DNA from: an uncultured Flavobacteriaceae bacterium
GTDB lineage: Bacteria; Bacteroidota; Bacteroidia; Flavobacteriales; Flavobacteriaceae
Length of the DNA: 64,000 nucleotides
Direction of reading: 5' to 3'
Assembly: GCA_947497245.1 (NCBI GenBank)
Contig: CANMFO010000001.1
Location: 124,001 to 188,000 of the forward strand
Part shown: positions 1 through 64,000 of the stretch, one piece after another
Position numbering within the stretch: position 1 is the first letter of the stretch
Layout: the number at the start of each line of letters is the position of its first letter
Notes under the pieces: model-generated
The model's database searches: none
What the model was told of the DNA's origin: nothing
Seen by the model: only the letters and a program-made list of their open reading frames with translations
Program-made: the position numbers and the translations under genes

Positions 1-1
1 G

Positions 2-235
2 AGTTGTGCCGAGTCCGATTTCTTGGTGGATTTCACGAAAGAAAACCCCTTGGTCCTGGGTGCGAGGCAGACCGGTGGCGGATTTGGGGGATGTACCCTG
101 AACATCGTACATCGAGATGGGGTGGATTCCTTTATAAAGAGTGCTTCGGAAGCGTACGCAAAGGCCTTCGATATTTCGCTCGAGGCATTTGAGGTCACTC
201 CAAGCCAGGGAACGACCATTGTAAGAAAAGGTTAG
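2..235 (+). CDS. galK: Galactokinase, C-terminal fragment (5' end outside window)
   Basis: The reading frame is open from base 2 to a TAG at 233-235. The 77 residues carry the C-terminal signature of GHMP-family galactokinases, LGARQTGGGFGGCTLN, preceded by a segment resembling the family's 'ELDFLVDFT' stretch (here ESDFLVDFTKEN). Galactokinase phosphorylates galactose to galactose-1-phosphate in the Leloir pathway. The glycine-rich motif helps shape the active site next to the sugar. The start and the ATP-binding region lie left of the window, so completeness cannot be judged. Its stop overlaps the stop of the convergent response-regulator gene by 3 bases. Confidence 0.85.
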   Translation, partial: SCAESDFLVDFTKENPLVLGARQTGGGFGGCTLNIVHRDGVDSFIKSASEAYAKAFDISLEAFEVTPSQGTTIVRKG

Positions 236-936
236 GTTTCCATCAGAGCCCGCTCCAGGTTTTCCTTTTTTTGCCGGCTCATGGGAATCAATTTGCCACC
301 GATTTCAACATTGGTGCTACAGAACTTCTCCACGCGCTCGACATTCACGGCATAGGACTTGTGTATCCGTACAAATTTGTCCTTTGGCAACCGCTCCAAG
401 AATGACTTCATGGTGGAAAGCACCAACATGGTACTGTCATCGCTTGTTACCAATTTAATGTAATCGCCCAAAGCTTCTATCCATTTAATTTCATTGACGA
501 ACACCTTTTTCTTTTGAAGATTACTGTTGACAAAAATATATTCTTTGTCGTCTTCATCTTTGATCAACTGCAAATGGGTATTGAGTGCACGTTGGACCGC
601 CGCATTGAAGCGTTCTTGGGCGATCGGTTTTTGTAGATAATCCGTTACGTCGTAGTCAAACGCCCTTAGGGCATAACCGGATTTCCCCGAGATCACGATT
701 ACCTGGGGCCTGTTTTCAAGGGTGTCCAAAAAATCGAACCCACTTATCCGCGGCATTTCAATATCCAGGAACAACAAATCTACCTGTCGGTCCATCATCC
801 CCTTTTTGGCCGCGGCCCCACTATCATATGTGGCTTCCAACAAAAGGCTGGGGTGTTTTTTCACCATTTTCGATACCACCTTGAGTTGCAGGTTCGAATC
901 GTCAATTACGACGGTCTTCAGTACTTTGTTTGCCAC
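232..936 (-). CDS. LytTR-family response regulator
   Basis: This is a 234-residue two-domain regulator. The N-terminal receiver has the acidic pair in VVIDDSN near residue 10, the phospho-acceptor Asp in LLFLDIEMP near residue 57, and a Lys in the usual YLQKPI position. The C-terminal half is a LytTR DNA-binding domain (FVNEIKWIEALGDYIKL ... FVRIHKSYAVN). It presumably answers a LytS-type histidine kinase, but none is adjacent, so it is an orphan here. The start is a GTG at 936; no ATG lies close upstream, and a TAACTTTG -7 box sits about 27 bases upstream. It converges on galK. Confidence 0.92.
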   Translation of the reverse strand: MANKVLKTVVIDDSNLQLKVVSKMVKKHPSLLLEATYDSGAAAKKGMMDRQVDLLFLDIEMPRISGFDFLDTLENRPQVIVISGKSGYALRAFDYDVTDYLQKPIAQERFNAAVQRALNTHLQLIKDEDDKEYIFVNSNLQKKKVFVNEIKWIEALGDYIKLVTSDDSTMLVLSTMKSFLERLPKDKFVRIHKSYAVNVERVEKFCSTNVEIGGKLIPMSRQKKENLERALMET

Positions 937-962
937 GGCTCCTCATTTTTAAAAACCTGGGC

Positions 963-970
963 CAAAGTTA
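963..970 (-). promoter_or_regulatory. Candidate -7 box (TAACTTTG) for the LytTR regulator
   Basis: On the minus strand this reads TAACTTTG, matching the Bacteroidota -7 consensus TAnnTTTG. It would place a transcript start about 20 bases before the GTG at 936. No clear -33 TTTG was found at the usual spacing, so the assignment rests on one element. Confidence 0.4.
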
Positions 971-1277
971 GTCGGTAATAATTGATAATAAAATGATAAA
1001 AGTCAGAATTCGCATTAATTTGGCCACTATATGGCTAAAATGTGTCGATTTTTCCCAAAAAAGGACTTTGCTTTTTAGAGGGCAGGGGAACTGCCCCTTT
1101 TTAAGCGCGGTTCAAGTACCGGAGCAGCACCCATGTCCACCTAAGATCGTAAGTATTTGGCCTTGATCACGCCTAAAGGGGAACGAGTGTTTTAATACGG
1201 GTTTGAACCGGATTTTTGGGTGCGGACTCCATAATAACTTTTAATAACTAATAAGTGAGGTTTTTTTGTAAAAAACC
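971..1277. other. Intergenic region between response regulator and trxB
   Basis: About 300 AT-rich bases between two divergently transcribed genes. It must hold the remaining promoter elements of both. I see no open reading frame worth calling, no strong hairpin and no tRNA-like structure. Confidence 0.5.
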
Positions 1278-1285
1278 TACTTTTG
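1278..1285 (+). promoter_or_regulatory. Candidate -7 box (TACTTTTG) for trxB
   Basis: TACTTTTG matches TAnnTTTG exactly and lies 31 bases before the trxB ATG. The T-run ending in TTTG at 1265-1268 is too close to serve as a standard -33 element, so only the -7 box is supported. Confidence 0.4.
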
Positions 1286-1316
1286 CCTAATAGCTAAATT
1301 TGATAAGAATTCGATT

Positions 1317-2282
1317 ATGTCAGAACAAGTAGAGCGAATAAAAACATTGATAATAGGGTCTGGTCCGGCAGGATATACCGCGGCGATATATGCGGCAAGG
1401 GCAGATTTAAAACCCGTGGTCTATACGGGTATGGAGCCTGGGGGGCAGCTGACCACTACTACTGAGGTGGACAATTTTCCAGGATATCCGGAAGGAATTG
1501 ATGGTCCGGGCATGATGGTCCAATTGCAACAGCAGGCCGAACGTTTTGGCACGGAGGTCCGTATTGGAATGGTCACTGCGGTCGACCTGAGCGAAGAGGT
1601 AGGGGGCATCCATAAAGTAACGGTTGACAACAACAAATTGATCGAGGCGGAGACCATCATCATTTCCACCGGGGCGACCGCCAAATATTTAAATATTCCA
1701 AGTGAGCAACGGCTACGTGGGGGCGGGGTTTCCGCCTGTGCCGTTTGTGATGGTTTTTTCTACAAGGGCCAAGATGTGGCCATTGTCGGAGCAGGGGATA
1801 CCGCGGCAGAAGAAGCTTCGTACTTGGCCAATATCTGTAACAAGGTGACCATGTTGGTAAGAAGGGATGTTATGCGGGCATCGAAAGCCATGCAGCACCG
1901 GGTGCGAAGTTTGAAGAACATTGAAATAAAGTTCAATACCGAAGTAGATGAGGTGTTGGGAGATCAAGTGGTGGAGGGCCTGCGCATGGTCAACAATAAA
2001 ACCGGGGAAAGAGAAGACATTGCCATTACCGGCCTTTTTATCGCTATCGGCCATAAGCCCAATACCGATATTTTTAAAGGGCAATTGGATATGGACGAAA
2101 CCGGGTATATAACCACTGTGGGGAAGTCCACCAAAACCAACAGACCTGGGGTTTTTGCTTCAGGGGACGCGCAGGACAAGGAATACCGGCAAGCCGTTAC
2201 CGCAGCAGGTACAGGTTGTATGGCCGCCTTGGACGCCGAAAGGTATTTGGCCACAATTGAAACCACGGAAGAAGTAGCCTAA
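1317..2282 (+). CDS. trxB: Thioredoxin-disulfide reductase
   Basis: A 321-residue protein of the normal length for bacterial low-molecular-weight TrxB. The FAD-binding motif GSGPAGYTAA starts at residue 14. The redox-active CAVC pair is at 141-144. The NADPH-binding GAGDTA motif is near 158, and the C-terminal FAD motif (GVFASGDAQD) is near 282. It transfers electrons from NADPH to thioredoxin in the cytoplasm, supporting thiol homeostasis and ribonucleotide reductase. It stands as a single gene with its own -7 box and a strong terminator 18 bases after the stop. Confidence 0.97.
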   Translation: MSEQVERIKTLIIGSGPAGYTAAIYAARADLKPVVYTGMEPGGQLTTTTEVDNFPGYPEGIDGPGMMVQLQQQAERFGTEVRIGMVTAVDLSEEVGGIHKVTVDNNKLIEAETIIISTGATAKYLNIPSEQRLRGGGVSACAVCDGFFYKGQDVAIVGAGDTAAEEASYLANICNKVTMLVRRDVMRASKAMQHRVRSLKNIEIKFNTEVDEVLGDQVVEGLRMVNNKTGEREDIAITGLFIAIGHKPNTDIFKGQLDMDETGYITTVGKSTKTNRPGVFASGDAQDKEYRQAVTAAGTGCMAALDAERYLATIETTEEVA

Positions 2283-2299
2283 GTTGTTCCCGTTATAAA

Positions 2300-2333
2300 A
2301 AAAGGGTTGCTAGACGGCAACCCTTTTGTTTTT
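2300..2333. terminator. Bidirectional rho-independent terminator
   Basis: An 11-base-pair hairpin (AAAAGGGTTGC at 2300-2310, GCAACCCTTTT at 2317-2327, six-base loop) with T-rich sequence on both sides. It lies between convergent genes trxB and the small exported protein gene, and can serve both. Confidence 0.85.
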
Positions 2334-2352
2334 ATACTGTGGTGAACGCCGG

Positions 2353-2796
2353 TCAGTCGATTCGTTTGTAGTTTTCGGAAAATGTTCGGTGCCCTTCATC
2401 ATCCAATGTGATTTGGCTATAACTATCGGTATGCAGCTCAAGTTCAAAACGAAACACCTGTACCGTATCCATAATTTTCATCATGGCCTCGGAAGCGTAT
2501 TCCAACTGCTCCTCTAAATTTCCATCTTTTACTTGATATTTGCCAAAGCCGAACCATTCAGCGGGATCGTCAGGGGAATAGCGTGTCCACATGACTTTTC
2601 CCTTGCTGTAAATCTTAACTTGGCGGTACCCATTGTCGTTGTAAAGGGTGTCGGATACATTTTCTCCGTCCCAATTAAAGCGGTTTACGAGCTCCCATGT
2701 GCCTTCCAGTGGGGAGACCTGTGGTTTTGGTGAGGTGAATTTGGAAGCGGAAACCAAAATCAACATCAGGAAAACCAATCCAAATACTTTTTTCAT
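2353..2796 (-). CDS. Small exported lipocalin-like protein
   Basis: 147 residues with a signal peptide (MKKVFGLVFLMLILVSAS) and no lipobox Cys, so probably periplasmic or secreted. After the leader come 'LEGTWELVNRF' and a series of alternating strands (KIYSKGKVMWTRY, FGFGKYQVKDGNLEE). This is the typical look of the small Bacteroidota lipocalin-like proteins that begin with 'GTW' and read like an eight-stranded barrel. No catalytic residue is evident and the ligand is unknown. It is transcribed away from the epimerase block and shares the terminator at 2300-2333. Confidence 0.7.
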   Translation of the reverse strand: MKKVFGLVFLMLILVSASKFTSPKPQVSPLEGTWELVNRFNWDGENVSDTLYNDNGYRQVKIYSKGKVMWTRYSPDDPAEWFGFGKYQVKDGNLEEQLEYASEAMMKIMDTVQVFRFELELHTDSYSQITLDDEGHRTFSENYKRID

Positions 2797-2921
2797 GCCA
2801 GTGTTTTTAAGTTAATACTGCGGGGAACACATAAAAGATACAATATATTTTAACATATTCATAAAAATATGTGTGAAAATTTATAACTATGATAACAGGA
2901 TTTGACGGGTTAAAAAAGGGG

Positions 2922-3971
2922 TCAGGAAAGGTGTGGATTGACCGCGAGGGCCAGTTTTTGGATATCATCCGGGATGTGTCCGGCACTCAGTACAATCCTG
3001 CACATGGCAGAGGCGTCCTCATTGGGATAGTTAAAACTGGTTACGATCATCCTTTCCCGTTTTAAATGCGCTGTAAGGGCCATGTCACTATAGCTGAAGC
3101 TAGGATGTCCTGGCATCCAAGCAAGTTTTTTTGGGTGATCGAGGAGACCCAGGAACAATTGGATACGCTGCTTTAGAATGTCCCTTTTTTCAGCATATAT
3201 GTGTTGTGAATGGAGCAGGGTGGCCATTGCTGCCGGGGAAGCCGGACTCGCCCCCCCGAAAAAGTCCGATCGGGTGAGATGATCTATTCTTTGTCGGGTT
3301 CCAAAAACGGCCCCGGCCTGTACCCCATATCCTTTTCCCAGGGAACAGGAAACCAGTAGTTCTTTAGGCCCAAGCGCCTTGACCATTTGGTGCACCCCCG
3401 CGCCCTGCCTGCCCACGATGCCCATTCCATGGGAATCGTCGACCACTAGGATGAGCCGCTTCAAAGGCAGCGACCTTAGTCCCTCGAAATGGGGGTAATT
3501 ACTGCCCGAAAATTCGATGGAGTCCAAAAAAACGACAGGTACCACATCCGGCTTTTCCGAAATATGCTGCCTCAATGCAATGTTGAGGGCGGTAAAGGTG
3601 GTATAGGGCCTTACTTTGGACGCATAGAGTGCCGAATGGGTGTTCGGCGCATAGAACGCCCTGTATTGGGGAACATTGAAGTGCTGTACCACAAACTGCC
3701 CGGCCAGATAGCCGGAAGACAATGAGGTACAGGCCTCGCTGCCGACCAAAGCCGCCAGATGTTCCTCGGCCTCTTCAAAAACGGTAAGACGTACGTTCGA
3801 TTTCCGGGATGCACTGTAGTTGGTTCCGTACGTTTTTATGTTTGCAATGAACAGCTCCTGGAATTCGGGATCGGTCTGAAGCCCTAAATAGGAGGTACCC
3901 CCAAAGTAGAGGTGCGGCTTCCCGTCAATCGTTATTTCCCTTCCCGGAAAAGAATTGATATACTGTTCCAT
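2922..3971 (-). CDS. PLP-dependent alpha-oxoamine-synthase-like enzyme
   Basis: 349 residues of fold type I aminotransferase, closest in look to 8-amino-7-oxononanoate synthase and 2-amino-3-ketobutyrate CoA ligase. Visible motifs are the N-terminal GGTSYLGL, the PLP-ring Asp and His in VVDDSHGMG (178-184), and the Schiff-base Lys K213 in SCSLGKGYGVQAG. It is about 40 residues shorter than BioF and its lysine loop differs from the BioF form, so biotin synthesis is unlikely, and no other bio genes are nearby. The ATG shares one base with the stop of the upstream epimerase gene (TAATG), so translation is probably coupled. An acyl-amino acid condensation or amino-acid role tied to the epimerase is inference. 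Confidence 0.8.
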   Translation of the reverse strand: MEQYINSFPGREITIDGKPHLYFGGTSYLGLQTDPEFQELFIANIKTYGTNYSASRKSNVRLTVFEEAEEHLAALVGSEACTSLSSGYLAGQFVVQHFNVPQYRAFYAPNTHSALYASKVRPYTTFTALNIALRQHISEKPDVVPVVFLDSIEFSGSNYPHFEGLRSLPLKRLILVVDDSHGMGIVGRQGAGVHQMVKALGPKELLVSCSLGKGYGVQAGAVFGTRQRIDHLTRSDFFGGASPASPAAMATLLHSQHIYAEKRDILKQRIQLFLGLLDHPKKLAWMPGHPSFSYSDMALTAHLKRERMIVTSFNYPNEDASAMCRIVLSAGHIPDDIQKLALAVNPHLS

Positions 3972-4981
3972 TATCGCAAGCTTATCCCACTACCGCCAAG
4001 GCTAGGGAAGACCAGCTTGCCCTGTTCCAGAATTTTAACCCCATCGGCAATATCCTCCCGAAGCAGCAAGGGTCCGTCCATATCAACATAATCCAGTTGG
4101 GGAAGCAGTTGTGCAATGGCCGAAATGCCCACCGTAGACTCGGTCATGCAGCCGACCATTACCTTAAGTCCCAACTGTCTTGCTTCCCTGATCATCCGGA
4201 GGGCCGGTGTGAGTCCGCCACATTTGGTGAGTTTTATGTTGATGCCGCTGAAATGAAGCCCGCATTTTTTTACATCGCTTTCCACTATACAGCTCTCATC
4301 GGCGATCACTGGCAGCACGCTGCCGTGCATTACCTGCTCCATCCCCTGCCAATCGTCCGCCGCCAGGGGTTGTTCCAAGAACTCCACTCCCAGTTCCTTC
4401 AACAGCGGTGCATTGCTTATGGTTTCTTTGGCCGTCCAGGCGCAGTTGGCATCGATCCTAAAAACGGCATCCGTATGTTGGCGGAGTTCCCGGACGATGG
4501 CGAGGTCATTGTCCCCGCCCAGTTTGATCTTGTAAATGGGCCAGGGGGTTTCCTTTATTCTGGCCACCATTTTTTCAATGGTGGCGATACCAATGGTATA
4601 ATTGCTGACGGGATACCGGTCAATATTCGTTCCCCAAAGCGCGTACAAGGGTTTTCCCAGGAGCTTACCGTACAGATCGTGGGCGGCCAGGTCCAGGGCG
4701 CAGATGGCAAAGTTGGTCAATTGCCTTGTCGTCAGAAATTCATGGAATGCCCCGGGCTCGATAAATTCGTAGGCCTCTACCTCTTTACGGATCGCCTCGA
4801 TCTCCGCTACCATACTTTCCACCGTAATCCGATAGTAGGGATTTGAGGTGGATTCCCCATAGCCGGTTTCCCCTTGATGGGAAAGACTTACGATCAGCGT
4901 ATCCTGAAAATCATGGGATTCCCTGGAGATGCTGAAGGTGTGTTTTAAAGGGAGAACGAACTTTTTGAGCGTTATGCGCAT
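3971..4981 (-). CDS. Dipeptide epimerase (L-Ala-D/L-Glu type), enolase superfamily
   Basis: From the ATG at 4981 the protein has 336 residues; another ATG at 4999 would add six. The muconate-lactonizing subgroup signature is complete: KxK catalytic lysines K151/K153 (IYKIKLGG), metal ligands D177 (RIDANCAW), E203 (FLEQPL) and D228 (IADES), and the second base K250 (NIKLTKCGG). Enzymes of this type epimerise L-Ala-D-Glu from murein or related dipeptides in the cytoplasm, allowing peptidoglycan peptides to be reused. The exact dipeptide specificity cannot be read from the motifs. It is the first gene of a tightly coupled pair with the PLP enzyme. Confidence 0.88.
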   Translation of the reverse strand: MRITLKKFVLPLKHTFSISRESHDFQDTLIVSLSHQGETGYGESTSNPYYRITVESMVAEIEAIRKEVEAYEFIEPGAFHEFLTTRQLTNFAICALDLAAHDLYGKLLGKPLYALWGTNIDRYPVSNYTIGIATIEKMVARIKETPWPIYKIKLGGDNDLAIVRELRQHTDAVFRIDANCAWTAKETISNAPLLKELGVEFLEQPLAADDWQGMEQVMHGSVLPVIADESCIVESDVKKCGLHFSGINIKLTKCGGLTPALRMIREARQLGLKVMVGCMTESTVGISAIAQLLPQLDYVDMDGPLLLREDIADGVKILEQGKLVFPSLGGSGISLR

Positions 4982-5032
4982 TGTGCAGATTATTTGCATT
5001 AAATATACTCAAACCCTGATTACCTAAAAATA

Positions 5033-5058
5033 AAACCCCGACAAAACTGCCGGGGTTT
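5033..5058 (-). terminator. Rho-independent terminator after the DUF2807 gene
   Basis: An 8-bp stem (AAACCCCG at 5033-5040 with CGGGGTTT at 5051-5058) with a T-rich tail on the minus strand. It separates the PadR-PspC-DUF2807 block from the epimerase pair. Confidence 0.75.
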
Positions 5059-5088
5059 CCATTTGCTGCCCAGGTGGTTTGAACAGGT

Positions 5089-5832
5089 TCAATTTCTATG
5101 GGTAATGCTTCCCGATAGATGTTTCTTGCTTTTAACGGAAGGGTCGCCCGAATAGGAAATATTTCCCCCGCTACTGGCATTGGCGACCAAGGATTCGGAT
5201 ACACGGATACTCACGTTCCCCCCGCTGCTCGCCTCGGCATCGCACACCTTGGATTCCAGGTCTTTGGCATTGATGTTTCCGCCACTGCTCGCATCGACGT
5301 CCGCGTTGGTCGTATCCCCAGAAATGCTGAGGTTGGCCCCGCTGCTGGCATCGATTTCGACATCGTCCGCATTCACTTCGATGACCAGAAGCGCCCCACT
5401 GCTGCCATCGATTTCCAGTTGGTCTGCCTTGATGCGGCTCTTTGTCTTTAAATGGGACCCGCTGGAACCTTTCAAAGCGCTAACCTCTGGGAGTGATACA
5501 TAAATGTTCTTAGTGGCCCGGCCAATATTTCGGCGGGCGTGTATTCGAAGTTTTCCATCCTTGATATCGGTGGCGATAAGGTCGATGACATTCTCATCGG
5601 CCTCCACCTCGATCTTAAAGTCGTTGGCCTGGGTCACATAGACCTTTAAGCCTTCCGATGCGGAGATCTCGGTAAACTCATCAGAGATTTTGCGTTTTTC
5701 CTTCGTGACGTTTCCATTTCCCTTTTTTCCACTTGCCCATCCATCCGCGCCATCGAAACGAATATCGAAACCGCAGGACGATAAAAATAAGGACAGTATT
5801 AATGCGACTGTAATTCTTACTAGTGTTGTCAT
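5089..5832 (-). CDS. DUF2807 (GIN domain) lipoprotein
   Basis: 247 residues with a lipoprotein signal (ILSLFLSSC, Cys at 20). A DUF2807 'putative auto-transporter adhesin head' domain follows. Its C-terminal half shows five spaced repeats of the type D/N-ASSG-(A/G)-N (GSSGALLV, ASSGANLS, ASSGGNIN, ASSGGNVS, ASSGGNIS), about 20 residues apart, as expected for a right-handed beta-helix. These proteins are cell-envelope attached; their molecular function is unknown. The gene follows the PspC gene by 136 bases on the same strand, a pairing I recall as common in Bacteroidota. Confidence 0.85.
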   Translation of the reverse strand: MTTLVRITVALILSLFLSSCGFDIRFDGADGWASGKKGNGNVTKEKRKISDEFTEISASEGLKVYVTQANDFKIEVEADENVIDLIATDIKDGKLRIHARRNIGRATKNIYVSLPEVSALKGSSGSHLKTKSRIKADQLEIDGSSGALLVIEVNADDVEIDASSGANLSISGDTTNADVDASSGGNINAKDLESKVCDAEASSGGNVSIRVSESLVANASSGGNISYSGDPSVKSKKHLSGSITHRN

Positions 5833-5968
5833 GATCGTTGTTTTTTATCCTGTACTTGGTACAAGACCTGGTTACTGTTTATTAATTGATGTAAAAATGT
5901 TGATTCAGGCTGTTGTTCGCGATTATTTTAAACCGAGTTGTTGAATTGGAGGGATGAATTGTGCCCGA

Positions 5969-7771
5969 TCAACTTTCATTGGCATTTAGTTTCACTCCAC
6001 CCTCACCGATTTCCATTCTAAAGGACTCCCCGTGGTCGTCCGTTCCGTTGTTCTCTTCCGCTTTGATATTGACACCGTCCTCATCGATTTTCATCTTGAA
6101 AGAATCCCCATTTTCCTGGATATCGATATCGATTCCCTCACCATTGATGATGATACGGTTGTTGTCTTCTTCATCCTCGTCCCCATCCGGCGTTTCATCC
6201 GGACAGTCCTGGCATTCGATTTCCCCGTCCATGCCCATTTTCCATACAAAGCCTTCAATTTCATCCATATCCCTGTCGTTATTGGTCCGCATGGTCCAAT
6301 TTCGACCGTGGGAGGGATTGTACCTGAACAGGGTTCCCCTAGGGAGGAACAGGTTGACCCGGACTTCCTGATCTTTGAACTTACTTTGCCCCATTGTGGT
6401 CAGAAAGTCGTTCAAAACTATGGTATTGCCTTCTACCCGATAGCTGTAGTCAATTTTTTCGGCCACCGAGCGGGCTTCCTGGATCGAAGGGCCGTTGGCC
6501 TCCTTTTTGACCTCAATGCGGATAAGGGAGTCTTTGGATTCCTTTAAACGGAAACGGACATCATCGGAAAGCAAAACGGATTCCCCATCGTCGTTGTAGG
6601 TCATGATCATATCATCCATCCGCATATGTGCCCCGTTTTCGTATAGGTCCGAGGTGGCCTGGCGGATAGTGAGCGTATCGGACAGGTTTTCAACATAAAG
6701 TTCGTCCTTGACCGTGATACCACCGGTAAAGGCATGGGAGGCCGCTTCGCGCACACCGATTACGATAAGGGAAATAATGGAGATCAACCAAAGGCCCAAC
6801 AGGGAAAACTTGGCAATATTCCCTATCGACTTTAAGTTGGTCACCAAAATCTTAAGTCCCAGATAGAGCAAAAAGAAAAAGGGGATACCGATCGTAAAGA
6901 ACATCAGAATGGACAGGAGCCAGACCGGGGATTCAGTTATATTGCTCAAGAACCCTTCCAGGCCTGGGAGCCGGATCCAGTCCAAGGTCCCAACGGTCAA
7001 CATACCGATGAACATTCCGATAATAGACGCGGCGCCCACGATGATGAGGATGATCCCTATGAACTTACCGAAAATTTTAAACAAGAACATGATGATGTCG
7101 CCAACGGTGTCAAAAAAAGTCCTTCCACCGTTTTTTACCTTGCTTCCTACCTTGTCATAGTCCACACTCTTAATTTTGTCTGCCACATCATCAAAGCCTT
7201 CCTTTACTTTTCGCTCGATATTACTGATATTCACGGCCTCACCGCGCATATCGAGTTTTTGGGAAGTGGTAATGGCCTCGGGAATCAAAATCCAAAGCAG
7301 GCCGTAGAGCAGGATAAATCCCCCCCCGGAACCTATGGTCAGTACGATCCACAATAATCGGACCCACAAGGGATCTATCCCGAGATAGTGGCCCAGTCCG
7401 GCGGATACCCCGGCCACATACTTGTGCTCGGGATCCCGGTACAGTTTTTTGACCCTTTTCCGTTCTTGGGAGGAAGAAGACCTCGGTTCGTCCTCAAAAA
7501 TATCCTCATCGACCATGTAATCTTCGGGCTGCCCCATGATGGCGATGACCTCGTCGACCTCCTTTTGGGTAATGACCTGCCGCGCGTCTTCCAGCTTTTC
7601 ATGAAAAAGTTCGGCGATACGGGCCTCGATATCGGCAAGTATTTCATCGCTTCCAGGAGTGTTGGCGAAGGAGCGCTTTACCGACTCCAGATACCGCCTC
7701 ATTTTATTGTACGCATCTTCATCAATATGAAAAAGTATATTGGCGAGATTTATATTTACTGTCTTGTTCAT
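5969..7771 (-). CDS. PspC-domain membrane protein
   Basis: 600 residues. A cytoplasmic N-terminal region (NINLANILFHIDEDAYNKM) leads into a PspC domain around residues 110-165 (RDPEHKYVAGVSAGLGHYLG ... LLYGLLWILIPEA). Several transmembrane segments follow between about 225 and 345. The C-terminal part is a long acidic, beta-rich tail with a stretch of Asp/Glu (DGDEDEEDNN) and several 'I(N/D)GEG' type repeats. In proteobacteria PspC is the inner-membrane sensor of phage-shock/envelope stress. In Bacteroidota the family commonly follows a PadR gene, as here with a 6-base gap. A role in envelope stress is inference. Confidence 0.88.
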   Translation of the reverse strand: MNKTVNINLANILFHIDEDAYNKMRRYLESVKRSFANTPGSDEILADIEARIAELFHEKLEDARQVITQKEVDEVIAIMGQPEDYMVDEDIFEDEPRSSSSQERKRVKKLYRDPEHKYVAGVSAGLGHYLGIDPLWVRLLWIVLTIGSGGGFILLYGLLWILIPEAITTSQKLDMRGEAVNISNIERKVKEGFDDVADKIKSVDYDKVGSKVKNGGRTFFDTVGDIIMFLFKIFGKFIGIILIIVGAASIIGMFIGMLTVGTLDWIRLPGLEGFLSNITESPVWLLSILMFFTIGIPFFFLLYLGLKILVTNLKSIGNIAKFSLLGLWLISIISLIVIGVREAASHAFTGGITVKDELYVENLSDTLTIRQATSDLYENGAHMRMDDMIMTYNDDGESVLLSDDVRFRLKESKDSLIRIEVKKEANGPSIQEARSVAEKIDYSYRVEGNTIVLNDFLTTMGQSKFKDQEVRVNLFLPRGTLFRYNPSHGRNWTMRTNNDRDMDEIEGFVWKMGMDGEIECQDCPDETPDGDEDEEDNNRIIINGEGIDIDIQENGDSFKMKIDEDGVNIKAEENNGTDDHGESFRMEIGEGGVKLNANES

Positions 7772-7777
7772 TTTTGA

Positions 7778-8110
7778 CTATTTTTTAGAATTGGTTACCA
7801 GATTTGTGGCGTTTCTTAATTCGTCCCAGGTAGAATCGAGCTCCTTGAGGAACAGTTTCCCGGTTTCGGTCAAGGTATAGTACTTTCGTGGCGGCCCGGA
7901 GGTCGATTCTTCCCAACGGTAATTGAGCAGGCCCGCGTTTTTCAACCTGGTGAGCAGGGGATATATGGTTCCCTCTACCACAAGCATTTTGGCGTCTTTC
8001 AGGGTGTTTAGGATTTCGGATGCGTATTTGTCCTTCCCATCGAGGATAGACAATATGCAATACTCCAGAACCCCCTTGCGCATTTGTGCTTTTGTGTTTT
8101 CTACATTCAT
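7778..8110 (-). CDS. PadR-family transcriptional regulator
   Basis: From the ATG at 8110 the protein has 110 residues (MNVENTKAQMRKG...), the normal PadR size; an in-frame ATG 25 codons upstream would give an unlikely basic extension. The winged-helix signature is clear: LEYCILSIL, then VVEGTIYPLLTRLKNAGLL, then GPPRKYYTLTETG. PadR proteins are dimeric repressors that often respond to small ligands or membrane-active compounds. The gene is directly upstream of the PspC gene (6 bases), so it probably controls its own PspC/DUF2807 operon. Confidence 0.92.
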   Translation of the reverse strand: MNVENTKAQMRKGVLEYCILSILDGKDKYASEILNTLKDAKMLVVEGTIYPLLTRLKNAGLLNYRWEESTSGPPRKYYTLTETGKLFLKELDSTWDELRNATNLVTNSKK

Positions 8111-8291
8111 AATTTCTTTTTGCTTTTTATGCAGCCCCGATGGATTCGGAAAGGGTTTCAAATTTTCTGAAAAGCTCGTCTGCATGGGTTAACTGTTCGT
8201 TTTTTGACCGATGGATAAACATCCGCATTGATTTGATTGATGACTAAACTCCTAAATTCGCAGGTGTGATGAGTACCTGTTTTCGTTTGCT

Positions 8292-8798
8292 TTATTCTGG
8301 CATTTTATGATCGTAACTTAACTCCCGTTTTATTTTCCAGATATCATTTTCCTTGACCCAGACGTGGGTGAATTTGGCAATATCCCCCTTTTGGTATTGC
8401 TGCCCGTCCAAAAATTCGAACCTATGGATGCCATGTTGGATGGCTCCGTACAGTTCGCCCTCTTTGTACAAAGGGAACACCTCCAGACTTTTATCGAACA
8501 ATATCCTTTTGGCCGGTTGCGGGTCGGCCGCATTTCTTTTGGCACAATTCTCCTTTACCGGCCCCAAAAACTGTTGTCTTCCCTCGGTCAGCCCTCCCTT
8601 ATCGTGGTAAAACTCAAAATCTTCGGTAAACAAGGCTTCCATTGTTTGGGGATCGCAGCGGTTAAAGGCGGCATCAAAAAGAATGCTGTCTTTCTCCCTG
8701 AGCAACTTGAAGAGCTCGGAATCCCTGGGCAACTGTGCCTGGGCACCCGTAAGGTAGAGGAACAGGCTAAAAAGGGTTATTTGGAAAGGCCGTCTCAT
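8292..8798 (-). CDS. Exported NTF2-like (DUF4440-type) protein
   Basis: From the ATG at 8798 the protein has 168 residues with a signal peptide (MRRPFQITLFSLFLYLTGAQA). The body has the NTF2-like order: an N-terminal helix ending in 'FNRCDPQTMEALFTEDFEF', a conserved Gly-rich turn, and a C-terminal strand pair (GDIAKFTHVWVKEND, then IWKIKRELSYDH). Such domains bind small ligands or act as lyase/isomerase scaffolds; no catalytic set is evident. Its ATG shares one base with the stop of the DUF4870 gene (TAATG), indicating translational coupling. Longer frames upstream of this ATG overlap the DUF4870 gene and are not real. Confidence 0.75.
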   Translation of the reverse strand: MRRPFQITLFSLFLYLTGAQAQLPRDSELFKLLREKDSILFDAAFNRCDPQTMEALFTEDFEFYHDKGGLTEGRQQFLGPVKENCAKRNAADPQPAKRILFDKSLEVFPLYKEGELYGAIQHGIHRFEFLDGQQYQKGDIAKFTHVWVKENDIWKIKRELSYDHKMPE

Positions 8799-9280
8799 TA
8801 TTTGATAAAATTTATGGTGATGGGGTACTTGAAGGTCTGTCCTTCGTTTGTACGGATGGTCGCTAAAATGGTATATACAATATTCACAATGGTCAAGGTG
8901 ACCTGTAGTAAACCTGTAATGCCTACGGGAAGCAACCATCTTCCGAATCGAAAATCATCGCTGTCGATGTTAATGTTCAGGTTGTTGAAATTGTTGAGCC
9001 GATCCAACCCAAAATGCCAGGAATCAAAAATATCGGGAAAAAATCCGATAAAAAACGGAATGCTGATGATTCCCAATACAACGGAATAGAGCAATAGGCT
9101 TATCTGAAAGTTCAATGCCTGTTTCCCGTTATAATCAACAAATTCATATTCTTTCTTATTCGCGGTCCAAAGTACCAAGGGAAGGATCAGGTTTCCAAAA
9201 GGAATGAAGAATTTGGAAAATGTGGAAGCATGGATCAGGGCCGATAGGTTTCTTTCGTGTTTTGTCAAGGTGTCTTCCAT
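8798..9280 (-). CDS. DUF4870 membrane protein
   Basis: 160 residues. The N-terminal LSALIHASTF, the FGNLILPLVLW segment and the VDYNGKQALNFQISLLLY motif are the hallmark of DUF4870. Three or four transmembrane helices are visible (about 24-38, 56-78, 112-140), with a soluble Asn/Asp-rich loop (NNFNNLNINIDSDDF) between them. Function unknown. In Bacteroidota it commonly sits with PadR/PspC/DUF2807 genes, as it does here. It has the best-supported promoter of the window. Confidence 0.85.
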   Translation of the reverse strand: MEDTLTKHERNLSALIHASTFSKFFIPFGNLILPLVLWTANKKEYEFVDYNGKQALNFQISLLLYSVVLGIISIPFFIGFFPDIFDSWHFGLDRLNNFNNLNINIDSDDFRFGRWLLPVGITGLLQVTLTIVNIVYTILATIRTNEGQTFKYPITINFIK

Positions 9281-9338
9281 GGCGTTATAAAGTTGTTTGT
9301 TTGATACAATTCTATTGATAACATATTAACTTACAATG

Positions 9339-9372
9339 CAAATATATGTCTAAAAGAAGGTACTTTGCAAAA
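9339..9372 (-). promoter_or_regulatory. Bacteroidota-type promoter of the DUF4870 gene
   Basis: On the minus strand TTTTG (9372-9368) is followed after 21 bases by TATATTTG (9346-9339). This fits -33 TTTG / -7 TAnnTTTG at the accepted spacing. The predicted transcript start near 9332 leaves a leader of about 50 bases before the ATG at 9280. Confidence 0.65.
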
Positions 9373-9452
9373 CATAGTACTAATATTTAACAAAAAATTA
9401 ACAACTTAAGGTTTGGATTATTTTCAATACTTTTAACGAAATATGTAATGGA

Positions 9453-9908
9453 ATGGCAGTGTCTATAGGCAAATTCAACGTTTTTACCTTCTTTAAACTG
9501 CCCTCGGCCTGGTGGTGCGGTGTCCGATTAAAATATATAGACAATGGGAAAGCGGTCGTCGCGGTGCGGCACAGATGGTTCAATCAGAATCCTTTTAAAT
9601 CCCTGTTCTGGGCCGTACAGGGAATGGCCGCGGAGTTTGCCACAGGCGCAATGGTAAGCATGCAAATTCGCGAAAGCGGCCAAAATATATCCATGCTGGT
9701 GGCCAACAACAATGCCAATTTTTCAAAGAAGGCAACTGGCAAGATTACCTTTACCTGTGAAGATGGGCATTTGATCAAAGACGCTCTGGACAAAACCATT
9801 GCCACAGGGGAGGGGCAGACCTTTTGGATGAGATCAGTGGGCGTCAACGAAGAGGGCACGGTGGTCTCGACCTTTAACTTTGAATGGACGGTACGATTGA
9901 AACCATGA
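9453..9908 (+). CDS. DUF4442 hotdog-fold protein
   Basis: 151 residues beginning MAVSIGKFNVFTFFKLPSAW. The pattern 'KLPSAWWCGVRL', 'HRWFNQNPFKSLFWAVQGMA' and a C-terminal strand 'VSTFNFEWTVR' matches DUF4442, a family of single-hotdog-domain proteins related to PaaI/YiiD thioesterases. The likely acyl-CoA or acyl-carrier substrate is unknown. It is a single gene on the plus strand, convergent with the membrane-cupin gene. Confidence 0.75.
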   Translation: MAVSIGKFNVFTFFKLPSAWWCGVRLKYIDNGKAVVAVRHRWFNQNPFKSLFWAVQGMAAEFATGAMVSMQIRESGQNISMLVANNNANFSKKATGKITFTCEDGHLIKDALDKTIATGEGQTFWMRSVGVNEEGTVVSTFNFEWTVRLKP

Positions 9909-9962
9909 ATGGGTAACCGAAACTGGTGCTCTTTGGGAAGGTAATTCGGTGTTGGCCGGGAA

Positions 9963-11408
9963 TCAGTTGCACAACTCCAAACTTGGATAGTCCCTCTCCA
10001 GGACCAGAAAGGCGAGAACTTTGAAGTTTTCGGATGCGCTGGTATTGCCCAATGCTTTTTTTTGACCTCTTTTGACGTGAACCACCGAACCGGGTACCAT
10101 AGGATGGACCGTACTGTCCAATACAACGTGACCTTTGCCCTCAAGGGCATAGAGGACCTCAGCTCCCGGATGGGTATGCAAGGGCTCGGTGCTCAAAGGG
10201 GCCAAAGTTACTTCCAAAATATTGAGATACCGGTCACTTTTAAATCCTTCGATCCCAGTATCCAATTTTCGATCGATCTTCAGCAGTCCATTTTCAAGCA
10301 AACACCTAAGCCGTTCCTGATTTGCGGAAGATGCCTCCTCGACTTCGGCGGTGGGATCCAAACCTATGCCCGTACTTGCCATACCAATACCAATAGTTAC
10401 GATCGCGCTAATAACCATAAGCCTGTAAAAAACACGATTGGCCGGTTTTATCCCAATATTTCTATCGATCAAAATCTTGCGCAGTCCTAGGGAGGCATGT
10501 GTCAAAATGAAAAATACCGCCATGGTATAGTACGGAAACAACATTACGGATTCGACGATCAAGCCAGAGGCTCCGGTTGCATAGTACCAATCCGTCTCCA
10601 CTCCAGCGACCTGCGCGGACAAAACGGCCAAGGAATGCGCACTGAGAAAAAAGAAAAGATACACTCCCGAAGTGGTTTGAAGTATTCGAAAAAAGTCCCC
10701 CCCAAAACGTGTATGGTGCCAGGATATTCTGACTCCGCTTACAATGAGGACACCAATAAATAGTAAGAGCAGGGGCTCGACCCATGGCGATAGGTACCAT
10801 TTCCGCAATGTCTCTAGGATATTTTGGTGCAGTTCAACCGACCAAAGAGCCATGCCATGATTGAATATATGGAGTAGTGCGAAACCGAGAAGAAAAAACA
10901 ACGCGGCCACTCCATGGATTGTGCGCCACCCTACCCAAATTGGTTTAGCGATGGCGTGTACCGCTTTTTTTTTGGGTCGTTTCAAGTAAAAAATGAAGGC
11001 AATCCCATAAATGAGAACGAGTATGGTCCATAGTAAATTATGTAAATACGCTAACCCTATTTTGTTCAGGACCAACAATAACAGCGTATAAATTGGCGAT
11101 GAAGCAAAAACCAAATGTAGAATTCTCCTTAAAGCAATTGTCGCGCCCTGTGGCTTCCTCTCCATCTTAACCAGCTTACGGATGGCCATAAGCGGAATTA
11201 GAAATGTGAGCAACATGGACAGAGTGGCCCCCACTACTGTGATGAGCTTGAAGAAAAAGGTTTCGTTTTGCCCATGACTTTGAACAAACCAGGAAAATAC
11301 GTCTAGAGCCAAGGGGTAACATGCCGCTAGAATAAAGACCGGTAGTTGCCTCAAGAAGGAGGTCGGGAAGTTTAGAAGTTTACGTTTGCCTGATTGAAAT
11401 TCGATCAT
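9963..11408 (-). CDS. Integral membrane cytochrome-b-like protein fused to a C-terminal cupin
   Basis: 481 residues. Roughly residues 20-345 form about nine transmembrane helices with histidines placed inside them (H165, H180, H184, H258, H304). This resembles di-heme cytochrome b or ferric-reductase-like cores, but heme binding is not proven. A linker (about 350-395) leads to a cupin barrel. Its motif 1 is nearly canonical (H411-x-H413-x3-E417-x6-G424), and motif 2 contains MVPGSVVH at about 437-444. I know no named family with this arrangement. The gene is divergent from a MocR-type regulator with only 81 bases between starts, so the regulator probably controls it. It may sense or oxidise a small molecule at the membrane; that is inference. 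Confidence 0.65.
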   Translation of the reverse strand: MIEFQSGKRKLLNFPTSFLRQLPVFILAACYPLALDVFSWFVQSHGQNETFFFKLITVVGATLSMLLTFLIPLMAIRKLVKMERKPQGATIALRRILHLVFASSPIYTLLLLVLNKIGLAYLHNLLWTILVLIYGIAFIFYLKRPKKKAVHAIAKPIWVGWRTIHGVAALFFLLGFALLHIFNHGMALWSVELHQNILETLRKWYLSPWVEPLLLLFIGVLIVSGVRISWHHTRFGGDFFRILQTTSGVYLFFFLSAHSLAVLSAQVAGVETDWYYATGASGLIVESVMLFPYYTMAVFFILTHASLGLRKILIDRNIGIKPANRVFYRLMVISAIVTIGIGMASTGIGLDPTAEVEEASSANQERLRCLLENGLLKIDRKLDTGIEGFKSDRYLNILEVTLAPLSTEPLHTHPGAEVLYALEGKGHVVLDSTVHPMVPGSVVHVKRGQKKALGNTSASENFKVLAFLVLERDYPSLELCN

Positions 11409-11456
11409 TTTCGGGATTGTTTACTTAAATTAGAGTTTAAAACTAAAAAACAACAA

Positions 11457-11472
11457 CCCCATTTATATGGGG
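11457..11472. promoter_or_regulatory. Inverted repeat in the MocR / membrane-cupin intergenic region
   Basis: CCCCAT-TTAT-ATGGGG, a perfect 6-bp-arm inverted repeat lying between the two divergent starts (11408 and 11490). It is a plausible operator for the MocR regulator. No exact -7 box was found for either gene, so its position relative to the promoters is unknown. Confidence 0.4.
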
Positions 11473-11489
11473 CAAATACTATTTATTGA

Positions 11490-12956
11490 ATGGGTCAGTT
11501 TTCATGGCACGCCCTTCTAACAATCGATAGAGCTTCGGTAGTCCCGGTATTTTTACAAATTACCAATGCCATTATTAGGGAAATACGGCAGGGAAGAATA
11601 CGTCCGGGAAATAAACTTCCAGGAGCTAGAGCACTCGCAAGTATGTTGGAGGTGAACAAAAAAACAGTGGAAAAGGTCTATGAAGAATTGGAGCTCCAAG
11701 AATGGCTATCTGTTCTCCCTAAAAGCGGAAGTTACGTTTCAAGTGAGCTGCCGGACCTAAGGTATCAAGAAATCAGGGATTTGGAATATCAAACGTTGGG
11801 AGAGACCACCTCCTACCGTTTGGCCGATTCGACCGTGCCCAAAACACCCAAATACAACGACCCGACCGTATTGTCCTTTAATGATGGCTTTCCGGACCCA
11901 AGGCTGGTAGACCATAATGTTCTGGCCCGTGGCTACCGGCGGACACTTGGCAGTAAAAATCAGCGCACATTACTTTCCTATTCCGATCCTTACGGTGATG
12001 GCATTTTGAGGGAAGTCTTGGCCAAATATCTAAACGAGACCCGGGGGATTCGAGCTAAGACCGAAAACCTTTTGATTACCCGGGGCGGCCAAATGGGTCT
12101 GTATCTCAGTATCAAAATACTGCTTGGAACCGGAGCATTGGCCATAATCACCAACCCCAGTTATTTTGGCGCCAATCAATTGCTTCGGTTCTTTGGTGCC
12201 CAAATGATGGAAATTCCGGTAGATGACCAGGGAATGGTCGTAGAAGAGATTGGGAAACACTGTAAAAAGGGCCGTTCGCCCCGTTTGGTTTATATAACGC
12301 CGCACCATCACCACCCCACCACGGTTACCTTAAGTTCGTCCCGAAGAATGGAATTGCTAAAACTGGCCGAAAAATATCGGTTTGCCATAATTGAGGATGA
12401 CTATGATTATGATTTTCATTACGCCAAGAGCCCGATTATGCCGATATCCAGTATGGATACCCAGGGCAATGTTGTATATGTTGGGTCATTTTCCAAAACG
12501 ATTGCACCTTCAATTCGTATTGGTTATTTGGTAGCCCCCAAGAACTTCATAGACCAAGCGGCCCGGCTCCGAAGGATTATCGATCACCAAGGGGATTTGA
12601 TTATGGAGCGAACACTGGCCGGGCTTTTGGATCAAGGGGAAATACAGCGCATGTTGCGCAGATCGAGGAAGGTATACCAACAACGAAGGGACTATTTCTG
12701 CAATCGATTGGAAGTGGATTTTGGAGATAGTATCGATTTTGAAAGACCGCAGGGGGGCATGGCCGTATGGGCCAGGTTCAATTCCGCGATGGACCTAAAT
12801 AAAATAGTGGCCGATGCCGACCGCAAGAAGCTCTATATGCACACAACGGAGCGATTTGTCACCGATTTCAATGCCATTCGGATGGGCTTCGCCTCGTTGA
12901 ATTTGGATGAAATTGATAGGGGACTCCAGATAATAAAAGGGGTGATGGGAAAGTGA
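11490..12956 (+). CDS. MocR-type regulator (GntR HTH + aminotransferase domain)
   Basis: 488 residues. Residues 10-80 are a GntR winged helix (PVFLQITNAIIREIRQGRI, then LPGARALASMLEVNKKTVEKVYEEL). Residues about 120-488 are a fold-I aminotransferase domain, with the PLP-Asp in IIEDDYDYDF and the Schiff-base Lys near 336 in GSFSKTIAPSIRIGY. MocR proteins use PLP or a PLP-amine adduct as the signal; PdxR of vitamin B6 synthesis and GabR are examples. No pdx or gab genes lie nearby. The divergent membrane-cupin gene is the obvious target. Confidence 0.9.
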   Translation: MGQFSWHALLTIDRASVVPVFLQITNAIIREIRQGRIRPGNKLPGARALASMLEVNKKTVEKVYEELELQEWLSVLPKSGSYVSSELPDLRYQEIRDLEYQTLGETTSYRLADSTVPKTPKYNDPTVLSFNDGFPDPRLVDHNVLARGYRRTLGSKNQRTLLSYSDPYGDGILREVLAKYLNETRGIRAKTENLLITRGGQMGLYLSIKILLGTGALAIITNPSYFGANQLLRFFGAQMMEIPVDDQGMVVEEIGKHCKKGRSPRLVYITPHHHHPTTVTLSSSRRMELLKLAEKYRFAIIEDDYDYDFHYAKSPIMPISSMDTQGNVVYVGSFSKTIAPSIRIGYLVAPKNFIDQAARLRRIIDHQGDLIMERTLAGLLDQGEIQRMLRRSRKVYQQRRDYFCNRLEVDFGDSIDFERPQGGMAVWARFNSAMDLNKIVADADRKKLYMHTTERFVTDFNAIRMGFASLNLDEIDRGLQIIKGVMGK

Positions 12957-13156
12957 ATTTCCCATCCAAAAAATGGGGACGGCCTGTGTGCTAGGGTTTT
13001 CAGATAAGACATGCAGGATATAGATGAAAAAGTTAAGATATTTGCAAGGGGATCGATTTTGACCGTACAATGGTTGGGGAAGGCTGTAACAAATCCGAAT
13101 TTGGATTGACTAACCATTTAAAACAAGAACCAAAACAATAACTATAAACAACAGGT

Positions 13157-13957
13157 ATGATGAACGCACATGAAATAGACTACGAGATCTACGGGGAGGA
13201 AATGCAGTATGTAGAGATAGAGCTCGATCCCCAAGAGGCCGTTGTGGCCGAGGCCGGAAGCTTTATGATGATGGACAATGGCATTAAGATGGACACCATT
13301 TTTGGGGATGGGTCAAATCAGGACACGGGGGTCTTGGGCAAGATCTTTTCGGCCGGAAAACGAATTTTGACAGGGGAAAGTCTGTTTATGACCGCTTTCC
13401 TGAATGCCGAACAGGGCAAGAGGAAAGTCAGTTTTGCATCGCCCTACCCTGGAAAGATAGTACCTATCGACCTGTCCGAGAAACAGGGCAAGTTCATTTG
13501 CCAAAAAGACGCTTTTTTATGCGCGGCAAAGGGCGTTTCCGTAGGTATCGAGTTCTCCAAGAAATTGGGAAGGGGGCTCTTTGGCGGGGAAGGGTTCATT
13601 ATGCAAAAGCTGGAGGGGGATGGTATGGCCTTCGTGCATGCGGGCGGTACCTTGGCCAAAAAGGAACTGGCCCTTGGGGAGGTCTTAAAGGTAGATACCG
13701 GCTGTATCGTGGGTTTTACCCAAAATGTAAACTACGATATCGAATTCATAGGCGGGATCAAGAACACCATATTCGGCGGGGAAGGATTGTTTTTTGCGAC
13801 ATTACGGGGCCCGGGCACGGTATACGTGCAATCACTGCCATTTAGCAGATTGGCCGGGCGGGTCTTGGCCGCCCTTCCCAGAGGGGGCAACCAAAAGGGA
13901 GAGGGCAGCGTATTGGGCGGATTGGGAGATCTGTTGGATGGGGACAACCGATTTTGA
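13157..13957 (+). CDS. AIM24/TIGR00266-family protein
   Basis: 266 residues with the typical start ([18 protein letters not shown]), '[12 protein letters not shown]' and several glycine-rich beta turns ([33 protein letters not shown]). The family forms a double beta-sandwich related to yeast mitochondrial AIM24; bacterial members have no settled function. The C-terminus is a short Gly-rich tail. A second ATG lies one codon in. It is followed 57 bases later by the DUF2461 gene on the same strand. Confidence 0.9.
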
Positions 13958-14014
13958 TTTGAGCTTCATTTGAATTGTCATTCCCTTTTCCAAACAAAAA
14001 AATCAAGCCCGAAC

Positions 14015-14671
14015 ATGGATTTCAACCTGCTTATCAATTTTCTCAAAGACCTTCAAAAAAACAACTCCAAAGAATGGATGGACGCCAACCGAAAGCGGTA
14101 CCATCAAGTTCGGGACCTGTTCATTACCTGGCTGGACGACTTGGACCTGACCCTGGCCGCCCTCGATGATGAATATTACGGCACCCCTGGAAAAAAGGGG
14201 ATCAATCGGATCAACAACAATTTGATGTTCCACCCGAACAAACCGATCTACAAAGACCATTTTGGGGCCGGCTTGGACAAGCGTCCCAACACCGGCGATT
14301 TCTATCTTGAAATTGGTATTGGGGAATCGCTTTTTGCCGGGGGACTCTGGCGACCGGAGCCCAAGGTGTTGAGAAGCATCCGCGATGCGATCGATTATAA
14401 TGGGGAGGAACTTAAAAGGATCATCAACAATCCCTCGTTCAAAAAAACCTTCGGAGGACTGTATGAAGATGTCAAGTTGATCCAGGCCCCCAAAGGTTTT
14501 TCCAACGACCATCCGCACATTGATCTGTTGAGGCACAAGACCTTTGCCGTGCTGCACCGCTTTCCAAACGAGCTGGTGTTCGAAGATGGTTTTAAGGATA
14601 AGGTAATACAGGTCTACTTCGAAATGCTGCCCTTTAGGCGGTACCTGAACAAGGCCATTACCGTCTTATAA
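14015..14671 (+). CDS. DUF2461-family protein
   Basis: 218 residues from the ATG at 14015; an earlier in-frame ATG at 13970 would add a 15-residue tail unlike the family. The pattern 'FLKDLQKNNSKEWMDANRKR' near the start and 'MFHPNKPIYKDHFGAGLD', 'YLEIGIGESLFAGGLW' later is characteristic of DUF2461 (TIGR02453). Function is unknown. Confidence 0.88.
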   Translation: MDFNLLINFLKDLQKNNSKEWMDANRKRYHQVRDLFITWLDDLDLTLAALDDEYYGTPGKKGINRINNNLMFHPNKPIYKDHFGAGLDKRPNTGDFYLEIGIGESLFAGGLWRPEPKVLRSIRDAIDYNGEELKRIINNPSFKKTFGGLYEDVKLIQAPKGFSNDHPHIDLLRHKTFAVLHRFPNELVFEDGFKDKVIQVYFEMLPFRRYLNKAITVL

Positions 14672-14843
14672 ATCCGGAACGGATAGTTGCTGATCGGTCC
14701 AAGCGGGATAAAATCAATGGAAAGGGGTATTTTTACGGTTGAAAGGTCGATGTCCCATTTAAATCTATTTTTGTGGGGAGCGCTGCGCCTTGGAACTCCG
14801 GAAAACGGCCCCGCCTAAATCGAAGGGTTTAATCTATAATTCT

Positions 14844-15410
14844 ATGGACGGCACCAAGTTATTTTCCAACATTCAAAAACACATAACCCTGGAGGATTTG
14901 GAAAAGGAGTGGATACGCTCCATTTTCGAAGCCCGGGATGTTCCCAAAAAGCAACTTGTGCTGGAACAGGGACAGTTGTGCAGGAGGTTGTATTTTGTGG
15001 AATCGGGCAGTTTACGGGCATACAATACCAATAAGCAGGGAAAGGAATCGACCCTGATGTTTGCGGTCCAGGATTGGTGGATTACCGACATGTACGCTTT
15101 CGTAAACCAAAAACAGGCCCTTTTGTCACTGAAGGCCCTGGAGGACAGCCTCCTGTTTTCGGTCAATTTTCATGACCTGGAAGCACTTTTTTTTAAAATT
15201 CCCAAGTTGGAGCGTTTTTTTAGGATCCTTTTTCAAAATGCCTATGTCAGGGAACAACTCCGGGTACTTGATGGCATATCGCTGACGACCGAGGAGCGAT
15301 ATGCCCGGTTTGTGGCCAAATATCCCCAGATTACCCAAAAGGTGACCCAAAAACAAATTGCCTCCTACCTTGGCGTGACCCCGGAGTTTTTGAGCAGTGT
15401 AAAAAAATAG
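14844..15410 (+). CDS. Crp/Fnr-family transcriptional regulator
   Basis: From the ATG at 14844 the protein has 188 residues. It has a cNMP-binding-like beta roll (LVLEQGQLCRRLYFVESGSL) without the Arg of the cAMP phosphate cassette, so a different ligand or none is likely. A C-terminal HTH follows (TQKQIASYLGVTPEFLSSV). The recognition helix ends only two residues before the stop, a short tail common in Bacteroidota Crp-like proteins. It leads a same-strand run with DUF4406, NudK and MsrA-like genes (gaps 67, -11 and 21 bases). Confidence 0.87.
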   Translation: MDGTKLFSNIQKHITLEDLEKEWIRSIFEARDVPKKQLVLEQGQLCRRLYFVESGSLRAYNTNKQGKESTLMFAVQDWWITDMYAFVNQKQALLSLKALEDSLLFSVNFHDLEALFFKIPKLERFFRILFQNAYVREQLRVLDGISLTTEERYARFVAKYPQITQKVTQKQIASYLGVTPEFLSSVKK

Positions 15411-15477
15411 TCGGGCCTCTTAAACTATCTTAATTTTTTATTGTTTACAATTTCCTTTCTTTACATAAAAGAAAACC

Positions 15478-15834
15478 ATGATGATCTTAATTGCAGGGCC
15501 CTATGCCAGCAACACGGGGAATGATCCCGATCTGATCCAAAAAAATATGGACCGACTGGAAGCGATGGCACTGCCCATATTTCGTAAGGGACATGTACCC
15601 ATGATCGGGGAGTGGGTGGCAAACCCCCTGATGAAACTAGCCGGTTCGACCGAAATAGGAGACACGATATTTACCGAAATCCAGTACCCCACGGCACATC
15701 GATTGCTACACAAATGCGATGCGGTCCTCAGGATCCAAGGGGAATCAAAAGGGGCGGACCAGGATATGGAAATCGCCAAGAAGTTGGGACTGGGCATTTA
15801 CTACGATATAAAAGATATACCGGATGCAGAATGA
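15478..15834 (+). CDS. DUF4406 / nucleoside deoxyribosyltransferase-like protein
   Basis: 118 residues starting [17 protein letters not shown]. The LIAGPY segment with following polar residues and the later [18 protein letters not shown] match the Rossmann-like fold of nucleoside 2-deoxyribosyltransferases and DUF4406. '[13 protein letters not shown]' is the conserved E-containing turn in that group. The substrate is unknown. Its end overlaps the start of the Nudix gene by 11 bases, so they are almost surely co-translated; a nucleotide-cleaning role fits both but is inference. Confidence 0.75.
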
Positions 15835-16408
15835 TAGGGTTCGCAATATCAAAAAGGAATTGCTCTCGGACAATTGGTACGTCCTCAACAAATTTACCTT
15901 CGATTATCTAAAAGAAGACGGAACTTGGGAAACGCAGCACCGTGAGGCTTATGATCGGGGCAACGGGGCCGCCATCTTACTGTACAACAAACGAAAAGCG
16001 ACAGTTGTGCTTACCCGGCAGTTTCGCATGCCCACTTACGTGAACGGCAATGAAGATGGGATGATGATCGAGGTATGCGCCGGTCTTCTCGATGGAGATG
16101 ATCCGGAGGATTGCATTAGAAAGGAAGTGGAAGAGGAGACGGGGTACAAGATCTATGAGGTGCAGAAGGTCTTGGAAACCTATATGTCCCCTGGATCCGT
16201 CACCGAGGTCCTTCATCTTTTCATCGGGGCGTACGAGGACCGGATGAAAGTCGGTAACGGAGGTGGTGCGGAAGATGAGACCGAAAACATCGAGGTACTG
16301 GAGTACACCTTCAAAAAGGCGTTGAAAATGATCAGGACCGGGGAAATTAAAGATGCCAAGACCATCATGCTGTTGCAATATGCCGTTACCCACAAGTTAT
16401 TTGGATAA
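15824..16408 (+). CDS. nudK: Nudix hydrolase, GDP-mannose pyrophosphatase type
   Basis: 194 residues resembling E. coli NudK in length and sequence. The Nudix box is at about 86-108 ([20 protein letters not shown]), with the canonical Glu pair in EVEEETGY; the first Glu of the classical box is Asp and the Arg is Lys, a pattern also seen in NudK proteins. The family cleaves GDP-mannose and other nucleotide sugars to GMP and sugar-1-phosphate. It overlaps the DUF4406 gene by 11 bases. Confidence 0.88.
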
Positions 16409-16429
16409 GGTTTTTACGACCAAAGGGCC

Positions 16430-16936
16430 ATGGACGTTTCGAAAATAGCATTTGGTGGAGGTTGCCATTGGTGTACGGAAGCCGTTTTTCAATCGCTTGG
16501 GGGCGTGGAGAGGGTTGAACAGGGATTTGTCGCCTCCGTGGGAACGGCCGCCCGGTTTTCCGAGGCGGTGATTGTGTGGTACCGGCCTACAGAAATTTCT
16601 CTGACGGAACTCGTGCGGGTTCATTTGCATACCCACGAAAGTACCGCGGCACATGCTTTTCGATCGAAGTACCGATCTGCGGTGTATACAATGTGCGCAG
16701 GTGATGAAAAGGCGGTACGGGAGGCATGGAACGGGTTGCAATCGGAGTTCAACAATGCATTGATCACCGAAATATTGCCGTTCAAGGCCTTTAGGCCCTC
16801 CGACGAAATGTTTCATAACTATTACCGTTCCAATCCTGAAAAACCGTTTTGCAAAAAGTATATCGGTCCAAAATTGGAGTTGCTTCGCCGAAAGTTCCCA
16901 AAGCAACTGGTCTCCACACCTCCCGGTGTTCAATAG
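16430..16936 (+). CDS. msrA: Peptide methionine sulfoxide reductase MsrA-like, divergent
   Basis: 168 residues. The catalytic GGGCHWCTEAVF places Cys at 12 and 15, and the family's acid residue is kept in FSEAVIVWY and the tyrosine in KYRSAVY. Compared with typical MsrA, about ten residues after the first glycine loop are missing (the 'Y..V..GxTGH' stretch), the Phe of GCFW is His, and HDP is replaced by HES. MsrA reduces methionine-S-sulfoxide with thioredoxin, which fits the trxB of this window. A divergent paralogue with altered substrate is possible. Its end overlaps the convergent PBP4 gene by 7 bases. Confidence 0.78.
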   Translation: MDVSKIAFGGGCHWCTEAVFQSLGGVERVEQGFVASVGTAARFSEAVIVWYRPTEISLTELVRVHLHTHESTAAHAFRSKYRSAVYTMCAGDEKAVREAWNGLQSEFNNALITEILPFKAFRPSDEMFHNYYRSNPEKPFCKKYIGPKLELLRRKFPKQLVSTPPGVQ

Positions 16937-18234
16937 GTATCCCGTATGGCTTCGAAAATAAGCTGCATCTGCTCTTTCACCCTTGAGCTCGGACCCATAA
17001 AATGGTTGTTCATAAAGCTGAAAACCAAGGTTTTGCCTCTTTTGGTGATGAGATAGCCGCTCAAGCAGTAGTTGTTCCCCAAACTTCCCGATTTGGCGTG
17101 TATATAGGGAGCACCATGTCCTTCGAACCAATCTGCCAAGGTACCGTTGGCACCTCCCGCCGGAAAAAAGTGGAACAGGCGTTCCTTTGGAATTTTTTTG
17201 AACAATTTGTACAACACGTGCACCATGGACTGTGGTGTGAAGAGATTGTATCTGGACAGCCCTGATCCGTCTACCCATCTAGGGGGATGTTCGAGATTCT
17301 TTAGTTGGTTTTCAAGGACATGTTTTCGGGCCTTCGAGCCATCCAGGGTATCCGATAGGGTGGAAGAGGAAAGGATGAGCAACTGTTCGGCCAAAAAATT
17401 GTCGCTTACGAGCATCATCCTTTTATATACCGAATCGGAGGGAACGCTGTAAACCACGTTTTTCTTCCCCGGGGGCATGCGGTCGGTGACCGTCACCTTT
17501 TTGTCCAAGGCCATTTCCAAAAGTTTGCGTGTAAGGACACTGTCTACCCGAAACGGGATTTCCGTGGTGTCGGTCCTGCTGGAAGCATAATAAAAAATGT
17601 TCTTTTCCGCTTCCCGACCTGGAGTGTGATCTAGATCGACGACCTTTTCCCTAAAAAGGGACGGACTGACCCGCAAGGAATCCAAATGGTGTATGGTCGT
17701 TACATTTCCGAATAGCGGAAACCCATTTCTTTCTACCTGGTAGTAATAGGGAAAATCGTCCCAGGCCCACCCGGAACCGAATTTATCGGCCTGAAAATTG
17801 GCAGTGTTCAATGTAATGGCGGGATATCCCCTTAAAAAATTGATGGCGGTACTATCTTGAAAGTAGGGGTGCAATAAAGTAGGATCTCCGGTACCCTCCA
17901 AAAAAAGGGTATCGTGTTTCACCAAATATTTAAAAGCGGGAATCCTTTCGGGCAACAGGCTTAAACTGGTGAACAGGGTGAAAATCTTGGTATTGCTTGC
18001 CGGAGTGAAGTATTTTTGTCCGTTTTGGTTGTAGAGGGTGTCCCCGGTCTGCGCATCCATCAAAAAAAAACCTGTAAACTGGTTCTCCAAAAGGGTCGAG
18101 CGCAGTCCCTGCCTTATCTCTCTCTTGGTCTTACCGGATTTTGTCGAAATGCACGCCGACAAAAGTACCGATGCGAACAGGCTCAAAAAAAGGCTTTTCC
18201 CAAATCCGATGCAAAAAAGACCCTCTCGAAACAT
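16930..18234 (-). CDS. dacB: D-alanyl-D-alanine carboxypeptidase / endopeptidase (PBP4 type, family S13)
   Basis: 434 residues. A lipoprotein signal is visible (FASVLLSAC, Cys at 28). The S13 triad motifs are present: SxxK as S80-N-T-K83 (TPASNTKIF), SxN in VSDNFLAEQLL near 279, and KTG as KSG in HAKSGSLGNNY near 380. PBP4-type enzymes trim and cleave murein cross-links in the periplasm. Start is the ATG at 18234. It is a single gene convergent with the MsrA gene. Confidence 0.92.
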   Translation of the reverse strand: MFREGLFCIGFGKSLFLSLFASVLLSACISTKSGKTKREIRQGLRSTLLENQFTGFFLMDAQTGDTLYNQNGQKYFTPASNTKIFTLFTSLSLLPERIPAFKYLVKHDTLFLEGTGDPTLLHPYFQDSTAINFLRGYPAITLNTANFQADKFGSGWAWDDFPYYYQVERNGFPLFGNVTTIHHLDSLRVSPSLFREKVVDLDHTPGREAEKNIFYYASSRTDTTEIPFRVDSVLTRKLLEMALDKKVTVTDRMPPGKKNVVYSVPSDSVYKRMMLVSDNFLAEQLLILSSSTLSDTLDGSKARKHVLENQLKNLEHPPRWVDGSGLSRYNLFTPQSMVHVLYKLFKKIPKERLFHFFPAGGANGTLADWFEGHGAPYIHAKSGSLGNNYCLSGYLITKRGKTLVFSFMNNHFMGPSSRVKEQMQLIFEAIRDTY

Positions 18235-18348
18235 TAGTATTCATTGGCGTTAACACGAAATTAGTTAATTTTTAACTACCGGGGCACAATAAAAACTGGG
18301 ATTTTTTGGTTAAATTGGTAACTGACAATCTAATTAAACGTTTAACAT

Positions 18349-18546
18349 ATGGCTAGAGCTATGCTGGAGTATACCAAAACTGTGCTCCAAAAGGTTAGTT
18401 TTGACACGAAATTGTTTTGTAAAGAATTAAAAAAAGCAGTGGCCAGGCTGCTTCCCGATGAAATTGAAGAACTCAAACTTTGGCTGAGGCAGTTCTTAAC
18501 GGACAAACCGGAACTTCAGGAAAGTCTAATGTATCTGAAAGCATAA
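18349..18546 (+). CDS. Small conserved flavobacterial protein (65 aa), unknown function
   Basis: 65 residues, MARAMLEYTKTVLQKVSFDT..., highly charged and predicted fully helical, with no signal or membrane segment. The sequence carries the look of a family I believe is widespread in Flavobacteriia (ending 'LMYLKA'), with no known role; I cannot verify that recall here. It is a stand-alone gene with a strong terminator starting at its stop codon. Confidence 0.75.
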   Translation: MARAMLEYTKTVLQKVSFDTKLFCKELKKAVARLLPDEIEELKLWLRQFLTDKPELQESLMYLKA

Positions 18547-18579
18547 AAAAAGCCCCGACAATACAGTCGGGGCTTTTTT
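18547..18579 (+). terminator. Strong rho-independent terminator
   Basis: A 13-bp stem (AAAAAGCCCCGAC at 18547-18559 and GTCGGGGCTTTTT at 18566-18578) with a six-base loop and a T-tract. It closes the 65-residue gene and is symmetric enough to work in both directions. Confidence 0.9.
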
Positions 18580-18625
18580 ATTCCTACTACGCAACCATTT
18601 GTAATCCCTAGAATCTTGTCAAAAA

Positions 18626-19045
18626 ATGGTTATGAAATATTTTATTTTGGGCTGGGTGTTCGCAGGTCTGGTCTCTTGCGGGGGAAACGAAAATCGTTTC
18701 GGTAACGAGATGCCCTTTGGCGCGCGCAGTATCATTGGGAACTGGGAATTGGCCGAGACCAGGATAAGCCCGGGCGGTCCGGTGGATTGGTCACCTGCAG
18801 AACACAGGGATACTTATGTTTTTGCAATCGATGGCACCTATGTTTATACGAACCTGTCCAATGATGCTTTCAGCCATAAAGGAACCTTTACCGCTGCGGA
18901 AAACAAGCTGACCCTCCATTACGTTTCCTCCGAGGGCACAAAAAAAAGCGTCGCATATTATATGGCGGTCGAAGGAGGTGAAATGATATTGAACTACCTG
19001 GGCTGCATCGAAGTATGTAGCTTGAAGTTCATAGGCACCCCTTGA
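18626..19045 (+). CDS. Small lipocalin-like lipoprotein
   Basis: 139 residues from MVMKYFILGW; a second ATG lies two codons in. Signal peptide with lipobox LVSC (Cys near 18). The mature part starts with a flexible linker, then 'SIIGNWELAETRI' and a run of strands ending in GEMILNYLGCIEVCSLKF, typical of small lipocalin-like Bacteroidota lipoproteins. Two Cys in the last strand (GCIEVC) could form a disulfide. Ligand and role unknown. It converges on the oxyR gene with four bases between stops. Confidence 0.65.
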   Translation: MVMKYFILGWVFAGLVSCGGNENRFGNEMPFGARSIIGNWELAETRISPGGPVDWSPAEHRDTYVFAIDGTYVYTNLSNDAFSHKGTFTAAENKLTLHYVSSEGTKKSVAYYMAVEGGEMILNYLGCIEVCSLKFIGTP

Positions 19046-19049
19046 ACGG

Positions 19050-19988
19050 CTACTTGTTCAATGGACTGATTATCTTCACGTCCTGAAAGGCTATGGCTCC
19101 CCTCACCACACCGGAAATGACATCCTTGAGCGCCTCGGTAATCTGGATTTTCAGTTCACTTTTATGGTAGATAAGGCTTACCTCCCTGGCCGGGGACGGA
19201 TCATTGAAGTATCTTAGATTTGCCTGTTTTTCCCGATCCAATTCCAGGGTGTTCAAAAAGGGCAGCAAGGTCATCCCCAGTCCCTCATTGGCCAAATTTA
19301 CCAGGGTTTCAAAACTACCGCTCTGTAGTTTAAAATGCTCCTCGCCAAAATTTTTGGGCGCCTTGCATAGGTTAATGACCCCATCGCGGAAACAATGTCC
19401 GTCCTGAAGCAAAAGTACGTCGCTGATATCAAGATCTTCCGGACTCAACTTTTTGGCATTCCCCAATCTATGGCTTTTTGGCACATAGCCCACAAAGGGC
19501 TCATAATATAACGGTCTTTCTTTTATGAATTCGATTTCCAAAGGTGTTGCGGCAATGGCCGCGTCCAAATGTCCGTCCTGGATATTGCGGATCATATTTT
19601 CGGTGCTTTGCTCCTTGATGATCAGGTTTACCTTGGGGTATTTGTTGATGAATGCCTTCAGGAACATGGGCAATAAGGTCGGCATCACGGTCGGAATGAT
19701 GCCCAGGGTAAAATCTCCCCCAATAAACCCTTTTTCCTGATCGACGATATCTCTGATGCGTTCGGCCTCGTTGACAATGTTCTTGGCCTGGGAGACGATT
19801 TTTTTGCCTACCTCGGTTATGGCGATGGGCTTTTTTCCCCGGTCAAAAATGAGGATGTCCAATTCGTCTTCCAACTTCTGTACCTGCATGCTCAGGGTAG
19901 GCTGGGTAACATGGCTTTTTTCCGCGGCCAAGGTGAAATTTTTGTACTCCGCCACAGCGAGCACATACTGCAACTGCGTAATAGTCAT
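19050..19988 (-). CDS. oxyR: OxyR, peroxide-sensing LysR regulator
   Basis: From the ATG at 19988 the protein has 312 residues; the frame could start at a GTG at 20006, which is less likely. The LysR HTH is at about 5-60 (TLAAEKSHVTQPTLSMQVQKLE). The redox cysteines fall exactly at C199 and C208 in LQDGHCFRDGVINLC, the E. coli OxyR pattern. Peroxide oxidises this pair to a disulfide and the protein then activates defence genes. It is divergent from dps, a classical target, with a shared 104-base control region. Confidence 0.95.
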   Translation of the reverse strand: MTITQLQYVLAVAEYKNFTLAAEKSHVTQPTLSMQVQKLEDELDILIFDRGKKPIAITEVGKKIVSQAKNIVNEAERIRDIVDQEKGFIGGDFTLGIIPTVMPTLLPMFLKAFINKYPKVNLIIKEQSTENMIRNIQDGHLDAAIAATPLEIEFIKERPLYYEPFVGYVPKSHRLGNAKKLSPEDLDISDVLLLQDGHCFRDGVINLCKAPKNFGEEHFKLQSGSFETLVNLANEGLGMTLLPFLNTLELDREKQANLRYFNDPSPAREVSLIYHKSELKIQITEALKDVISGVVRGAIAFQDVKIISPLNK

Positions 19989-19993
19989 CAATA

Positions 19994-20039
19994 ATAGTTT
20001 TGTCACATAAAATTATAAAAACTATCGATAAAAACTATC
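19994..20039. promoter_or_regulatory. oxyR-dps control region with repeated AACTATC elements
   Basis: A 12-base direct repeat ATAAAAACTATC occurs at 20015-20026 and 20028-20039 (13-base period), and an inverted partial copy, ATAGTTTTGTC, begins at 19994. The ATAG/CTAT elements resemble the half-sites of the E. coli OxyR motif, though their spacing does not match the canonical 11-base register. Position between divergent oxyR and dps makes an OxyR site the best guess. Confidence 0.5.
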
Positions 20040-20092
20040 AAAACCAAAGTTTAATATTCATTAAATTTATGCGAATTTTAAATAGAACAGAT

Positions 20093-20572
20093 ATGGAACT
20101 AAACAGTATAGGCCTCAGCGCCGATAAGTCGAAATCGTTAGGTGCGGATTTGAACCATTTATTGGCCAATTTTCAGACCTATTATCAGAATTTACGGGGC
20201 ATCCATTGGAATATCAAGGGCAAGCGCTTTTTTGATTTGCACCTTAAGTTTGAGGAATTGTATACGGATGCCAATCTAAAGGTCGATTTGGTGGCCGAAC
20301 GGATCCTTACCTTGGGCGGGGTACCCTTGCACACCTTTACCGACTACGTCCAGAACTCCAAGGTACCCGTTGGAAGCAACGTCACCAGGGATGAAGATGC
20401 CATCAGGCTGATCGTCGATTCCCTTAAGGAACTATTGCTCATAGAAAGAAGGATATTGCTGGCCTCGGATGAGGCAGCGGATGAGGGGACCAATAGTATG
20501 ATGGGCGACTTCATAACGGAGCAGGAAAAAACGGTCTGGATGATGAAGGCCTGGTTGGCCGAGGAGATATAG
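20093..20572 (+). CDS. dps: Dps ferritin-like DNA protection protein
   Basis: From the ATG at 20093 the protein has 159 residues, normal for Dps; longer frames from 20000 would read through the control region. The ferroxidase-site sequence RGIHWNIKGKRFFDLHLKFE includes H38 and H50 plus downstream acidic residues (EELYTDA). The C-terminal helix (TEQEKTVWMMKAWL) is family-typical. Dps forms 12-mers that oxidise and store iron using peroxide and shield DNA. Control by the divergent OxyR is expected. Confidence 0.95.
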   Translation: MELNSIGLSADKSKSLGADLNHLLANFQTYYQNLRGIHWNIKGKRFFDLHLKFEELYTDANLKVDLVAERILTLGGVPLHTFTDYVQNSKVPVGSNVTRDEDAIRLIVDSLKELLLIERRILLASDEAADEGTNSMMGDFITEQEKTVWMMKAWLAEEI

Positions 20573-20632
20573 CGCCACCCTAAAAATTCAAATGCCTATA
20601 TTTATGCTCGGGTTACGTTAGTACGCGAATTG

Positions 20633-22480
20633 ATGCATAGGGCCAAACTAGATCAAATCACCGGATTTTTAACCAAGATTCCTTTTTTTTCCGAGGTTTC
20701 CAAAACGTCCCTGTCCCGTCTTTGTTCGGATAATAGCACCGAAAAGTTCCACATTGGCGATTCCATTTTCGAAAAAGGGGAGAAAGGCGACGATATGTAC
20801 GTCATTCTCGAGGGCAAGGTGAAGGTCCATGAGAACAATCATGTGTATGGCCATTTGTCCGAAGGGGATTGTTTTGGGGAGTACGCCTTGATCGATAGCC
20901 AAACCCGTTCAGCTTCCATAACCGTACTGGAAGAAGCGGAGGTCTTAAAAATTGGACGGCGGCACTTCATCGATTTAATGGCGAGCGATAGCGGTTTCGC
21001 CCAAGGTGTGCTATCCGTTTTAATTAAGCGACACAGGGAATTGGATGTTATCCAAGAACGTTTGGCCGCCTCGAAACAGCAATTGGAACTGAACAGTGCC
21101 AAGATGAGTGGACTGATCAATGGTGCGATGGATGCCATTATAATGTTCAATGCCGACTACAGGATCGTATTGACCAATCCTTCTGCCAACACATTGCTCG
21201 AAAATGATGAGGTACTGCAGCGAAATGTATTGTTTTTCTTCGATGATACCGCTGCCAATTTGATCGAATCTTTGGTGAAAACGGGTTTGGAGGGCAAAAA
21301 GGCCTTGAACACTTACCTCCCGTCCGTTGTGAAAGTCATCGGTTCCCATGGGGCCGAAACCTTGAACGAAGGGACCATAAGCAAATATGGGAAGGACGGG
21401 GAAACCTTGTACACCCTCATTTTGAGAAATATAGAAGAGCGGTTGATCGCGGAGGACAAGATTAATCTGCTTACCACACAAACCCGGTATCTCGAGGAAG
21501 AGATCAAGGCGTTGACGAACAGTTATGGTATCCTAGCAGAGGACCAGAGCATGTTGCAGGTTTTGAACCTGATCGAACAGGTGGCCCGGACCGATGCCAC
21601 GGTTTTGATCTACGGGGAAACCGGAACCGGAAAGGAATTGGTGGCACGGGCCATCCACAAGGCAAGTCCGAGGAAGGATAAACCTTTGATTCGGATCAAC
21701 TGCGGGGCCATACCGGTGAATCTGATCGAGAGTGAACTTTTTGGCCATGAAAAAGGAGCGTTTACCGGTGCCACTGCCAGCAGGAAAGGACGTTTTCTGT
21801 TGGCGGACAAGGGAACGATTTTCTTGGACGAGATCGCGGAGCTCCCCTTAGATCTGCAACCCAAGCTTTTGAGGGTCATTCAAGAAGGGGAGTTCGATCC
21901 TGTCGGTAGTTCGGAAACCCTTAAGGTAGACGTGCGAATAATTGCCGCCACCCATAGAGATCTCCTGGCCTATTCCAGTGAAGGGAAGTTTAGGGAGGAT
22001 CTGTATTATCGCCTAAATGTATTTCCAATTCAGGTCCCAGCGTTGCGGGACAGGGGAGATGATGTTAGTCTGATCGCCCGGGAGATGATCCACCAGTATT
22101 CGGGAAAACTAAACAAACAGGCCGCACAACTGACCGAATCGGACAAAGCGCTATTGGCGTCCTATCACTGGCCAGGGAACGTGCGCGAGCTCCAAAATTT
22201 GGTGGAACGGGCCGTTATCGTATCGCAGCAGGGAAAAATTGATTGGGAGGACATTATCCCTGCTCCGAACATGAAATACACCACTGCCGCAAAACCTACC
22301 GAGGAAAAAATACTGACCTCGGATGAATTGGTGAAACTTGAAAAAGAAAACATTCTACGTGCCCTGAAAAAGACCCATTGGAAAATTTCCGGAAAAAACG
22401 GGGCCGCAACTTTGCTCAAATTGCGCCCTACCACCCTCGCTTCCAAAATCAAGGCGCTGGAAATCGTCCGCCCCATTTAA
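20633..22480 (+). CDS. Sigma-54-dependent activator with cNMP-binding and PAS domains
   Basis: 615 residues from the ATG at 20633 (a TTG precedes it). Domains: cyclic-nucleotide-binding roll about 14-130 (FHIGDSIFEKGEKGDDMYVI, GDCFGEYALID, then QTRSASITV with the phosphate-cassette-like Arg), a PAS-like segment about 165-275, then the AAA+ domain with Walker A GETGTGKE near 328 and the sigma-54 contact loop GAFTGAT near 373. The tail (KISGKNGAATLLKLRPTTL) is the Fis-type HTH. All parts for sigma-54 activation are present. A sigma-54 promoter and a palindrome lie directly downstream ahead of the OsmC gene. Confidence 0.93.
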   Translation: MHRAKLDQITGFLTKIPFFSEVSKTSLSRLCSDNSTEKFHIGDSIFEKGEKGDDMYVILEGKVKVHENNHVYGHLSEGDCFGEYALIDSQTRSASITVLEEAEVLKIGRRHFIDLMASDSGFAQGVLSVLIKRHRELDVIQERLAASKQQLELNSAKMSGLINGAMDAIIMFNADYRIVLTNPSANTLLENDEVLQRNVLFFFDDTAANLIESLVKTGLEGKKALNTYLPSVVKVIGSHGAETLNEGTISKYGKDGETLYTLILRNIEERLIAEDKINLLTTQTRYLEEEIKALTNSYGILAEDQSMLQVLNLIEQVARTDATVLIYGETGTGKELVARAIHKASPRKDKPLIRINCGAIPVNLIESELFGHEKGAFTGATASRKGRFLLADKGTIFLDEIAELPLDLQPKLLRVIQEGEFDPVGSSETLKVDVRIIAATHRDLLAYSSEGKFREDLYYRLNVFPIQVPALRDRGDDVSLIAREMIHQYSGKLNKQAAQLTESDKALLASYHWPGNVRELQNLVERAVIVSQQGKIDWEDIIPAPNMKYTTAAKPTEEKILTSDELVKLEKENILRALKKTHWKISGKNGAATLLKLRPTTLASKIKALEIVRPI

Positions 22481-22870
22481 CCTACAAAATCCCAGTTGTT
22501 CCCAAATGATATTTTGGTAATCTAAGGATCCTTGTTTCAAAAAACATTCTGATAATATCGTTCAATAAATGATGATCGAATATCGATATGGTTCGGTATG
22601 GCAGCTGCATTGGATGGGAAAGGCATTGTTCAACTACAAAATTAGAATGGGATGATTCCTTCTGAAGACGATGTACCTAGGTCGGGAAACTTCTTTGGAA
22701 AGTGCAGAGCGAAATTTTTGGTCGAGCCAAGGTTTTGGTTTTTTGTTGGGGATATGCTATCCTGCCCGGTGAAAGCCCTATTCCCGAAAAGATCTGGAAA
22801 GCCCGCGCAGGTTTGTTCGCAAAGACCATCATAATTCACGAAATCTCATAAATAAGCTAACGATTTTTCG
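22481..22870. other. Intergenic region after the sigma-54 activator gene
   Basis: About 390 bases without a convincing gene. Short open frames on both strands here overlap each other, have no recognisable motif and no proper start context. The right end is AT-rich and leads into the palindrome at 22871. No clear terminator for the activator gene was found. Confidence 0.5.
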
Positions 22871-22896
22871 TTTAATAACGATATATCGTTATTAAA
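22871..22896. promoter_or_regulatory. 26-bp perfect palindrome, candidate enhancer site
   Basis: The 13-base arm TTTAATAACGATA is followed directly by its exact reverse complement. It lies 53 bases upstream of the -24 element of the OsmC promoter and 391 bases after the activator gene. Dyad sites of this size upstream of a -24/-12 promoter are typical binding sites for dimeric Fis-type enhancer proteins. Confidence 0.65.
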
Positions 22897-22947
22897 AATG
22901 AACGCAATATAATCATAAAATGCTTATAATCAATTAATTATATAGTT

Positions 22948-22963
22948 TGGCACACCCGATGCA
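22948..22963 (+). promoter_or_regulatory. Sigma-54 (-24/-12) promoter of the OsmC gene
   Basis: TGGCACACCCGATGCA matches the consensus TGGCAC-N5-TTGCA with one mismatch. The invariant GG (22949-22950) and GC (22961-22962) are exactly 10 bases apart, as sigma-54 requires. The transcript would start near 22974, leaving about 35 bases to the ATG at 23009 and ruling out the upstream in-frame ATG at 22973. Confidence 0.72.
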
Positions 22964-23008
22964 TAGAATGGGATGGCAATAATGCCGAACAATTTAAATT
23001 CAATTAAA

Positions 23009-23560
23009 ATGATCACAACAGCAAACATCAAAAACGGAGTAAATGTAGACCAATTGGTAGAAACCATTGGAGCCGTTCAAGGAAATCCCGAATTGGCAAA
23101 ATTCGAATTCAGATCCAAAAACAATTGGATCGAAGGGGGACATTGTGCATCCAGTATCAAAAGCTTTTATGGCGTTGGGGCAGAGGATACCTCCCGTCAG
23201 GAAACGTTCACCATGGAGTGCGACCACCCCCATGTACTCTTGGGCAAGGACCAGGCCGCTACGCCACCGGAAGTTGTACTTCATGCTCTGGGTTCTTGTT
23301 TGACAGGGGCCATGGTATATCACGCGGCGGCGAACGGTATCGATATCGAAGGCGCCGAGTCTTCCTTGGAAGGTGGAGTGGACCTGCACGGTTTCCTAGG
23401 TTTGGATGCCGAGGTACGAAAGGGATTTGATGGAATCAAGGTCAGGATCAAGGTGAAATCCGACGCCTCTGCCGAGCAATTGGAAAACTTGACAAAATTC
23501 TCTCCGGTGTTCGATATGATAACCAACCCTACCCCGGTTTCGATCGAAATTGTAAAATAA
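23009..23560 (+). CDS. OsmC/Ohr-family peroxide-defence protein
   Basis: 183 residues from the ATG at 23009 (MITTANIKNGVNVDQL); a longer frame starts at 22973, but that start would sit at the predicted transcription start. OsmC pattern: GATGSNA-like N-terminal strands, then a helix with the catalytic Cys in HALGSCLTGAMVYHAA and a second Cys in METECD-type context (TMECDHPHVLLG). OsmC/Ohr proteins reduce organic hydroperoxides with lipoyl or thiol donors. Control by sigma-54 is unusual for the family and is discussed in the findings. A terminator follows directly. Confidence 0.9.
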   Translation: MITTANIKNGVNVDQLVETIGAVQGNPELAKFEFRSKNNWIEGGHCASSIKSFYGVGAEDTSRQETFTMECDHPHVLLGKDQAATPPEVVLHALGSCLTGAMVYHAAANGIDIEGAESSLEGGVDLHGFLGLDAEVRKGFDGIKVRIKVKSDASAEQLENLTKFSPVFDMITNPTPVSIEIVK

Positions 23561-23564
23561 TTGC

Positions 23565-23606
23565 AAAAAAGGCTGCCTGTTCTTTTTCGGGCGGCCTTTT
23601 TTCTTT
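23565..23606 (+). terminator. Terminator after the OsmC gene
   Basis: A 13-bp stem with one G-T pair (AAAAAAGGCTGCC at 23565-23577, GGCGGCCTTTTTT at 23590-23602) followed by more T residues. It separates the sigma-54 unit from nifJ. Confidence 0.85.
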
Positions 23607-23639
23607 CAATCCACCAAGCAACCACGACGCCACTTCATC

Positions 23640-26600
23640 ATGAAAAAAGACACTACCGCCATTGTAAATGGAAACCAGGCCGCTGCCCATGTGGCATACA
23701 AGGTGAATGAAGTGTGCGCCATCTACCCGATAACGCCCTCCTCCGAGATGTCCGAACTGGTCGAGGAATGGAGTACCGACCAACAAAAGAACATTTACGA
23801 TAGCGTACCCACTGTTTTTGAAATGCAGAGCGAGGCGGGAGTGGCCGGGGCATTGCACGGAGCCCTGCAAACGGGTTCCCTCGCCACAACTTTTACATCT
23901 TCCCAGGGGCTGTTGTTGATGTTGCCCAATATGTACAAGATCGCCGGTGAACTTACCCCCAGTGTCATTCATGTGGCCACCCGTTCCATAGCCACCCATG
24001 CGCTCTCCGTTTTTGGGGACCATAGCGATATCATGGCCGTTCGGAATTCGGGCTATGCTTTTTTAGGGGCCGCATCGGTACAGGAAACTATGGATTTTGC
24101 CGTGATCGCCCAGGCGGCAACCCTGCAATCACGTATTCCTTTTGTACATTTTTTTGATGGGTTCAGAACCTCAAATGAAACATCCAAAATATCGACCTTA
24201 TCCGATCAGGTCATCAAGGCGATGATCAAGACCGATTTGGTCCAAGCCCATAGGGACAGGGCTTTAAACCCCAACAATCCGGTTATTCGGGGGACCTCGC
24301 AAGGAGCCGATGTCTTTTTTCAAAGCAGGGAAGCTACAAACCCTTTTTATGACACATGTCCCGATATTGTACAAGAAAAAATGGACCTATTTGCCCAACT
24401 TACCGGCAGGCAGTATCGGTTGTTCGACTACATAGGGCATCCCGAGGCGGAACAGCTTGTAATTGCCATGGCCTCTGCCAGCGAGACCCTGGAAGAGACC
24501 GTTCGATACTGGAATCGACGGGGTGAAAAAGTTGGGGCCATTAAAGTCCGCTTGTTCAGGCCCTTCAGTGCCAAGCATCTCTTAAGGGCCATACCAGACA
24601 CATGTAAGGCCATAGCTGTTTTGGACCGGACCAAGGAACCCGGAGCGACCGGTGAACCTCTGTACCTTGATGTACTGCACTCGGTCTCGGCGTCCAGTAC
24701 TACACTCAAGAACGTGCCAAAAGTAGTGGGAGGGCGCTACGGTCTTTCATCCAAAGAGTTTACTCCCGCAATGGTAAAGGCCGTTTTGGACAACCTTAAG
24801 CAGGAGCGGCCCAAAAAAGGCTTTACGGTAGGAATTACCGATGATGTAACCCATTTGAGCCTGTCCGTTTCCAATTCCCCTCAAATCCTAGAGCAATGTG
24901 GTCAAGCCCTGTTTTATAGTACAAAGTCAGATGCCTCGACAAGAAATTTTAAAAATTTGGTACGGCTTCTCGGCGACGAAAACTATGTACAGGCCTATAC
25001 GGAATGTGATTACAAAAAATCAGGTTCCCGAAGTGTTTCCAACCTTCGTTGGGGTTCCAGACCGATAAACGCACCGTATCTAATTTCGGATGCTGATTTT
25101 GCCGTATGCGACTCCGCAGTCTTCTTGGACCAGGACAATGTATTGGATCGTCTTGGACAAAATGCGACCTTATTGGTGGGCACCGGCTTGTATCCCGATG
25201 CGTTCTGGCAGACACTGTCCGCCGATGTACGGCAACAGATCGTGGCCAAAGAAATCTCACTTTACACAATGGACACCCATTCCCCCACAGAAACATCTGC
25301 TTTGGGGGAGGATGTTCCCTCTGGGCTCTACAACGGTTTTTGGGCCTTGAAAAATAAGCTGGTCCACCATGGGATGGCACAGGGACATCTTGCGCATATT
25401 ACCCAGGTGGAGGTCCCTGAAAGTGACGCTCCCGGGATAAGCGCACTTGGGCAAAATGACAGTTCGGAAGTAACCCTTTTGGATTGCTTATTGGCGGGAA
25501 AAGGCCCTGAAGTTCCCGTAAGTGCTTTACCCGTTGATGGGACATTTGGCACAGATACCTCAAAATACAACCGAATCGCCGGGGGAGTTGAAATTCCTGA
25601 GTGGGACATGGACCTATGTACCCAATGCGGTGCCTGCAGCATGGCCTGCCCGCAGGGGGCGATCCGGATCAAAGCCTATGACGGGTCCCATCTGGAGACG
25701 GCCCCAGAGCATTTCAAGTCCACCAAAACTTTGGAAATGGATTGGCAAGTGGATCTGCTCCAGTATACCGTTCAGTTGAACCCCGAACAATGTACATCCT
25801 GCAGCAATTGTGTGGATGCCTGTTCCGCAAAAGCCCTGGCGATGGCCAAGCGTACAGCAGCTTTGGGAAGGGAAAAGGAACATTGGGACTTTTTTAAGGA
25901 ACTACCGGAGTTCGACCGAACCAAAATTGACGTAACCCGGATGTGCCAACAGCAGTTGCAGGAACCCTTGTTCAAATACCCACAAGGAGTGGATGGTTGT
26001 GGGGAAGCCCCTTATTTAAAGTTGTTGTCCCAACTGTTCGGGGATCGTATGCTGGTTGCGAACGCGACAGGTGCGAGCTCCATTTTTGGAGGTGCCCTGC
26101 CCACGACCCCTTGGTCCAAAAATAGCGAAGGTCGCGGGCCTGCATGGTCCAACTCCCTTTTTGAGGACAATGCCGAATTCGGTCTTGGGTTTCGACTCTC
26201 CCTAGATCAACGGCAGGAACAGGCAAGGAAGTTACTTGGGAAATTAAATGGGCATCCGTACTCAGGTTTGGCCCGTGAGATCCTGAATGCTCCCCAAATC
26301 ACGGAACGGGAGATATATGCACAGCGAAATAGGGTCCAACAGCTAAAAGCACTATTGAAAGCGGACATCGATCTGGATAGGGGACAACTGCCAAACCTGA
26401 TCGATAGTTTGGTAAAGCAAAGTATTTGGATCGTCGGGGGAGATGGTTGGGCCTACGATATCGGTTATGGCGGATTGGACCACCTGATCGCATCGGGCAA
26501 GAATGTGAACATCTTGGTCCTGGACAATGAGGTATATTCCAATACGGGCGGTCAAATGTCAAAGGCGACCCCTTATGGGGCATCCGCCAAATTCGCCTTT

Positions 26601-27080
26601 AATGGAAAGCAAAGACAGAAGAAAGACCTCGGGCAATTGGCCATGTGTTACGACGGTGTATATGTTGCTTCGGTCGCTCTTGGTGCCGACCAGGAGCAGG
26701 CCCTGAAGGCTTTCGTGGAAGCGGAACGTTATGATGGACCTTCCATTATTGTTGGATACTGCCATAGTCCAGCACATGGAATCGATATGAAAAACCCAAG
26801 CCAATACCACAGGGCAGCCGTGGCTTCCGGACAGTGGCTGCTTTATAGAAATGACCCGGAAAGAACAAAAAAGGGTCTCAATCCACTGCAATTGGATTCG
26901 CCGAGGCCTAGCATGCCCATAGAAGAATATTTGATCAAGGAGGAACGCTTTGCGCAACTGTTTGGGCACGACCCCTCTACGTTCAACAACCTAATGGAAC
27001 AATTGCAAAATGATGTCGACAAAAAATACAACCAATTCCAACGACAAGCGGAGCCAAGGTTGGTGCAGGAAGCCTATTGA
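23640..27080 (+). CDS. nifJ: Pyruvate:ferredoxin (flavodoxin) oxidoreductase
   Basis: 1146 residues, one-chain PFOR. The N-terminal pyrimidine domain starts ATVNGNQAA-like (TAIVNGNQAAAHVAYKVNE) with the TPP-related 'YPITPSSEM'. Two 4Fe-4S motifs lie near 659 (CTQCGACSMACP) and 717 (CTSCSNCVDAC). The TPP-binding domain near 932 contains GGDGWAYDIGYGG and the DNEVYSNTGGQ motif. The enzyme converts pyruvate and CoA to acetyl-CoA, CO2 and reduced ferredoxin or flavodoxin and is oxygen-sensitive in most species. In a probably aerobic flavobacterium it suggests growth under low oxygen. Its promoter was not found. Confidence 0.95.
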   Translation: MKKDTTAIVNGNQAAAHVAYKVNEVCAIYPITPSSEMSELVEEWSTDQQKNIYDSVPTVFEMQSEAGVAGALHGALQTGSLATTFTSSQGLLLMLPNMYKIAGELTPSVIHVATRSIATHALSVFGDHSDIMAVRNSGYAFLGAASVQETMDFAVIAQAATLQSRIPFVHFFDGFRTSNETSKISTLSDQVIKAMIKTDLVQAHRDRALNPNNPVIRGTSQGADVFFQSREATNPFYDTCPDIVQEKMDLFAQLTGRQYRLFDYIGHPEAEQLVIAMASASETLEETVRYWNRRGEKVGAIKVRLFRPFSAKHLLRAIPDTCKAIAVLDRTKEPGATGEPLYLDVLHSVSASSTTLKNVPKVVGGRYGLSSKEFTPAMVKAVLDNLKQERPKKGFTVGITDDVTHLSLSVSNSPQILEQCGQALFYSTKSDASTRNFKNLVRLLGDENYVQAYTECDYKKSGSRSVSNLRWGSRPINAPYLISDADFAVCDSAVFLDQDNVLDRLGQNATLLVGTGLYPDAFWQTLSADVRQQIVAKEISLYTMDTHSPTETSALGEDVPSGLYNGFWALKNKLVHHGMAQGHLAHITQVEVPESDAPGISALGQNDSSEVTLLDCLLAGKGPEVPVSALPVDGTFGTDTSKYNRIAGGVEIPEWDMDLCTQCGACSMACPQGAIRIKAYDGSHLETAPEHFKSTKTLEMDWQVDLLQYTVQLNPEQCTSCSNCVDACSAKALAMAKRTAALGREKEHWDFFKELPEFDRTKIDVTRMCQQQLQEPLFKYPQGVDGCGEAPYLKLLSQLFGDRMLVANATGASSIFGGALPTTPWSKNSEGRGPAWSNSLFEDNAEFGLGFRLSLDQRQEQARKLLGKLNGHPYSGLAREILNAPQITEREIYAQRNRVQQLKALLKADIDLDRGQLPNLIDSLVKQSIWIVGGDGWAYDIGYGGLDHLIASGKNVNILVLDNEVYSNTGGQMSKATPYGASAKFAFNGKQRQKKDLGQLAMCYDGVYVASVALGADQEQALKAFVEAERYDGPSIIVGYCHSPAHGIDMKNPSQYHRAAVASGQWLLYRNDPERTKKGLNPLQLDSPRPSMPIEEYLIKEERFAQLFGHDPSTFNNLMEQLQNDVDKKYNQFQRQAEPRLVQEAY

Positions 27081-27217
27081 AAACAATTTCGACCTTTACC
27101 GGAGATCAAAAAATAAATCATTCAATATACAATGGTACCTACATTCCCAACCCAAGGCAACGTACTTTTATATTTAAACCATATTGGGTGGGGCAATCAA
27201 AAATAAAATCCGAAAAA

Positions 27218-27916
27218 ATGGACAGAAAAACAATAACAATTGCTCCCCGTTTCTGCGGGCCAGATCACAGTGGGAATGGTGGATACGTATGTGGTATGAT
27301 GGCGAACCACGTGGGTTATGTTCCTGAGGTTACTTTAAGAAAGCCCCCTCCCTTGGCATCTGAAATGGAGCTGGTGACCGAAGCGGATAGAGTGCTCCTG
27401 ACCCATAAGGGCGCCATTGTAGCGTCTATGGAGCTGGGACATGTAGCTTTCCAAGCACCAAGCCCTCCGGACCTGGAAACGGCAATACGGGCAACTGGGA
27501 ACTACCTGGGTTTCAAGAAGCATCCGTTTCCCCACTGTTTTGTCTGCGGTCCTGAACGGCACAAACACGACGCCCTGTGCATTTATCCTGGAAAAGTGGG
27601 GAACGACGGGATGGTGGCCGCGCCCTGGACGCCCCATGGCTCCCTGCTGGATACCCATGGAAATGTTCGAAATGAATTTATATGGGCGGCTTTGGACTGC
27701 CCCGGGGCATTTGCCATTATGGACAGCAGTAGACCAATGGTGTTGGGACGGATGGCGGCAAGAATAGAAGAGGATATCGAAATGGGTGCCGAATGTGTGG
27801 TAATCGGGTGGGCCAAAGGAAGTGAGGGAAGAAAGCATTTTTCTGGAACCGCGATATTTTCCAAATCCAAGGGACTTTGTGCTGTCGCCCATGCTACATG
27901 GATCGATGTGGTATAA
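27218..27916 (+). CDS. Double-hotdog thioesterase-like protein
   Basis: 232 residues from the ATG at 27218; an upstream in-frame TTG start would add 47 unlikely residues. It starts with FCGPDHSGNGGYVCG, a motif typical of a hotdog family I recall from annotations with that 'GPxxSGNGGYxCG' pattern. A second Cys-rich stretch is HPFPHCFVCGPERHKHDALC. The length fits two hotdog domains. Acyl-CoA hydrolysis or binding is likely but unproven. It is followed by DUF4395 (18-base gap) and the cyclase (4-base gap), forming a small operon. Confidence 0.6.
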   Translation: MDRKTITIAPRFCGPDHSGNGGYVCGMMANHVGYVPEVTLRKPPPLASEMELVTEADRVLLTHKGAIVASMELGHVAFQAPSPPDLETAIRATGNYLGFKKHPFPHCFVCGPERHKHDALCIYPGKVGNDGMVAAPWTPHGSLLDTHGNVRNEFIWAALDCPGAFAIMDSSRPMVLGRMAARIEEDIEMGAECVVIGWAKGSEGRKHFSGTAIFSKSKGLCAVAHATWIDVV

Positions 27917-27934
27917 ACCAAACACGGCCAATAT

Positions 27935-28420
27935 ATGGACACTACAAAAAAAATGTTGTCGCCAAATCGTATCAAACGTCTTAAGATCCAAGGCTACTGC
28001 AATATGACCGATACCCGTTTGTCGGAACTTGCCTTTGGTAACCGCTTTGCCTATATCCTTTGTAGTGGGGTAGTGGGAGTTGGGGTTTTAACAGCCCATA
28101 TTCCCATATTGGGAACTATGATGGTGGTCGCCCTTTTCGGGGTCTTGCTTCCCAACCACCCCTTCGATTACATCTACAATTATGGAATCAGGGACCTAAT
28201 GGGCAAGCCAAAGCTTCCCCGGCGGTCCAAACAGATAAAATTTGCGTGTATCGTTGCCACAATCTGGTTGGCGATAACCATAGGTTTGTTCCATATCGGT
28301 TTTGCAACGGGTGGATATATTGTTGGTGGGGTGCTCTTCTCTTTGACATTTATCGTAAGTACGACCGATATCTGCGTTCCTTCGTTGATTTACAATTATT
28401 GGCATAAAATCAAGGTGTGA
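27935..28420 (+). CDS. DUF4395 membrane protein
   Basis: 161 residues. A short cytoplasmic N-terminus leads to four predicted helices with the conserved 'HPFDYIYNYGIRDLMGKPKLP' type loop (LLPNHPFDYIYNYG) and RSKQIKFACIVATIWL in the second half. This is DUF4395, a family of unknown function often placed near thiol-redox genes. Its stop is only 4 bases before the start assigned to the cyclase. Confidence 0.8.
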   Translation: MDTTKKMLSPNRIKRLKIQGYCNMTDTRLSELAFGNRFAYILCSGVVGVGVLTAHIPILGTMMVVALFGVLLPNHPFDYIYNYGIRDLMGKPKLPRRSKQIKFACIVATIWLAITIGLFHIGFATGGYIVGGVLFSLTFIVSTTDICVPSLIYNYWHKIKV

Positions 28421-28424
28421 AAGT

Positions 28425-29930
28425 TTGAACACCAAATTTTTGCTATATTCAGGGATACATATCAAAATAACGTATCCAACTTTGACCACTTTGTCCCTAA
28501 AATCGTTCTTTTCCAAGATTGGAACCATTGGGGCACACCCAAAAGACAATGAAGAGGTACGCTTGCAAAAGACACTTTTGGTGGCCTTTGCGGGAAGTAT
28601 GGCCGTAATGGCCTTTTTTTGGGGCCTACTTTATTTTTATTTTGATCAAATGGTATCGGGATCCATTCCATTCACCTATTCCATTATTTCACTGATCAGC
28701 CTGGCAATTTTTAGTCGAACGAAAAGTTTTGCCATTTTTCTGGCTAGCCAGCTGACCTTTAGCCTTATTCTTCCTTTTCTCTTGATGATCTCTTTGGGCG
28801 GCTTTGCAAATTCCAGTGCCGTGATCATGTGGTCGCTTACCTCGCCCTTGGGGGCGTTGGTCCTGAAAGGTAGGGCTGAAGCACTTCGCTGGTTTCTGGC
28901 CTTTATGGGCTTATTGGTGGTTTCCGTGTTTTTGGAAGGGACGTACCCCTTTACCAATACACTTTCCGAATCGGTGATCATTGCCTTTTTTGCTATGAAC
29001 ATTATCGGCATGTCCTTTACATCATTCATAATTGTCAGGTATTTTGTGGGCGAGAAAAATTTGGCCCTCACCCTGTTAGAAGGCCAACACCGATGGATAA
29101 AGGATGCCTTTTCCGCCTATATTTCACCAAATTTGGTAGATCATCTTATCAATCATCCTGATGAGCTTAAATTGGGAGGGGAACGCAGGGAATGTACTTT
29201 CATTTTTACGGACCTGGTCGGCTTTACCACTCTGGTGGAGCAGTCGGACCCCTCCACATTGGTCTCCTATTTGAATGCGTATTTTGAGGGGATGATCGCC
29301 ATTGTTTTCAAACACGAGGGCACGGTTTCAAAAATTGTGGGCGATGCCATAGCCGTTATGTTCTCGGCCCCGGTGGTGCAGGACGACCACGCCTCCCGGG
29401 CGGTCGCCTGTGCCATGGAAATGGATACTTATGCACAAAAATTCGCCCAGGAGAAACAAAAGCTGGGCCTGGATCTTGGGCGTACCAGAATCGGCGTCAA
29501 TACCGGGACCGTGATCATTGGTAATATTGGGGGAAAAAACCAACTGGACTATAGGGCGCTGGGCGATGCCATCAATACCGCCGCCAGATTGGAAAGCGCC
29601 AACAAGCAATTGGGAACCCGGGTTTGCGTAAGTGAGACCACCGTGGCCCAATGTCCCGATTTTTCCGGCAGGCCCATTGGTTCGCTGCTACTCAAGGGAA
29701 AATCAAGGTCCGTCGCCACTTACGAACCGCTTTCCCGAGACGAAATGGATTCAACAGCCCATCGGACCTATGTGTCCGCCTTTGAACTCATGCAGGAAAA
29801 TGCGGGAGAGGCCGTTACAGCGTTTGAAGCACTGAACAAAAAATATCCAAGGGATGGCTTGATACGCTTTCATTTGGATCGGCTTCATTCAGGGAAGTCC
29901 GGTACGGAGATCGTACTTCCGTGGAAATGA
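28425..29930 (+). CDS. Membrane-bound class III adenylate cyclase
   Basis: 501 residues if started at the TTG at 28425; no near ATG exists, so the true start is uncertain. About four or five transmembrane helices at 50-210 precede a cyclase homology domain at about 255-440. Metal residues are in FTDLVGFTTL and SKIVGDAIAVMF, and the substrate-defining Lys (S-K-I-V-G-D) and Asp (LDYRALGDAINTAARLES) are both present, which argues for ATP and cAMP. A short helical tail follows. It ends 31 bases before the convergent hybrid kinase gene. Confidence 0.88.
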   Translation: MNTKFLLYSGIHIKITYPTLTTLSLKSFFSKIGTIGAHPKDNEEVRLQKTLLVAFAGSMAVMAFFWGLLYFYFDQMVSGSIPFTYSIISLISLAIFSRTKSFAIFLASQLTFSLILPFLLMISLGGFANSSAVIMWSLTSPLGALVLKGRAEALRWFLAFMGLLVVSVFLEGTYPFTNTLSESVIIAFFAMNIIGMSFTSFIIVRYFVGEKNLALTLLEGQHRWIKDAFSAYISPNLVDHLINHPDELKLGGERRECTFIFTDLVGFTTLVEQSDPSTLVSYLNAYFEGMIAIVFKHEGTVSKIVGDAIAVMFSAPVVQDDHASRAVACAMEMDTYAQKFAQEKQKLGLDLGRTRIGVNTGTVIIGNIGGKNQLDYRALGDAINTAARLESANKQLGTRVCVSETTVAQCPDFSGRPIGSLLLKGKSRSVATYEPLSRDEMDSTAHRTYVSAFELMQENAGEAVTAFEALNKKYPRDGLIRFHLDRLHSGKSGTEIVLPWK

Positions 29931-29961
29931 CCTGTAGTGTTTCCAAATTACAGGTTTGCAC

Positions 29962-32900
29962 CTATTTTTTGCTAAGTGTATTTACCATCTCCCAACCTTC
30001 GGGCGTTCCCGAAATGGTATATTCCGTAGACTTGATTATGAAGTGTCGTGCCACCGAGTCGTTTGGGTTCATACCCAACACCTTTTCAAAGGCCGCAAGC
30101 GCTTCTGGGAATTTGTTGGAGAAAAAATAATCCACCCCTTTGTTGTAATCTTCCAGTGTTTTTGTTTTTAGCGCGATACTATCGTCAGGATCCCCGTCAA
30201 AACATTCATAGATATCGATAGCCTTTTCTTTTCCCTTTACCCTTACCTTTCCAAGGTACCTAAAGTTAAAGTCCGCCTTGCTGGGAATCGTCTCTAAACT
30301 TGCCCCGCTTATAATAATGTTAACGCCGTAGTGCTTCGTAACTCCTTCCGTCCGGGATGCCGTATTTACCGTGTCGGCTATGATGGCAGTGTCGTTGCGC
30401 TCCTGATCCCCGATAATGCCCATGACCAAAGGCCCCGTATGCATGCCCATTCCCACGCTTATCGGGACGTAGCCTTTCCCAATACGTCTTTTATTGTACA
30501 ATGCCAAGGTACGTTGCATATCGATGGCGGCGTCCAGGGCATGTTCTGCCTCATGTGGAAACAAGGCCATGATCCCATCGCCCAAATATTGGTTTACAAA
30601 ACCTTTGTGTTCCTGTATTGTAGGCCCCATTCGTCCTACATATGCGTTTACGAACTTAAAGTTTTGCTCGGGGGTCATGCTCTCCGCAAGACCCGTATAG
30701 TTGCGCACATCGGTAAAAAGAACGGTCACATTTTTTTGGATGTTATCGCCAAGTGCCACCTCGGTGATCGAATCCCGTCCTACCGATTTAATAAATTCGG
30801 CAGGTACAAATTTACTTGTCGCTTTATGAATATTGTTAAGGTTGACATGGGTCTTTATGCGACTTAAAAGCTCGTTTTTGGAGAACGGCTTGGTCAAATA
30901 ATCATTGGCGCCGAAGTTGAAACCTTGCACCAGCTCGCTCACGGCATTTTTGGCGGTGAGCAAAACTATGGGGAGCTCACTGGTGAGGTATTTTTTCCGA
31001 ATTTCTGCACAAACCTCGTATCCCGACATTCCGGGCATCATGATGTCCAGCAAAATCAGATCGAAATCAGACCCGACCTCCAAGAGTTCCAGGGCTTCCC
31101 TGCCCCGACTGACCTCTGTGACACGATAGCCCGCTACGGTGAGGTGGTTTTGGAGAACGCGTCGATTTATCGGCTCATCGTCCACAATCAAAATATGGGT
31201 GTTTTTTGTTTGCGGAACCTGTCCTTCACTAGTATTCTCGACCGCTTCTTCGGATGCGGACGGGCCAAGGGAAGGAGCAATAGGTCGTACCCTGTCTTTC
31301 TTGTCGAAGGCGGCCACTTTTGGCTCCTTGCTTATGGGAAGTGTAAAGGTAAAGAGCGATCCCTTTCCCATTTTAGAGGATACCTCAATACTCCCGCCAT
31401 GGAGCAAAACCAATTGTTTGGTTACAGAAAGGCCCAGCCCGGTTCCCCCATATTGTCGTTCCGTGGAGCCATCCCCCTGTTCGAAAGAGTTGAAAATAGA
31501 GTGGAGCCTGTCCTCGGGAATACCAATTCCGGTATCGGAAACGGATACGTGCAGCATTCCTTTCTTTTCCTCTGATAAAAGGGTCACATAACCTTTGGAC
31601 GTAAACTTGATGGCATTGCCGATCAAATTGTACAGTATCTGTTGGAGCCTGTTTTCATCGGCCATGACCAAAGGCGCTTTTCTCGAAATGGAATTGATCA
31701 ACTTTAATTTCCGGTCCAGGATCAAGGGCTCCGACAATTTTAGTACGACCTCCGAGATCGAAAAAAGGTCCACCGGAGAAATGGACAGCTCAATATCCTT
31801 GTTTTTCAATTTGGAAAAATCGAGGATATCGTTAACCAAATGGGACAGGCGTTTGCCGCTACGGGCTATCATGTCCAAATTTTCCACGACCTTCGGCGAG
31901 AGTTTGCCGGCCACTCCGTCCTTTAAGGATTCGCTGAGCCCGATAATACCGTTTAACGGAGTGCGCAGTTCGTGGGAGGTGTTGGCCAGAAACTCATCCT
32001 TGAGCTTATCTATTTTTTGAAGTTCCGCGACCCGTTGCTTTTCGATTTCGGTCCGTCGCCGCTCTTCCGAAATAGCCCTTTTCTTCTCAATATCCGCTTG
32101 TTTTGCCCGTTGTACGTGCTTGAAGCGGTTAAAGGTGAACAAGATGAACAAAACGGCCGCCACCGCGATCCCGATGACAAGGTTTCTCAAAGTGGTCTGC
32201 CTTTTTAGCTTTAGATCATTTATCTCGGCATCTTTTTGAAGCGTCAGTATGGCGTCCTGTTTTTTTTCGGAATCGAATTTTACCTGCAGTTCCTGGATTT
32301 GTTTCGATTTGGTCTCATTGAAAAGGCTGTCCTTGGTGGCAATGTATTTGTCCTTCACCCTCAACGCATCTTTTAGGTTCCCGGTTTCCTGGTAGAGTAA
32401 GGATAAAATTTGATAGGTGTCCAGGGCTTGGGATTTAGCCCCGATTTCTTCCGATAGCGACATGGCGTTCTCCAGATGAAATTGGGCCTCCCTGTACCTG
32501 TTGAGTTTAAAGTAATCCTTTCCCACGTGGGTATGGCTTTCCGCCAGTTCCCTTTTTTGCTGGAGTTGCTTTCGAATTTCCAGGGCATTCAGATGTACCT
32601 GAAGCGCTTCCCGATAATTTTCCTGCAGGCTATATACTTCTCCGATCGCCTCGTAGTCATAGGCCGTTCCCCATAAACTGTTGATTTCTTGGTCCAAGGC
32701 CAGTGCAGACCCGAAATATTCGAGCGCTTTGGAATAGTCTTTTCTTTTGGAATACACATCTCCGATATTGTAGTAGACATTGGCCATATCTACCTTTTTA
32801 TCCAAATCGGCAAAAATCTCCAGTGCTTTGGAATAATTCTCCATGGCTTCGTCCGGCCTGCCCATTTTTTTTAAAAGATCGCCCAACGCATTCTGCACGG

Positions 32901-33390
32901 TAGCGGTTCCATAGGCGTCTTCCTGTTCTCCGTAAATTTTTAGTATGGCATAGTATATTTCCGAACTTTTGTCATAGTTACCCTTGTCATCATGGATAAT
33001 GGCATTTTGGTACAGACCATTGGCTATATGGGCATTGTTGCCTTCCCTAGTGTGATATTCAAGGTATTTGGTCAAATATGCCAAGGCTTCATCATAGTTT
33101 CCTTTCTGTCTTTCCAGTACGCCATATTGGTAGTGCGCTGTGGCAATTTGATATTCGTTCCCAGTTGCTTTGCTCAATAAATAAACGCTGTCAATGTATT
33201 TTTTTGCCAGCTCGGGTTGGGATCGATTGTTTATGTATTCCCATGAAATGTTTCCAAATGCTTTGATTCTGGCAGAGTCCGTGTCGGCCCTTTTCAGACT
33301 GAGTTGCAAGCTATCTATTTTAGAGATCTGGGCATGGGAAAAAGGGCATGCCAGTACTCCCCATAGAAATATGGATAAAAATGGCCTCAT
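29962..33390 (-). CDS. Hybrid sensor: TPR - histidine kinase - receiver - class III cyclase domain
   Basis: 1142 residues. Signal peptide (CPFSHAQ), then about nine TPR repeats to residue 370, a transmembrane helix near 400-421, and a coiled coil. HisKA has the phospho-His in NTSHELRTPLNG near 473, and an HATPase is present (N box NLIGNAIKF near 587, DTGIGIPEDR). The receiver has Asp near 778 in LILLDIMMPGMSG. A class III cyclase domain lies at about 880-1065 (VLFTDVRNYTGL, NQYLGDGIMALF, DTAIIADTVNTASR), with a TPR-like tail. The cyclase carries Gln where the purine-specifying Lys usually stands. A single protein thus could both be phosphorylated and produce a cyclic nucleotide. Confidence 0.92.
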   Translation of the reverse strand: MRPFLSIFLWGVLACPFSHAQISKIDSLQLSLKRADTDSARIKAFGNISWEYINNRSQPELAKKYIDSVYLLSKATGNEYQIATAHYQYGVLERQKGNYDEALAYLTKYLEYHTREGNNAHIANGLYQNAIIHDDKGNYDKSSEIYYAILKIYGEQEDAYGTATVQNALGDLLKKMGRPDEAMENYSKALEIFADLDKKVDMANVYYNIGDVYSKRKDYSKALEYFGSALALDQEINSLWGTAYDYEAIGEVYSLQENYREALQVHLNALEIRKQLQQKRELAESHTHVGKDYFKLNRYREAQFHLENAMSLSEEIGAKSQALDTYQILSLLYQETGNLKDALRVKDKYIATKDSLFNETKSKQIQELQVKFDSEKKQDAILTLQKDAEINDLKLKRQTTLRNLVIGIAVAAVLFILFTFNRFKHVQRAKQADIEKKRAISEERRRTEIEKQRVAELQKIDKLKDEFLANTSHELRTPLNGIIGLSESLKDGVAGKLSPKVVENLDMIARSGKRLSHLVNDILDFSKLKNKDIELSISPVDLFSISEVVLKLSEPLILDRKLKLINSISRKAPLVMADENRLQQILYNLIGNAIKFTSKGYVTLLSEEKKGMLHVSVSDTGIGIPEDRLHSIFNSFEQGDGSTERQYGGTGLGLSVTKQLVLLHGGSIEVSSKMGKGSLFTFTLPISKEPKVAAFDKKDRVRPIAPSLGPSASEEAVENTSEGQVPQTKNTHILIVDDEPINRRVLQNHLTVAGYRVTEVSRGREALELLEVGSDFDLILLDIMMPGMSGYEVCAEIRKKYLTSELPIVLLTAKNAVSELVQGFNFGANDYLTKPFSKNELLSRIKTHVNLNNIHKATSKFVPAEFIKSVGRDSITEVALGDNIQKNVTVLFTDVRNYTGLAESMTPEQNFKFVNAYVGRMGPTIQEHKGFVNQYLGDGIMALFPHEAEHALDAAIDMQRTLALYNKRRIGKGYVPISVGMGMHTGPLVMGIIGDQERNDTAIIADTVNTASRTEGVTKHYGVNIIISGASLETIPSKADFNFRYLGKVRVKGKEKAIDIYECFDGDPDDSIALKTKTLEDYNKGVDYFFSNKFPEALAAFEKVLGMNPNDSVARHFIIKSTEYTISGTPEGWEMVNTLSKK

Positions 33391-33845
33391 CTGTTCTGCG
33401 GGGGATTTTGGTTTATGGGTTAGCTGAACTTAAATGTAGTGTTTAATGTCTAAAGAACAAAAACTTCCCTAAACCTTTGGATTTCAATCTACTAAATGCA
33501 CATGGGCCGATCTAAAAATAGTATGCCGGCCAAGGTAAATTCCTACGTCCTGACCTGGAGATCGTGGTTGCCAACACCATAAGCCCGAAAATGGGAAAGT
33601 ACAGGGAAACCCGATTGTCCGCAAACCGGATGCCCCTTATGGCATGCCTATATACCCGCCCAATACGGAATGGGTTCCGTTCCGGTAAACGGATCTTGCC
33701 CAACTGTAGGTTTTGGGTACCGAACGGCATTTCAATTTTTAGACCGCAATTCAGTATAAAAAAAATACAGTTCGGTAAGCTTCTTTGGTGGGGAAGATGG
33801 TACTGTTGCAAGTTTGCTTCATCAATTCTGAAATAGATCCATCAT
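33391..33845. other. Unassigned 455-base region
   Basis: Between the hybrid kinase and the TonB-receptor gene. Two overlapping frames of 90-99 codons on opposite strands (33512-33811 minus, 33564-33836 plus) lack family motifs and start context, and neither is called. The base composition is gene-like, so an eroded gene is possible but not shown. No terminator or exact -7 box found. Confidence 0.45.
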
Positions 33846-36017
33846 ATGAACAAGCTGGCCATGATAAAGCGACCTATTGCCCTAATAGCATTTTTTTACG
33901 CGACCATTGTATATTCCCAGACCACGGTTTCCGGAGCGGTGACCAATGGAGCCCATCCGGTCGTGGGGGCGAATGTGTATCTTGAGGGCACCTATGACGG
34001 TGCATCGACCGATGAAAATGGTTTTTTTACCTTCGAGACCAATGAAACAGGTACCCAGAACCTGATTGTTTCCATGATCTCTTTTGAAACGCACATGCTG
34101 GCCGGGGACGTATCGTACTTCGGGGATTTGAAGATCAAATTGACAGAGACCATCAACCAATTGACAGGGGTGACCTTGACAGCGGGTACCTTCGAGGCCG
34201 GTGACAATTCCAAGGTCTCGGTTCTCAAACCACTGGATATTGTTACCACGGCCGGGGCCGCAGGCGATTTTGTGGCAGCCTTGCAGACCTTGCCGGGCAC
34301 CTCTACCGTAAGCGAGGATGGTCGTCTGTTCGTGCGCGGTGGGGCCGCAGGGGAGACCCAGGTCTTTGTAGACGGACTCCGCGTGTTCCAGCCGTTCAGT
34401 GCCACAGCGAACAACATTCCGACCCGTGGACGCTTTTCACCTTTTCTGTTCAAAGGGATTACGTTCAGCACGGGCGGATACTCAGCGGAATACGGCCAGG
34501 CGTTGTCCAGTGTGCTGTTGCTGAACACTACCGATGTTCCGGAACAGGAAAAGACCGATATTTCGGTAATGACCGTCGGCGGAGGATTGGGCCATACCGA
34601 AATTTGGGGCAGCGAATCGCTAAGTGTAAATACTTCCTACATCAATTTGGCCCCCTATCAATCCCTGGTACCAGCAGATCAAGGAGCCCGATGGAACAAA
34701 CCCTACGAGTCGATTTCCGGGGAGGCCGTCTTTCGCAGCAAAAAAGAAAATGGACTGTTTAAGTTCTATACTGGGTTCAACCATGCCCATCTTGATATCG
34801 ATCAGGAGGACATTAACCTCGACGGTTTCGCCAACTTCCGCTTAAAGAACAACAATCTGTACGTAAACTCGTCCTACAAACATTTTTTTGAGAACGATTG
34901 GACCATGAACGTCGGGGCAAGTATTTCCTGGGATAAAAACGATATAGGGCTCCTTGCGGACAGGGTAGATACCAAGGAAACCGCTTCACATCTGAAATTT
35001 AAGGCCAAAAAGACCTTCAGCAATCGGTTTCAGCTAAAATTCGGGACCGAACAATTTATTATGGATTACAGGGATCTGTATAGTGCAGAGGGGGGTGCTT
35101 TTGAAACCGGACTAAGGGACAGGCTCACAGCGGCCTATGTCGAGGCGGACATTTTTTTTAGCAACCGCTTTGCCATGAAGTTGGGCGCAAGGGGCGCATA
35201 TTCCAGCGTATTGGAAGATGTGAACGTATCCCCTAGGATCTCCCTTGCCTATAAGAGCAGTGACAACGGACAATTTTCACTGGCCTATGGCGATTTTTAT
35301 CAACATCCCTTGACGGAATCGTTAAAGTTCGATGACCGTTTGAAGAGTGAAAAGACCTCTCACTATATTTTGAACTATCAATACACGGGGAATGGAAAAA
35401 CATTTCGGGCCGAAGCTTATTACAAAGATTACGACCAATTGGTCAAATTCGATACGGATCGTCCCGTATTCGATTCCCAATACAACAACCTTGGTTCGGG
35501 ATATGCCAGCGGTCTGGACATTTTTTGGAGGGACAACAGAAGCATTAAAAGTTTGGACTATTGGATTTCCTATTCCTATTTGGATACAAAACGGGATTAC
35601 CGCAATTTTCCGGAAAGGGCAAGCCCGAATTTTGCCCCCAAGCACAACTTCTCTTTGGTGACCAAATATTTTATCACCGATTGGCGATCACAGGTCGGAC
35701 TGTCTTATAGTTATGGCTCTGGAAGGCCCTATGACAACCCGAACACTGGCGATTTTCTGGCCGAAAAAACAAAGCCCTACAACAACATGAGCATCAACTG
35801 GGCCTATTTGGTCTCCCAACAGAAAATTCTGTATTTTTCGGTGAGTAATGTGGCCGGTTTTAGAAATGTAAATGGGTATCAATACACCGACGCCCCGAAT
35901 GCTGATGGGATCTTCGATCGAAGGGCCATACGCCCTACTGCCGACACTTTCTTCTTCGTGGGCTTCTTTTGGACGATCGGTCAGGATAAGAGCAGCAACC
36001 AGTTGGACAATCTATAG
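33846..36017 (+). CDS. TonB-dependent receptor with carboxypeptidase-like domain
   Basis: 723 residues with signal peptide (RPIALIAFFYATIVYSQ). A carboxypeptidase-regulatory-like beta domain (TVSGAVTNGAHPVVGANVYL ... STDENGFFTF) precedes a TonB plug (residues about 120-210, GRLFVRGGAAGETQVFVDGL) and a 22-strand-type barrel with aromatic C-terminal strands. Unlike SusC it has no SusD partner nearby. The upstream gene set and the FG-GAP gene after it suggest a secreted or surface role; the substrate cannot be told. Confidence 0.88.
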   Translation: MNKLAMIKRPIALIAFFYATIVYSQTTVSGAVTNGAHPVVGANVYLEGTYDGASTDENGFFTFETNETGTQNLIVSMISFETHMLAGDVSYFGDLKIKLTETINQLTGVTLTAGTFEAGDNSKVSVLKPLDIVTTAGAAGDFVAALQTLPGTSTVSEDGRLFVRGGAAGETQVFVDGLRVFQPFSATANNIPTRGRFSPFLFKGITFSTGGYSAEYGQALSSVLLLNTTDVPEQEKTDISVMTVGGGLGHTEIWGSESLSVNTSYINLAPYQSLVPADQGARWNKPYESISGEAVFRSKKENGLFKFYTGFNHAHLDIDQEDINLDGFANFRLKNNNLYVNSSYKHFFENDWTMNVGASISWDKNDIGLLADRVDTKETASHLKFKAKKTFSNRFQLKFGTEQFIMDYRDLYSAEGGAFETGLRDRLTAAYVEADIFFSNRFAMKLGARGAYSSVLEDVNVSPRISLAYKSSDNGQFSLAYGDFYQHPLTESLKFDDRLKSEKTSHYILNYQYTGNGKTFRAEAYYKDYDQLVKFDTDRPVFDSQYNNLGSGYASGLDIFWRDNRSIKSLDYWISYSYLDTKRDYRNFPERASPNFAPKHNFSLVTKYFITDWRSQVGLSYSYGSGRPYDNPNTGDFLAEKTKPYNNMSINWAYLVSQQKILYFSVSNVAGFRNVNGYQYTDAPNADGIFDRRAIRPTADTFFFVGFFWTIGQDKSSNQLDNL

Positions 36018-36230
36018 AAGCAAATTTCCGTACGAAGGCCATTGATCCATAGAAGTCTGAAAAACTTGGGTTGGGAACAGCAGATATATTGTATATTTCA
36101 AAGTGGAACGGAATGGGAGGGAAACCTAGGCAAAGTGCTTTTGCGTACCTAGCAAACGAAATAGTAATATAAGCTTACATTTTTGAAGACCGATTGGGGT
36201 ATAAGGGTAAAATTGAAGGGCATACGGTGG

Positions 36231-37667
36231 ATGGCCTTTTTTACGATATTGTCGTCTTCGATGAACTTGTGCGGGCAAAATTCTTGGGCAAAGGAACTGC
36301 CCGGTTTAGGGACATTTTCCTCCCCTAGGGTTGCCGACCTGAACAACGATTCGATTGGAGATATCATATTGGGGGCGGGCAGGGAAGAATTTCAGGCCTG
36401 CGATTCCGCAGTGGTGGCCTTGGATGGAAGAACGGGGAAGATGTTATGGAAAGTATCGGCGAAAGATCAGATTTTTGGTTCTGCCGCCCTCAAGGATATT
36501 ACCGCGGATGGCACCGCAGATGTTTTTATAAATGGTCGTTCTGCCGAGTTAATGGCGATAGACGGTAGGTCGGGCGAGGTTATTTGGCGGTTCAAGGTAC
36601 CAAAATCTGACAAAAAGGAATGGTTCAATTTTTACAATCCACAGTTTATCCCGGATCAGAACCGAGACGGACAAGAAGATATTTTGGTATCGAATGGGGG
36701 CGATGTCATGGCAGAACCCTACGACCCGGATAGGCCCCCTGGGCATTTGGTGATCTTAAACGGAAAAAATGGGGAACTGATTTCGAGGGCGCCCATGCCG
36801 GACGGCAAGGAAATATACATGTCGCCCGCAGTATTACCAGATCGTTCCGCAGCTTTTAAAAATATCGTGTTCGGCACAGGGGGAGAAACCTTGGGGGGCA
36901 ACCTTTTCGTTTGCTCGGTTGGCGAGGTGATGTCGGGCGATCTGTCGAACGCTATCAAATTGGACAGCAGTGCGACCAAGGGGTTCATCGGTCCGGCCGC
37001 TTGGGTAGACATCAACGGCGATGGTACCCATGACATTGTTTCCAACGCTGTGGATGGCAGGTTACTGGCCTTCGATGGCAAAACCCATGACCCTATATGG
37101 AAGGTGGATGTGCCGAACACAGAAGCCTATGGCTCCGTGGCGATAGGGAATTTTAATGGTGATTCGACCCCGGACTTTTTTGTGTCCTATGCCCAGGGGG
37201 TTTGGCCGGATCTGGGATGGTCCAAGCAAATAATGGTAAGCGGGAGCGATGGAAAAATCGAGTTTGAGGATACCCTGGGGTTCTATCAAATGACCTCAGC
37301 GGTGGTTGCCGACCTGAACGGGGATGGACAGGACGAGGTTTTGATGCCCATAAACTATCAGGTGCTGAATGAATTTCAAATGAAGTTTTTTCACAATAAT
37401 ATCATGGCCATAGAGTTTACCGAAAAAGTGGCCGCCGAGCTTGATCTGCAAAATGAGGGCAATAACATATCGTCAACGCCATGGGTGGGCGATCTGGACC
37501 ATAACGGTTTTTTGGATATCGTTTACGTACATGGCACGAACGTAAAACAGACCTATACGTTCGACGGGCTTCGTATCAACCGAATCGACACCCAGTTTCC
37601 CGTAACCGGAAAAATTAAGTGGGGCGCGTATATGGGGAGCAATTACAACGGGGTATACGGTGAATGA
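36231..37667 (+). CDS. Secreted FG-GAP / PQQ-type beta-propeller protein
   Basis: 478 residues from the ATG at 36231; upstream TTG codons at 36183 or 36213 would give a longer, more basic signal region, so the start is uncertain. Signal-like segment (FFTILSSSMNLCGQ). The mature protein has repeated calcium-loop motifs of FG-GAP type (DLNNDSIGDI, DQNRDGQEDI, DINGDGTHDI, DLNGDGQDEV, DLDHNGFLDI) alternating with PQQ-like strands (ALDGRTGKMLWKVS, AIDGRSGEVIWRF). It should fold as a seven- or eight-bladed propeller. It lies 213 bases after the TonB receptor; an associated surface role is inference. Confidence 0.85.
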   Translation: MAFFTILSSSMNLCGQNSWAKELPGLGTFSSPRVADLNNDSIGDIILGAGREEFQACDSAVVALDGRTGKMLWKVSAKDQIFGSAALKDITADGTADVFINGRSAELMAIDGRSGEVIWRFKVPKSDKKEWFNFYNPQFIPDQNRDGQEDILVSNGGDVMAEPYDPDRPPGHLVILNGKNGELISRAPMPDGKEIYMSPAVLPDRSAAFKNIVFGTGGETLGGNLFVCSVGEVMSGDLSNAIKLDSSATKGFIGPAAWVDINGDGTHDIVSNAVDGRLLAFDGKTHDPIWKVDVPNTEAYGSVAIGNFNGDSTPDFFVSYAQGVWPDLGWSKQIMVSGSDGKIEFEDTLGFYQMTSAVVADLNGDGQDEVLMPINYQVLNEFQMKFFHNNIMAIEFTEKVAAELDLQNEGNNISSTPWVGDLDHNGFLDIVYVHGTNVKQTYTFDGLRINRIDTQFPVTGKIKWGAYMGSNYNGVYGE

Positions 37668-37883
37668 TCTTCCAGTGAACCCGAACATTTCATGGGCCGT
37701 GGTCTTCCCGGTCACTATTGCTGGTTGCCCATCCGAAAGTCCCGGGACTATGGGCTGGCCCTAGCATAAATTTTTGGACAAATAGAGGCGATCGCTTCTG
37801 TTGGCAATGTCCGCAATACCCCATTAAAATTTGTGATGGCGGCCGATTTTGGGTATCTTAAGCCGTAATCAGATACCCGGTTT

Positions 37884-38777
37884 ATGAATAAAATTGAGCT
37901 GCGACAAATTCAGAAAATGCTCCATGGGCAGGGATATATAGGGGACGATGCCATAGCTATGTCCATTTTCCTGTCCATACAATTGGAAAAACCCTTACTT
38001 ATTGAAGGGCCCGCTGGAGTGGGAAAGACCGAAATCGCCAAGGTAATGGCCAAAGCTTTGGGTGTCGATTTGATCCGTTTGCAGTGCTATGAAGGTTTGG
38101 ACAGTAGCCATGCCCTTTACGAATGGAATTACCAGCACCAATTGCTTTATATTAAGATGCAGGAGCAGAATGGGCAGGATTTGGAAAAGATGGAGAACAT
38201 CATTTTTTCAGAAAGGTTTCTTCTCAAACGACCCGTGCTGCAGGCCATAACCCATCCGAAAAAACCCGTACTCCTGATCGATGAGGTGGATAGGGCCGAT
38301 GAGGAGTTTGAGAGTTTTCTTTTGGAAGTATTATCAGACTGGCAAGTGACCATTCCTGAAATAGGGACGATACGGGCCAAGGGCAAACCGCGGATCATCC
38401 TTACCGGGAACCGTAGCAGGGAACTGTCCGAGGCCTTGCGCAGAAGGTGCCTGTACCTATGGATCGATTACCCCGGTTTTGAGAAAGAACTGGCCATCGT
38501 GAAGTCGAAGGTTCCCGAGGTGGATGAAAAGCTTGGCCGGGAAATCTGCGCCTTCATGAAAGAACTTCGCAAGCTGCGATTGGAGAAGACCCCTGGGGTC
38601 TCGGAGACCATAGATTGGGCCCGTGCCTTGGCCAGCCTACACCTGAAGCACTTGGACAAACAAACCGTGGAGGACACCTTGGGCGTGGTGCTCAAGGATT
38701 GGCAGGATATTCGCCATACCCAGGATGCACTGTCCGAATTATTGGAAAAGACAGGGGTGACCTCTAGAATTGGTTAA
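37884..38777 (+). CDS. MoxR-family AAA+ ATPase (CoxD-like)
   Basis: 297 residues. Walker A GPAGVGKTEIAK near 45, Walker B LIDEVDRAD near 132, an arginine-finger candidate and a sensor-1 Asn in LTGNRSRE. MoxR-type ATPases work with VWA proteins as chaperones for metallo-enzyme maturation. In CO dehydrogenase clusters the CoxD member helps assemble the copper-sulfur site. It heads the cox-like cluster, 11 bases before the VWA gene. Confidence 0.9.
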   Translation: MNKIELRQIQKMLHGQGYIGDDAIAMSIFLSIQLEKPLLIEGPAGVGKTEIAKVMAKALGVDLIRLQCYEGLDSSHALYEWNYQHQLLYIKMQEQNGQDLEKMENIIFSERFLLKRPVLQAITHPKKPVLLIDEVDRADEEFESFLLEVLSDWQVTIPEIGTIRAKGKPRIILTGNRSRELSEALRRRCLYLWIDYPGFEKELAIVKSKVPEVDEKLGREICAFMKELRKLRLEKTPGVSETIDWARALASLHLKHLDKQTVEDTLGVVLKDWQDIRHTQDALSELLEKTGVTSRIG

Positions 38778-38787
38778 AAACGAAGCG

Positions 38788-39966
38788 ATGCCGTTCCCTT
38801 TGATTCCCACGCAGACCGAACTCTCTGGCAATATCGTACTACTGTGCCGATTTTTAAGGGGCAAAGGATTCCCTTTGGGGGCGACTGAAGTGGCCAATGC
38901 CCTGGAAGCCCTCACACATTTGCCGATCCACAAGGAAATTTATTTCAAAAGAGCGCTCAAAGCAGTATTGACCAAAAACTGGCATCAGCAATCCAATTTC
39001 GACGAACTGTACGATGAATTCTGGAAGCAACTCTCAAGGGCCACAGATTCGAAAGTCAGGGATAGCGAGGGGATGCGGGACAAAAAATCGAAGGGCCAAA
39101 GGAAAGAGGCCCAGTTCGAGTCCTTAAAGGACTGGCTCAACCTAAACCCGTCCACTACCGAAAAGGATGTGGCATCTTTTAGCGATTTGGAGGTACTGAC
39201 AAAGAAGAACTTTTCCGATTTGAGCGAGGAAGAGATGCGATTGACGATGCGTTTATTGCGGAAAATGGCCCGTCGAATGGCCCATCAAAAAAGCCGTTTG
39301 AACAAAAAATCGAGAAGGCGCGATCGTTTGGACCTAAAAAGGACCATCAAGGCCAATATGAGGAAGGGCGGCGCCATTCAGCAGTTTCTTTTTAGTGAAA
39401 AAAAGGAAAGGAAGCTAAAGTTGGTGCTGCTCTGTGATGTTAGTCGATCGATGGACCTTTACAGTCGTTTTTTCGTCCACTTGATCTACGCTTTTCAAAA
39501 TGCCCATGACCGGATTGAAACTTTTGTGTTCAGCACCGCCCTGCACCGGGTAAGTGAAATTCTGGACCATCATGAATTCGACAAGGCTTTTGATATCATT
39601 TCGGATCGGGTGCCCCAATGGTCGGGCGGGACGACAATTGGCAGTTGTCTTAAGGATTTCGCCATTTCATACGGCAACCGATTGTTGGACAAAAAGACCA
39701 TCGTTTTGATTTTAAGTGACGGTTGGGACACTGGGAATCCGGAAATTATGAGGGAGGCCATGCAAATTATCCACAAAAGATCAAAAAGAGTGCTATGGCT
39801 AAATCCCTTGGCCGGAAACCCCGAATTTTCCCCGGAAGCCCTGGGTATGAAGACGGCCTTGCCCTATATCGACGCCCTGGCCCCCGCCCACAATTTGGAG
39901 AGCCTCAAACAGGCGCTTTATCAATTCCGCAAACGGCGTAACTTGTCGAATAAGCAATTTGGATAA
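38788..39966 (+). CDS. VWA-domain protein (CoxE-like)
   Basis: 392 residues from the ATG at 38788; a TTG at 38770 would overlap the MoxR gene. The N-terminal half is helical, with a very basic patch (KSRLNKKSRRRDRLDLKR). The C-terminal VWA domain carries the MIDAS-type DVSRSMDLYSRF near 215 and DGWDTGNPE near 312. CoxE proteins pair with the MoxR ATPase in molybdenum-hydroxylase maturation. The genes are adjacent and probably co-transcribed. Confidence 0.85.
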   Translation: MPFPLIPTQTELSGNIVLLCRFLRGKGFPLGATEVANALEALTHLPIHKEIYFKRALKAVLTKNWHQQSNFDELYDEFWKQLSRATDSKVRDSEGMRDKKSKGQRKEAQFESLKDWLNLNPSTTEKDVASFSDLEVLTKKNFSDLSEEEMRLTMRLLRKMARRMAHQKSRLNKKSRRRDRLDLKRTIKANMRKGGAIQQFLFSEKKERKLKLVLLCDVSRSMDLYSRFFVHLIYAFQNAHDRIETFVFSTALHRVSEILDHHEFDKAFDIISDRVPQWSGGTTIGSCLKDFAISYGNRLLDKKTIVLILSDGWDTGNPEIMREAMQIIHKRSKRVLWLNPLAGNPEFSPEALGMKTALPYIDALAPAHNLESLKQALYQFRKRRNLSNKQFG

Positions 39967-40067
39967 GCTATTTTTGAGTTATACATCAATTTAATGTAAA
40001 ATTATTGTGAATAGCTCAAAAATTTAAGAGTAAATCCTTAAAAATGTCGACCTTAATTTTTATCTTC

Positions 40068-40180
40068 AAGGGCTTTGCCCGCGTACCTGCGAACGGAGAG
40101 GCCTGATGGGTCTAAGCGATGCGGAACGAAGGTCCGAAAAGGACTTTGGCCCCTTTGGGAAAGGGGGCGATGGACCCAAG
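40068..40180 (+). ncRNA. Hairpin-rich leader before coxS (candidate structured RNA)
   Basis: Between coxE and coxS the sequence shows GGGC-TTT-GCCC (about 40070-40080), a closing helix TGGGTC (40107-40112) with GACCCA (40173-40178), an internal stem AAGGTCC (40129-40135) with GGACTTT (40141-40147, one G-U pair), and CCCCTTT (40150-40156) with AAAGGGG (40160-40166). A multi-branch fold is therefore possible right upstream of a molybdo-enzyme gene. It does not match any riboswitch I can recall exactly, so function is open. Confidence 0.4.
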
Positions 40181-40235
40181 CGGTAGAACGGTAAATCCAC
40201 AAAAAGAACATATTGCAAAACTAAATCATACACGT

Positions 40236-40700
40236 ATGAACATTTCAATTACGATCAACGGTAAAGCGTATGACCATGATATTGAGCCCCGAATAAGTTT
40301 GGCACAATTTCTACGGGAAAACCTGGACCTCACGGGAACCCATATTGGTTGCGACACCAGTGGATGTGGTGCCTGTACCATCACCTTGGACGGCAAGGCT
40401 GTAAAATCGTGCACTTTGCTCGCCGTACAAGCCGATGGATGCGAGATCACCACTATTGAGGGCATGGCGAACGGGGCCCAAATGCATCCCATCCAAGAGG
40501 CTTTTAGGGAACACCATGGCCTTCAATGTGGATTCTGTACCCCGGGTATGGTGATGACCGCGGCAGATATTCTTCAAAGTAACCCCAAACCGTCGGAAGA
40601 AGATATCCGTCATGGACTGGAAGGGAATTTCTGCAGGTGTACGGGCTATCACAACATTGTAAAATCCATTCAGCATGCCGCTGAAAAAATAAATACTTAG
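40236..40700 (+). CDS. coxS: CoxS-type 2Fe-2S subunit of a molybdenum hydroxylase
   Basis: 154 residues from the ATG at 40236; the same frame is open upstream through the leader but has no family sequence there. The plant-type 2Fe-2S motif is [12 protein letters not shown] near 43-54 with the fourth Cys further on (KAVKSC). The C-terminal all-helical cluster motif is present as QCGFCTPGM and FCRCTGY. It transfers electrons between the molybdenum cofactor and FAD subunits. Its stop is 3 bases before coxL. Confidence 0.93.
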
Positions 40701-40703
40701 GGT

Positions 40704-43070
40704 ATGGAAACATTTATAGGAAAACCAGTAAAAAGGCGGGAGGATGCCCGTTTCCTGAAAGGGGCAGGCCGGTATACCGACGATATCAAATTACCCAAAA
40801 TGACACAGGCCGCGTTCGTGAGGAGCCCCTATGCCCATGCCAAGATTTTGGATGTCAATATAGAGGATGCGCAAAGGGGGGATGGGGTCGTTGCCGTTTT
40901 CACCGCCCAGGACGGCTGTGGAACCTTTGGGGTACCTTGTGGATGGCAAGTTGATTTTAAAAACGGGGAAACCATGAGGGAGCCCCAACACCCCTTGCTG
41001 GCTAAAGAAAAAATAAAACATGTTGGGGAAGCTGTTGCCATTGTGATTGCCGAAACCTTGGAACAGGCCCGTGATGCTGCGGAGTTGGTCAAAGTGGACT
41101 ATGAAGGTCTACCGGCCGTTACCGATCCTGGAAAGGCCATGGAGCCCGGGGCCCCCTTGGTCCATGATCAATGGTCGGACAATGCGGCCTTCGATTGGTG
41201 CATTGGCAATGATAGAACCGAGGTGGAGGCCGCCCTTGCCAGTGCACATCATGTTACGGAAATGGAATATCGAAACCAACGTTTGGCTCCCAACGCAATA
41301 GAACCGAGAAGCTACATTGCCGACTATGATGTGAATGCTGGAAAATGGACCTTATACACCAGTACCCAGAATCCCCATTTGATCAGATTACTGCTTTGCG
41401 CCTTTGTTCTGGGCATCCCTGAGCACAAGGTTCGCGTAGTGTCGTATGATGTCGGCGGTGGGTTTGGTAGCAAAATATATCACTATACCGAGGAGGCACT
41501 GTTGACCTGGGCCTCAAAGGAAGTGGGAAGACCAATAAAATGGACTTCCGATCGGAGCGAGGCCTTCCTGACCGATGCGCATGGAAGGGACCATGTGGTG
41601 AAATCCAGAATGGGATTTGACAAGGAGGGTAAGATCGTGGCCCATTTAACAGATGAGTATTGCGCCATGGGGGCCTATCTCTCCACCTTTGCTCCTGCCG
41701 TGCCTACCTATCTCCATGGGACCCTGTTCCAAGGGGTTTATACCACACCCTTGATCCATTTGAACGTCATAGCGCCCTTTACCCATACGGTTGCCGTGGA
41801 TGCATATCGCGGGGCCGGCCGGCCGGAAGCAACCTATTTGTTGGAACGGATGATCTCTAAGGCGGCAAAGGAAATGGACATGGATCCGGCTGAAATTCGG
41901 TTCAGGAACTTCATCCCTCCCTTTGACGGAGTGGAGCAGGCGGGGTATCAAACACAAGTGGCCCTGCAATACGATAGCGGCAACTATGAAGCCGTGCTTA
42001 AAAGAGGCCTGGAAATGCTGGGATACGAAGATTTTCGCAAAAGCCAAATAGCGGCTAGGAAAAACGGAAAATTGCTGGGCGTGGGCATTTCGACCTATAT
42101 CGAGGGATGTGGTATCGCCCCATCGGCGGTAGTGGGTTCCTTGGGTGCCCGGGCAGGATTGTATGAGGTCGGGGCCGTACGGGTGCAGCCCACGGGCAAG
42201 GTTTCCGTATTTACCGGATCCCATTCCCATGGGCAAGGACATGAAACTGTATTTGCCCAGTTCGTGGCGGATAAGTTGGGAATTGCCATGGATGATGTGG
42301 AAATAGAACATGGCGATACCGATCAGGTAGCTTTCGGAATGGGCACCTATGGCTCCAGAAGCCTATCGGTAGGAGGAAGCGCCATTATAAAAAGTGTTGA
42401 AAAAATACTGGAAAAAGGAGCCAAAATTGCCGCCCATAAACTGGAGGCCGCGGAAGAAGATCTCGAATACGCGGAAGGTAAGTGGACCGTAAAGGGCACT
42501 GATAAATCCATTTCATTTGGCGACGTCTCCCTGACCGCCTACGTGCCACATGATTATCCCGAAGGATTGGAACCGGGTCTCGACTTTTCCAGCTTTTACG
42601 ACCCCACCAACTTCACCTACCCCTTTGGGGCACATATTGCAGTAGTGGAAGTGGATTCCGATACCGGGAGAGTGGTCCTAAAACGCTTTGTCGCCTGCGA
42701 TGATGTGGGCAATGTCATGAACCCCATGATCGTTGATGGTCAGATACAGGGGGGAGTGGTCCAGGGTATTGGCCAGGCTTTGTTGGAAGAGGTGATATAT
42801 GACGAAAGTGGGCAAATGACCTCCGGTTCGTATATGGATTATGCCATGCCCCGCGCGGATGACGTGCCCATGATCGAAACCGATAGAACGGTGACTCCCT
42901 GCCCGCACAATCCCCTGGGGGTAAAAGGGGCGGGCGAAGCTGGGGCCATAGGCTCAACGCCGGCGGTGGTCAATGCCGTGGTGGACGCTTTGTCGCATTT
43001 AGGTGTTACCGATATACAAATGCCCCTGTCCCCGCAAAGGGTATGGAAAGCAATGAACAATGGAAGGTAA
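40704..43070 (+). CDS. coxL: Molybdopterin-binding large subunit, CoxL form II type
   Basis: 788 residues of the xanthine oxidase / CO dehydrogenase family. The active-site loop at 367-373 reads AYRGAGR, the form II signature; form I CO dehydrogenases have AYRCSFR with the copper-ligand Cys. Other motifs include GGGFGSKIY near 253 and the C-terminal GVKGAGEAGAIGSTPAVV, with the catalytic Glu. Form II members act on various substrates and few oxidise CO. The substrate is therefore not settled here. Confidence 0.92.
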   Translation: METFIGKPVKRREDARFLKGAGRYTDDIKLPKMTQAAFVRSPYAHAKILDVNIEDAQRGDGVVAVFTAQDGCGTFGVPCGWQVDFKNGETMREPQHPLLAKEKIKHVGEAVAIVIAETLEQARDAAELVKVDYEGLPAVTDPGKAMEPGAPLVHDQWSDNAAFDWCIGNDRTEVEAALASAHHVTEMEYRNQRLAPNAIEPRSYIADYDVNAGKWTLYTSTQNPHLIRLLLCAFVLGIPEHKVRVVSYDVGGGFGSKIYHYTEEALLTWASKEVGRPIKWTSDRSEAFLTDAHGRDHVVKSRMGFDKEGKIVAHLTDEYCAMGAYLSTFAPAVPTYLHGTLFQGVYTTPLIHLNVIAPFTHTVAVDAYRGAGRPEATYLLERMISKAAKEMDMDPAEIRFRNFIPPFDGVEQAGYQTQVALQYDSGNYEAVLKRGLEMLGYEDFRKSQIAARKNGKLLGVGISTYIEGCGIAPSAVVGSLGARAGLYEVGAVRVQPTGKVSVFTGSHSHGQGHETVFAQFVADKLGIAMDDVEIEHGDTDQVAFGMGTYGSRSLSVGGSAIIKSVEKILEKGAKIAAHKLEAAEEDLEYAEGKWTVKGTDKSISFGDVSLTAYVPHDYPEGLEPGLDFSSFYDPTNFTYPFGAHIAVVEVDSDTGRVVLKRFVACDDVGNVMNPMIVDGQIQGGVVQGIGQALLEEVIYDESGQMTSGSYMDYAMPRADDVPMIETDRTVTPCPHNPLGVKGAGEAGAIGSTPAVVNAVVDALSHLGVTDIQMPLSPQRVWKAMNNGR

Positions 43071-43193
43071 ACCGTTGACAGTTAACAATGTTCAACAACG
43101 TATGAACTCAATACTTACATCAGAAAGCCAACGCTTGAAACTTGTTTTTGAGGTGGGGCACAAAATTGAAAAAGAACGAAAAGAGCGAACGAT

Positions 43194-43994
43194 ATGATAC
43201 CAGCGAAGTTTGATTATATAAAGGTTTCCTCGATAGGGGAGGCGGTGACCTTGTTGGACAAACACGGGTTTGACTCCAAAATTTTATCGGGAGGACACAG
43301 TTTGATTCCAGCAATGAAGCTACGGCTCAGTAGACCGGAACTGTTGATCGATATCAGCGGTATTTCCGGAATGGACGGCATTTCCGAGGAAGGCGATAAA
43401 ATTGTCGTCGGTGCCAATTGTACCCATCAAAAGATTGCCTCTTCCAAGTTGGTCAAGGAACATCTGAATATTTTGGCCCAGACCGCTGGATGCATTGGTG
43501 ATGTTCAAGTGAGGAACCGGGGCACCCTGGGCGGCAGTTTGGCACATGCCGACCCTGCTTCCGATTACCCGGCCACGGTCCTGGCTTGCGATGCCCAAAT
43601 TATAGCCGAGGGAAAAAATGGCAGCCGAACAATAGCCGCCACGGATTTTTTCCAAAGTATATTTACTACTGCCCTAGCGGATGATGAGATCATCACCTCG
43701 GTTCGTTTTCCAAAGGTGGCCAACGGCAATTACCAAAAATTTTTCCAGTCCGCTTCACGTTTCGCGGTAGTTGGCGTGGCCGTGGTGAAGGAGGGCGATG
43801 CCGTAAAAGTAGGGATTACAGGGGTTTCGGATACACCCTATAGGGCCAGCGCAGTGGAAAGTGCCTATGACGGAGGCTCTTCGGCGGCGGCCAAAGCGGT
43901 GCATGGTGTCGAGGTGATGAGCGATCATTTTGCCGATGCGGAGTATCGCTCCCATTTGGCCAAGGTATATGTAAAAAGGGCCTTGGAGGCATAA
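43194..43994 (+). CDS. coxM: FAD-binding subunit, CoxM type
   Basis: 266 residues, FAD-binding PCMH family. The two FAD motifs are visible: KILSGGHSLIPAMKLR near 32 and the later TAGCIGDVQVRNRGTLGG near 100. The C-terminal CO-dehydrogenase flavoprotein domain follows (FQSASRFAVVGVAV). Gene order here is coxS-coxL-coxM; in many form II clusters the FAD gene is first. It lies 123 bases after coxL. Confidence 0.92.
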   Translation: MIPAKFDYIKVSSIGEAVTLLDKHGFDSKILSGGHSLIPAMKLRLSRPELLIDISGISGMDGISEEGDKIVVGANCTHQKIASSKLVKEHLNILAQTAGCIGDVQVRNRGTLGGSLAHADPASDYPATVLACDAQIIAEGKNGSRTIAATDFFQSIFTTALADDEIITSVRFPKVANGNYQKFFQSASRFAVVGVAVVKEGDAVKVGITGVSDTPYRASAVESAYDGGSSAAAKAVHGVEVMSDHFADAEYRSHLAKVYVKRALEA

Positions 43995-44014
43995 CCCGGA
44001 GTCGGTCCACCTCT

Positions 44015-44689
44015 TCAAAAAGTGTCCAATACCGATTTCAGTTCGGTCAGTTGGCCGATAGTGGCAGTGGGTGTTATCCCCCATGGATCGAACACCTTTG
44101 CCGGAGATCGTTGCACCCAGATTGCCTTCATTCCATAGGAAACGGCTCCGATCACGTCGAACGGGTTCCCGGAAATGAGAAAGGAGTTCGACTTTTCAGA
44201 ATTTGTACTGTCGTTAAAATGTTGGTAGACCCTTGGATTTGGTTTGAACGTTTTAATGGATTCCACGCTCACGACACCTTGGAAAAAATGGCCGATCCCT
44301 GAGTTTTCCAACAAGCCCGTGACGGCCTTGGCACTGCCGTTGGAAAATGCAAACATGGGATAGGCAACTTCCTGTAGGTGGGATAATGCGGCGGGTACAT
44401 CCCCAAAAGTGGGCAAGATCGTATAGGCATCCAATAAGACCCTCTGCTGCTCGGCCTCCAAGTTGACATGGAATTGCAAACAACAAAATTTCAAAGCCTC
44501 TTGGGTACAGATCGAAAAATCGACGTATGCATTCATCAAACCTCTTCGGAAGGAGTATTCCAACTGCTTGTTTCGCCATGTCTCCATAAAGGCGTGGGCG
44601 TCTTTCCCAACTAGGCCCCGCAAGGCTTGGTACACCCCGGAAGTATCGATCAAAGTTCCGTAAACATCGAATGCAAGGGTAGGTTTCAT
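44015..44689 (-). CDS. Haloacid dehalogenase-type HAD hydrolase
   Basis: 224 residues from the ATG at 44689; the frame continues 35 codons upstream without family sequence. Type II haloacid dehalogenase pattern: nucleophile D8 in FDVYGTLID, then FAFSNGSAKAV and the late acidic motif in FLISGNPFDVIGA. The size fits L-2-haloacid dehalogenases; other HAD phosphatases cannot be excluded. It is 13 bases downstream of the AhpD-like gene, same strand. Confidence 0.82.
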   Translation of the reverse strand: MKPTLAFDVYGTLIDTSGVYQALRGLVGKDAHAFMETWRNKQLEYSFRRGLMNAYVDFSICTQEALKFCCLQFHVNLEAEQQRVLLDAYTILPTFGDVPAALSHLQEVAYPMFAFSNGSAKAVTGLLENSGIGHFFQGVVSVESIKTFKPNPRVYQHFNDSTNSEKSNSFLISGNPFDVIGAVSYGMKAIWVQRSPAKVFDPWGITPTATIGQLTELKSVLDTF

Positions 44690-44702
44690 CCCATTTGACT
44701 TT

Positions 44703-45308
44703 TTAGCTATGGCTCCAATTTTCAGGATCCTCGTTCGAATTGGGGGAAAGTCCCAGAACATCACCTTTTGTGGAAACACCCAGCCCGATGACACTTCTGT
44801 TCACATAGTTAAAATAACTGGTGACCTGGTTGATCTCCAAAATCTCCCCTTCCGAAAACCCAGCGGTCTTCAAAGCGCTGAAATCGGCTTTCACGATTCC
44901 ATCGAGATCCAAGGTCAATTTTCTGGCATAGGCCATACCCACATTGTACCGGGAACCAAAAAATGTTTCCGCGGTATTGTGATGCACCGCTTCGGAAAAC
45001 CGGAATGCCCGACGGTCATCCTTCAAAATCCGTTTGAAGCCTGCAAAATGGTGGTCTACGCAATAGGAACAGCCGTTCAGGTGACTGACATAGATTCCAA
45101 GGGCTTCCAGGTACCATTTGGGCAACGTATTGCCCGAATGGTGCAAAACACTTTTGTAGAGGGTCATATGGCCCGTCAGGGTATGTGGTCTCAGGCTGTG
45201 CAGCAATAAAACATTGTCGACCTTGTCATTTGGCCCTTTTACACGATCATAGATCCTTTTTAGCCCACCATCGGCCTGCCCATATCCTATGGTTTTTATC
45301 CAACTCAT
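44703..45308 (-). CDS. AhpD-like / carboxymuconolactone decarboxylase-family peroxidase-related protein
   Basis: 201 residues. The CMD domain motif with redox CxxC and neighbouring His is GCSYCVDHH near 80. Helical residues around it (EALGIYVSHLN) match the family of AhpD-like alkylhydroperoxidases. It may reduce peroxides through the CxxC pair. It leads a two-gene run with the HAD gene. Confidence 0.85.
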   Translation of the reverse strand: MSWIKTIGYGQADGGLKRIYDRVKGPNDKVDNVLLLHSLRPHTLTGHMTLYKSVLHHSGNTLPKWYLEALGIYVSHLNGCSYCVDHHFAGFKRILKDDRRAFRFSEAVHHNTAETFFGSRYNVGMAYARKLTLDLDGIVKADFSALKTAGFSEGEILEINQVTSYFNYVNRSVIGLGVSTKGDVLGLSPNSNEDPENWSHS

Positions 45309-45382
45309 ATCGGTCTACTTCTTTCTCGTTTAGCGACTAGGAATATACCGGTTTTAAACCAATTGGATAGGGATTCGATCCA

Positions 45383-45805
45383 CTATTTCTGCATTTTTAA
45401 ATAATAGTCCATCGAATGTTTCCCGGAGCCATAAAAAAGAAAAAATAGACAAACCGCCAAGGTAATCAGCGCAAGTATGAGATTGGTGGTATTCATTTCC
45501 CCCAGGAAATTCACCAATACAGCACCTATTAGAATAGGCAATTGGGCCAGTACCGCCCAGCGGGTCAATAATCCCACTACGATCAAAAAGCCGCCAACAA
45601 AATGGGCCGGGGCCACGTAGTGAAGTATGAGCATTCCCCCGGGCATATCCTGAAAGGGTTTGATTACCTCTGCCATTTGTACTTGGTTGGACATGAAATC
45701 AACTCCTTTTATGAAAAGAAAGACACCAAGGGCCAGTCGTAAAAGATCAAGGGGGTAGTATGTGTGGGCATTGGCCCATTTGTTCAATGATTTTATTGTG
45801 GCCAT
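45383..45805 (-). CDS. DoxX-family membrane protein
   Basis: 140 residues with four transmembrane helices, starting with a soluble stretch then LLRLALGVFLFIKGVDF, the conserved first helix of DoxX. 'APAHFVGGFLIVVGLLTRWA' and the following helices fit the family. DoxX-like proteins accompany thiol or quinone metabolism in other species; the role here is unknown. It lies 74 bases upstream of the AhpD-like gene on the same strand. Confidence 0.85.
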   Translation of the reverse strand: MATIKSLNKWANAHTYYPLDLLRLALGVFLFIKGVDFMSNQVQMAEVIKPFQDMPGGMLILHYVAPAHFVGGFLIVVGLLTRWAVLAQLPILIGAVLVNFLGEMNTTNLILALITLAVCLFFLFYGSGKHSMDYYLKMQK

Positions 45806-45993
45806 GATGAAGAATTTATGGATTGTTCATCATAAGGTACTCATTTTTAAGGATATAATCAAGTTAAAATTTTAAGGCCCTGTTGGTTCCGAGAGGTGTA
45901 TTTGACTTTTTTCTATGGTTGGGGGCGATTTTTTCCAAGCGTTTTTGGAACGATTCTTGGTATTTATAAACCCAGACCGCAAAACCCCCTCAG

Positions 45994-47100
45994 ATGCAGA
46001 AAACATTTCCATGGTTGGGGCTGCTATTGCTTTTTGCCTGTAGCCCCCAAGATACACCCGATGCCCTTTCGCTTGGGGAAACCCAAGAAAGCGAAGAAGA
46101 AATGTCGGAAGGAGGCGGGGCGGGCATAAATCGCGTCGAATCGATACAGGCCAGGGGCAAAGAGTACCTGCTGGCCTATTTCAAAACCTTGATCGAAAAC
46201 GAACGAATCATCGCGGGGCAACATTGCGGAAATGGTCCGGACGATATGTCCACCTATTACAATAGTTATATCGACATGTTGGCCGATGGAACGGGCAGAC
46301 ACGTGGGGCTAATGGGAGCCGACCTGGGTTTCTTTCCCAGTGTAAATTATCCGGTACAAGCGCTCATCGATCATTGGAACGAAGGTGGGCTGGTGACGCT
46401 GAGCTGGCATGCCGACAACCCTTTTGAAGACGGCTATGACGTATATTGGGATACAGTGGACAACAGGGACAAAATCAACTTGGGGGCACTGCTGAAAGGA
46501 GCGCCACCGTCACCGGCCCAGACCAGCTATAGGACCGAACTCGATCATATTGCCGGGGCTTTACAGAAACTTCGCAAAGCCGGGGTCACCGTAATTTGGA
46601 GACCCTTCCACGAAATGAACGGCGACTTTTTCTGGTGGGGTATCAACGCCCATAACAACCAGCAGACCAACCAGGCGGATTTTATAGCCCTGTGGAAGGA
46701 TCTGTACCGGACCTTGATCATCGACTACGGTCTGGACAATCTAATCTGGACCTATTCGGTCATCCCATATGGGGATTGGAACGCGGAGGTCACTGCGTTC
46801 TATCCGGGTGACGACATGGTAGATCTGGTGGGGATGGATTACTATGGAATTGCTCCCGATTTTCCCGACTACGAGGCGTTAAGGTCTCTGGGAAAGATCA
46901 TCGTCATGAGCGAAACGGGGCCCATGGACCAAGGGTGCGGCAACTGGAATGAAATGGACCTGGTACGGGAACTCCAAGGGAAGGCAGCGTATTTTTTGCA
47001 ATGGCACAGTTGGTCGGGCACTGGCGTCGCTATCAAGGACAATAAAAATACCATAGAGATGATGAACAGTGAAACGGTCATTACCCGGGACGAACTTTAG
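45994..47100 (+). CDS. GH26 beta-mannanase lipoprotein
   Basis: 368 residues, lipobox LLFAC (Cys at 16), then an acidic Gly-rich linker (ESEEEMSEGGG) that suits surface export in Bacteroidota. GH26 motifs: GQHCGNG near 75, LSWHADNP near 133, the acid/base Glu in WRPFHEMNGDFFWW near 208 and the nucleophile in VMSETGP near 306. The enzyme should cleave internal beta-1,4-mannan or a mixed glucan. No SusC/SusD or other sugar genes stand next to it, so it is not in a usual polysaccharide locus. Confidence 0.93.
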   Translation: MQKTFPWLGLLLLFACSPQDTPDALSLGETQESEEEMSEGGGAGINRVESIQARGKEYLLAYFKTLIENERIIAGQHCGNGPDDMSTYYNSYIDMLADGTGRHVGLMGADLGFFPSVNYPVQALIDHWNEGGLVTLSWHADNPFEDGYDVYWDTVDNRDKINLGALLKGAPPSPAQTSYRTELDHIAGALQKLRKAGVTVIWRPFHEMNGDFFWWGINAHNNQQTNQADFIALWKDLYRTLIIDYGLDNLIWTYSVIPYGDWNAEVTAFYPGDDMVDLVGMDYYGIAPDFPDYEALRSLGKIIVMSETGPMDQGCGNWNEMDLVRELQGKAAYFLQWHSWSGTGVAIKDNKNTIEMMNSETVITRDEL

Positions 47101-47110
47101 TCCATTCCGA

Positions 47111-48352
47111 TCAGGACAAGGCCGCATCCATCTGCTCGATCTTTCGCAATACCAGTTGCTTTTCGCTTTCAGTGGAGACCAACTGCAAAGCTAGCTGCAG
47201 GTGCTGTCTCTGCTTTTTGGTGTCCATGTCCAAATAAAGTTCCGCCATGAGCAAATGGTACAAATGGTTGTCCTTAAGATCGATTTTTAGAGCTTCTTGG
47301 ATGGCTACTTCCTTGCCATTGGCCTTGGACAGCGCATAGGTGCGGTTCAAAGCGATAACGGGCGAATACTTGATCTGCAGCAATTGGTTGTACAATTGCA
47401 GAATCTGTTCCCATTTTTCATTCGAATCGGTATTCCTGGTGTGGTGATAGGCAATGATGGCCTCTAGATGATACTTTGTGATTTTTCCGCCCCGACTGGA
47501 CCGGCCGAGATATTCCTCTCCTTTTTGGATGAGTTCCCGATCCCAGTTCGCTCGATTCTGTTCGGCATATAGAATTTGTTCTCCTTGAGCGTTGGTACGC
47601 GCCTCAAATCGGGAAGCGTGAAAACAAAAGAGCGCCATCAGGGCATTCGCCTCAGGGGCATTGGTAACCGTATTTCCCAAAACCAGATAGGTAAGACGCA
47701 TGGCCTCGACACAGAGCTCTTTTCGGACCTTCTTTTCGGAGACGGTGGTATAGTACCCTTCACTGAAAAGCAGGTACAGGACCGAGAGTACATTTCCTAG
47801 CCGGTTTTCAAGTTCCTTTGCCGGCGGTAGGGTCAGATCTATTTTCTGCTCACGCATGCGTTCCTTGGCCCGGTGCAGTCTTTTGTTAATGGTTTCCTTA
47901 TTGCTCAAGAAGGCCTTGGCAATTTCGGCCACCCCAAAACCGCATAGAATGCGCAGGGCCAGGGCAATCTGTGCTTCGGGCGATATCACCGGATTGCATA
48001 CTGCGAACAGCATCCTTAGTTGGCTGTCCTGGATATTGTGCTCGGACAGATCGACCTCCAAATCCTCCGAAGCTCCTATCCCATGCTCCAGTTCTGGCTT
48101 TACTTTTTGTTGGAACACCTGATCCCGTTTAAAACCATCACGGGCCTTGTTTTTCGCTACTTGGTAGAGCCAGGCAGTCGGATTTTTAGGTGTCCCCTTT
48201 AACCCCCAGGTCTGGGTGGCGATCAAAAAAGTCTCGCTGGCGATGTCCTCGGCCATTTGAATATTGCTAAGACCGAAGGTCTTGCACAACACGGAGACAA
48301 TCTTGCTGTATTCCGTTCGGAAGAGGTGCGGTATGAGTTCTGGGTGGTTCAC
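47111..48352 (-). CDS. ECF RNA polymerase sigma factor, ECF42-like (SigJ-type with long C-terminal domain)
   Basis: From the GTG at 48352 the protein has 413 residues; no ATG is near, so the start is provisional. Sigma-2/4 regions at about 1-170 (FRTEYSKIVSVLCKTFGL, AEDIASETFLIATQTWG, then FGVAEIAKAFLSNKETINKR). A long helical C-terminal extension with TPR-like 'LYHLLMAELYLDMD' is typical of the ECF42 group. These factors are found next to a DGPF/YCII protein, and one is directly upstream here (gap 75 bases). Confidence 0.88.
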   Translation of the reverse strand: MNHPELIPHLFRTEYSKIVSVLCKTFGLSNIQMAEDIASETFLIATQTWGLKGTPKNPTAWLYQVAKNKARDGFKRDQVFQQKVKPELEHGIGASEDLEVDLSEHNIQDSQLRMLFAVCNPVISPEAQIALALRILCGFGVAEIAKAFLSNKETINKRLHRAKERMREQKIDLTLPPAKELENRLGNVLSVLYLLFSEGYYTTVSEKKVRKELCVEAMRLTYLVLGNTVTNAPEANALMALFCFHASRFEARTNAQGEQILYAEQNRANWDRELIQKGEEYLGRSSRGGKITKYHLEAIIAYHHTRNTDSNEKWEQILQLYNQLLQIKYSPVIALNRTYALSKANGKEVAIQEALKIDLKDNHLYHLLMAELYLDMDTKKQRQHLQLALQLVSTESEKQLVLRKIEQMDAALS

Positions 48353-48427
48353 GGGCGGGCGGTCAAAATAATCTCTAAAGAAAACAAGGCCAGCCCGGGC
48401 ACCCGGACTGACCGAGGTACACAAGGG

Positions 48428-48775
48428 TTATTGGTCGAAAACCATTACGTCCCTGACCTCCACCTTTCCACCATCAATGGAAAGAATGGGACAGCCTTCG
48501 GATAATTGTACCGCTTCCTCAAGGGTATCGGCTTTTACGATGATGTATCCGCCCACAATTTCCTTCAATTCGGCATAGGGACCATCGGTCACCACACCAT
48601 CGGCATGCACCGTCTTTCCCTGGGTACCAAGGGCATTGGTACCCACAAATTTCCCCTGCGCGGCAATTCCTCCGATCCAGTCTTGCCAAATTTTCATGGT
48701 AGCCTGCATTTCTTCGGGGGTAGGTGCGGTGTTGTCGGCCTTCTCTGTTCTGAAAAGCATCATAAATTCTTTCAT
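48428..48775 (-). CDS. YCII-related (DGPF-domain) protein
   Basis: 115 residues with the DGPF-like motif (DGPYAELKEIVGGYIIV), preceded by ALGTQGKTVHADGVV. Small YCII/DGPF domains are thought to be signalling or enzymatic partners of ECF42 factors. The gene is directly before the ECF42 gene on the same strand, the known pairing. Confidence 0.9.
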   Translation of the reverse strand: MKEFMMLFRTEKADNTAPTPEEMQATMKIWQDWIGGIAAQGKFVGTNALGTQGKTVHADGVVTDGPYAELKEIVGGYIIVKADTLEEAVQLSEGCPILSIDGGKVEVRDVMVFDQ

Positions 48776-48846
48776 AATGTTTAAAATTTATTTGTTATAC
48801 CCCTATAACGATCGGATTTTGGGGAACGGGACACGCTTTTGAACTT

Positions 48847-49257
48847 TTATTGATAAAACTTTTCAGCATCCACGACCAGTGTGGTCAGTTCAACGGTATG
48901 CCCATCTGGGTCCTTGGTGTACACCGATCGGAAATAGTGATGGTCCTGTTCGGTAAAAGTAAGGCCCAAACGGGTATATTTGGCCTTTGCCTTTTCAAAA
49001 TTCCCTATGCTTAGGTGAAAAGCAAAATGATCGAGTTTTACATTTTTAGAGCCCTGGGGAAGCTCAGGATGTTCCTTGTTCGCTGGGAATAAGGCGATAC
49101 CAGATTTTCCGGCCAAAAGAAAGATGGGAAAATCGCCCCATTCTTCCAGTTGATACTTTTTTAAGCCCAGCACTTGCCGGTACCACTTTTCGGATACTTT
49201 TAGATCCTTGACCCGCAACGCGACATGGTCCAAAAAATCAATTTCAAAAGCGTCCAT
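48847..49257 (-). CDS. Glyoxalase/VOC-family protein
   Basis: 136 residues of the vicinal-oxygen-chelate fold: FLDHVALRVKDLKVSEKWY, then LDHFAFHLS, then a C-terminal DPDGHTVELTT with metal-ligand-like His and Glu. Candidates are dioxygenases or glyoxalase-like isomerases; substrate unknown. It is 71 bases upstream of the YCII gene on the same strand and may form one unit with it. Confidence 0.88.
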   Translation of the reverse strand: MDAFEIDFLDHVALRVKDLKVSEKWYRQVLGLKKYQLEEWGDFPIFLLAGKSGIALFPANKEHPELPQGSKNVKLDHFAFHLSIGNFEKAKAKYTRLGLTFTEQDHHYFRSVYTKDPDGHTVELTTLVVDAEKFYQ

Positions 49258-49395
49258 AAATTATACTTTGATGTCGTATACCCTAAAGGTACTTCTTAAA
49301 ATCAAAAAAAGGGTAGGGGGCATGTTGGCATTCCATTCAAAATGCATTCAGAACATGTCATGTAGAATATCCAAACGGATGGAAATGGAATAAGG

Positions 49396-49429
49396 AAAGG
49401 GATGCTCCTGATTGGGGTGCATCCCTTTT
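49396..49429 (-). terminator. Terminator downstream of the microprotein array
   Basis: A 10-bp stem (AAAGGGATGC at 49396-49405, GCATCCCTTT at 49419-49428) with a 13-base loop. It lies 22 bases after the last microprotein stop on the minus strand. The following minus-strand sequence is only moderately T-rich. Confidence 0.65.
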
Positions 49430-49450
49430 CGTCATGTGTTCGGCCCGGTA

Positions 49451-49564
49451 CTATCGAAGGTACTGTGTCGGTGCCGACCAGCGTATCCGCTTGCTGTCCT
49501 GGAAATTGGAACGGAAGGCGAACCTTCTGGATTCTGTTTGTGTTTGAACGGTAAATGTTTTCAT
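49451..49564 (-). CDS. Microprotein C of a tandem array (37 aa)
   Basis: ATG at 49564, stop at 49451; 37 residues, basic (MKTFTVQTQTESRRFAFR..., ending WSAPTQYLR). It has exactly the length of copies A and B, and aligns without gaps at 13 of 37 positions, including MK, T8, TES (10-12), S19, F21, SKR (24-26), W29 and a terminal Arg. Aromatics are swapped at 17 and 35. The spacing from copy B (157 bases between starts) is like that between A and B (152). A frame beginning further upstream, 31 codons longer, overlaps copy B and is not preferred. No signal peptide. Confidence 0.6.
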   Translation of the reverse strand: MKTFTVQTQTESRRFAFRSNFQDSKRIRWSAPTQYLR

Positions 49565-49607
49565 GACCGGGTTTTTTAGAGGATTGATGTGCGCTTTCTG
49601 ACCGTGA

Positions 49608-49721
49608 TCAACGGTTGAAGTTCCTGTACTGGGCCCACTGTGCCCTTTTGCTCCCACTGAAGGTGGAAAAGTACTGTCCTGTTTTCGATTCTGTCGCTGT
49701 CTTAGTGCTTGTTGCTTTCAT
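49608..49721 (-). CDS. Microprotein B of a tandem array (37 aa)
   Basis: ATG at 49721, stop TGA at 49608. The product begins MKATSTKTATESKTGQYF and ends QYRNFNR. It differs from copy A at one residue (Ser5 versus Ile5). At the base level there are three differences over 114 bases, two of them silent. The bases before the ATG (TAAAAAATAGAAATT) are identical to those before copy A, so it is probably expressed in the same way. Net charge is positive, with no Cys and no predicted membrane helix. Confidence 0.65.
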   Translation of the reverse strand: MKATSTKTATESKTGQYFSTFSGSKRAQWAQYRNFNR

Positions 49722-49759
49722 AATTTCTATTTTTTAAGGGTTTTGTTGTTTTGTTCGGA

Positions 49760-49873
49760 TCAACGGTTGAAGTTCCTGTACTGGGCCCACTGTGCCCTTT
49801 TGCTCCCGCTGAAGGTGGAAAAGTACTGTCCTGTTTTCGATTCTGTCGCTGTCTTAGTGATCGTTGCTTTCAT
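49760..49873 (-). CDS. Microprotein A of a tandem array (37 aa)
   Basis: ATG at 49873, stop TGA at 49760; first of the three in transcription order. It begins MKATITKTATESKTGQYF, followed by STFSGSKRAQW, and ends NFNR: basic, rich in Thr/Ser and Lys/Arg, with aromatic residues at 17, 18, 29, 32 and 35. The conserved leader TAAAAAATAGAAATT ends directly before the ATG. I do not recognise the family. A small nucleic-acid- or ribosome-binding protein, an antimicrobial peptide and a RiPP precursor are all conceivable; nothing in the sequence selects one. Confidence 0.65.
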   Translation of the reverse strand: MKATITKTATESKTGQYFSTFSGSKRAQWAQYRNFNR

Positions 49874-50230
49874 AATTTCTATTTTTTAGTGTTGTTTTAA
49901 ATTGTTTTATACCTAGTAGACGACGAATGAATCTTTTTGTTACAGTACTATGTATAAAAAGGTACTATTTTATATATAATTTAACATATGCTAAGAACGT
50001 AATCTCTACAGATGACTGATAATCAATGTTGTACATATTTTTATTTTTAATCATATTCACAGTAAAGACTATGACTTTCACTAAAAGTTACAGCGGCGGG
50101 TCATTTTTTACCACCATTTTTAGCATGGGCAAGGGTTGTGCCATGGACAGGTCGGCACGAACCGGGTTTTCAAAGTGCGACCGGAGGCGATCAAATTTCA
50201 AAATAGGGTAGTGGCAAACTTTTCCCTGAA
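49874..50230. other. AT-rich region upstream of the microprotein array and of the cyclase
   Basis: 357 bases that must hold the promoter of the minus-strand array and of the plus-strand cyclase gene. Around 49945-49965 the AT-rich tract carries a small inverted repeat (AGTAC ... GTACT). No exact TAnnTTTG box in correct orientation was found for either side, and no further copy of the microprotein. Confidence 0.5.
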
Positions 50231-51382
50231 ATGGGATATCGCCTGGAAAACATTTTGACGGGGATATTAATTGCCTATTTTTATGGAATGGTGTTACACC
50301 CAAAATATGCCAAGCAGTTAAGACAGGCATTTGCATTTGGTTTGATATGGATGGCATTCGGACTGCTCTATGTATTTCTGGAATATGGACTCCTGGGGGG
50401 AGTCACCGAATATCCCAGTACCGGGAACAGGTACGATTTTACAAACGCCCTGGTCTTTATCGGCATAGGAAGCTTTTTTGCCGGAATGACCCAGGGCTGG
50501 ATAGAAATATCCTGGCTCGGAAAACGTTTTTCGGGTCATCCGTTCTGGAAAAAGATTTTGTTCAAAAGCATTTTCTACCTTTCCTTTATTATTTTGATAT
50601 TGGTGGTGCTGAGCATTATAAGCAATGCACAGCTTTATGGCCGTAACATTTTCGATCCCGTTATCTTAAATAGTATCACGGAGTTTATACAAAATTTTGC
50701 TTTTTGGAGCGTTGTTTTATATTCCGCGGTTGTTTTGGATATTTCCCTTTTTTATGCTGAAATGCGACATTACTTGGGTGGTGGGGTGCTTTACAATTAT
50801 TCGTTGGGCAAATACCATCGACCTAGACAGGAGACTAGAATATTCATGTTCCTTGACATGAAATCATCTACCTCGATCGCAGAGCGAATCGGACACAGGA
50901 AATACTTCGATCTTTTAAAAGCATATTATGCCGATATGACCGATGCTATTTTAGAGACTTCGGGGGAAATCTATCAATACGTCGGAGATGAAATTGTGGT
51001 GACCTGGCCCGAAAAATTCGGGATTTACAAAAACAACTGCATTCAATGTCTGGCGCTCATATCAGAAGTTTTTGAGCAGAAGCAGGATTCCTATCTACAG
51101 CGGTTCGGTTTGGTTCCGGAGTTTAAGGCCGGTTATCACATTGGGGAGGTGACCATTGGTGAGATCGGCATTATTAAGAAGGATATTATCTACACTGGGG
51201 ATGTTCTGAACACCACCGCCCGGATTCAGGCAGAGTGCAACACCTACGGGGCAAAGGCCCTCATTTCAGGAAAACTACTGGAGGAACTTCAAAAAGAGGA
51301 TCCCATTACCTTTACCCAAATCGGAACGCTTACGCTTCGGGGAAAAACGGAAGCGATCCAATTGTACAGCGTGGTTTTTTAG
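50231..51382 (+). CDS. Membrane-bound class III nucleotide cyclase
   Basis: 383 residues with about six transmembrane helices in residues 5-175 and a cyclase domain at about 200-370 (FMFLDMKSSTSIAERIG, YQYVGDEIVVTW, GYHIGEVTIGEIG, DVLNTTARIQ). The metal Asp residues are present, and the substrate-side Asp is kept in KKDIIYTGD. The usual Lys before the GD motif is Gln (IYQYVGDE), so base preference or activity is uncertain. It ends 4 bases inside the convergent gapA gene. Confidence 0.85.
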   Translation: MGYRLENILTGILIAYFYGMVLHPKYAKQLRQAFAFGLIWMAFGLLYVFLEYGLLGGVTEYPSTGNRYDFTNALVFIGIGSFFAGMTQGWIEISWLGKRFSGHPFWKKILFKSIFYLSFIILILVVLSIISNAQLYGRNIFDPVILNSITEFIQNFAFWSVVLYSAVVLDISLFYAEMRHYLGGGVLYNYSLGKYHRPRQETRIFMFLDMKSSTSIAERIGHRKYFDLLKAYYADMTDAILETSGEIYQYVGDEIVVTWPEKFGIYKNNCIQCLALISEVFEQKQDSYLQRFGLVPEFKAGYHIGEVTIGEIGIIKKDIIYTGDVLNTTARIQAECNTYGAKALISGKLLEELQKEDPITFTQIGTLTLRGKTEAIQLYSVVF

Positions 51383-52371
51383 CCTTTGATTTCCAGGATT
51401 TGCCGAATCATCTGATTGGTAAAGCCCCACTCGTTGTCGTACCAGGTCATCACCTTTAATAGATCTCCATCGACCACCCGGGTCATGCTAAGGTCCACCG
51501 TGGAGGCAAACGGGCTCTTAACGATATCCGAGGATACAATGGGCGCTGTGGTGGTGGCCAAAACAGTGGCATAGCGCGCTGTTTTGGCCTCTTCTTCAAA
51601 AATGGCGTTTACTTCCGCAGCGGTTACCGGCCGTTCCGTGACAAAGGTCATATCCGAGATAGACCCTACGGGAATGGGGACCCGGATGGCCACCCCATCG
51701 AACTTTCCAGCATATTCCGGCAGCGCTTTGGTAGTGGCAATTGCCGCTCCTGTGGTCGTGGGCACCAAATTGGCCGCTCCGGCACGTCCCATTCTAAAGT
51801 TCTTTTTGGAGGGTCCGTCGACCACGCTTTGCGAGGCGGTGTAGGCATGTACGGTGGTCATGATCGCTTTTTTGATACCGATTCTACGGCCCAAAACTTC
51901 TACCACCGGACTGATGTTGTTGGTGGTACAGCTAGCGCAGGAAAAAATGCTGGTCTTTCCGTCTTCCGAATTTACCCCATGCACCACAGTAGGGGTGTCC
52001 ACACTTTTCGTCGGAGCCGAAATGATCACGGTTTTGGCTCCCGCACTGATATGTTTTTCCGCGTCTTCGCCAGCGGTGAAGAACCCCGTACTCTCAATTA
52101 CCAGGTCGATTCCATTCTCACCCCAGGGCAGTTCCTCCGGATTTCTTTGGGTGTAATATTTGATCTTTTGTCTGTCTACGATCAGGTTTTCCGCGTCCTG
52201 GGACACTTCTTTGTCATAAATGCCATATACCGAATCATATTTGATGAGGTAGGCGATGTTTTCTATGGACACGATATCGTTGACCGCTACCAAGTCCAAT
52301 CCGGGGGTATCCAATATTACTTTGAGGGCGGCCCTCCCGATACGCCCCATTCCGTTGATTGCTATTTTCAT
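51379..52371 (-). CDS. gap: Glyceraldehyde-3-phosphate dehydrogenase
   Basis: 330 residues, with NAD-binding N-terminal GINGMGRIGR-type sequence (MKIAINGMGRIGRAAL), the catalytic Cys in FSCASCTTN near 153 and the phosphate-site motif further on (NLVPTTTGAAIA, RVPIPVGSISDM). It oxidises glyceraldehyde-3-phosphate to 1,3-bisphosphoglycerate in central carbon metabolism. Asn near residue 32 (VAVNDIV) favours NAD. Single gene on the minus strand. Confidence 0.95.
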   Translation of the reverse strand: MKIAINGMGRIGRAALKVILDTPGLDLVAVNDIVSIENIAYLIKYDSVYGIYDKEVSQDAENLIVDRQKIKYYTQRNPEELPWGENGIDLVIESTGFFTAGEDAEKHISAGAKTVIISAPTKSVDTPTVVHGVNSEDGKTSIFSCASCTTNNISPVVEVLGRRIGIKKAIMTTVHAYTASQSVVDGPSKKNFRMGRAGAANLVPTTTGAAIATTKALPEYAGKFDGVAIRVPIPVGSISDMTFVTERPVTAAEVNAIFEEEAKTARYATVLATTTAPIVSSDIVKSPFASTVDLSMTRVVDGDLLKVMTWYDNEWGFTNQMIRQILEIKG

Positions 52372-52491
52372 AGGTACTGTGTTAAGATTAATTGTTTTTG
52401 ATTATTGTACTTTCCAGTGTTCCCGTTGATAACCTCCAAGGTATCACTTTGGATCCACCCAGATATCACCGTGGCCATATATTTTTTGTTT

Positions 52492-53109
52492 TCACACGCT
52501 CTTATCGTTCGGGATCATGTTCTCCAGTTCCTGTATCCGTTTGTGCAAGGGCGCGGTGATGTTTTCCAATTGCGCTTTGGTGAAACGGGGCTGGATGTGC
52601 TGTGGACAGTTGACATCCCACGCCTCGACGGTAAAAACGATGGCCCGCTCCGGTTTGGCCCGATACGCCGGATCGGAAAGTTGCTCCATCAATTCCCTAT
52701 CGTCATGGACGACTACCGCCGTCCCCCAGATTTTTACCCGGGTCCTATTGGGATAATCCATCAAAAAAATGAAAGCCTTACCATTTTCGCTCAGATTTCC
52801 CGTTGAGATAAACTGTTTATTTCCAGAGAAATCCGCGAAGGCCAGTGTTTTGGAACCCAATACTTTTAAAAAACCCATTGGTCCTCCCCGATGTTGGATA
52901 TAGGGCTGTCCGTTGGCACTGGCCGTCCCCATATAAAATGAATCCATGGTATTTAGGAATTGGGCTATTTGCGGACTTATCTCGGCCTGCCAACCGCCTC
53001 TTTGCTCCATTTGTTCATAGCTTCTTCTGGAACGGTATTTTGTTTGAAGGGCTTTTACGGCTGGGGTAAAGGCGATATCGCTGGTATATTTTGGTTCCTC
53101 GTTTTTCAT
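52492..53109 (-). CDS. PPOX-class flavin/F420-type oxidoreductase-like protein
   Basis: 205 residues of the pyridoxamine-5'-phosphate-oxidase-like split barrel. The core is FYMGTASANGQPYIQHRGGP, then LAFADFSGNKQFIS and RVKIWGTAVVV. Such proteins bind FMN and act as small oxidoreductases. It is the last gene of the set downstream of the operator at 54616, 67 bases after the hydrolase gene. Confidence 0.85.
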   Translation of the reverse strand: MKNEEPKYTSDIAFTPAVKALQTKYRSRRSYEQMEQRGGWQAEISPQIAQFLNTMDSFYMGTASANGQPYIQHRGGPMGFLKVLGSKTLAFADFSGNKQFISTGNLSENGKAFIFLMDYPNRTRVKIWGTAVVVHDDRELMEQLSDPAYRAKPERAIVFTVEAWDVNCPQHIQPRFTKAQLENITAPLHKRIQELENMIPNDKSV

Positions 53110-53176
53110 GCGATGGGTTTTAAAGATCCGGAAGGGTGAAATTGCCCTTTTGCGGAATTTAATTCATGACGTTGGA

Positions 53177-54163
53177 CTACTTGATGTTGTTCTTGCCCAA
53201 AAACTTACGGATGTGATCCGCAATCTCTTCCCCTTTTTCCTCCAGGGCAAAGTGTCCGGTATCCAAAAGGTGCATTTCAACATTCTTCAAGTCCCTTTTG
53301 TAGGGATGTGCCCCTTCCGGAGGGAAAATGATATCGTTCTTTCCCCAAACGATCAGGGTAGGGGGTTGATGGTCCCTGAAATATTGCTGCCAATCCGGAT
53401 ATAGGGGGACATTTGTTCGGTAATCATAGAACATCGCCAACTGGATGTCGTTGTTTTCTTCCCGGCTCAAGTGCTGCAGGTCGATGTTCCAATTGTCCGG
53501 ACTGATCTTTGAAGGGTCTTGGACACCGTGTGTGTATTGCCATTTAAGCCCATCCAGGGCATGGAAACCCTCAAGGGCCTTCCCGTTTTCCAAACTAGGG
53601 TCGTTCCAATATTTTTTAATGGGACCCCAGAAGTCGCGTAGCCCTTCTTCATAGGCATTTCCATTCTGTATGATGAGCACTTCTACCCGGTCGGGATATT
53701 TGGCCGCAATTCGAAACCCGATGGGTGCGCCATAATCCATAAGATAAATACTATAGCTTTTTACCTGAAGCGCAATCAAAAACTCCTCTAAGATATGGGC
53801 CATATTGTCGAAAGTGTAGTCAAAATTGCGCATCGGAGGTTGGTCACTTCTACCGTAACCGGGGTAATCGGGTGCGAGAACATGATAATCGGACGATAGG
53901 TCCGCGATGAGGTTCCGAAACATGTGTGAAGAAGTCGGATACCCGTGCAGCAGTAAGATAGTGGGCTTTTTAAGGCTGCCCGCCTCCCGATAGAAAATTT
54001 CATGCCCGTCGATGTTCACGGTCCGGTGGTAGGTGGGTTGTTCTTCCACCGCCTTTGTCGGGCTGCTCGGCCCCCGGTCCAAATCTTTAAAAGAATATAC
54101 CAAAAGGGCAATCGTAGCGATAATGACTCCCCCGAATACTGATCGAATCGTTTTTGTTTTCAT
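53177..54163 (-). CDS. Membrane-anchored alpha/beta hydrolase (epoxide hydrolase/haloalkane dehalogenase type)
   Basis: 328 residues. A single N-terminal helix (GGVIIATIALLVYSF) anchors it or serves as a signal. The core holds HGYPTSSHMFRN, the nucleophile Asp in LMDYGAPIGFRI near 145-155, and a late catalytic His in GHFALEEKG. The pattern is that of fold members using an Asp nucleophile, so epoxide or haloalkane hydrolysis is plausible. It follows the DUF1348 gene by 31 bases. Confidence 0.85.
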   Translation of the reverse strand: MKTKTIRSVFGGVIIATIALLVYSFKDLDRGPSSPTKAVEEQPTYHRTVNIDGHEIFYREAGSLKKPTILLLHGYPTSSHMFRNLIADLSSDYHVLAPDYPGYGRSDQPPMRNFDYTFDNMAHILEEFLIALQVKSYSIYLMDYGAPIGFRIAAKYPDRVEVLIIQNGNAYEEGLRDFWGPIKKYWNDPSLENGKALEGFHALDGLKWQYTHGVQDPSKISPDNWNIDLQHLSREENNDIQLAMFYDYRTNVPLYPDWQQYFRDHQPPTLIVWGKNDIIFPPEGAHPYKRDLKNVEMHLLDTGHFALEEKGEEIADHIRKFLGKNNIK

Positions 54164-54194
54164 GATAGCTGTTGTTTACTGATTTCTAAATGGA

Positions 54195-54602
54195 TTAAAA
54201 TTTTCGGTTTTCCGCTGTGATTTTTACATCGTTGGCGCTCATGTCCCGTACTTGCATCAATCCCTCAGAATCGAATTCCCAGTGTTCGTTCCCGTGCGTT
54301 CTGTACCATTCGCCTGTTTCGGCATGTTGCCATTCGTATTCGAATCGGACCGAAATGCGATTGTCGGTAAAGGACCAAAGATGCTTTTGCAATTTGTAGT
54401 GTTGCTCCCTGTTCCATTTATGGGTTAGAAAATCCACAATGGCGGGCCTGCCGCTGAAGAACTGATCTCTGTTTCTCCATTGGGAATCAATACTGTAGGC
54501 CAGGGAAACTTTTTTGGGATCTCTACTGTTCCACGCATCTTCTGCCAATTGTACTTTTTGTGCTGCGCTTTCCTTGGTAAAGGGCGGTATGATCTGCTTC
54601 AT
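54195..54602 (-). CDS. DUF1348 NTF2-like protein
   Basis: 135 residues. Nearly the full DUF1348 pattern: PFTKESAAQKVQLAEDAWN, SQWRNRDQFFSGR, FLTHKWNREQHYKLQKHLW, RFEYEWQH, GNEHWEFDSEGLM and a final NDVKI. The family is NTF2-like with unknown function. It is the first gene after the operator at 54616-54633, and is followed by the hydrolase and PPOX genes. Confidence 0.92.
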   Translation of the reverse strand: MKQIIPPFTKESAAQKVQLAEDAWNSRDPKKVSLAYSIDSQWRNRDQFFSGRPAIVDFLTHKWNREQHYKLQKHLWSFTDNRISVRFEYEWQHAETGEWYRTHGNEHWEFDSEGLMQVRDMSANDVKITAENRKF

Positions 54603-54615
54603 ATTCGATTTTTTT

Positions 54616-54633
54616 GAACAGACAAGTCTGTTC
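54616..54633. promoter_or_regulatory. TetR operator upstream of the DUF1348 operon
   Basis: GAACAGAC-AA-GTCTGTTC, an 18-base site with perfect 8-base arms, 14 bases before the DUF1348 ATG. The same arms with a TT centre recur at 55236-55253 before the TetR gene. Confidence 0.8.
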
Positions 54634-54649
54634 GATTTGTGAAAAAAAA

Positions 54650-55207
54650 TTATGTCAATAGTTTTTTACATGCATTTTTGGCCGACTCGATCGGCCAGGC
54701 ATCTTTTTGTATTTGGGACAGGATGATGGCCCCCTCGATAAGTACCATGATCTCGCCGGAAAGGGCCTCGTTTGCTCCGCGATTATCCCTCACTTCGTTC
54801 AGGTTGTTGAAGACCCACTTTTTCACCTCGTTCTTGTGCAATAGTACCTGATCCTTTATCCGATCTTGCTCCTTGGGAAGATCGGTAATAATATTCTGGA
54901 ACCCACATCCCCGAAAGTCCACTTCCTTCAACCAATCCTCCATAAAATCAAAGGCCCCCAGTATTCGATCCTTCCCATCCTTCCTTTGGGAAACAAAATC
55001 GTCCATTTTCTTCATCCAGGCCCCATGCCTGCCCTGCAAATAGGTAATGGCGATATCCTCTTTGGACCGAAAGGATTGGTACATGCTCGATTTGGCGACG
55101 TTGGCCTCCTCAATGATCTGATTGATCCCCGTTTGGTTATAGCCTTCAAAATAGAACAACCTGGAAGCCGCTTCGATAATCCGTTCTTTGACACTTAAGG
55201 TTTGCAT
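54650..55207 (-). CDS. TetR-family regulator
   Basis: From the ATG at 55207 the protein has 185 residues; the frame extends 9 codons upstream into the operator. N-terminal TetR HTH (KERIIEAASRLFYFEGYNQT ... SMYQSFRSKED), C-terminal ligand domain of the TetR_C type with a Cys in DFRGCGFQNII. Identical operators at 55236 and 54616 predict autoregulation and control of the neighbouring DUF1348-hydrolase-PPOX genes on the same strand. Confidence 0.92.
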   Translation of the reverse strand: MQTLSVKERIIEAASRLFYFEGYNQTGINQIIEEANVAKSSMYQSFRSKEDIAITYLQGRHGAWMKKMDDFVSQRKDGKDRILGAFDFMEDWLKEVDFRGCGFQNIITDLPKEQDRIKDQVLLHKNEVKKWVFNNLNEVRDNRGANEALSGEIMVLIEGAIILSQIQKDAWPIESAKNACKKLLT

Positions 55208-55235
55208 GGGACAAAAGTAGACATTTATAAACAAC

Positions 55236-55253
55236 GAACAGACTTGTCTGTTC
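55236..55253. promoter_or_regulatory. TetR operator upstream of the TetR gene
   Basis: GAACAGAC-TT-GTCTGTTC, 29 bases before the TetR ATG. Arms are identical to the site at 54616-54633. The position suits blocking of the tetR promoter. Confidence 0.8.
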
Positions 55254-55299
55254 TATTTAACAAATAATTAACTTCAGAAATGCTTACAAGTTTAAAGAA

Positions 55300-56586
55300 T
55301 TACAACTGGTCTATCCATGCCTCCAATGAAGGCAAGTAGTCTTTGTGCAACTTGGACCAATAGGGAAAGTCGGTTGCCCCACCGTACTGCATCGAATGGT
55401 TGGTATCTTCCAGGAGAACCACTTGGTACGACCGGTTTTCCGCCCTGTCCAGCGCTGCGGAAATCAGCACGTGACTATCCGACGGAATAATTTCGTCGGC
55501 TTTTCCCTGTATGATCAGCAGGGGGTGCCCGGTCTTTCCAAAATAGGGCATCGGACTGAACAAAAGCTTTTCATCCGTTTGGACTTCGTCCAAATTGGGA
55601 ACCCAGACCTGGGGGAACCAGGGTTCGTCCTTTTTGGCCTGGACCGCTTTCTCCAAAGTCCTCCTGGATAGCCTCCCCGAGATATGTTCAAAAACCTTTC
55701 CCTGTAGCTCAGCGGCAGGTTCCAGATTTGGGCCAAGGTTTTTTCGATTTCTGTTTTTCCAATAGTTCAGGTCGCTTTCCAATAGGGTCGAGGCCGGGCA
55801 GCTCACCGAAATACCATACTTCAATTCGGGGAGGGCATGGAGTATGGCGGGAACCTTGGTCGCGCCCTGACTACTTCCCTTAATCCCGATTTTGGTCAAC
55901 GGAATTCCGGTTTGTTCCGAAAAATGAACAATGGCATTTTGATCATCCAGAACCAACTCACCCATGGTTGCCGCCTGCCAATTGCCTTCGGTCGCTCCGG
56001 TCCCTCTTTTGTCATAATGGAAGGTAGTATACCCCTTTTTGGCAAAATAAATGGCTTCTGCCCTGGATCCGCTGCGATCTGCCCCTCCCGAAGAAGTCAG
56101 GAACACCAGGCCTTCATTGTTGGGTGTTTTCGGTTGCCAGAGCGACCCGTGTATTTTTAAATCGGCAGACAAAAACTCGATTTCCCTGACCGTAAGCTCA
56201 TTTGCTCCTCCCCGAAGATTTCTTTGAAGGGTGAACGGGACCAAAAGTGTATCGACCTGTAAGGCCCCCGATAGTTCATCGCAACCGTCCTTCCAAACAT
56301 TTTTGAAGCTATAGGTATAGCGGTCGCTCTGCAATACGAAATTGATGGAATCACGATTTACTTCCACACTTCTGGCCGGTATTTGAACCGCGTTCTGTTC
56401 CAGACTGGTAAAAAACACTTTCCAATCGGTGGAATCTTTTTGGATTTCGACGATGATGCTATCGGAAAAGTTCCCATGGGTGAAAAGACCACTGTACGTG
56501 CCATCTTTGGTAACCTTCTTTTCCAGGGTGGGCGAACAGCCGGCCACAAACGTAGCTATGAACGCGATGTACAGATACTTTTTCAT
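55300..56586 (-). CDS. Alpha/beta hydrolase lipoprotein
   Basis: 428 residues; lipobox FVAGC (Cys at 17). An N-terminal beta-rich domain of about 120 residues precedes the hydrolase core. 'FLTSSGGADRSGSR' leads in, and the nucleophile Ser lies in GIKGSSQGATK. 'LLIIQGKADEIIPSD' and the His in EDTNHSMQYGG complete the triad set. The form resembles the acyl esterase/peptidase-like alpha/beta hydrolases of Bacteroidota. Substrate unknown. It is the downstream neighbour of a membrane-protein gene on the same strand (7-base gap). Confidence 0.85.
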   Translation of the reverse strand: MKKYLYIAFIATFVAGCSPTLEKKVTKDGTYSGLFTHGNFSDSIIVEIQKDSTDWKVFFTSLEQNAVQIPARSVEVNRDSINFVLQSDRYTYSFKNVWKDGCDELSGALQVDTLLVPFTLQRNLRGGANELTVREIEFLSADLKIHGSLWQPKTPNNEGLVFLTSSGGADRSGSRAEAIYFAKKGYTTFHYDKRGTGATEGNWQAATMGELVLDDQNAIVHFSEQTGIPLTKIGIKGSSQGATKVPAILHALPELKYGISVSCPASTLLESDLNYWKNRNRKNLGPNLEPAAELQGKVFEHISGRLSRRTLEKAVQAKKDEPWFPQVWVPNLDEVQTDEKLLFSPMPYFGKTGHPLLIIQGKADEIIPSDSHVLISAALDRAENRSYQVVLLEDTNHSMQYGGATDFPYWSKLHKDYLPSLEAWIDQL

Positions 56587-56593
56587 TTTGATT

Positions 56594-57205
56594 TCAATTA
56601 AACTTTTTTCTTAGGATTTTGAGCCCCAGGGCACCTAGCACCATTAAAAGGCCTAGAAAATGAATAGTGGTAAGACTACTTTTAGCAAGACTGAAAACAC
56701 TGGTTTTTGTTACAATGCCCGTTGACAAAATTGGATAATCGTTCAGCATGACCAGTATTCCGATGTTTTCCAAATAGTCTGCCAAACCGGCCAGTAGTGG
56801 TATCAAGCAGAGATAAAAGAGTGGCCTTTCGAACTTGTCCAGCTTTTTCAATACATAGGCAAGTACTAAAGCGTTACTGACCCCAAAAAGGAGCGGATAC
56901 ACCATGTCTATGGGTAGCTGTTCCCAAAAATAGGCATTTCTGCCCTCTGGGCCAAGGGCTTCAAACAAGTGGCGAACATCTTCCGGACCGTAACCCATGG
57001 GCATCATGTCCAATAGGTTCATTCCCGGTGCATGGCACATTACATTGGGAATGGTAATGGTCAACATAAAAACATAAACCGCACTAGCCAACAGAAACAA
57101 GAACAGTGTCTTGGTTCCCGTACTGTTTTTATGGACGATATCGCGAATTGGCCCCATTCCTTGGATTTTGTTTACAAAGAAAGCCCTCCAATATCGGGCA
57201 TCCAT
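56594..57205 (-). CDS. Membrane protein, unrecognised family
   Basis: 203 residues from the ATG at 57205; a TTG two codons upstream is possible. Four or five hydrophobic helices are visible (FLFLLASAVYVFMLTITIP near 37-55, VYPLLFGVSNALVLAYVLK, LFYLCLIPLLAGLADYLE, then the last at FLGLLMVLGALG). The loop DMMPMGYGPEDVRHLFEALG is polar and conserved-looking. No family recognised with confidence. It lies 18 bases after the Crp-type gene and 7 bases before the hydrolase gene, all on the minus strand. Confidence 0.65.
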   Translation of the reverse strand: MDARYWRAFFVNKIQGMGPIRDIVHKNSTGTKTLFLFLLASAVYVFMLTITIPNVMCHAPGMNLLDMMPMGYGPEDVRHLFEALGPEGRNAYFWEQLPIDMVYPLLFGVSNALVLAYVLKKLDKFERPLFYLCLIPLLAGLADYLENIGILVMLNDYPILSTGIVTKTSVFSLAKSSLTTIHFLGLLMVLGALGLKILRKKFN

Positions 57206-57223
57206 TAACAAATGATAAAAAGA

Positions 57224-57799
57224 TCAGTTCTGCTTTCTCAATCTACTCAGGGAGACATTGGTTACCCCTAGATAGGAAGCGATCATAGGGTGGGCGACCC
57301 GGTTTTCCAACATGGAAAAATCCTTGCGAAATTGTTCCAAACGCTCCCCTGCCGTCCAGGAGGCCATGCGTACTTCCTTGTATACCTTGTTCAACAGTTC
57401 TTGGCGCAGGGCGGTATTGCCAAAATCGCGTATCTCCAGATTATCGATCATCAGCGATTCAAAGGTCTTGGCGTCGATTTTGGCGAAGGTACAATCCGTT
57501 ATGGCCGCTCCGTAGAACAGCGATTTTCCGTTTGCGGTTCGCGTAACATTGGGGGGCAGGGCCATATGGGGCTCATAAAAGGAAAGGGTCAGTTCCTCCC
57601 CGCCCATATTGCGCAAATAGGTTCGGGCGATACCGTCGATCAAAATGTATTCCGATGGGTTGTATCGTCGGGGCTCGAATAGGAGGTCGCCACCTTTCCG
57701 GTGTTCCTCGGTACAAATGGTCGCCAATTCCGCACGCGATTTTTGTGACATCTGTGGGGTGTATCGGGCAATGGCCCTATCTAGTTTTAGTGGTTCCAT
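57224..57799 (-). CDS. Crp/Fnr-family transcriptional regulator
   Basis: 191 residues; effector roll at about 25-110 (GGDLLFEPRRYNPSEYILIDGIART) and a short C-terminal HTH (MIASYLGVTNVSLSRLRKQ). No cAMP-cassette Arg is evident. The gene starts a unit with the membrane protein and hydrolase genes and lies next to an 11-bp inverted repeat. Likely targets are these neighbours. Confidence 0.88.
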   Translation of the reverse strand: MEPLKLDRAIARYTPQMSQKSRAELATICTEEHRKGGDLLFEPRRYNPSEYILIDGIARTYLRNMGGEELTLSFYEPHMALPPNVTRTANGKSLFYGAAITDCTFAKIDAKTFESLMIDNLEIRDFGNTALRQELLNKVYKEVRMASWTAGERLEQFRKDFSMLENRVAHPMIASYLGVTNVSLSRLRKQN

Positions 57800-57816
57800 A
57801 TTAAAATGTGATTGAC

Positions 57817-57849
57817 CGCCCCTTATTGGAAATTCCCAAATAAGGGGCG
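57817..57849. terminator. 11-bp inverted repeat between LytTR and Crp-type genes
   Basis: CGCCCCTTATT (57817-57827) with AATAAGGGGCG (57839-57849), loop of 11 bases. It lies after the stop of the LytTR gene and 17 bases upstream of the Crp-type ATG. It lacks a T-tract on the minus strand, so terminator and operator are both possible. Confidence 0.45.
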
Positions 57850-57949
57850 CTTATGAATAATGTTGTACGCTTCGATTCCTTCTGGGGGGCCGAATGCATT
57901 ATTATTTTCAACGTCCCGTTGCTGTATTTGTTCAAAAGGTCTTCCTGGG

Positions 57950-58651
57950 TCAGATCAAATTCAACTTATCGAGCAGGGCTTCTTTGCTGGTCCTGCCGAT
58001 GGGGATTTTTTCGTCACCGATATAAATCAGGTTTCCCGATATTTTATCGATCATTTGAATGTTTACGATATACGATTTATGACAGCGAAAAAACTGGTTT
58101 TTTGGCAACACCTCCTGCCAAAACTTTAGGCTGTATGAAAGCAACAAGCGTTTCCGGGGCATCAAGAGTTTGGTGAAATCCGTATCGGATTTAACGGCCA
58201 TGATCTCGTTGAGGTACAGTTTAATGATATTATGGCCATCCTTGGCAAAAATAAAGCGTTGGGAGTCGTTCGGATTTGCGGGTTCGGGGAACTGCCCCTT
58301 GTGCATCACCCTCGATACCGCTTTAAAAAATCGCTCGAAGGGAATGGGTTTTAAGAGATAATCCACCACCTCCAGATCATAACTGTCCAGGGCAAAATCA
58401 CTATATGCCGTCGTAATGATCACCGCGGTATTGGGGTGGAACGTCCGCAAGAAATCCATTCCAGTGAGTTTGGGCAGGTTAATGTCCAAGAAAACAATAT
58501 CGACCTTTTGGTTGGATTTTAAAAAAGGAATGGCCTCGACAGCATTGGTAAAGGTATGGGTCAGGCTGAGGTACGGAACGTTTTCAATGTGCCGTTGTAG
58601 TACCTTTTGGGCCTGCAACTGGTCTTCAATAATAATGCAACTAAACTCCAT
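57950..58651 (-). CDS. LytTR-family response regulator
   Basis: 233 residues, receiver plus LytTR. The receiver has IIIEDQL, the acceptor Asp in IVFLDINLPKL near 57, and YLLKPIPF. The LytTR half contains YLNEIMAVKSDTDFTKLL and FFRCHKSYIVN. Its ATG directly abuts the stop of the histidine kinase gene, so both are co-translated. Confidence 0.94.
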   Translation of the reverse strand: MEFSCIIIEDQLQAQKVLQRHIENVPYLSLTHTFTNAVEAIPFLKSNQKVDIVFLDINLPKLTGMDFLRTFHPNTAVIITTAYSDFALDSYDLEVVDYLLKPIPFERFFKAVSRVMHKGQFPEPANPNDSQRFIFAKDGHNIIKLYLNEIMAVKSDTDFTKLLMPRKRLLLSYSLKFWQEVLPKNQFFRCHKSYIVNIQMIDKISGNLIYIGDEKIPIGRTSKEALLDKLNLI

Positions 58652-59674
58652 CTAGATCAATTTTACGGTCAACCGAACATTAAAGACCCTGTCTTCACGG
58701 GTTATGGTCAATTCATGGCGCTCTGGGTACAGGAGTTGCAATCGCTGTTTCGTATTGTCGAGTCCTATACCCTTGGGTGTTCGCCCGTCTTTAGCTTCGG
58801 CCCTATGGGTGTTAGAGCCCTCAAAGGTCAAAACACCATCGGTGATATCGATACCCAGATCAATGGATATATCGTCTAATTGGGTATCCATACTGTGTTT
58901 GAAGCTGTTCTCCACGAAAGGGATCAGCAGCAGCGGGGCAATTACATATCCCTGGGGATCGCCTTTGATTACCAGGCCAACGGTTCCCCTGCCCTCGAGC
59001 TGTATCTTTTGAAGTTCGAGATAATCGCCGAGGTACTCCAATTCCTTGGACAACAGAACATGGTTTTCGGCACTTTCATAGATAACGTACCGCATGAGGT
59101 TGGCCAGTTTCAGTACGGTGTCAGGGGTCCTCCTGTCCCCCTGCATGGACAGGGAATAGATGTTGTTCAGGTTATTGAAGAGGATATGGGGGTTTATCTG
59201 TGATTTTAAAAATTTCAGCTGGCCTTCCGATTTTTCCCTTTCCAGGCGATCGATCAACTGTTGCTTGTCTCGGAAATGGAGCATCAATTTTATGCCGGTA
59301 AAAATAGCGACCGGGATTCCATAGGACACAAAAATAACTCCGGGAGAAGCCACGGGATGCGACTCAGGGTCCAGGTCCAGATAGGGTTCTATAAACAGTT
59401 CCTCGATATATCCGAAGAAAAAAATCCCGATTCCGATAGCAACCATGAACCGGACAATTTTGTCTTTTTTGTAAAATTTTGGAAAAAAGTAATAATTGGT
59501 AACCAGGAGCAAGAGCATTTTGTTCAGGGTAATGACGACCTCATAAAAATGCAAATGGTATTTTTCCTTGGCAAAGGAGACGACCAGTACCAACCCTATC
59601 CAAAAACAAATGAGCAAGGCTCTATCGTTTGATAAAAATGTTTCCAGTCTATTCGTTTTCCCTATTGTTGTCAT
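58652..59674 (-). CDS. LytS-type sensor histidine kinase
   Basis: 340 residues. Four transmembrane helices at about 20-135 (LLICFWIGLVLVVSFAKEKY, then VTLNKMLLLLVTNYYFFP-type helix, MVAIGIGIFFFGY, FVSYGIPVAIFTGIKL). The His-kinase motif is FLKSQINPHILFNNLNNIYS near 160-180, and the N-box-like APLLLIPFVENSFKH and GIGLDNTKQRL follow. It pairs with the LytTR regulator and follows the outer-membrane receptor on the same strand. Confidence 0.94.
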   Translation of the reverse strand: MTTIGKTNRLETFLSNDRALLICFWIGLVLVVSFAKEKYHLHFYEVVITLNKMLLLLVTNYYFFPKFYKKDKIVRFMVAIGIGIFFFGYIEELFIEPYLDLDPESHPVASPGVIFVSYGIPVAIFTGIKLMLHFRDKQQLIDRLEREKSEGQLKFLKSQINPHILFNNLNNIYSLSMQGDRRTPDTVLKLANLMRYVIYESAENHVLLSKELEYLGDYLELQKIQLEGRGTVGLVIKGDPQGYVIAPLLLIPFVENSFKHSMDTQLDDISIDLGIDITDGVLTFEGSNTHRAEAKDGRTPKGIGLDNTKQRLQLLYPERHELTITREDRVFNVRLTVKLI

Positions 59675-59710
59675 GAAATGGCGGTATACCCCCTAAGGTA
59701 TTTCAATGTA

Positions 59711-59721
59711 CTACTTATACT
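59711..59721 (-). promoter_or_regulatory. 11-base motif upstream of the kinase gene (shared with receptor promoter)
   Basis: AGTATAAGTAG on the minus strand, 37 bases before the kinase ATG. The same 11 bases recur 75 bases before the receptor ATG at 62267-62277. The shared motif may be the LytTR binding site or a promoter element. Confidence 0.4.
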
Positions 59722-59768
59722 CCGGATTTCGCCGGTCGAACTTCAAATTTCCCACGGTACCACCTTGG

Positions 59769-62192
59769 TCAGTTCACCCGACGGCGTTCCTCGTCCGCCC
59801 CGGTACCGCGTTGTCTGGAGGATCTAAGTCTGTTGTTGCCGAACGATCGGGAATAGGAGAGGAGAAAGGTCCTATTGCTCATATTAAAGGTGTTGCTCGT
59901 ATTGATGTTTTGCTCTGGTATGACCGTGTTGTTGGTAAACTCGAGCGAGTCCCAGATGTCGTTGATGCTGAAACGGAGGGTTCCCCAGGCCCCCTTGAAC
60001 TTTTTTTGGAAACCAAGGTTCATCGAGAAGGTTTCCTCGGTCCTGGACGAGGCAAAAAGGCTCGGTCCATAGTAATTGAAATTAATTTCGGAAGTAAGGT
60101 TCTCCATTAAGGTAAACGATTGCGTACTAAAGGCCCGAACGTTATTTTGATTGAGGTTCAGGGGCTGTCCCGCCAAGTTGTTTTCAACCCCTATGTTCCG
60201 ATAGCTCAGGTTGTTTTGCATGGTCCACCAGTTGAAGGGGGTAAGGGGAAGCCCCAAGGTCACGGAGAAGACCCGGGTCTTGTCAATATTCTCGGTTTTA
60301 AAGAGTAGCCGATCGCTATCACCGTCAAAACTGGGCTGGAAACCGGAGATGCTCTGATCGATGATGCTGTACTGGAAAGACAGTAGGAAGGAGCGGTACC
60401 TCGTATCGAACGTTATGGCATTGGAAATGGAAGGCCGCAGTTCCGGATTGCCCGTGATGAAAGAAGTGGGATCAATAAAGATAACAAAGGGCGCCAAATT
60501 GTTGAAGGTAGGCCTTCGAATACGTTTGGAGTACGATAGATTAAAGCTCAGGGTATCGTTAAGATGGTGGGAAATGAATGCGCTGGGGAAAAAGGTCCCG
60601 AAATTACGGTCCACTACCTTTCCCTCGGCCTCGGTCCCAAGTTCCGTATCGGTGTGCTCATAGCGCAGGCCCGCCTTAAGGGTGGTCCTTTCATCTATCG
60701 TATAGTCCAAGGAAGTGTATGCTGCCACAATGCTCTCATCCAGATTACTGGTATTGGTCAGGGTTGGATCTTCGATAAACGCCAGGCCATCAAAATTGGA
60801 GACCGTTACCGCATTCCCAAAATTGGATAGGGTGAACTTTGCCCCCGCCTCGACCAACAATTTTGGATCGACCTGATGCTTGTAATCGGTCTTGCCCACG
60901 AAAAAGTTGATCGGCGTGGTCTTGTCGCTCTTGGTCAGTTCTTCCCGTAGTGGCACTTGGTTTCCGTCGAAAAAACGGTTCACGTAGTCGGTGGGGTTTT
61001 CGTCATAGTAGTGTAGATAGTCCAAATCAAAATTCAGCGACTTGCCTTTTTCAAAGGTGTGTTGCAAATTGATGTTCGCCCCAAAATGCTGCCATTGGTT
61101 TCGTTCGGTATTTTCCAGTTCAACAAATGCACTGGGAGTTCCGTTTACCGTTTCGCGACTGTCGTTGATGGCACGCATCGTCCATTTGTTGTCATAAGTG
61201 GCCATCAAAGCCCCCAAAACGGTTTTATCGGATAGCTCGATATCCAACCCCAATCGCAGGCCGTGGTTCCGTTGCACCGGATCCCGGGTAGATATGGTGT
61301 GCAACTCCCCAAGGGCGTCGTTCCCGTTCATGGAACTTCGGCGAAAGGTAATGATCTGGCCCTGGCTGTTTCTCAAAAAAGAATAGTTTCCATATATGTT
61401 GAGTCCGTCCTTTCGGTAGTTCAGACTGACGTTGTCGGAAGTGGTGGCCCCGTTCCCAAAACCGCCCGAAACGGAGTAGGAGCCGTTAAGGCCCAGCTCC
61501 GAATTCTTTTTTAGAACGATGTTGATAAAACCGGCGTTTCCCTCCGCGTCAAAATTTGCGGGCGGGGACGTAATGAGCTCTATGCTCTCGATGGTGTCCG
61601 AGCCCATGCCCTCCAAAAGTTGCAGGATACTCTCTTGCGGCATATTGCTGTTTTTTCCATTGATCAGGACCACCACCCCGCTTTTTCCCACTACCGAAAT
61701 ACTGTTGCCCTGTCGGTTTACCTCCACTCCCGGTGAGCGTTCCAACACTTCCAAAGCGGAGCTGCCGGAGGCCAGAATGCTATTTTCAACATTGATCACC
61801 ATACGATCGATCTTTTGGACGTACAGCGGCCTCGCCGATTGGACGACCACTTCGTCCAAAGCGATTCCAGGATGGAGAATGATGGTCGGGACCACATAGT
61901 TTTGATTCGGGCCGAGCTGAAAAGGGGCAGTGGTTTTCGGTTCAAACCCTACCATGCTTACCGCGATGTAATACTCGCCTTCTACCGTATTTCCAAACGT
62001 GAAATCTCCGGTTTCATCGCTTATGCTCCCCTTCAGGAACACGGAGTCTTGGGCCGTTTTTAGTAGTACATTGGCATATGGCAGGGGAGTCCCGTCATCG
62101 GCGAGTATCTTGCCACTGATATGATGTTGGGCGTTCAATGCGATTGTGGTTAAGGAAAATAGGACGATGATTTTGATTGATGAAGCTTTCAT
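59769..62192 (-). CDS. Outer-membrane beta-barrel receptor (TonB-dependent-like)
   Basis: 807 residues from the ATG at 62192; the longer frame starts upstream without signal character. Signal peptide (KIIVLFSLTTIALNAQ), carboxypeptidase-like domain (HHISGKILADDGTPLPYANV), plug (VVVQSARPLYVQKIDRMVI), then a barrel ending in an aromatic strand. This 'outer membrane beta-barrel family protein' type resembles TonB receptors but its C-terminus differs from the SusC type. It lies upstream of the LytS/LytTR genes; a signalling link is possible. Confidence 0.85.
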   Translation of the reverse strand: MKASSIKIIVLFSLTTIALNAQHHISGKILADDGTPLPYANVLLKTAQDSVFLKGSISDETGDFTFGNTVEGEYYIAVSMVGFEPKTTAPFQLGPNQNYVVPTIILHPGIALDEVVVQSARPLYVQKIDRMVINVENSILASGSSALEVLERSPGVEVNRQGNSISVVGKSGVVVLINGKNSNMPQESILQLLEGMGSDTIESIELITSPPANFDAEGNAGFINIVLKKNSELGLNGSYSVSGGFGNGATTSDNVSLNYRKDGLNIYGNYSFLRNSQGQIITFRRSSMNGNDALGELHTISTRDPVQRNHGLRLGLDIELSDKTVLGALMATYDNKWTMRAINDSRETVNGTPSAFVELENTERNQWQHFGANINLQHTFEKGKSLNFDLDYLHYYDENPTDYVNRFFDGNQVPLREELTKSDKTTPINFFVGKTDYKHQVDPKLLVEAGAKFTLSNFGNAVTVSNFDGLAFIEDPTLTNTSNLDESIVAAYTSLDYTIDERTTLKAGLRYEHTDTELGTEAEGKVVDRNFGTFFPSAFISHHLNDTLSFNLSYSKRIRRPTFNNLAPFVIFIDPTSFITGNPELRPSISNAITFDTRYRSFLLSFQYSIIDQSISGFQPSFDGDSDRLLFKTENIDKTRVFSVTLGLPLTPFNWWTMQNNLSYRNIGVENNLAGQPLNLNQNNVRAFSTQSFTLMENLTSEINFNYYGPSLFASSRTEETFSMNLGFQKKFKGAWGTLRFSINDIWDSLEFTNNTVIPEQNINTSNTFNMSNRTFLLSYSRSFGNNRLRSSRQRGTGADEERRRVN

Positions 62193-62266
62193 AGTTGCGT
62201 TTATTTGACTGAAGCCCCAAAACTTCAAATAACGCTTTCGTCCTAAAAATGAAATCCTTGAACGAC

Positions 62267-62277
62267 CTACTTATACT
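62267..62277 (-). promoter_or_regulatory. 11-base motif upstream of the receptor gene
   Basis: AGTATAAGTAG on the minus strand, 75 bases before the ATG at 62192; identical to 59711-59721. The rest of this 289-base intergenic stretch shows no other gene or hairpin. Confidence 0.4.
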
Positions 62278-62481
62278 ATTCAACGGCATTGTTTTCCCGG
62301 GCTGCGCAACGCGGCGATAGCCAGCTGGACTTTGGGTCCCCAATCGAATAATGGAAACAAAAGACCGGGTTCCAATCCTGCAAAAGGAAAGGAATAAATC
62401 CAAAAACCCTTAAAATTCGTGAAAAAGTGAATATAGGGCCATGCATGCCCGTGGTCTGTTATGGGTGATGTGGGGTGAAAG

Positions 62482-63429
62482 CTAGTCCAGCCCTTTCCAA
62501 ACCTTTTCGATCAAGGCCTTCGTGGCCCGAATACCTTCAGGTTCGCCCATTGTTTCCCCTTCGAACTCGATACCGATATGGCCATCGAAATCGGAGTCCT
62601 TGACCATTTGAAGCAATTTTTGGTAGTCCATAATGGTCTCATTGCCCGCTTCATCAAAGGCGTAGGATTTTGCACTTACCCCTTTGGCAAAGGGTAGGAA
62701 GTCCGCCACACCTTGGTAACGGTCATAAACGGAATTGCATTTATTGTTCTGGGTGCTGCCCCATTCGGCATTGAGGCACCAGTTGCCAAAGTCGGGCAAA
62801 GTGCCCAAAAAGGAACTGCCCACCGTTTTCAGGATACCGACCATAAATTTTCCATCGGAAGTGTGCAGACCGTGATTTTCGACCAGGACATTGATGTTCT
62901 GGGCAGCCCCGTATTCGGCCAAACTTCCCAGTCCATCGATCAAAGCGGTATGGAGCTGTTGCCGGCTTCCCTTTCCAAAGGCGTTGACCCGGATGGAATG
63001 ACAACCCAAAATTTTAGCCGCATCGATCCATTTATAGTGGTTTTCCACGGCGATCTTACGTTCGGTATCGTCGGGATTCCCCAAATCGCCCTCATTGTCC
63101 ACCATGATCAACAAGCTCTTTACTCCCTGATCATCGGCACGCTGTTTCATTTGTGACCAAAACCCCTTATCGGTGGCCTGATCAACATAGAACTGGTTGA
63201 CATATTCCACGGCGTGGATCCCGTAGCTTTTTTTTGCGATGCTGGCAAAATCAACGGCCTTGATCTCGCGCTTTTCCAATGCTCTGTGCAAGGACCATTG
63301 GGCCAGTGATATTTTAGGTGCTGTCATGTTTGTTCTGCTTAAGGATGGGTAGGCCGGAAGGACATTGATGGTGGAGAGGGCCACCGAGCCAAGGGCACTT
63401 TTTTTTATAAAGGATCTTCTGGAGGTCAT
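62482..63429 (-). CDS. Tat-exported sugar isomerase/epimerase-like TIM barrel
   Basis: 315 residues. The N-terminus MTSRRSFIKKSALGSVALS is a twin-arginine signal. The body is an AP-endonuclease-2-like TIM barrel: ISLAQWSLHRAL, LVENHGLHTSDG with metal-ligand residues, and a late GHIGIEFEGETMGEPEG. Members include hydroxypyruvate and inosose isomerases, but Tat-exported forms in Bacteroidota act on sugars outside the cytoplasm. The exact substrate is unknown. It starts 15 bases after the end of the partial gene to its right, so both are probably one operon. Confidence 0.87.
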   Translation of the reverse strand: MTSRRSFIKKSALGSVALSTINVLPAYPSLSRTNMTAPKISLAQWSLHRALEKREIKAVDFASIAKKSYGIHAVEYVNQFYVDQATDKGFWSQMKQRADDQGVKSLLIMVDNEGDLGNPDDTERKIAVENHYKWIDAAKILGCHSIRVNAFGKGSRQQLHTALIDGLGSLAEYGAAQNINVLVENHGLHTSDGKFMVGILKTVGSSFLGTLPDFGNWCLNAEWGSTQNNKCNSVYDRYQGVADFLPFAKGVSAKSYAFDEAGNETIMDYQKLLQMVKDSDFDGHIGIEFEGETMGEPEGIRATKALIEKVWKGLD

Positions 63430-63444
63430 AGTATGGCGTTTAGG

Positions 63445-64000
63445 TTACTCCCTTAAAAAGGAATTTATAATGGAATCTACTTTGATTTGCTGGGCCATGG
63501 TTTTTTTATATTGCTCCCCGACCTCTTTTTCAATATAGGTCGTCAGGGTGACTTTATTCTTGAACTCCAGCGATTTCAGGGTTTCATAGGAATGTACCTC
63601 CCGCGTCTTAAAATCGATGTTTTTCGCCAGGGTCTTGAACAAGCTTTCCAAGCGGTCGTCAAAGGCCTTCTCCGAGATATAGGCCAAATCTTTTTGGTAC
63701 GTGTGCAACTCTACCAATTCTTTGGTCAGCATTGTGTTTCCCTGGAGGTTTGAATTGATATAACTGAGGAGGTAATTTTCCGAGAAGGTATAGGAGGTAA
63801 CCTGTAACATCGTGTTCAAATGCCCGTCCAGTTCCATTCCTTTCTCCTCGATATTTCCTGCGGTGAGAAAATCCGAAAACTGCCTTATTTTTGGAACCAG
63901 GGAATCCCTGCCCTTGTCCCGGGTCAACTCCTGAATGTTCGATCTGTTCTCCTCCAGTAGTTGCGACAACATGAGTTTGTTCTGGTTTTCATTTTTTCTA
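63445..64000 (-). CDS. Unrecognised protein, partial (runs off the right edge)
   Basis: The minus-strand frame stays open to base 64000, so the ATG at 63972 is probably internal and the true start is outside the window. The visible part is helical and charged (QLLEENRSNIQELTRDKGRD, then FLTAGNIEEKGMELDGHLNTM), ending in FLRE. The pattern resembles Bacteroidota DUF6090-type membrane proteins without their N-terminal helix, but this is only a weak impression. No motif gives a function. Confidence 0.55.
   Translation of the reverse strand, partial: RKNENQNKLMLSQLLEENRSNIQELTRDKGRDSLVPKIRQFSDFLTAGNIEEKGMELDGHLNTMLQVTSYTFSENYLLSYINSNLQGNTMLTKELVELHTYQKDLAYISEKAFDDRLESLFKTLAKNIDFKTREVHSYETLKSLEFKNKVTLTTYIEKEVGEQYKKTMAQQIKVDSIINSFLRE

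Follow-up and report, generated by a model that had tools for sequence, protein, structure and literature searches.

Are three short open reading frames of equal length on the minus strand of a flavobacterial contig genuine protein genes, and if so, what transcribes them and what do their products do? The question arises at positions 49451–49873 of the window, as we call the whole 64,000-nt stretch of DNA analysed here. The initial annotation, made from the sequence alone, had read this locus as a tandem array of 37-residue microprotein genes under selection, with a leader shared by two copies and a hairpin at the array's end, and had marked its thoughts on function as speculation.

Tandem genes for 37-residue proteins

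The array consists of copy A (49760–49873), which comes first, the near-identical copy B (49608–49721) and, at the 3′ end, a divergent paralogue, copy C (49451–49564), all on the minus strand and all unannotated. Each copy is supported by its translation: A and B additionally by homologues and codon-level selection, B also by a direct repeat, and C by the layout of homologous loci. Start-to-start spacings are 152 and 157 bases. A and B lie inside a 131-nt direct repeat of 98% identity and differ in their coding sequences by two synonymous changes and one non-synonymous change, while A and C align without gaps at 35% identity (13 of 37 residues). The three peptides are basic (pI 10.6–11.7, charge about +5.5) and hydrophilic (GRAVY −1.08 to −1.22), with no signal sequence detected by eye. 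A rho-independent terminator ends the array on the minus strand (49396–49428), with 13-nt arms (49396–49408 and 49416–49428) that are 92% complementary and a short T-rich run after the hairpin, as expected of an ordinary terminator; similar hairpins were seen by eye 3′ of the last copy in many related arrays. No Rfam family matched the array (the window and four loci were scanned), A and C had no match in Pfam, NCBIfam, PHROGs or PADLOC, and B had none in Pfam or NCBIfam.

Most of the initial annotation held up at this level. The three minus-strand ORFs and their spacings were confirmed, as were the recent duplication of A and B with two of three coding differences silent, the divergence of C at unchanged length, the closing hairpin, and the basic character and absence of a signal (pI and charge were computed; the signal was again judged by eye). 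The leader claimed to be shared by A and B before the ATG is in part an A-rich start region, which is a common feature in Bacteroidota. Missed altogether were the promoter 5′ of A, a second array in the same genome and a small ORF that leads this second array.

That second array lies on the same contig, 544 kb away. Among 60 relatives, 12 carry 37-mer matches; these comprise every one of the 10 genus members and a single genome from each of two other genera. A profile search matched 69 of 397 sampled Flavobacteriaceae genomes at E ≤ 0.01, 56 of them below 1e-4 (strong hits), and a scan of named genomes gave 79 loci, including Maribacter, Arenibacter, Pricia, Ulvibacterium, Pelagihabitans, Muriicola, Croceitalea, Croceivirga, Euzebyella and Zeaxanthinibacter. 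Since homologues of equal length are found repeatedly across a bacterial family, the array is more than a chance occurrence, and we have little doubt that the 37-mers are a real protein family. The genes were not named in the titles and abstract openings on small microbiome proteins and tandem small proteins that we searched in the open-access literature.

For comparison of layouts we used 87 arrays, built from the 79 named loci and a few others. The set includes 12 single genes, some arrays truncated at contig ends and some from closely related genomes; family members with E > 1e-6 are excluded. The usual layout is a run of A copies and then one divergent C copy: 63 of the 75 arrays with at least two copies end in a C-type copy, and in 59 of the 75 a single C-type copy is present, confined to the 3′ end. 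Of 167 A-type copies, 166 have 37 residues; C-type lengths are more variable. Gaps between copies are mostly 20–70 nt and A-rich. Many arrays have a first gap of about 135 nt, with an apparent second promoter of housekeeping type (by eye). We found no signal of homogenisation within arrays, the best within-array identity being 0.888 versus 0.896 to other loci (57 arrays). Two sequence features of the untranslated parts were also observed. In L080, L084, L108, L119 and others, the long first gap contains a CAATTGgGT/CAACTcgGT-like repeat pair beside the housekeeping-like promoter (by eye), which may be a response-regulator site. At the 3′ ends, terminator stems vary between loci and a loop like CTTCATCA recurs in many, leaving the possibility that it is more than a terminator.

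Selection on these genes acts at the protein level. Across 169 unique A-type genes, pS is 0.605 and pN 0.141 (pN/pS 0.23), the median omega of countable pairs is 0.135, and diversity at the three codon positions is 0.14, 0.16 and 0.41. For C-type genes, pS is 0.703 and pN 0.431 (pN/pS 0.61), a calculation that took in only 34 copies, all of 37 residues. RNAalifold predicted no common RNA structure in 32 A ORFs; the untranslated parts were not folded as an alignment. The initial annotation had claimed selection on the peptide and not just on the DNA, to be refuted by a lack of conserved-length homologues, by frame disruption in relatives or by conservation of RNA structure alone. Checked as far as possible, none of these conditions refuted the claim, which is supported: homologous ORFs of conserved length were found across the family, and an internal stop was seen in at least one homologue match (G377). 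Conservation of the 37-mer is among its highest in the C-terminal half, where the conserved segment SKR..W lies. An AlphaFold2 model of A predicts a helix at residues 25–36, but the model is poor (pLDDT 64, pTM 0.26); two hits from a PDB sequence search (E 0.11 and 0.17) were taken as chance.

The genes around the array differ in how they relate to it. Divergent from the array lies a gene for an adenylate/guanylate cyclase domain protein (50231–51382), relatives of which are found near 11 of the 87 arrays, window included, so this synteny looks old. Downstream, a glyoxalase-fold protein (48847–49257) matches Fos thiol transferases, all far below curated cut-offs, and for that reason no resistance call is justified. 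An ECF sigma factor with a DUF6596 region (47111–48775) adjoins a YCII-domain gene, which together we take to be the ECF42 group arrangement. We rejected a link of the array to these downstream glyoxalase, YCII and ECF42-like genes and treat them as neighbours, because only 5 of 87 arrays, window included, have a YCII relative within three ORFs on either side.

The array promoter and the small proteins behind it

Upstream of A, on the minus strand at 49917–49944, lies a promoter motif with a −35 box TGTAAC (49944–49939), a 16-nt spacer and a −10 box CGTCTA (49922–49917), the same motif that precedes an ECF sigma gene of this genome. TGTAAC-N16-CGTC has the form of an ECF promoter. We consider it very probable that the array promoter is of this type, a judgement from motif conservation, as the transcription start was not measured. 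Just upstream of the −35 box, a conserved element (49944–49971, minus strand) with inverted arms AGTAC (49966–49962) and GTACT (49948–49944), 13 nt apart, emerged from the consensus over 66 upstream regions and from direct reading, and could be a regulator site.

The motif TGTAAC-N16-CGTC occurs within 300 bases upstream in 66 of the 87 arrays or single genes. With the fuller −10 box CGTC[TG][AT] and spacers of 14–18 permitted, 62 matched, all with a spacer of 16. The promoter usually lies at about −70 to −90; one lies at −106, and those of arrays led by the small protein D, described below, at about −183 to −241. The consensus preceding array promoters is AtAGTACCTTTTtat.CATAGTACTG. The strict motif is absent in 21 of 87, some of which are cut by contig ends or carry one-base variants. 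At least ten arrays (Maribacter, Pseudozobellia, Croceitalea and Arenibacter), located at another syntenic site, have instead a housekeeping-like TTTG promoter next to an AraC-like gene of divergent orientation (promoter and gene judged by eye). The ECF link therefore does not extend to all arrays. At a third syntenic site, which lacks the strict ECF motif (L086, L093, L096, L101, L105, L115, L124, L125, L132, L142 and L152), an AraC-like gene lies close and ankyrin-like lipoprotein and acyltransferase-like genes follow downstream (named by eye).

TGTAAC-N16-CGTCTW is present at 8 sites in the window's own genome, against 2 for the reversed control. The arrays account for two of these sites and a single TonB-receptor-like gene for another two; one lies 46 bases upstream of the ECF sigma gene, and the last three precede other genes. 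Three of the 8 sites (L162, L163 and L164) precede genes without an evident envelope link. A stringent motif, TGTAACAAA-N13-CGTCTW, gives 27 sites in the 10 genomes of the genus (reversed control, 1), with 14 before arrays, 9 before sigma genes and 4 before others, none of these 4 being sigma genes; a tenth sigma gene has a variant motif upstream. The near-exclusive sharing of the promoter with the sigma gene within the genus is shown, as are the conserved array layout and the conserved ECF-type promoter. Further motif sites precede DUF4870-like, PMP3-like and CAAX-protease-like proteins (by eye) that are seemingly envelope-related, as is the TonB-receptor-like protein. Of 20 motif sites chosen in other genera (not all such sites), 10 precede an ABC-type ATPase gene (by eye). 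As a separate observation, small secreted-looking proteins at L163:1569–1961 and L219, mutually alike by eye, lie behind the ECF motif in two genomes; the former has no Pfam or NCBIfam match.

The small ORF that leads the second array encodes D, a protein of about 39 residues (RPKIYFRIGFGWNTDRWYDQK) and the third small family found here (example locus, L033:3502–3621). It lies before the first A copy in that array and in 18 others, sits inside the array in two (L086 and L097), and was found in 17 of 397 genomes, always beside an A-type gene. Its genes show pS of 0.623 and pN of 0.226 (14 genes). The predicted structure is a β-hairpin plus helix (pLDDT 76), for which no PDB structural match with E < 5 was found, and D has no match in Pfam, NCBIfam, PHROGs or PADLOC. 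Homology between D and the 37-mer is unproven, profile comparison having given nothing.

A genus without the 37-mer has, behind one motif site, a basic 28-residue peptide ending WNSKRRYR (consensus MRTLNNNQLT.....TKS..WN.KRRYR; loci L278–L307). Of the 397 family genomes, 126 matched the 28-mer at E ≤ 0.1 and 118 of these at E < 0.01; across the class, it matched in 2 of 207 genomes, partially and weakly. Some genomes carry it in tandem. It was recovered by pattern in 27 of 30 fetched loci, 10 of the 27 having at least two copies, and a strict promoter lies within 260 bases in 22 of the 27. This promoter shares the CATAGTACTG extension with those of the arrays (26 sites). The 28-mer genes show pS of 0.528 and pN of 0.217 (38 genes), and Pfam, PHROGs and PADLOC returned no match. 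Profile comparison between 37-mer and 28-mer gave E and P values of 0.009 and a probability of 4.5, which leaves homology unproven; the two may or may not be homologous.

The GFO_1088/PG0214 sigma factor

The sigma factor of this genome belongs to NF058625, the GFO_1088/PG0214 family, scoring 232.8 bits against a curated cut-off of 130. Two genes on lies a DUF4252/GFO_1090 gene (PF14060, E 1e-30; NF058626, 241.4 bits), and between them, in an anti-sigma factor's place, is a gene for a protein without a Pfam match. The order of sigma, hypothetical protein and DUF4252 is also found in Porphyromonas gingivalis at PG_0214–0216 and PG_0985–0987 in expression tables (PMC10101095), the latter also in PMC10434189. 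Among the 30 best-scoring sigma genes of relatives, 26 have TGTAAC-N16-CGTC upstream; one of the 30 loci (L195) was not recognised by the script and was scored as a miss.

The sigma family is present in 344 of the 397 sampled Flavobacteriaceae genomes. A strong hit to the 37-mer or the 28-mer occurs in 172 of the 397 (about 43%), two genomes having both, and the sigma is present in all 172 of these versus 172 of the 225 others (Fisher 5e-15, uncorrected for kinship or genome size). This comparison set aside 13 genomes with A-type hits of E > 1e-4 and 8 with 28-mer hits of E > 0.01; with weak-hit genomes restored, 4 of 186 lack the sigma, all four being weak hits. The sigma-less genomes comprise 20 that were listed and 33 deduced as missing from the sigma-positive list. 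Both phylogeny and genome size confound the co-occurrence; 16 of the 20 listed are 2.2 Mb or smaller.

The sigma's own promoter lacks the CATAGTACTG extension carried by the array promoters, so another ECF paralogue could read the arrays; at E ≤ 0.001, the sigma family has 47 matching stretches in this genome. We infer that the GFO_1088-type sigma is the likely reader of the array promoter, with no expression data seen. In the open-access literature searched, we found neither a described target set for the GFO_1088/PG0214 sigma nor any link of it to small-protein arrays.

Proposed function, rival readings and known systems

On balance, and with moderate confidence, we favour the reading that the arrays encode small basic effectors of an envelope-type stress regulon under the GFO_1088/PG0214 sigma. 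In this view, envelope-type stress would free the sigma, which would transcribe its own gene and the arrays, the window's array being a single transcription unit of promoter, A, B, C and terminator, and the repetition of genes would raise the amount of small, soluble, basic protein. The 37-mers would stay in the cytoplasm and act through the C-terminal SKR..W segment, predicted to be a short aromatic and basic helix. The type of stress, the amount made and the cytoplasmic location are inferred. The partner would be anionic and might be RNA, the ribosome or the inner membrane (its inner leaflet); this is a guess that we would back no more readily than its opposite.

Three other readings deserve weighing. 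The units could be genes for regulatory RNAs, an sRNA arm controlled by the sigma in which the ORFs are incidental or secondary. In favour of this, a short unit bounded by an ECF promoter and a terminator is reminiscent of an sRNA gene, terminator hairpins with similar loops recur (by eye), and Rfp11, a ‘putative regulatory RNA’ of F. psychrophilum, is transcribed from an ECF-type promoter of the SM6 kind (PMC9723704). Against it stand the codon-level purifying selection, the fixed length and the lack of a consensus structure in the A ORF, with the caveat on untranslated parts given above, and we reject it as the main reading, judging it unlikely. It is likewise unlikely that the peptides are toxins or precursors of antimicrobial or modified peptides. 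Tandem, near-identical small ORFs are indeed known in RiPP precursor sets and Ldr-type toxins. However, the peptides are hydrophilic without a signal by eye, the conserved part is the C-terminus and not a variable core, the 16 largest neighbour clusters of the 87 arrays differ by site with no maturase recognised (by eye only), and PADLOC and PHROGs gave no match. The 37-mers do not meet the RiPP precursor criterion of a conserved leader and variable core, nor, at their GRAVY of −1.08 to −1.22, that of type I toxins (Ldr/Hok), a hydrophobic membrane-spanning peptide. Among the functional guesses of the initial annotation, precursor and antimicrobial peptides therefore fit poorly, given the absence of a signal, the conserved C-terminus and the lack of a recognised maturase nearby, and nucleic-acid binding remains possible.

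The remaining alternative keeps the stress proteins and changes their reader, which would be either a different ECF paralogue or, for the most part, the housekeeping sigma assisted by an AGTACT-binding activator. This is possible. The AGTACT extension is missing from the sigma's own promoter, and many arrays have a housekeeping-like second promoter in their spacer of roughly 135 nt, at least ten having such a promoter alone (by eye). Against it, no other sigma gene is found among the 27 motif sites of the genus, and the GFO_1088-type sigma co-occurs completely with strong peptide hits.

If the favoured reading, stress effectors under the GFO_1088/PG0214 sigma, is right, the arrays give this sigma concrete, testable outputs. 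They also expose protein families too small for annotation to retain as a rule. Purifying selection on proteins of 28–39 residues, their tandem copies and their swapping between genera at a common promoter suggest that a major marine bacterial group has an effector mechanism not yet described. A bolder version holds that Flavobacteriaceae meet envelope stress with floods of tiny basic proteins made from repeated genes and not mainly with regulatory RNAs. At least two unannotated families would take part, one being the 37-mer together with its C paralogue and D, the other the 28-mer; for the most part a genus would have one in place of the other behind a single conserved promoter. Sigma-E of enterobacteria answers envelope stress mainly with regulatory RNAs. 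We think this version rather more apt to fail than to stand; if true, tiny proteins would be the main effectors of a conserved sigma factor.

Sigma-controlled small proteins are already known; to our knowledge, none occur in tandem arrays that seem to be the principal output of one sigma across a bacterial family. Open-access searches on the sigma family, on flavobacterial ECF regulons and small proteins, and on tandem small proteins returned no title or abstract opening describing the arrays. The SM6 promoter set of Flavobacterium psychrophilum is likewise ECF-type with a CGT box at −10 (PMC9723704). It contains an ABC-type ATPase, the kind of gene also seen behind motif sites in other genera, an ECF sigma/anti-sigma pair and the small transcript Rfp11, and its promoters are strongly induced at low nutrients in that species (PMC9723704). 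The term ‘small protein’ is absent from the main text of that paper (PMC9723704). Rfp11 might be a small-protein transcript, which is a lead only, as neither its 28-mer content nor the sigma family of SM6 is established.

Ldr and similar enterobacterial loci resemble the arrays in their tandem, near-identical ORFs of about 35 residues, but Ldr peptides are hydrophobic toxins with antisense RNAs, whereas the 37-mers are hydrophilic and basic. Sra and Thx, ribosome-bound proteins of stress or stationary phase, are tiny, basic and cytoplasmic, as is proposed for the 37-mers; unlike these, they are single copy, and they were compared only via family libraries. There is also a correspondence with the GFO_1088/PG0214 sigma and DUF4252 system itself (NF058625 and NF058626): the sigma of this genome passes the family cut-off and has its DUF4252 partner, and its promoter matches that of the arrays.
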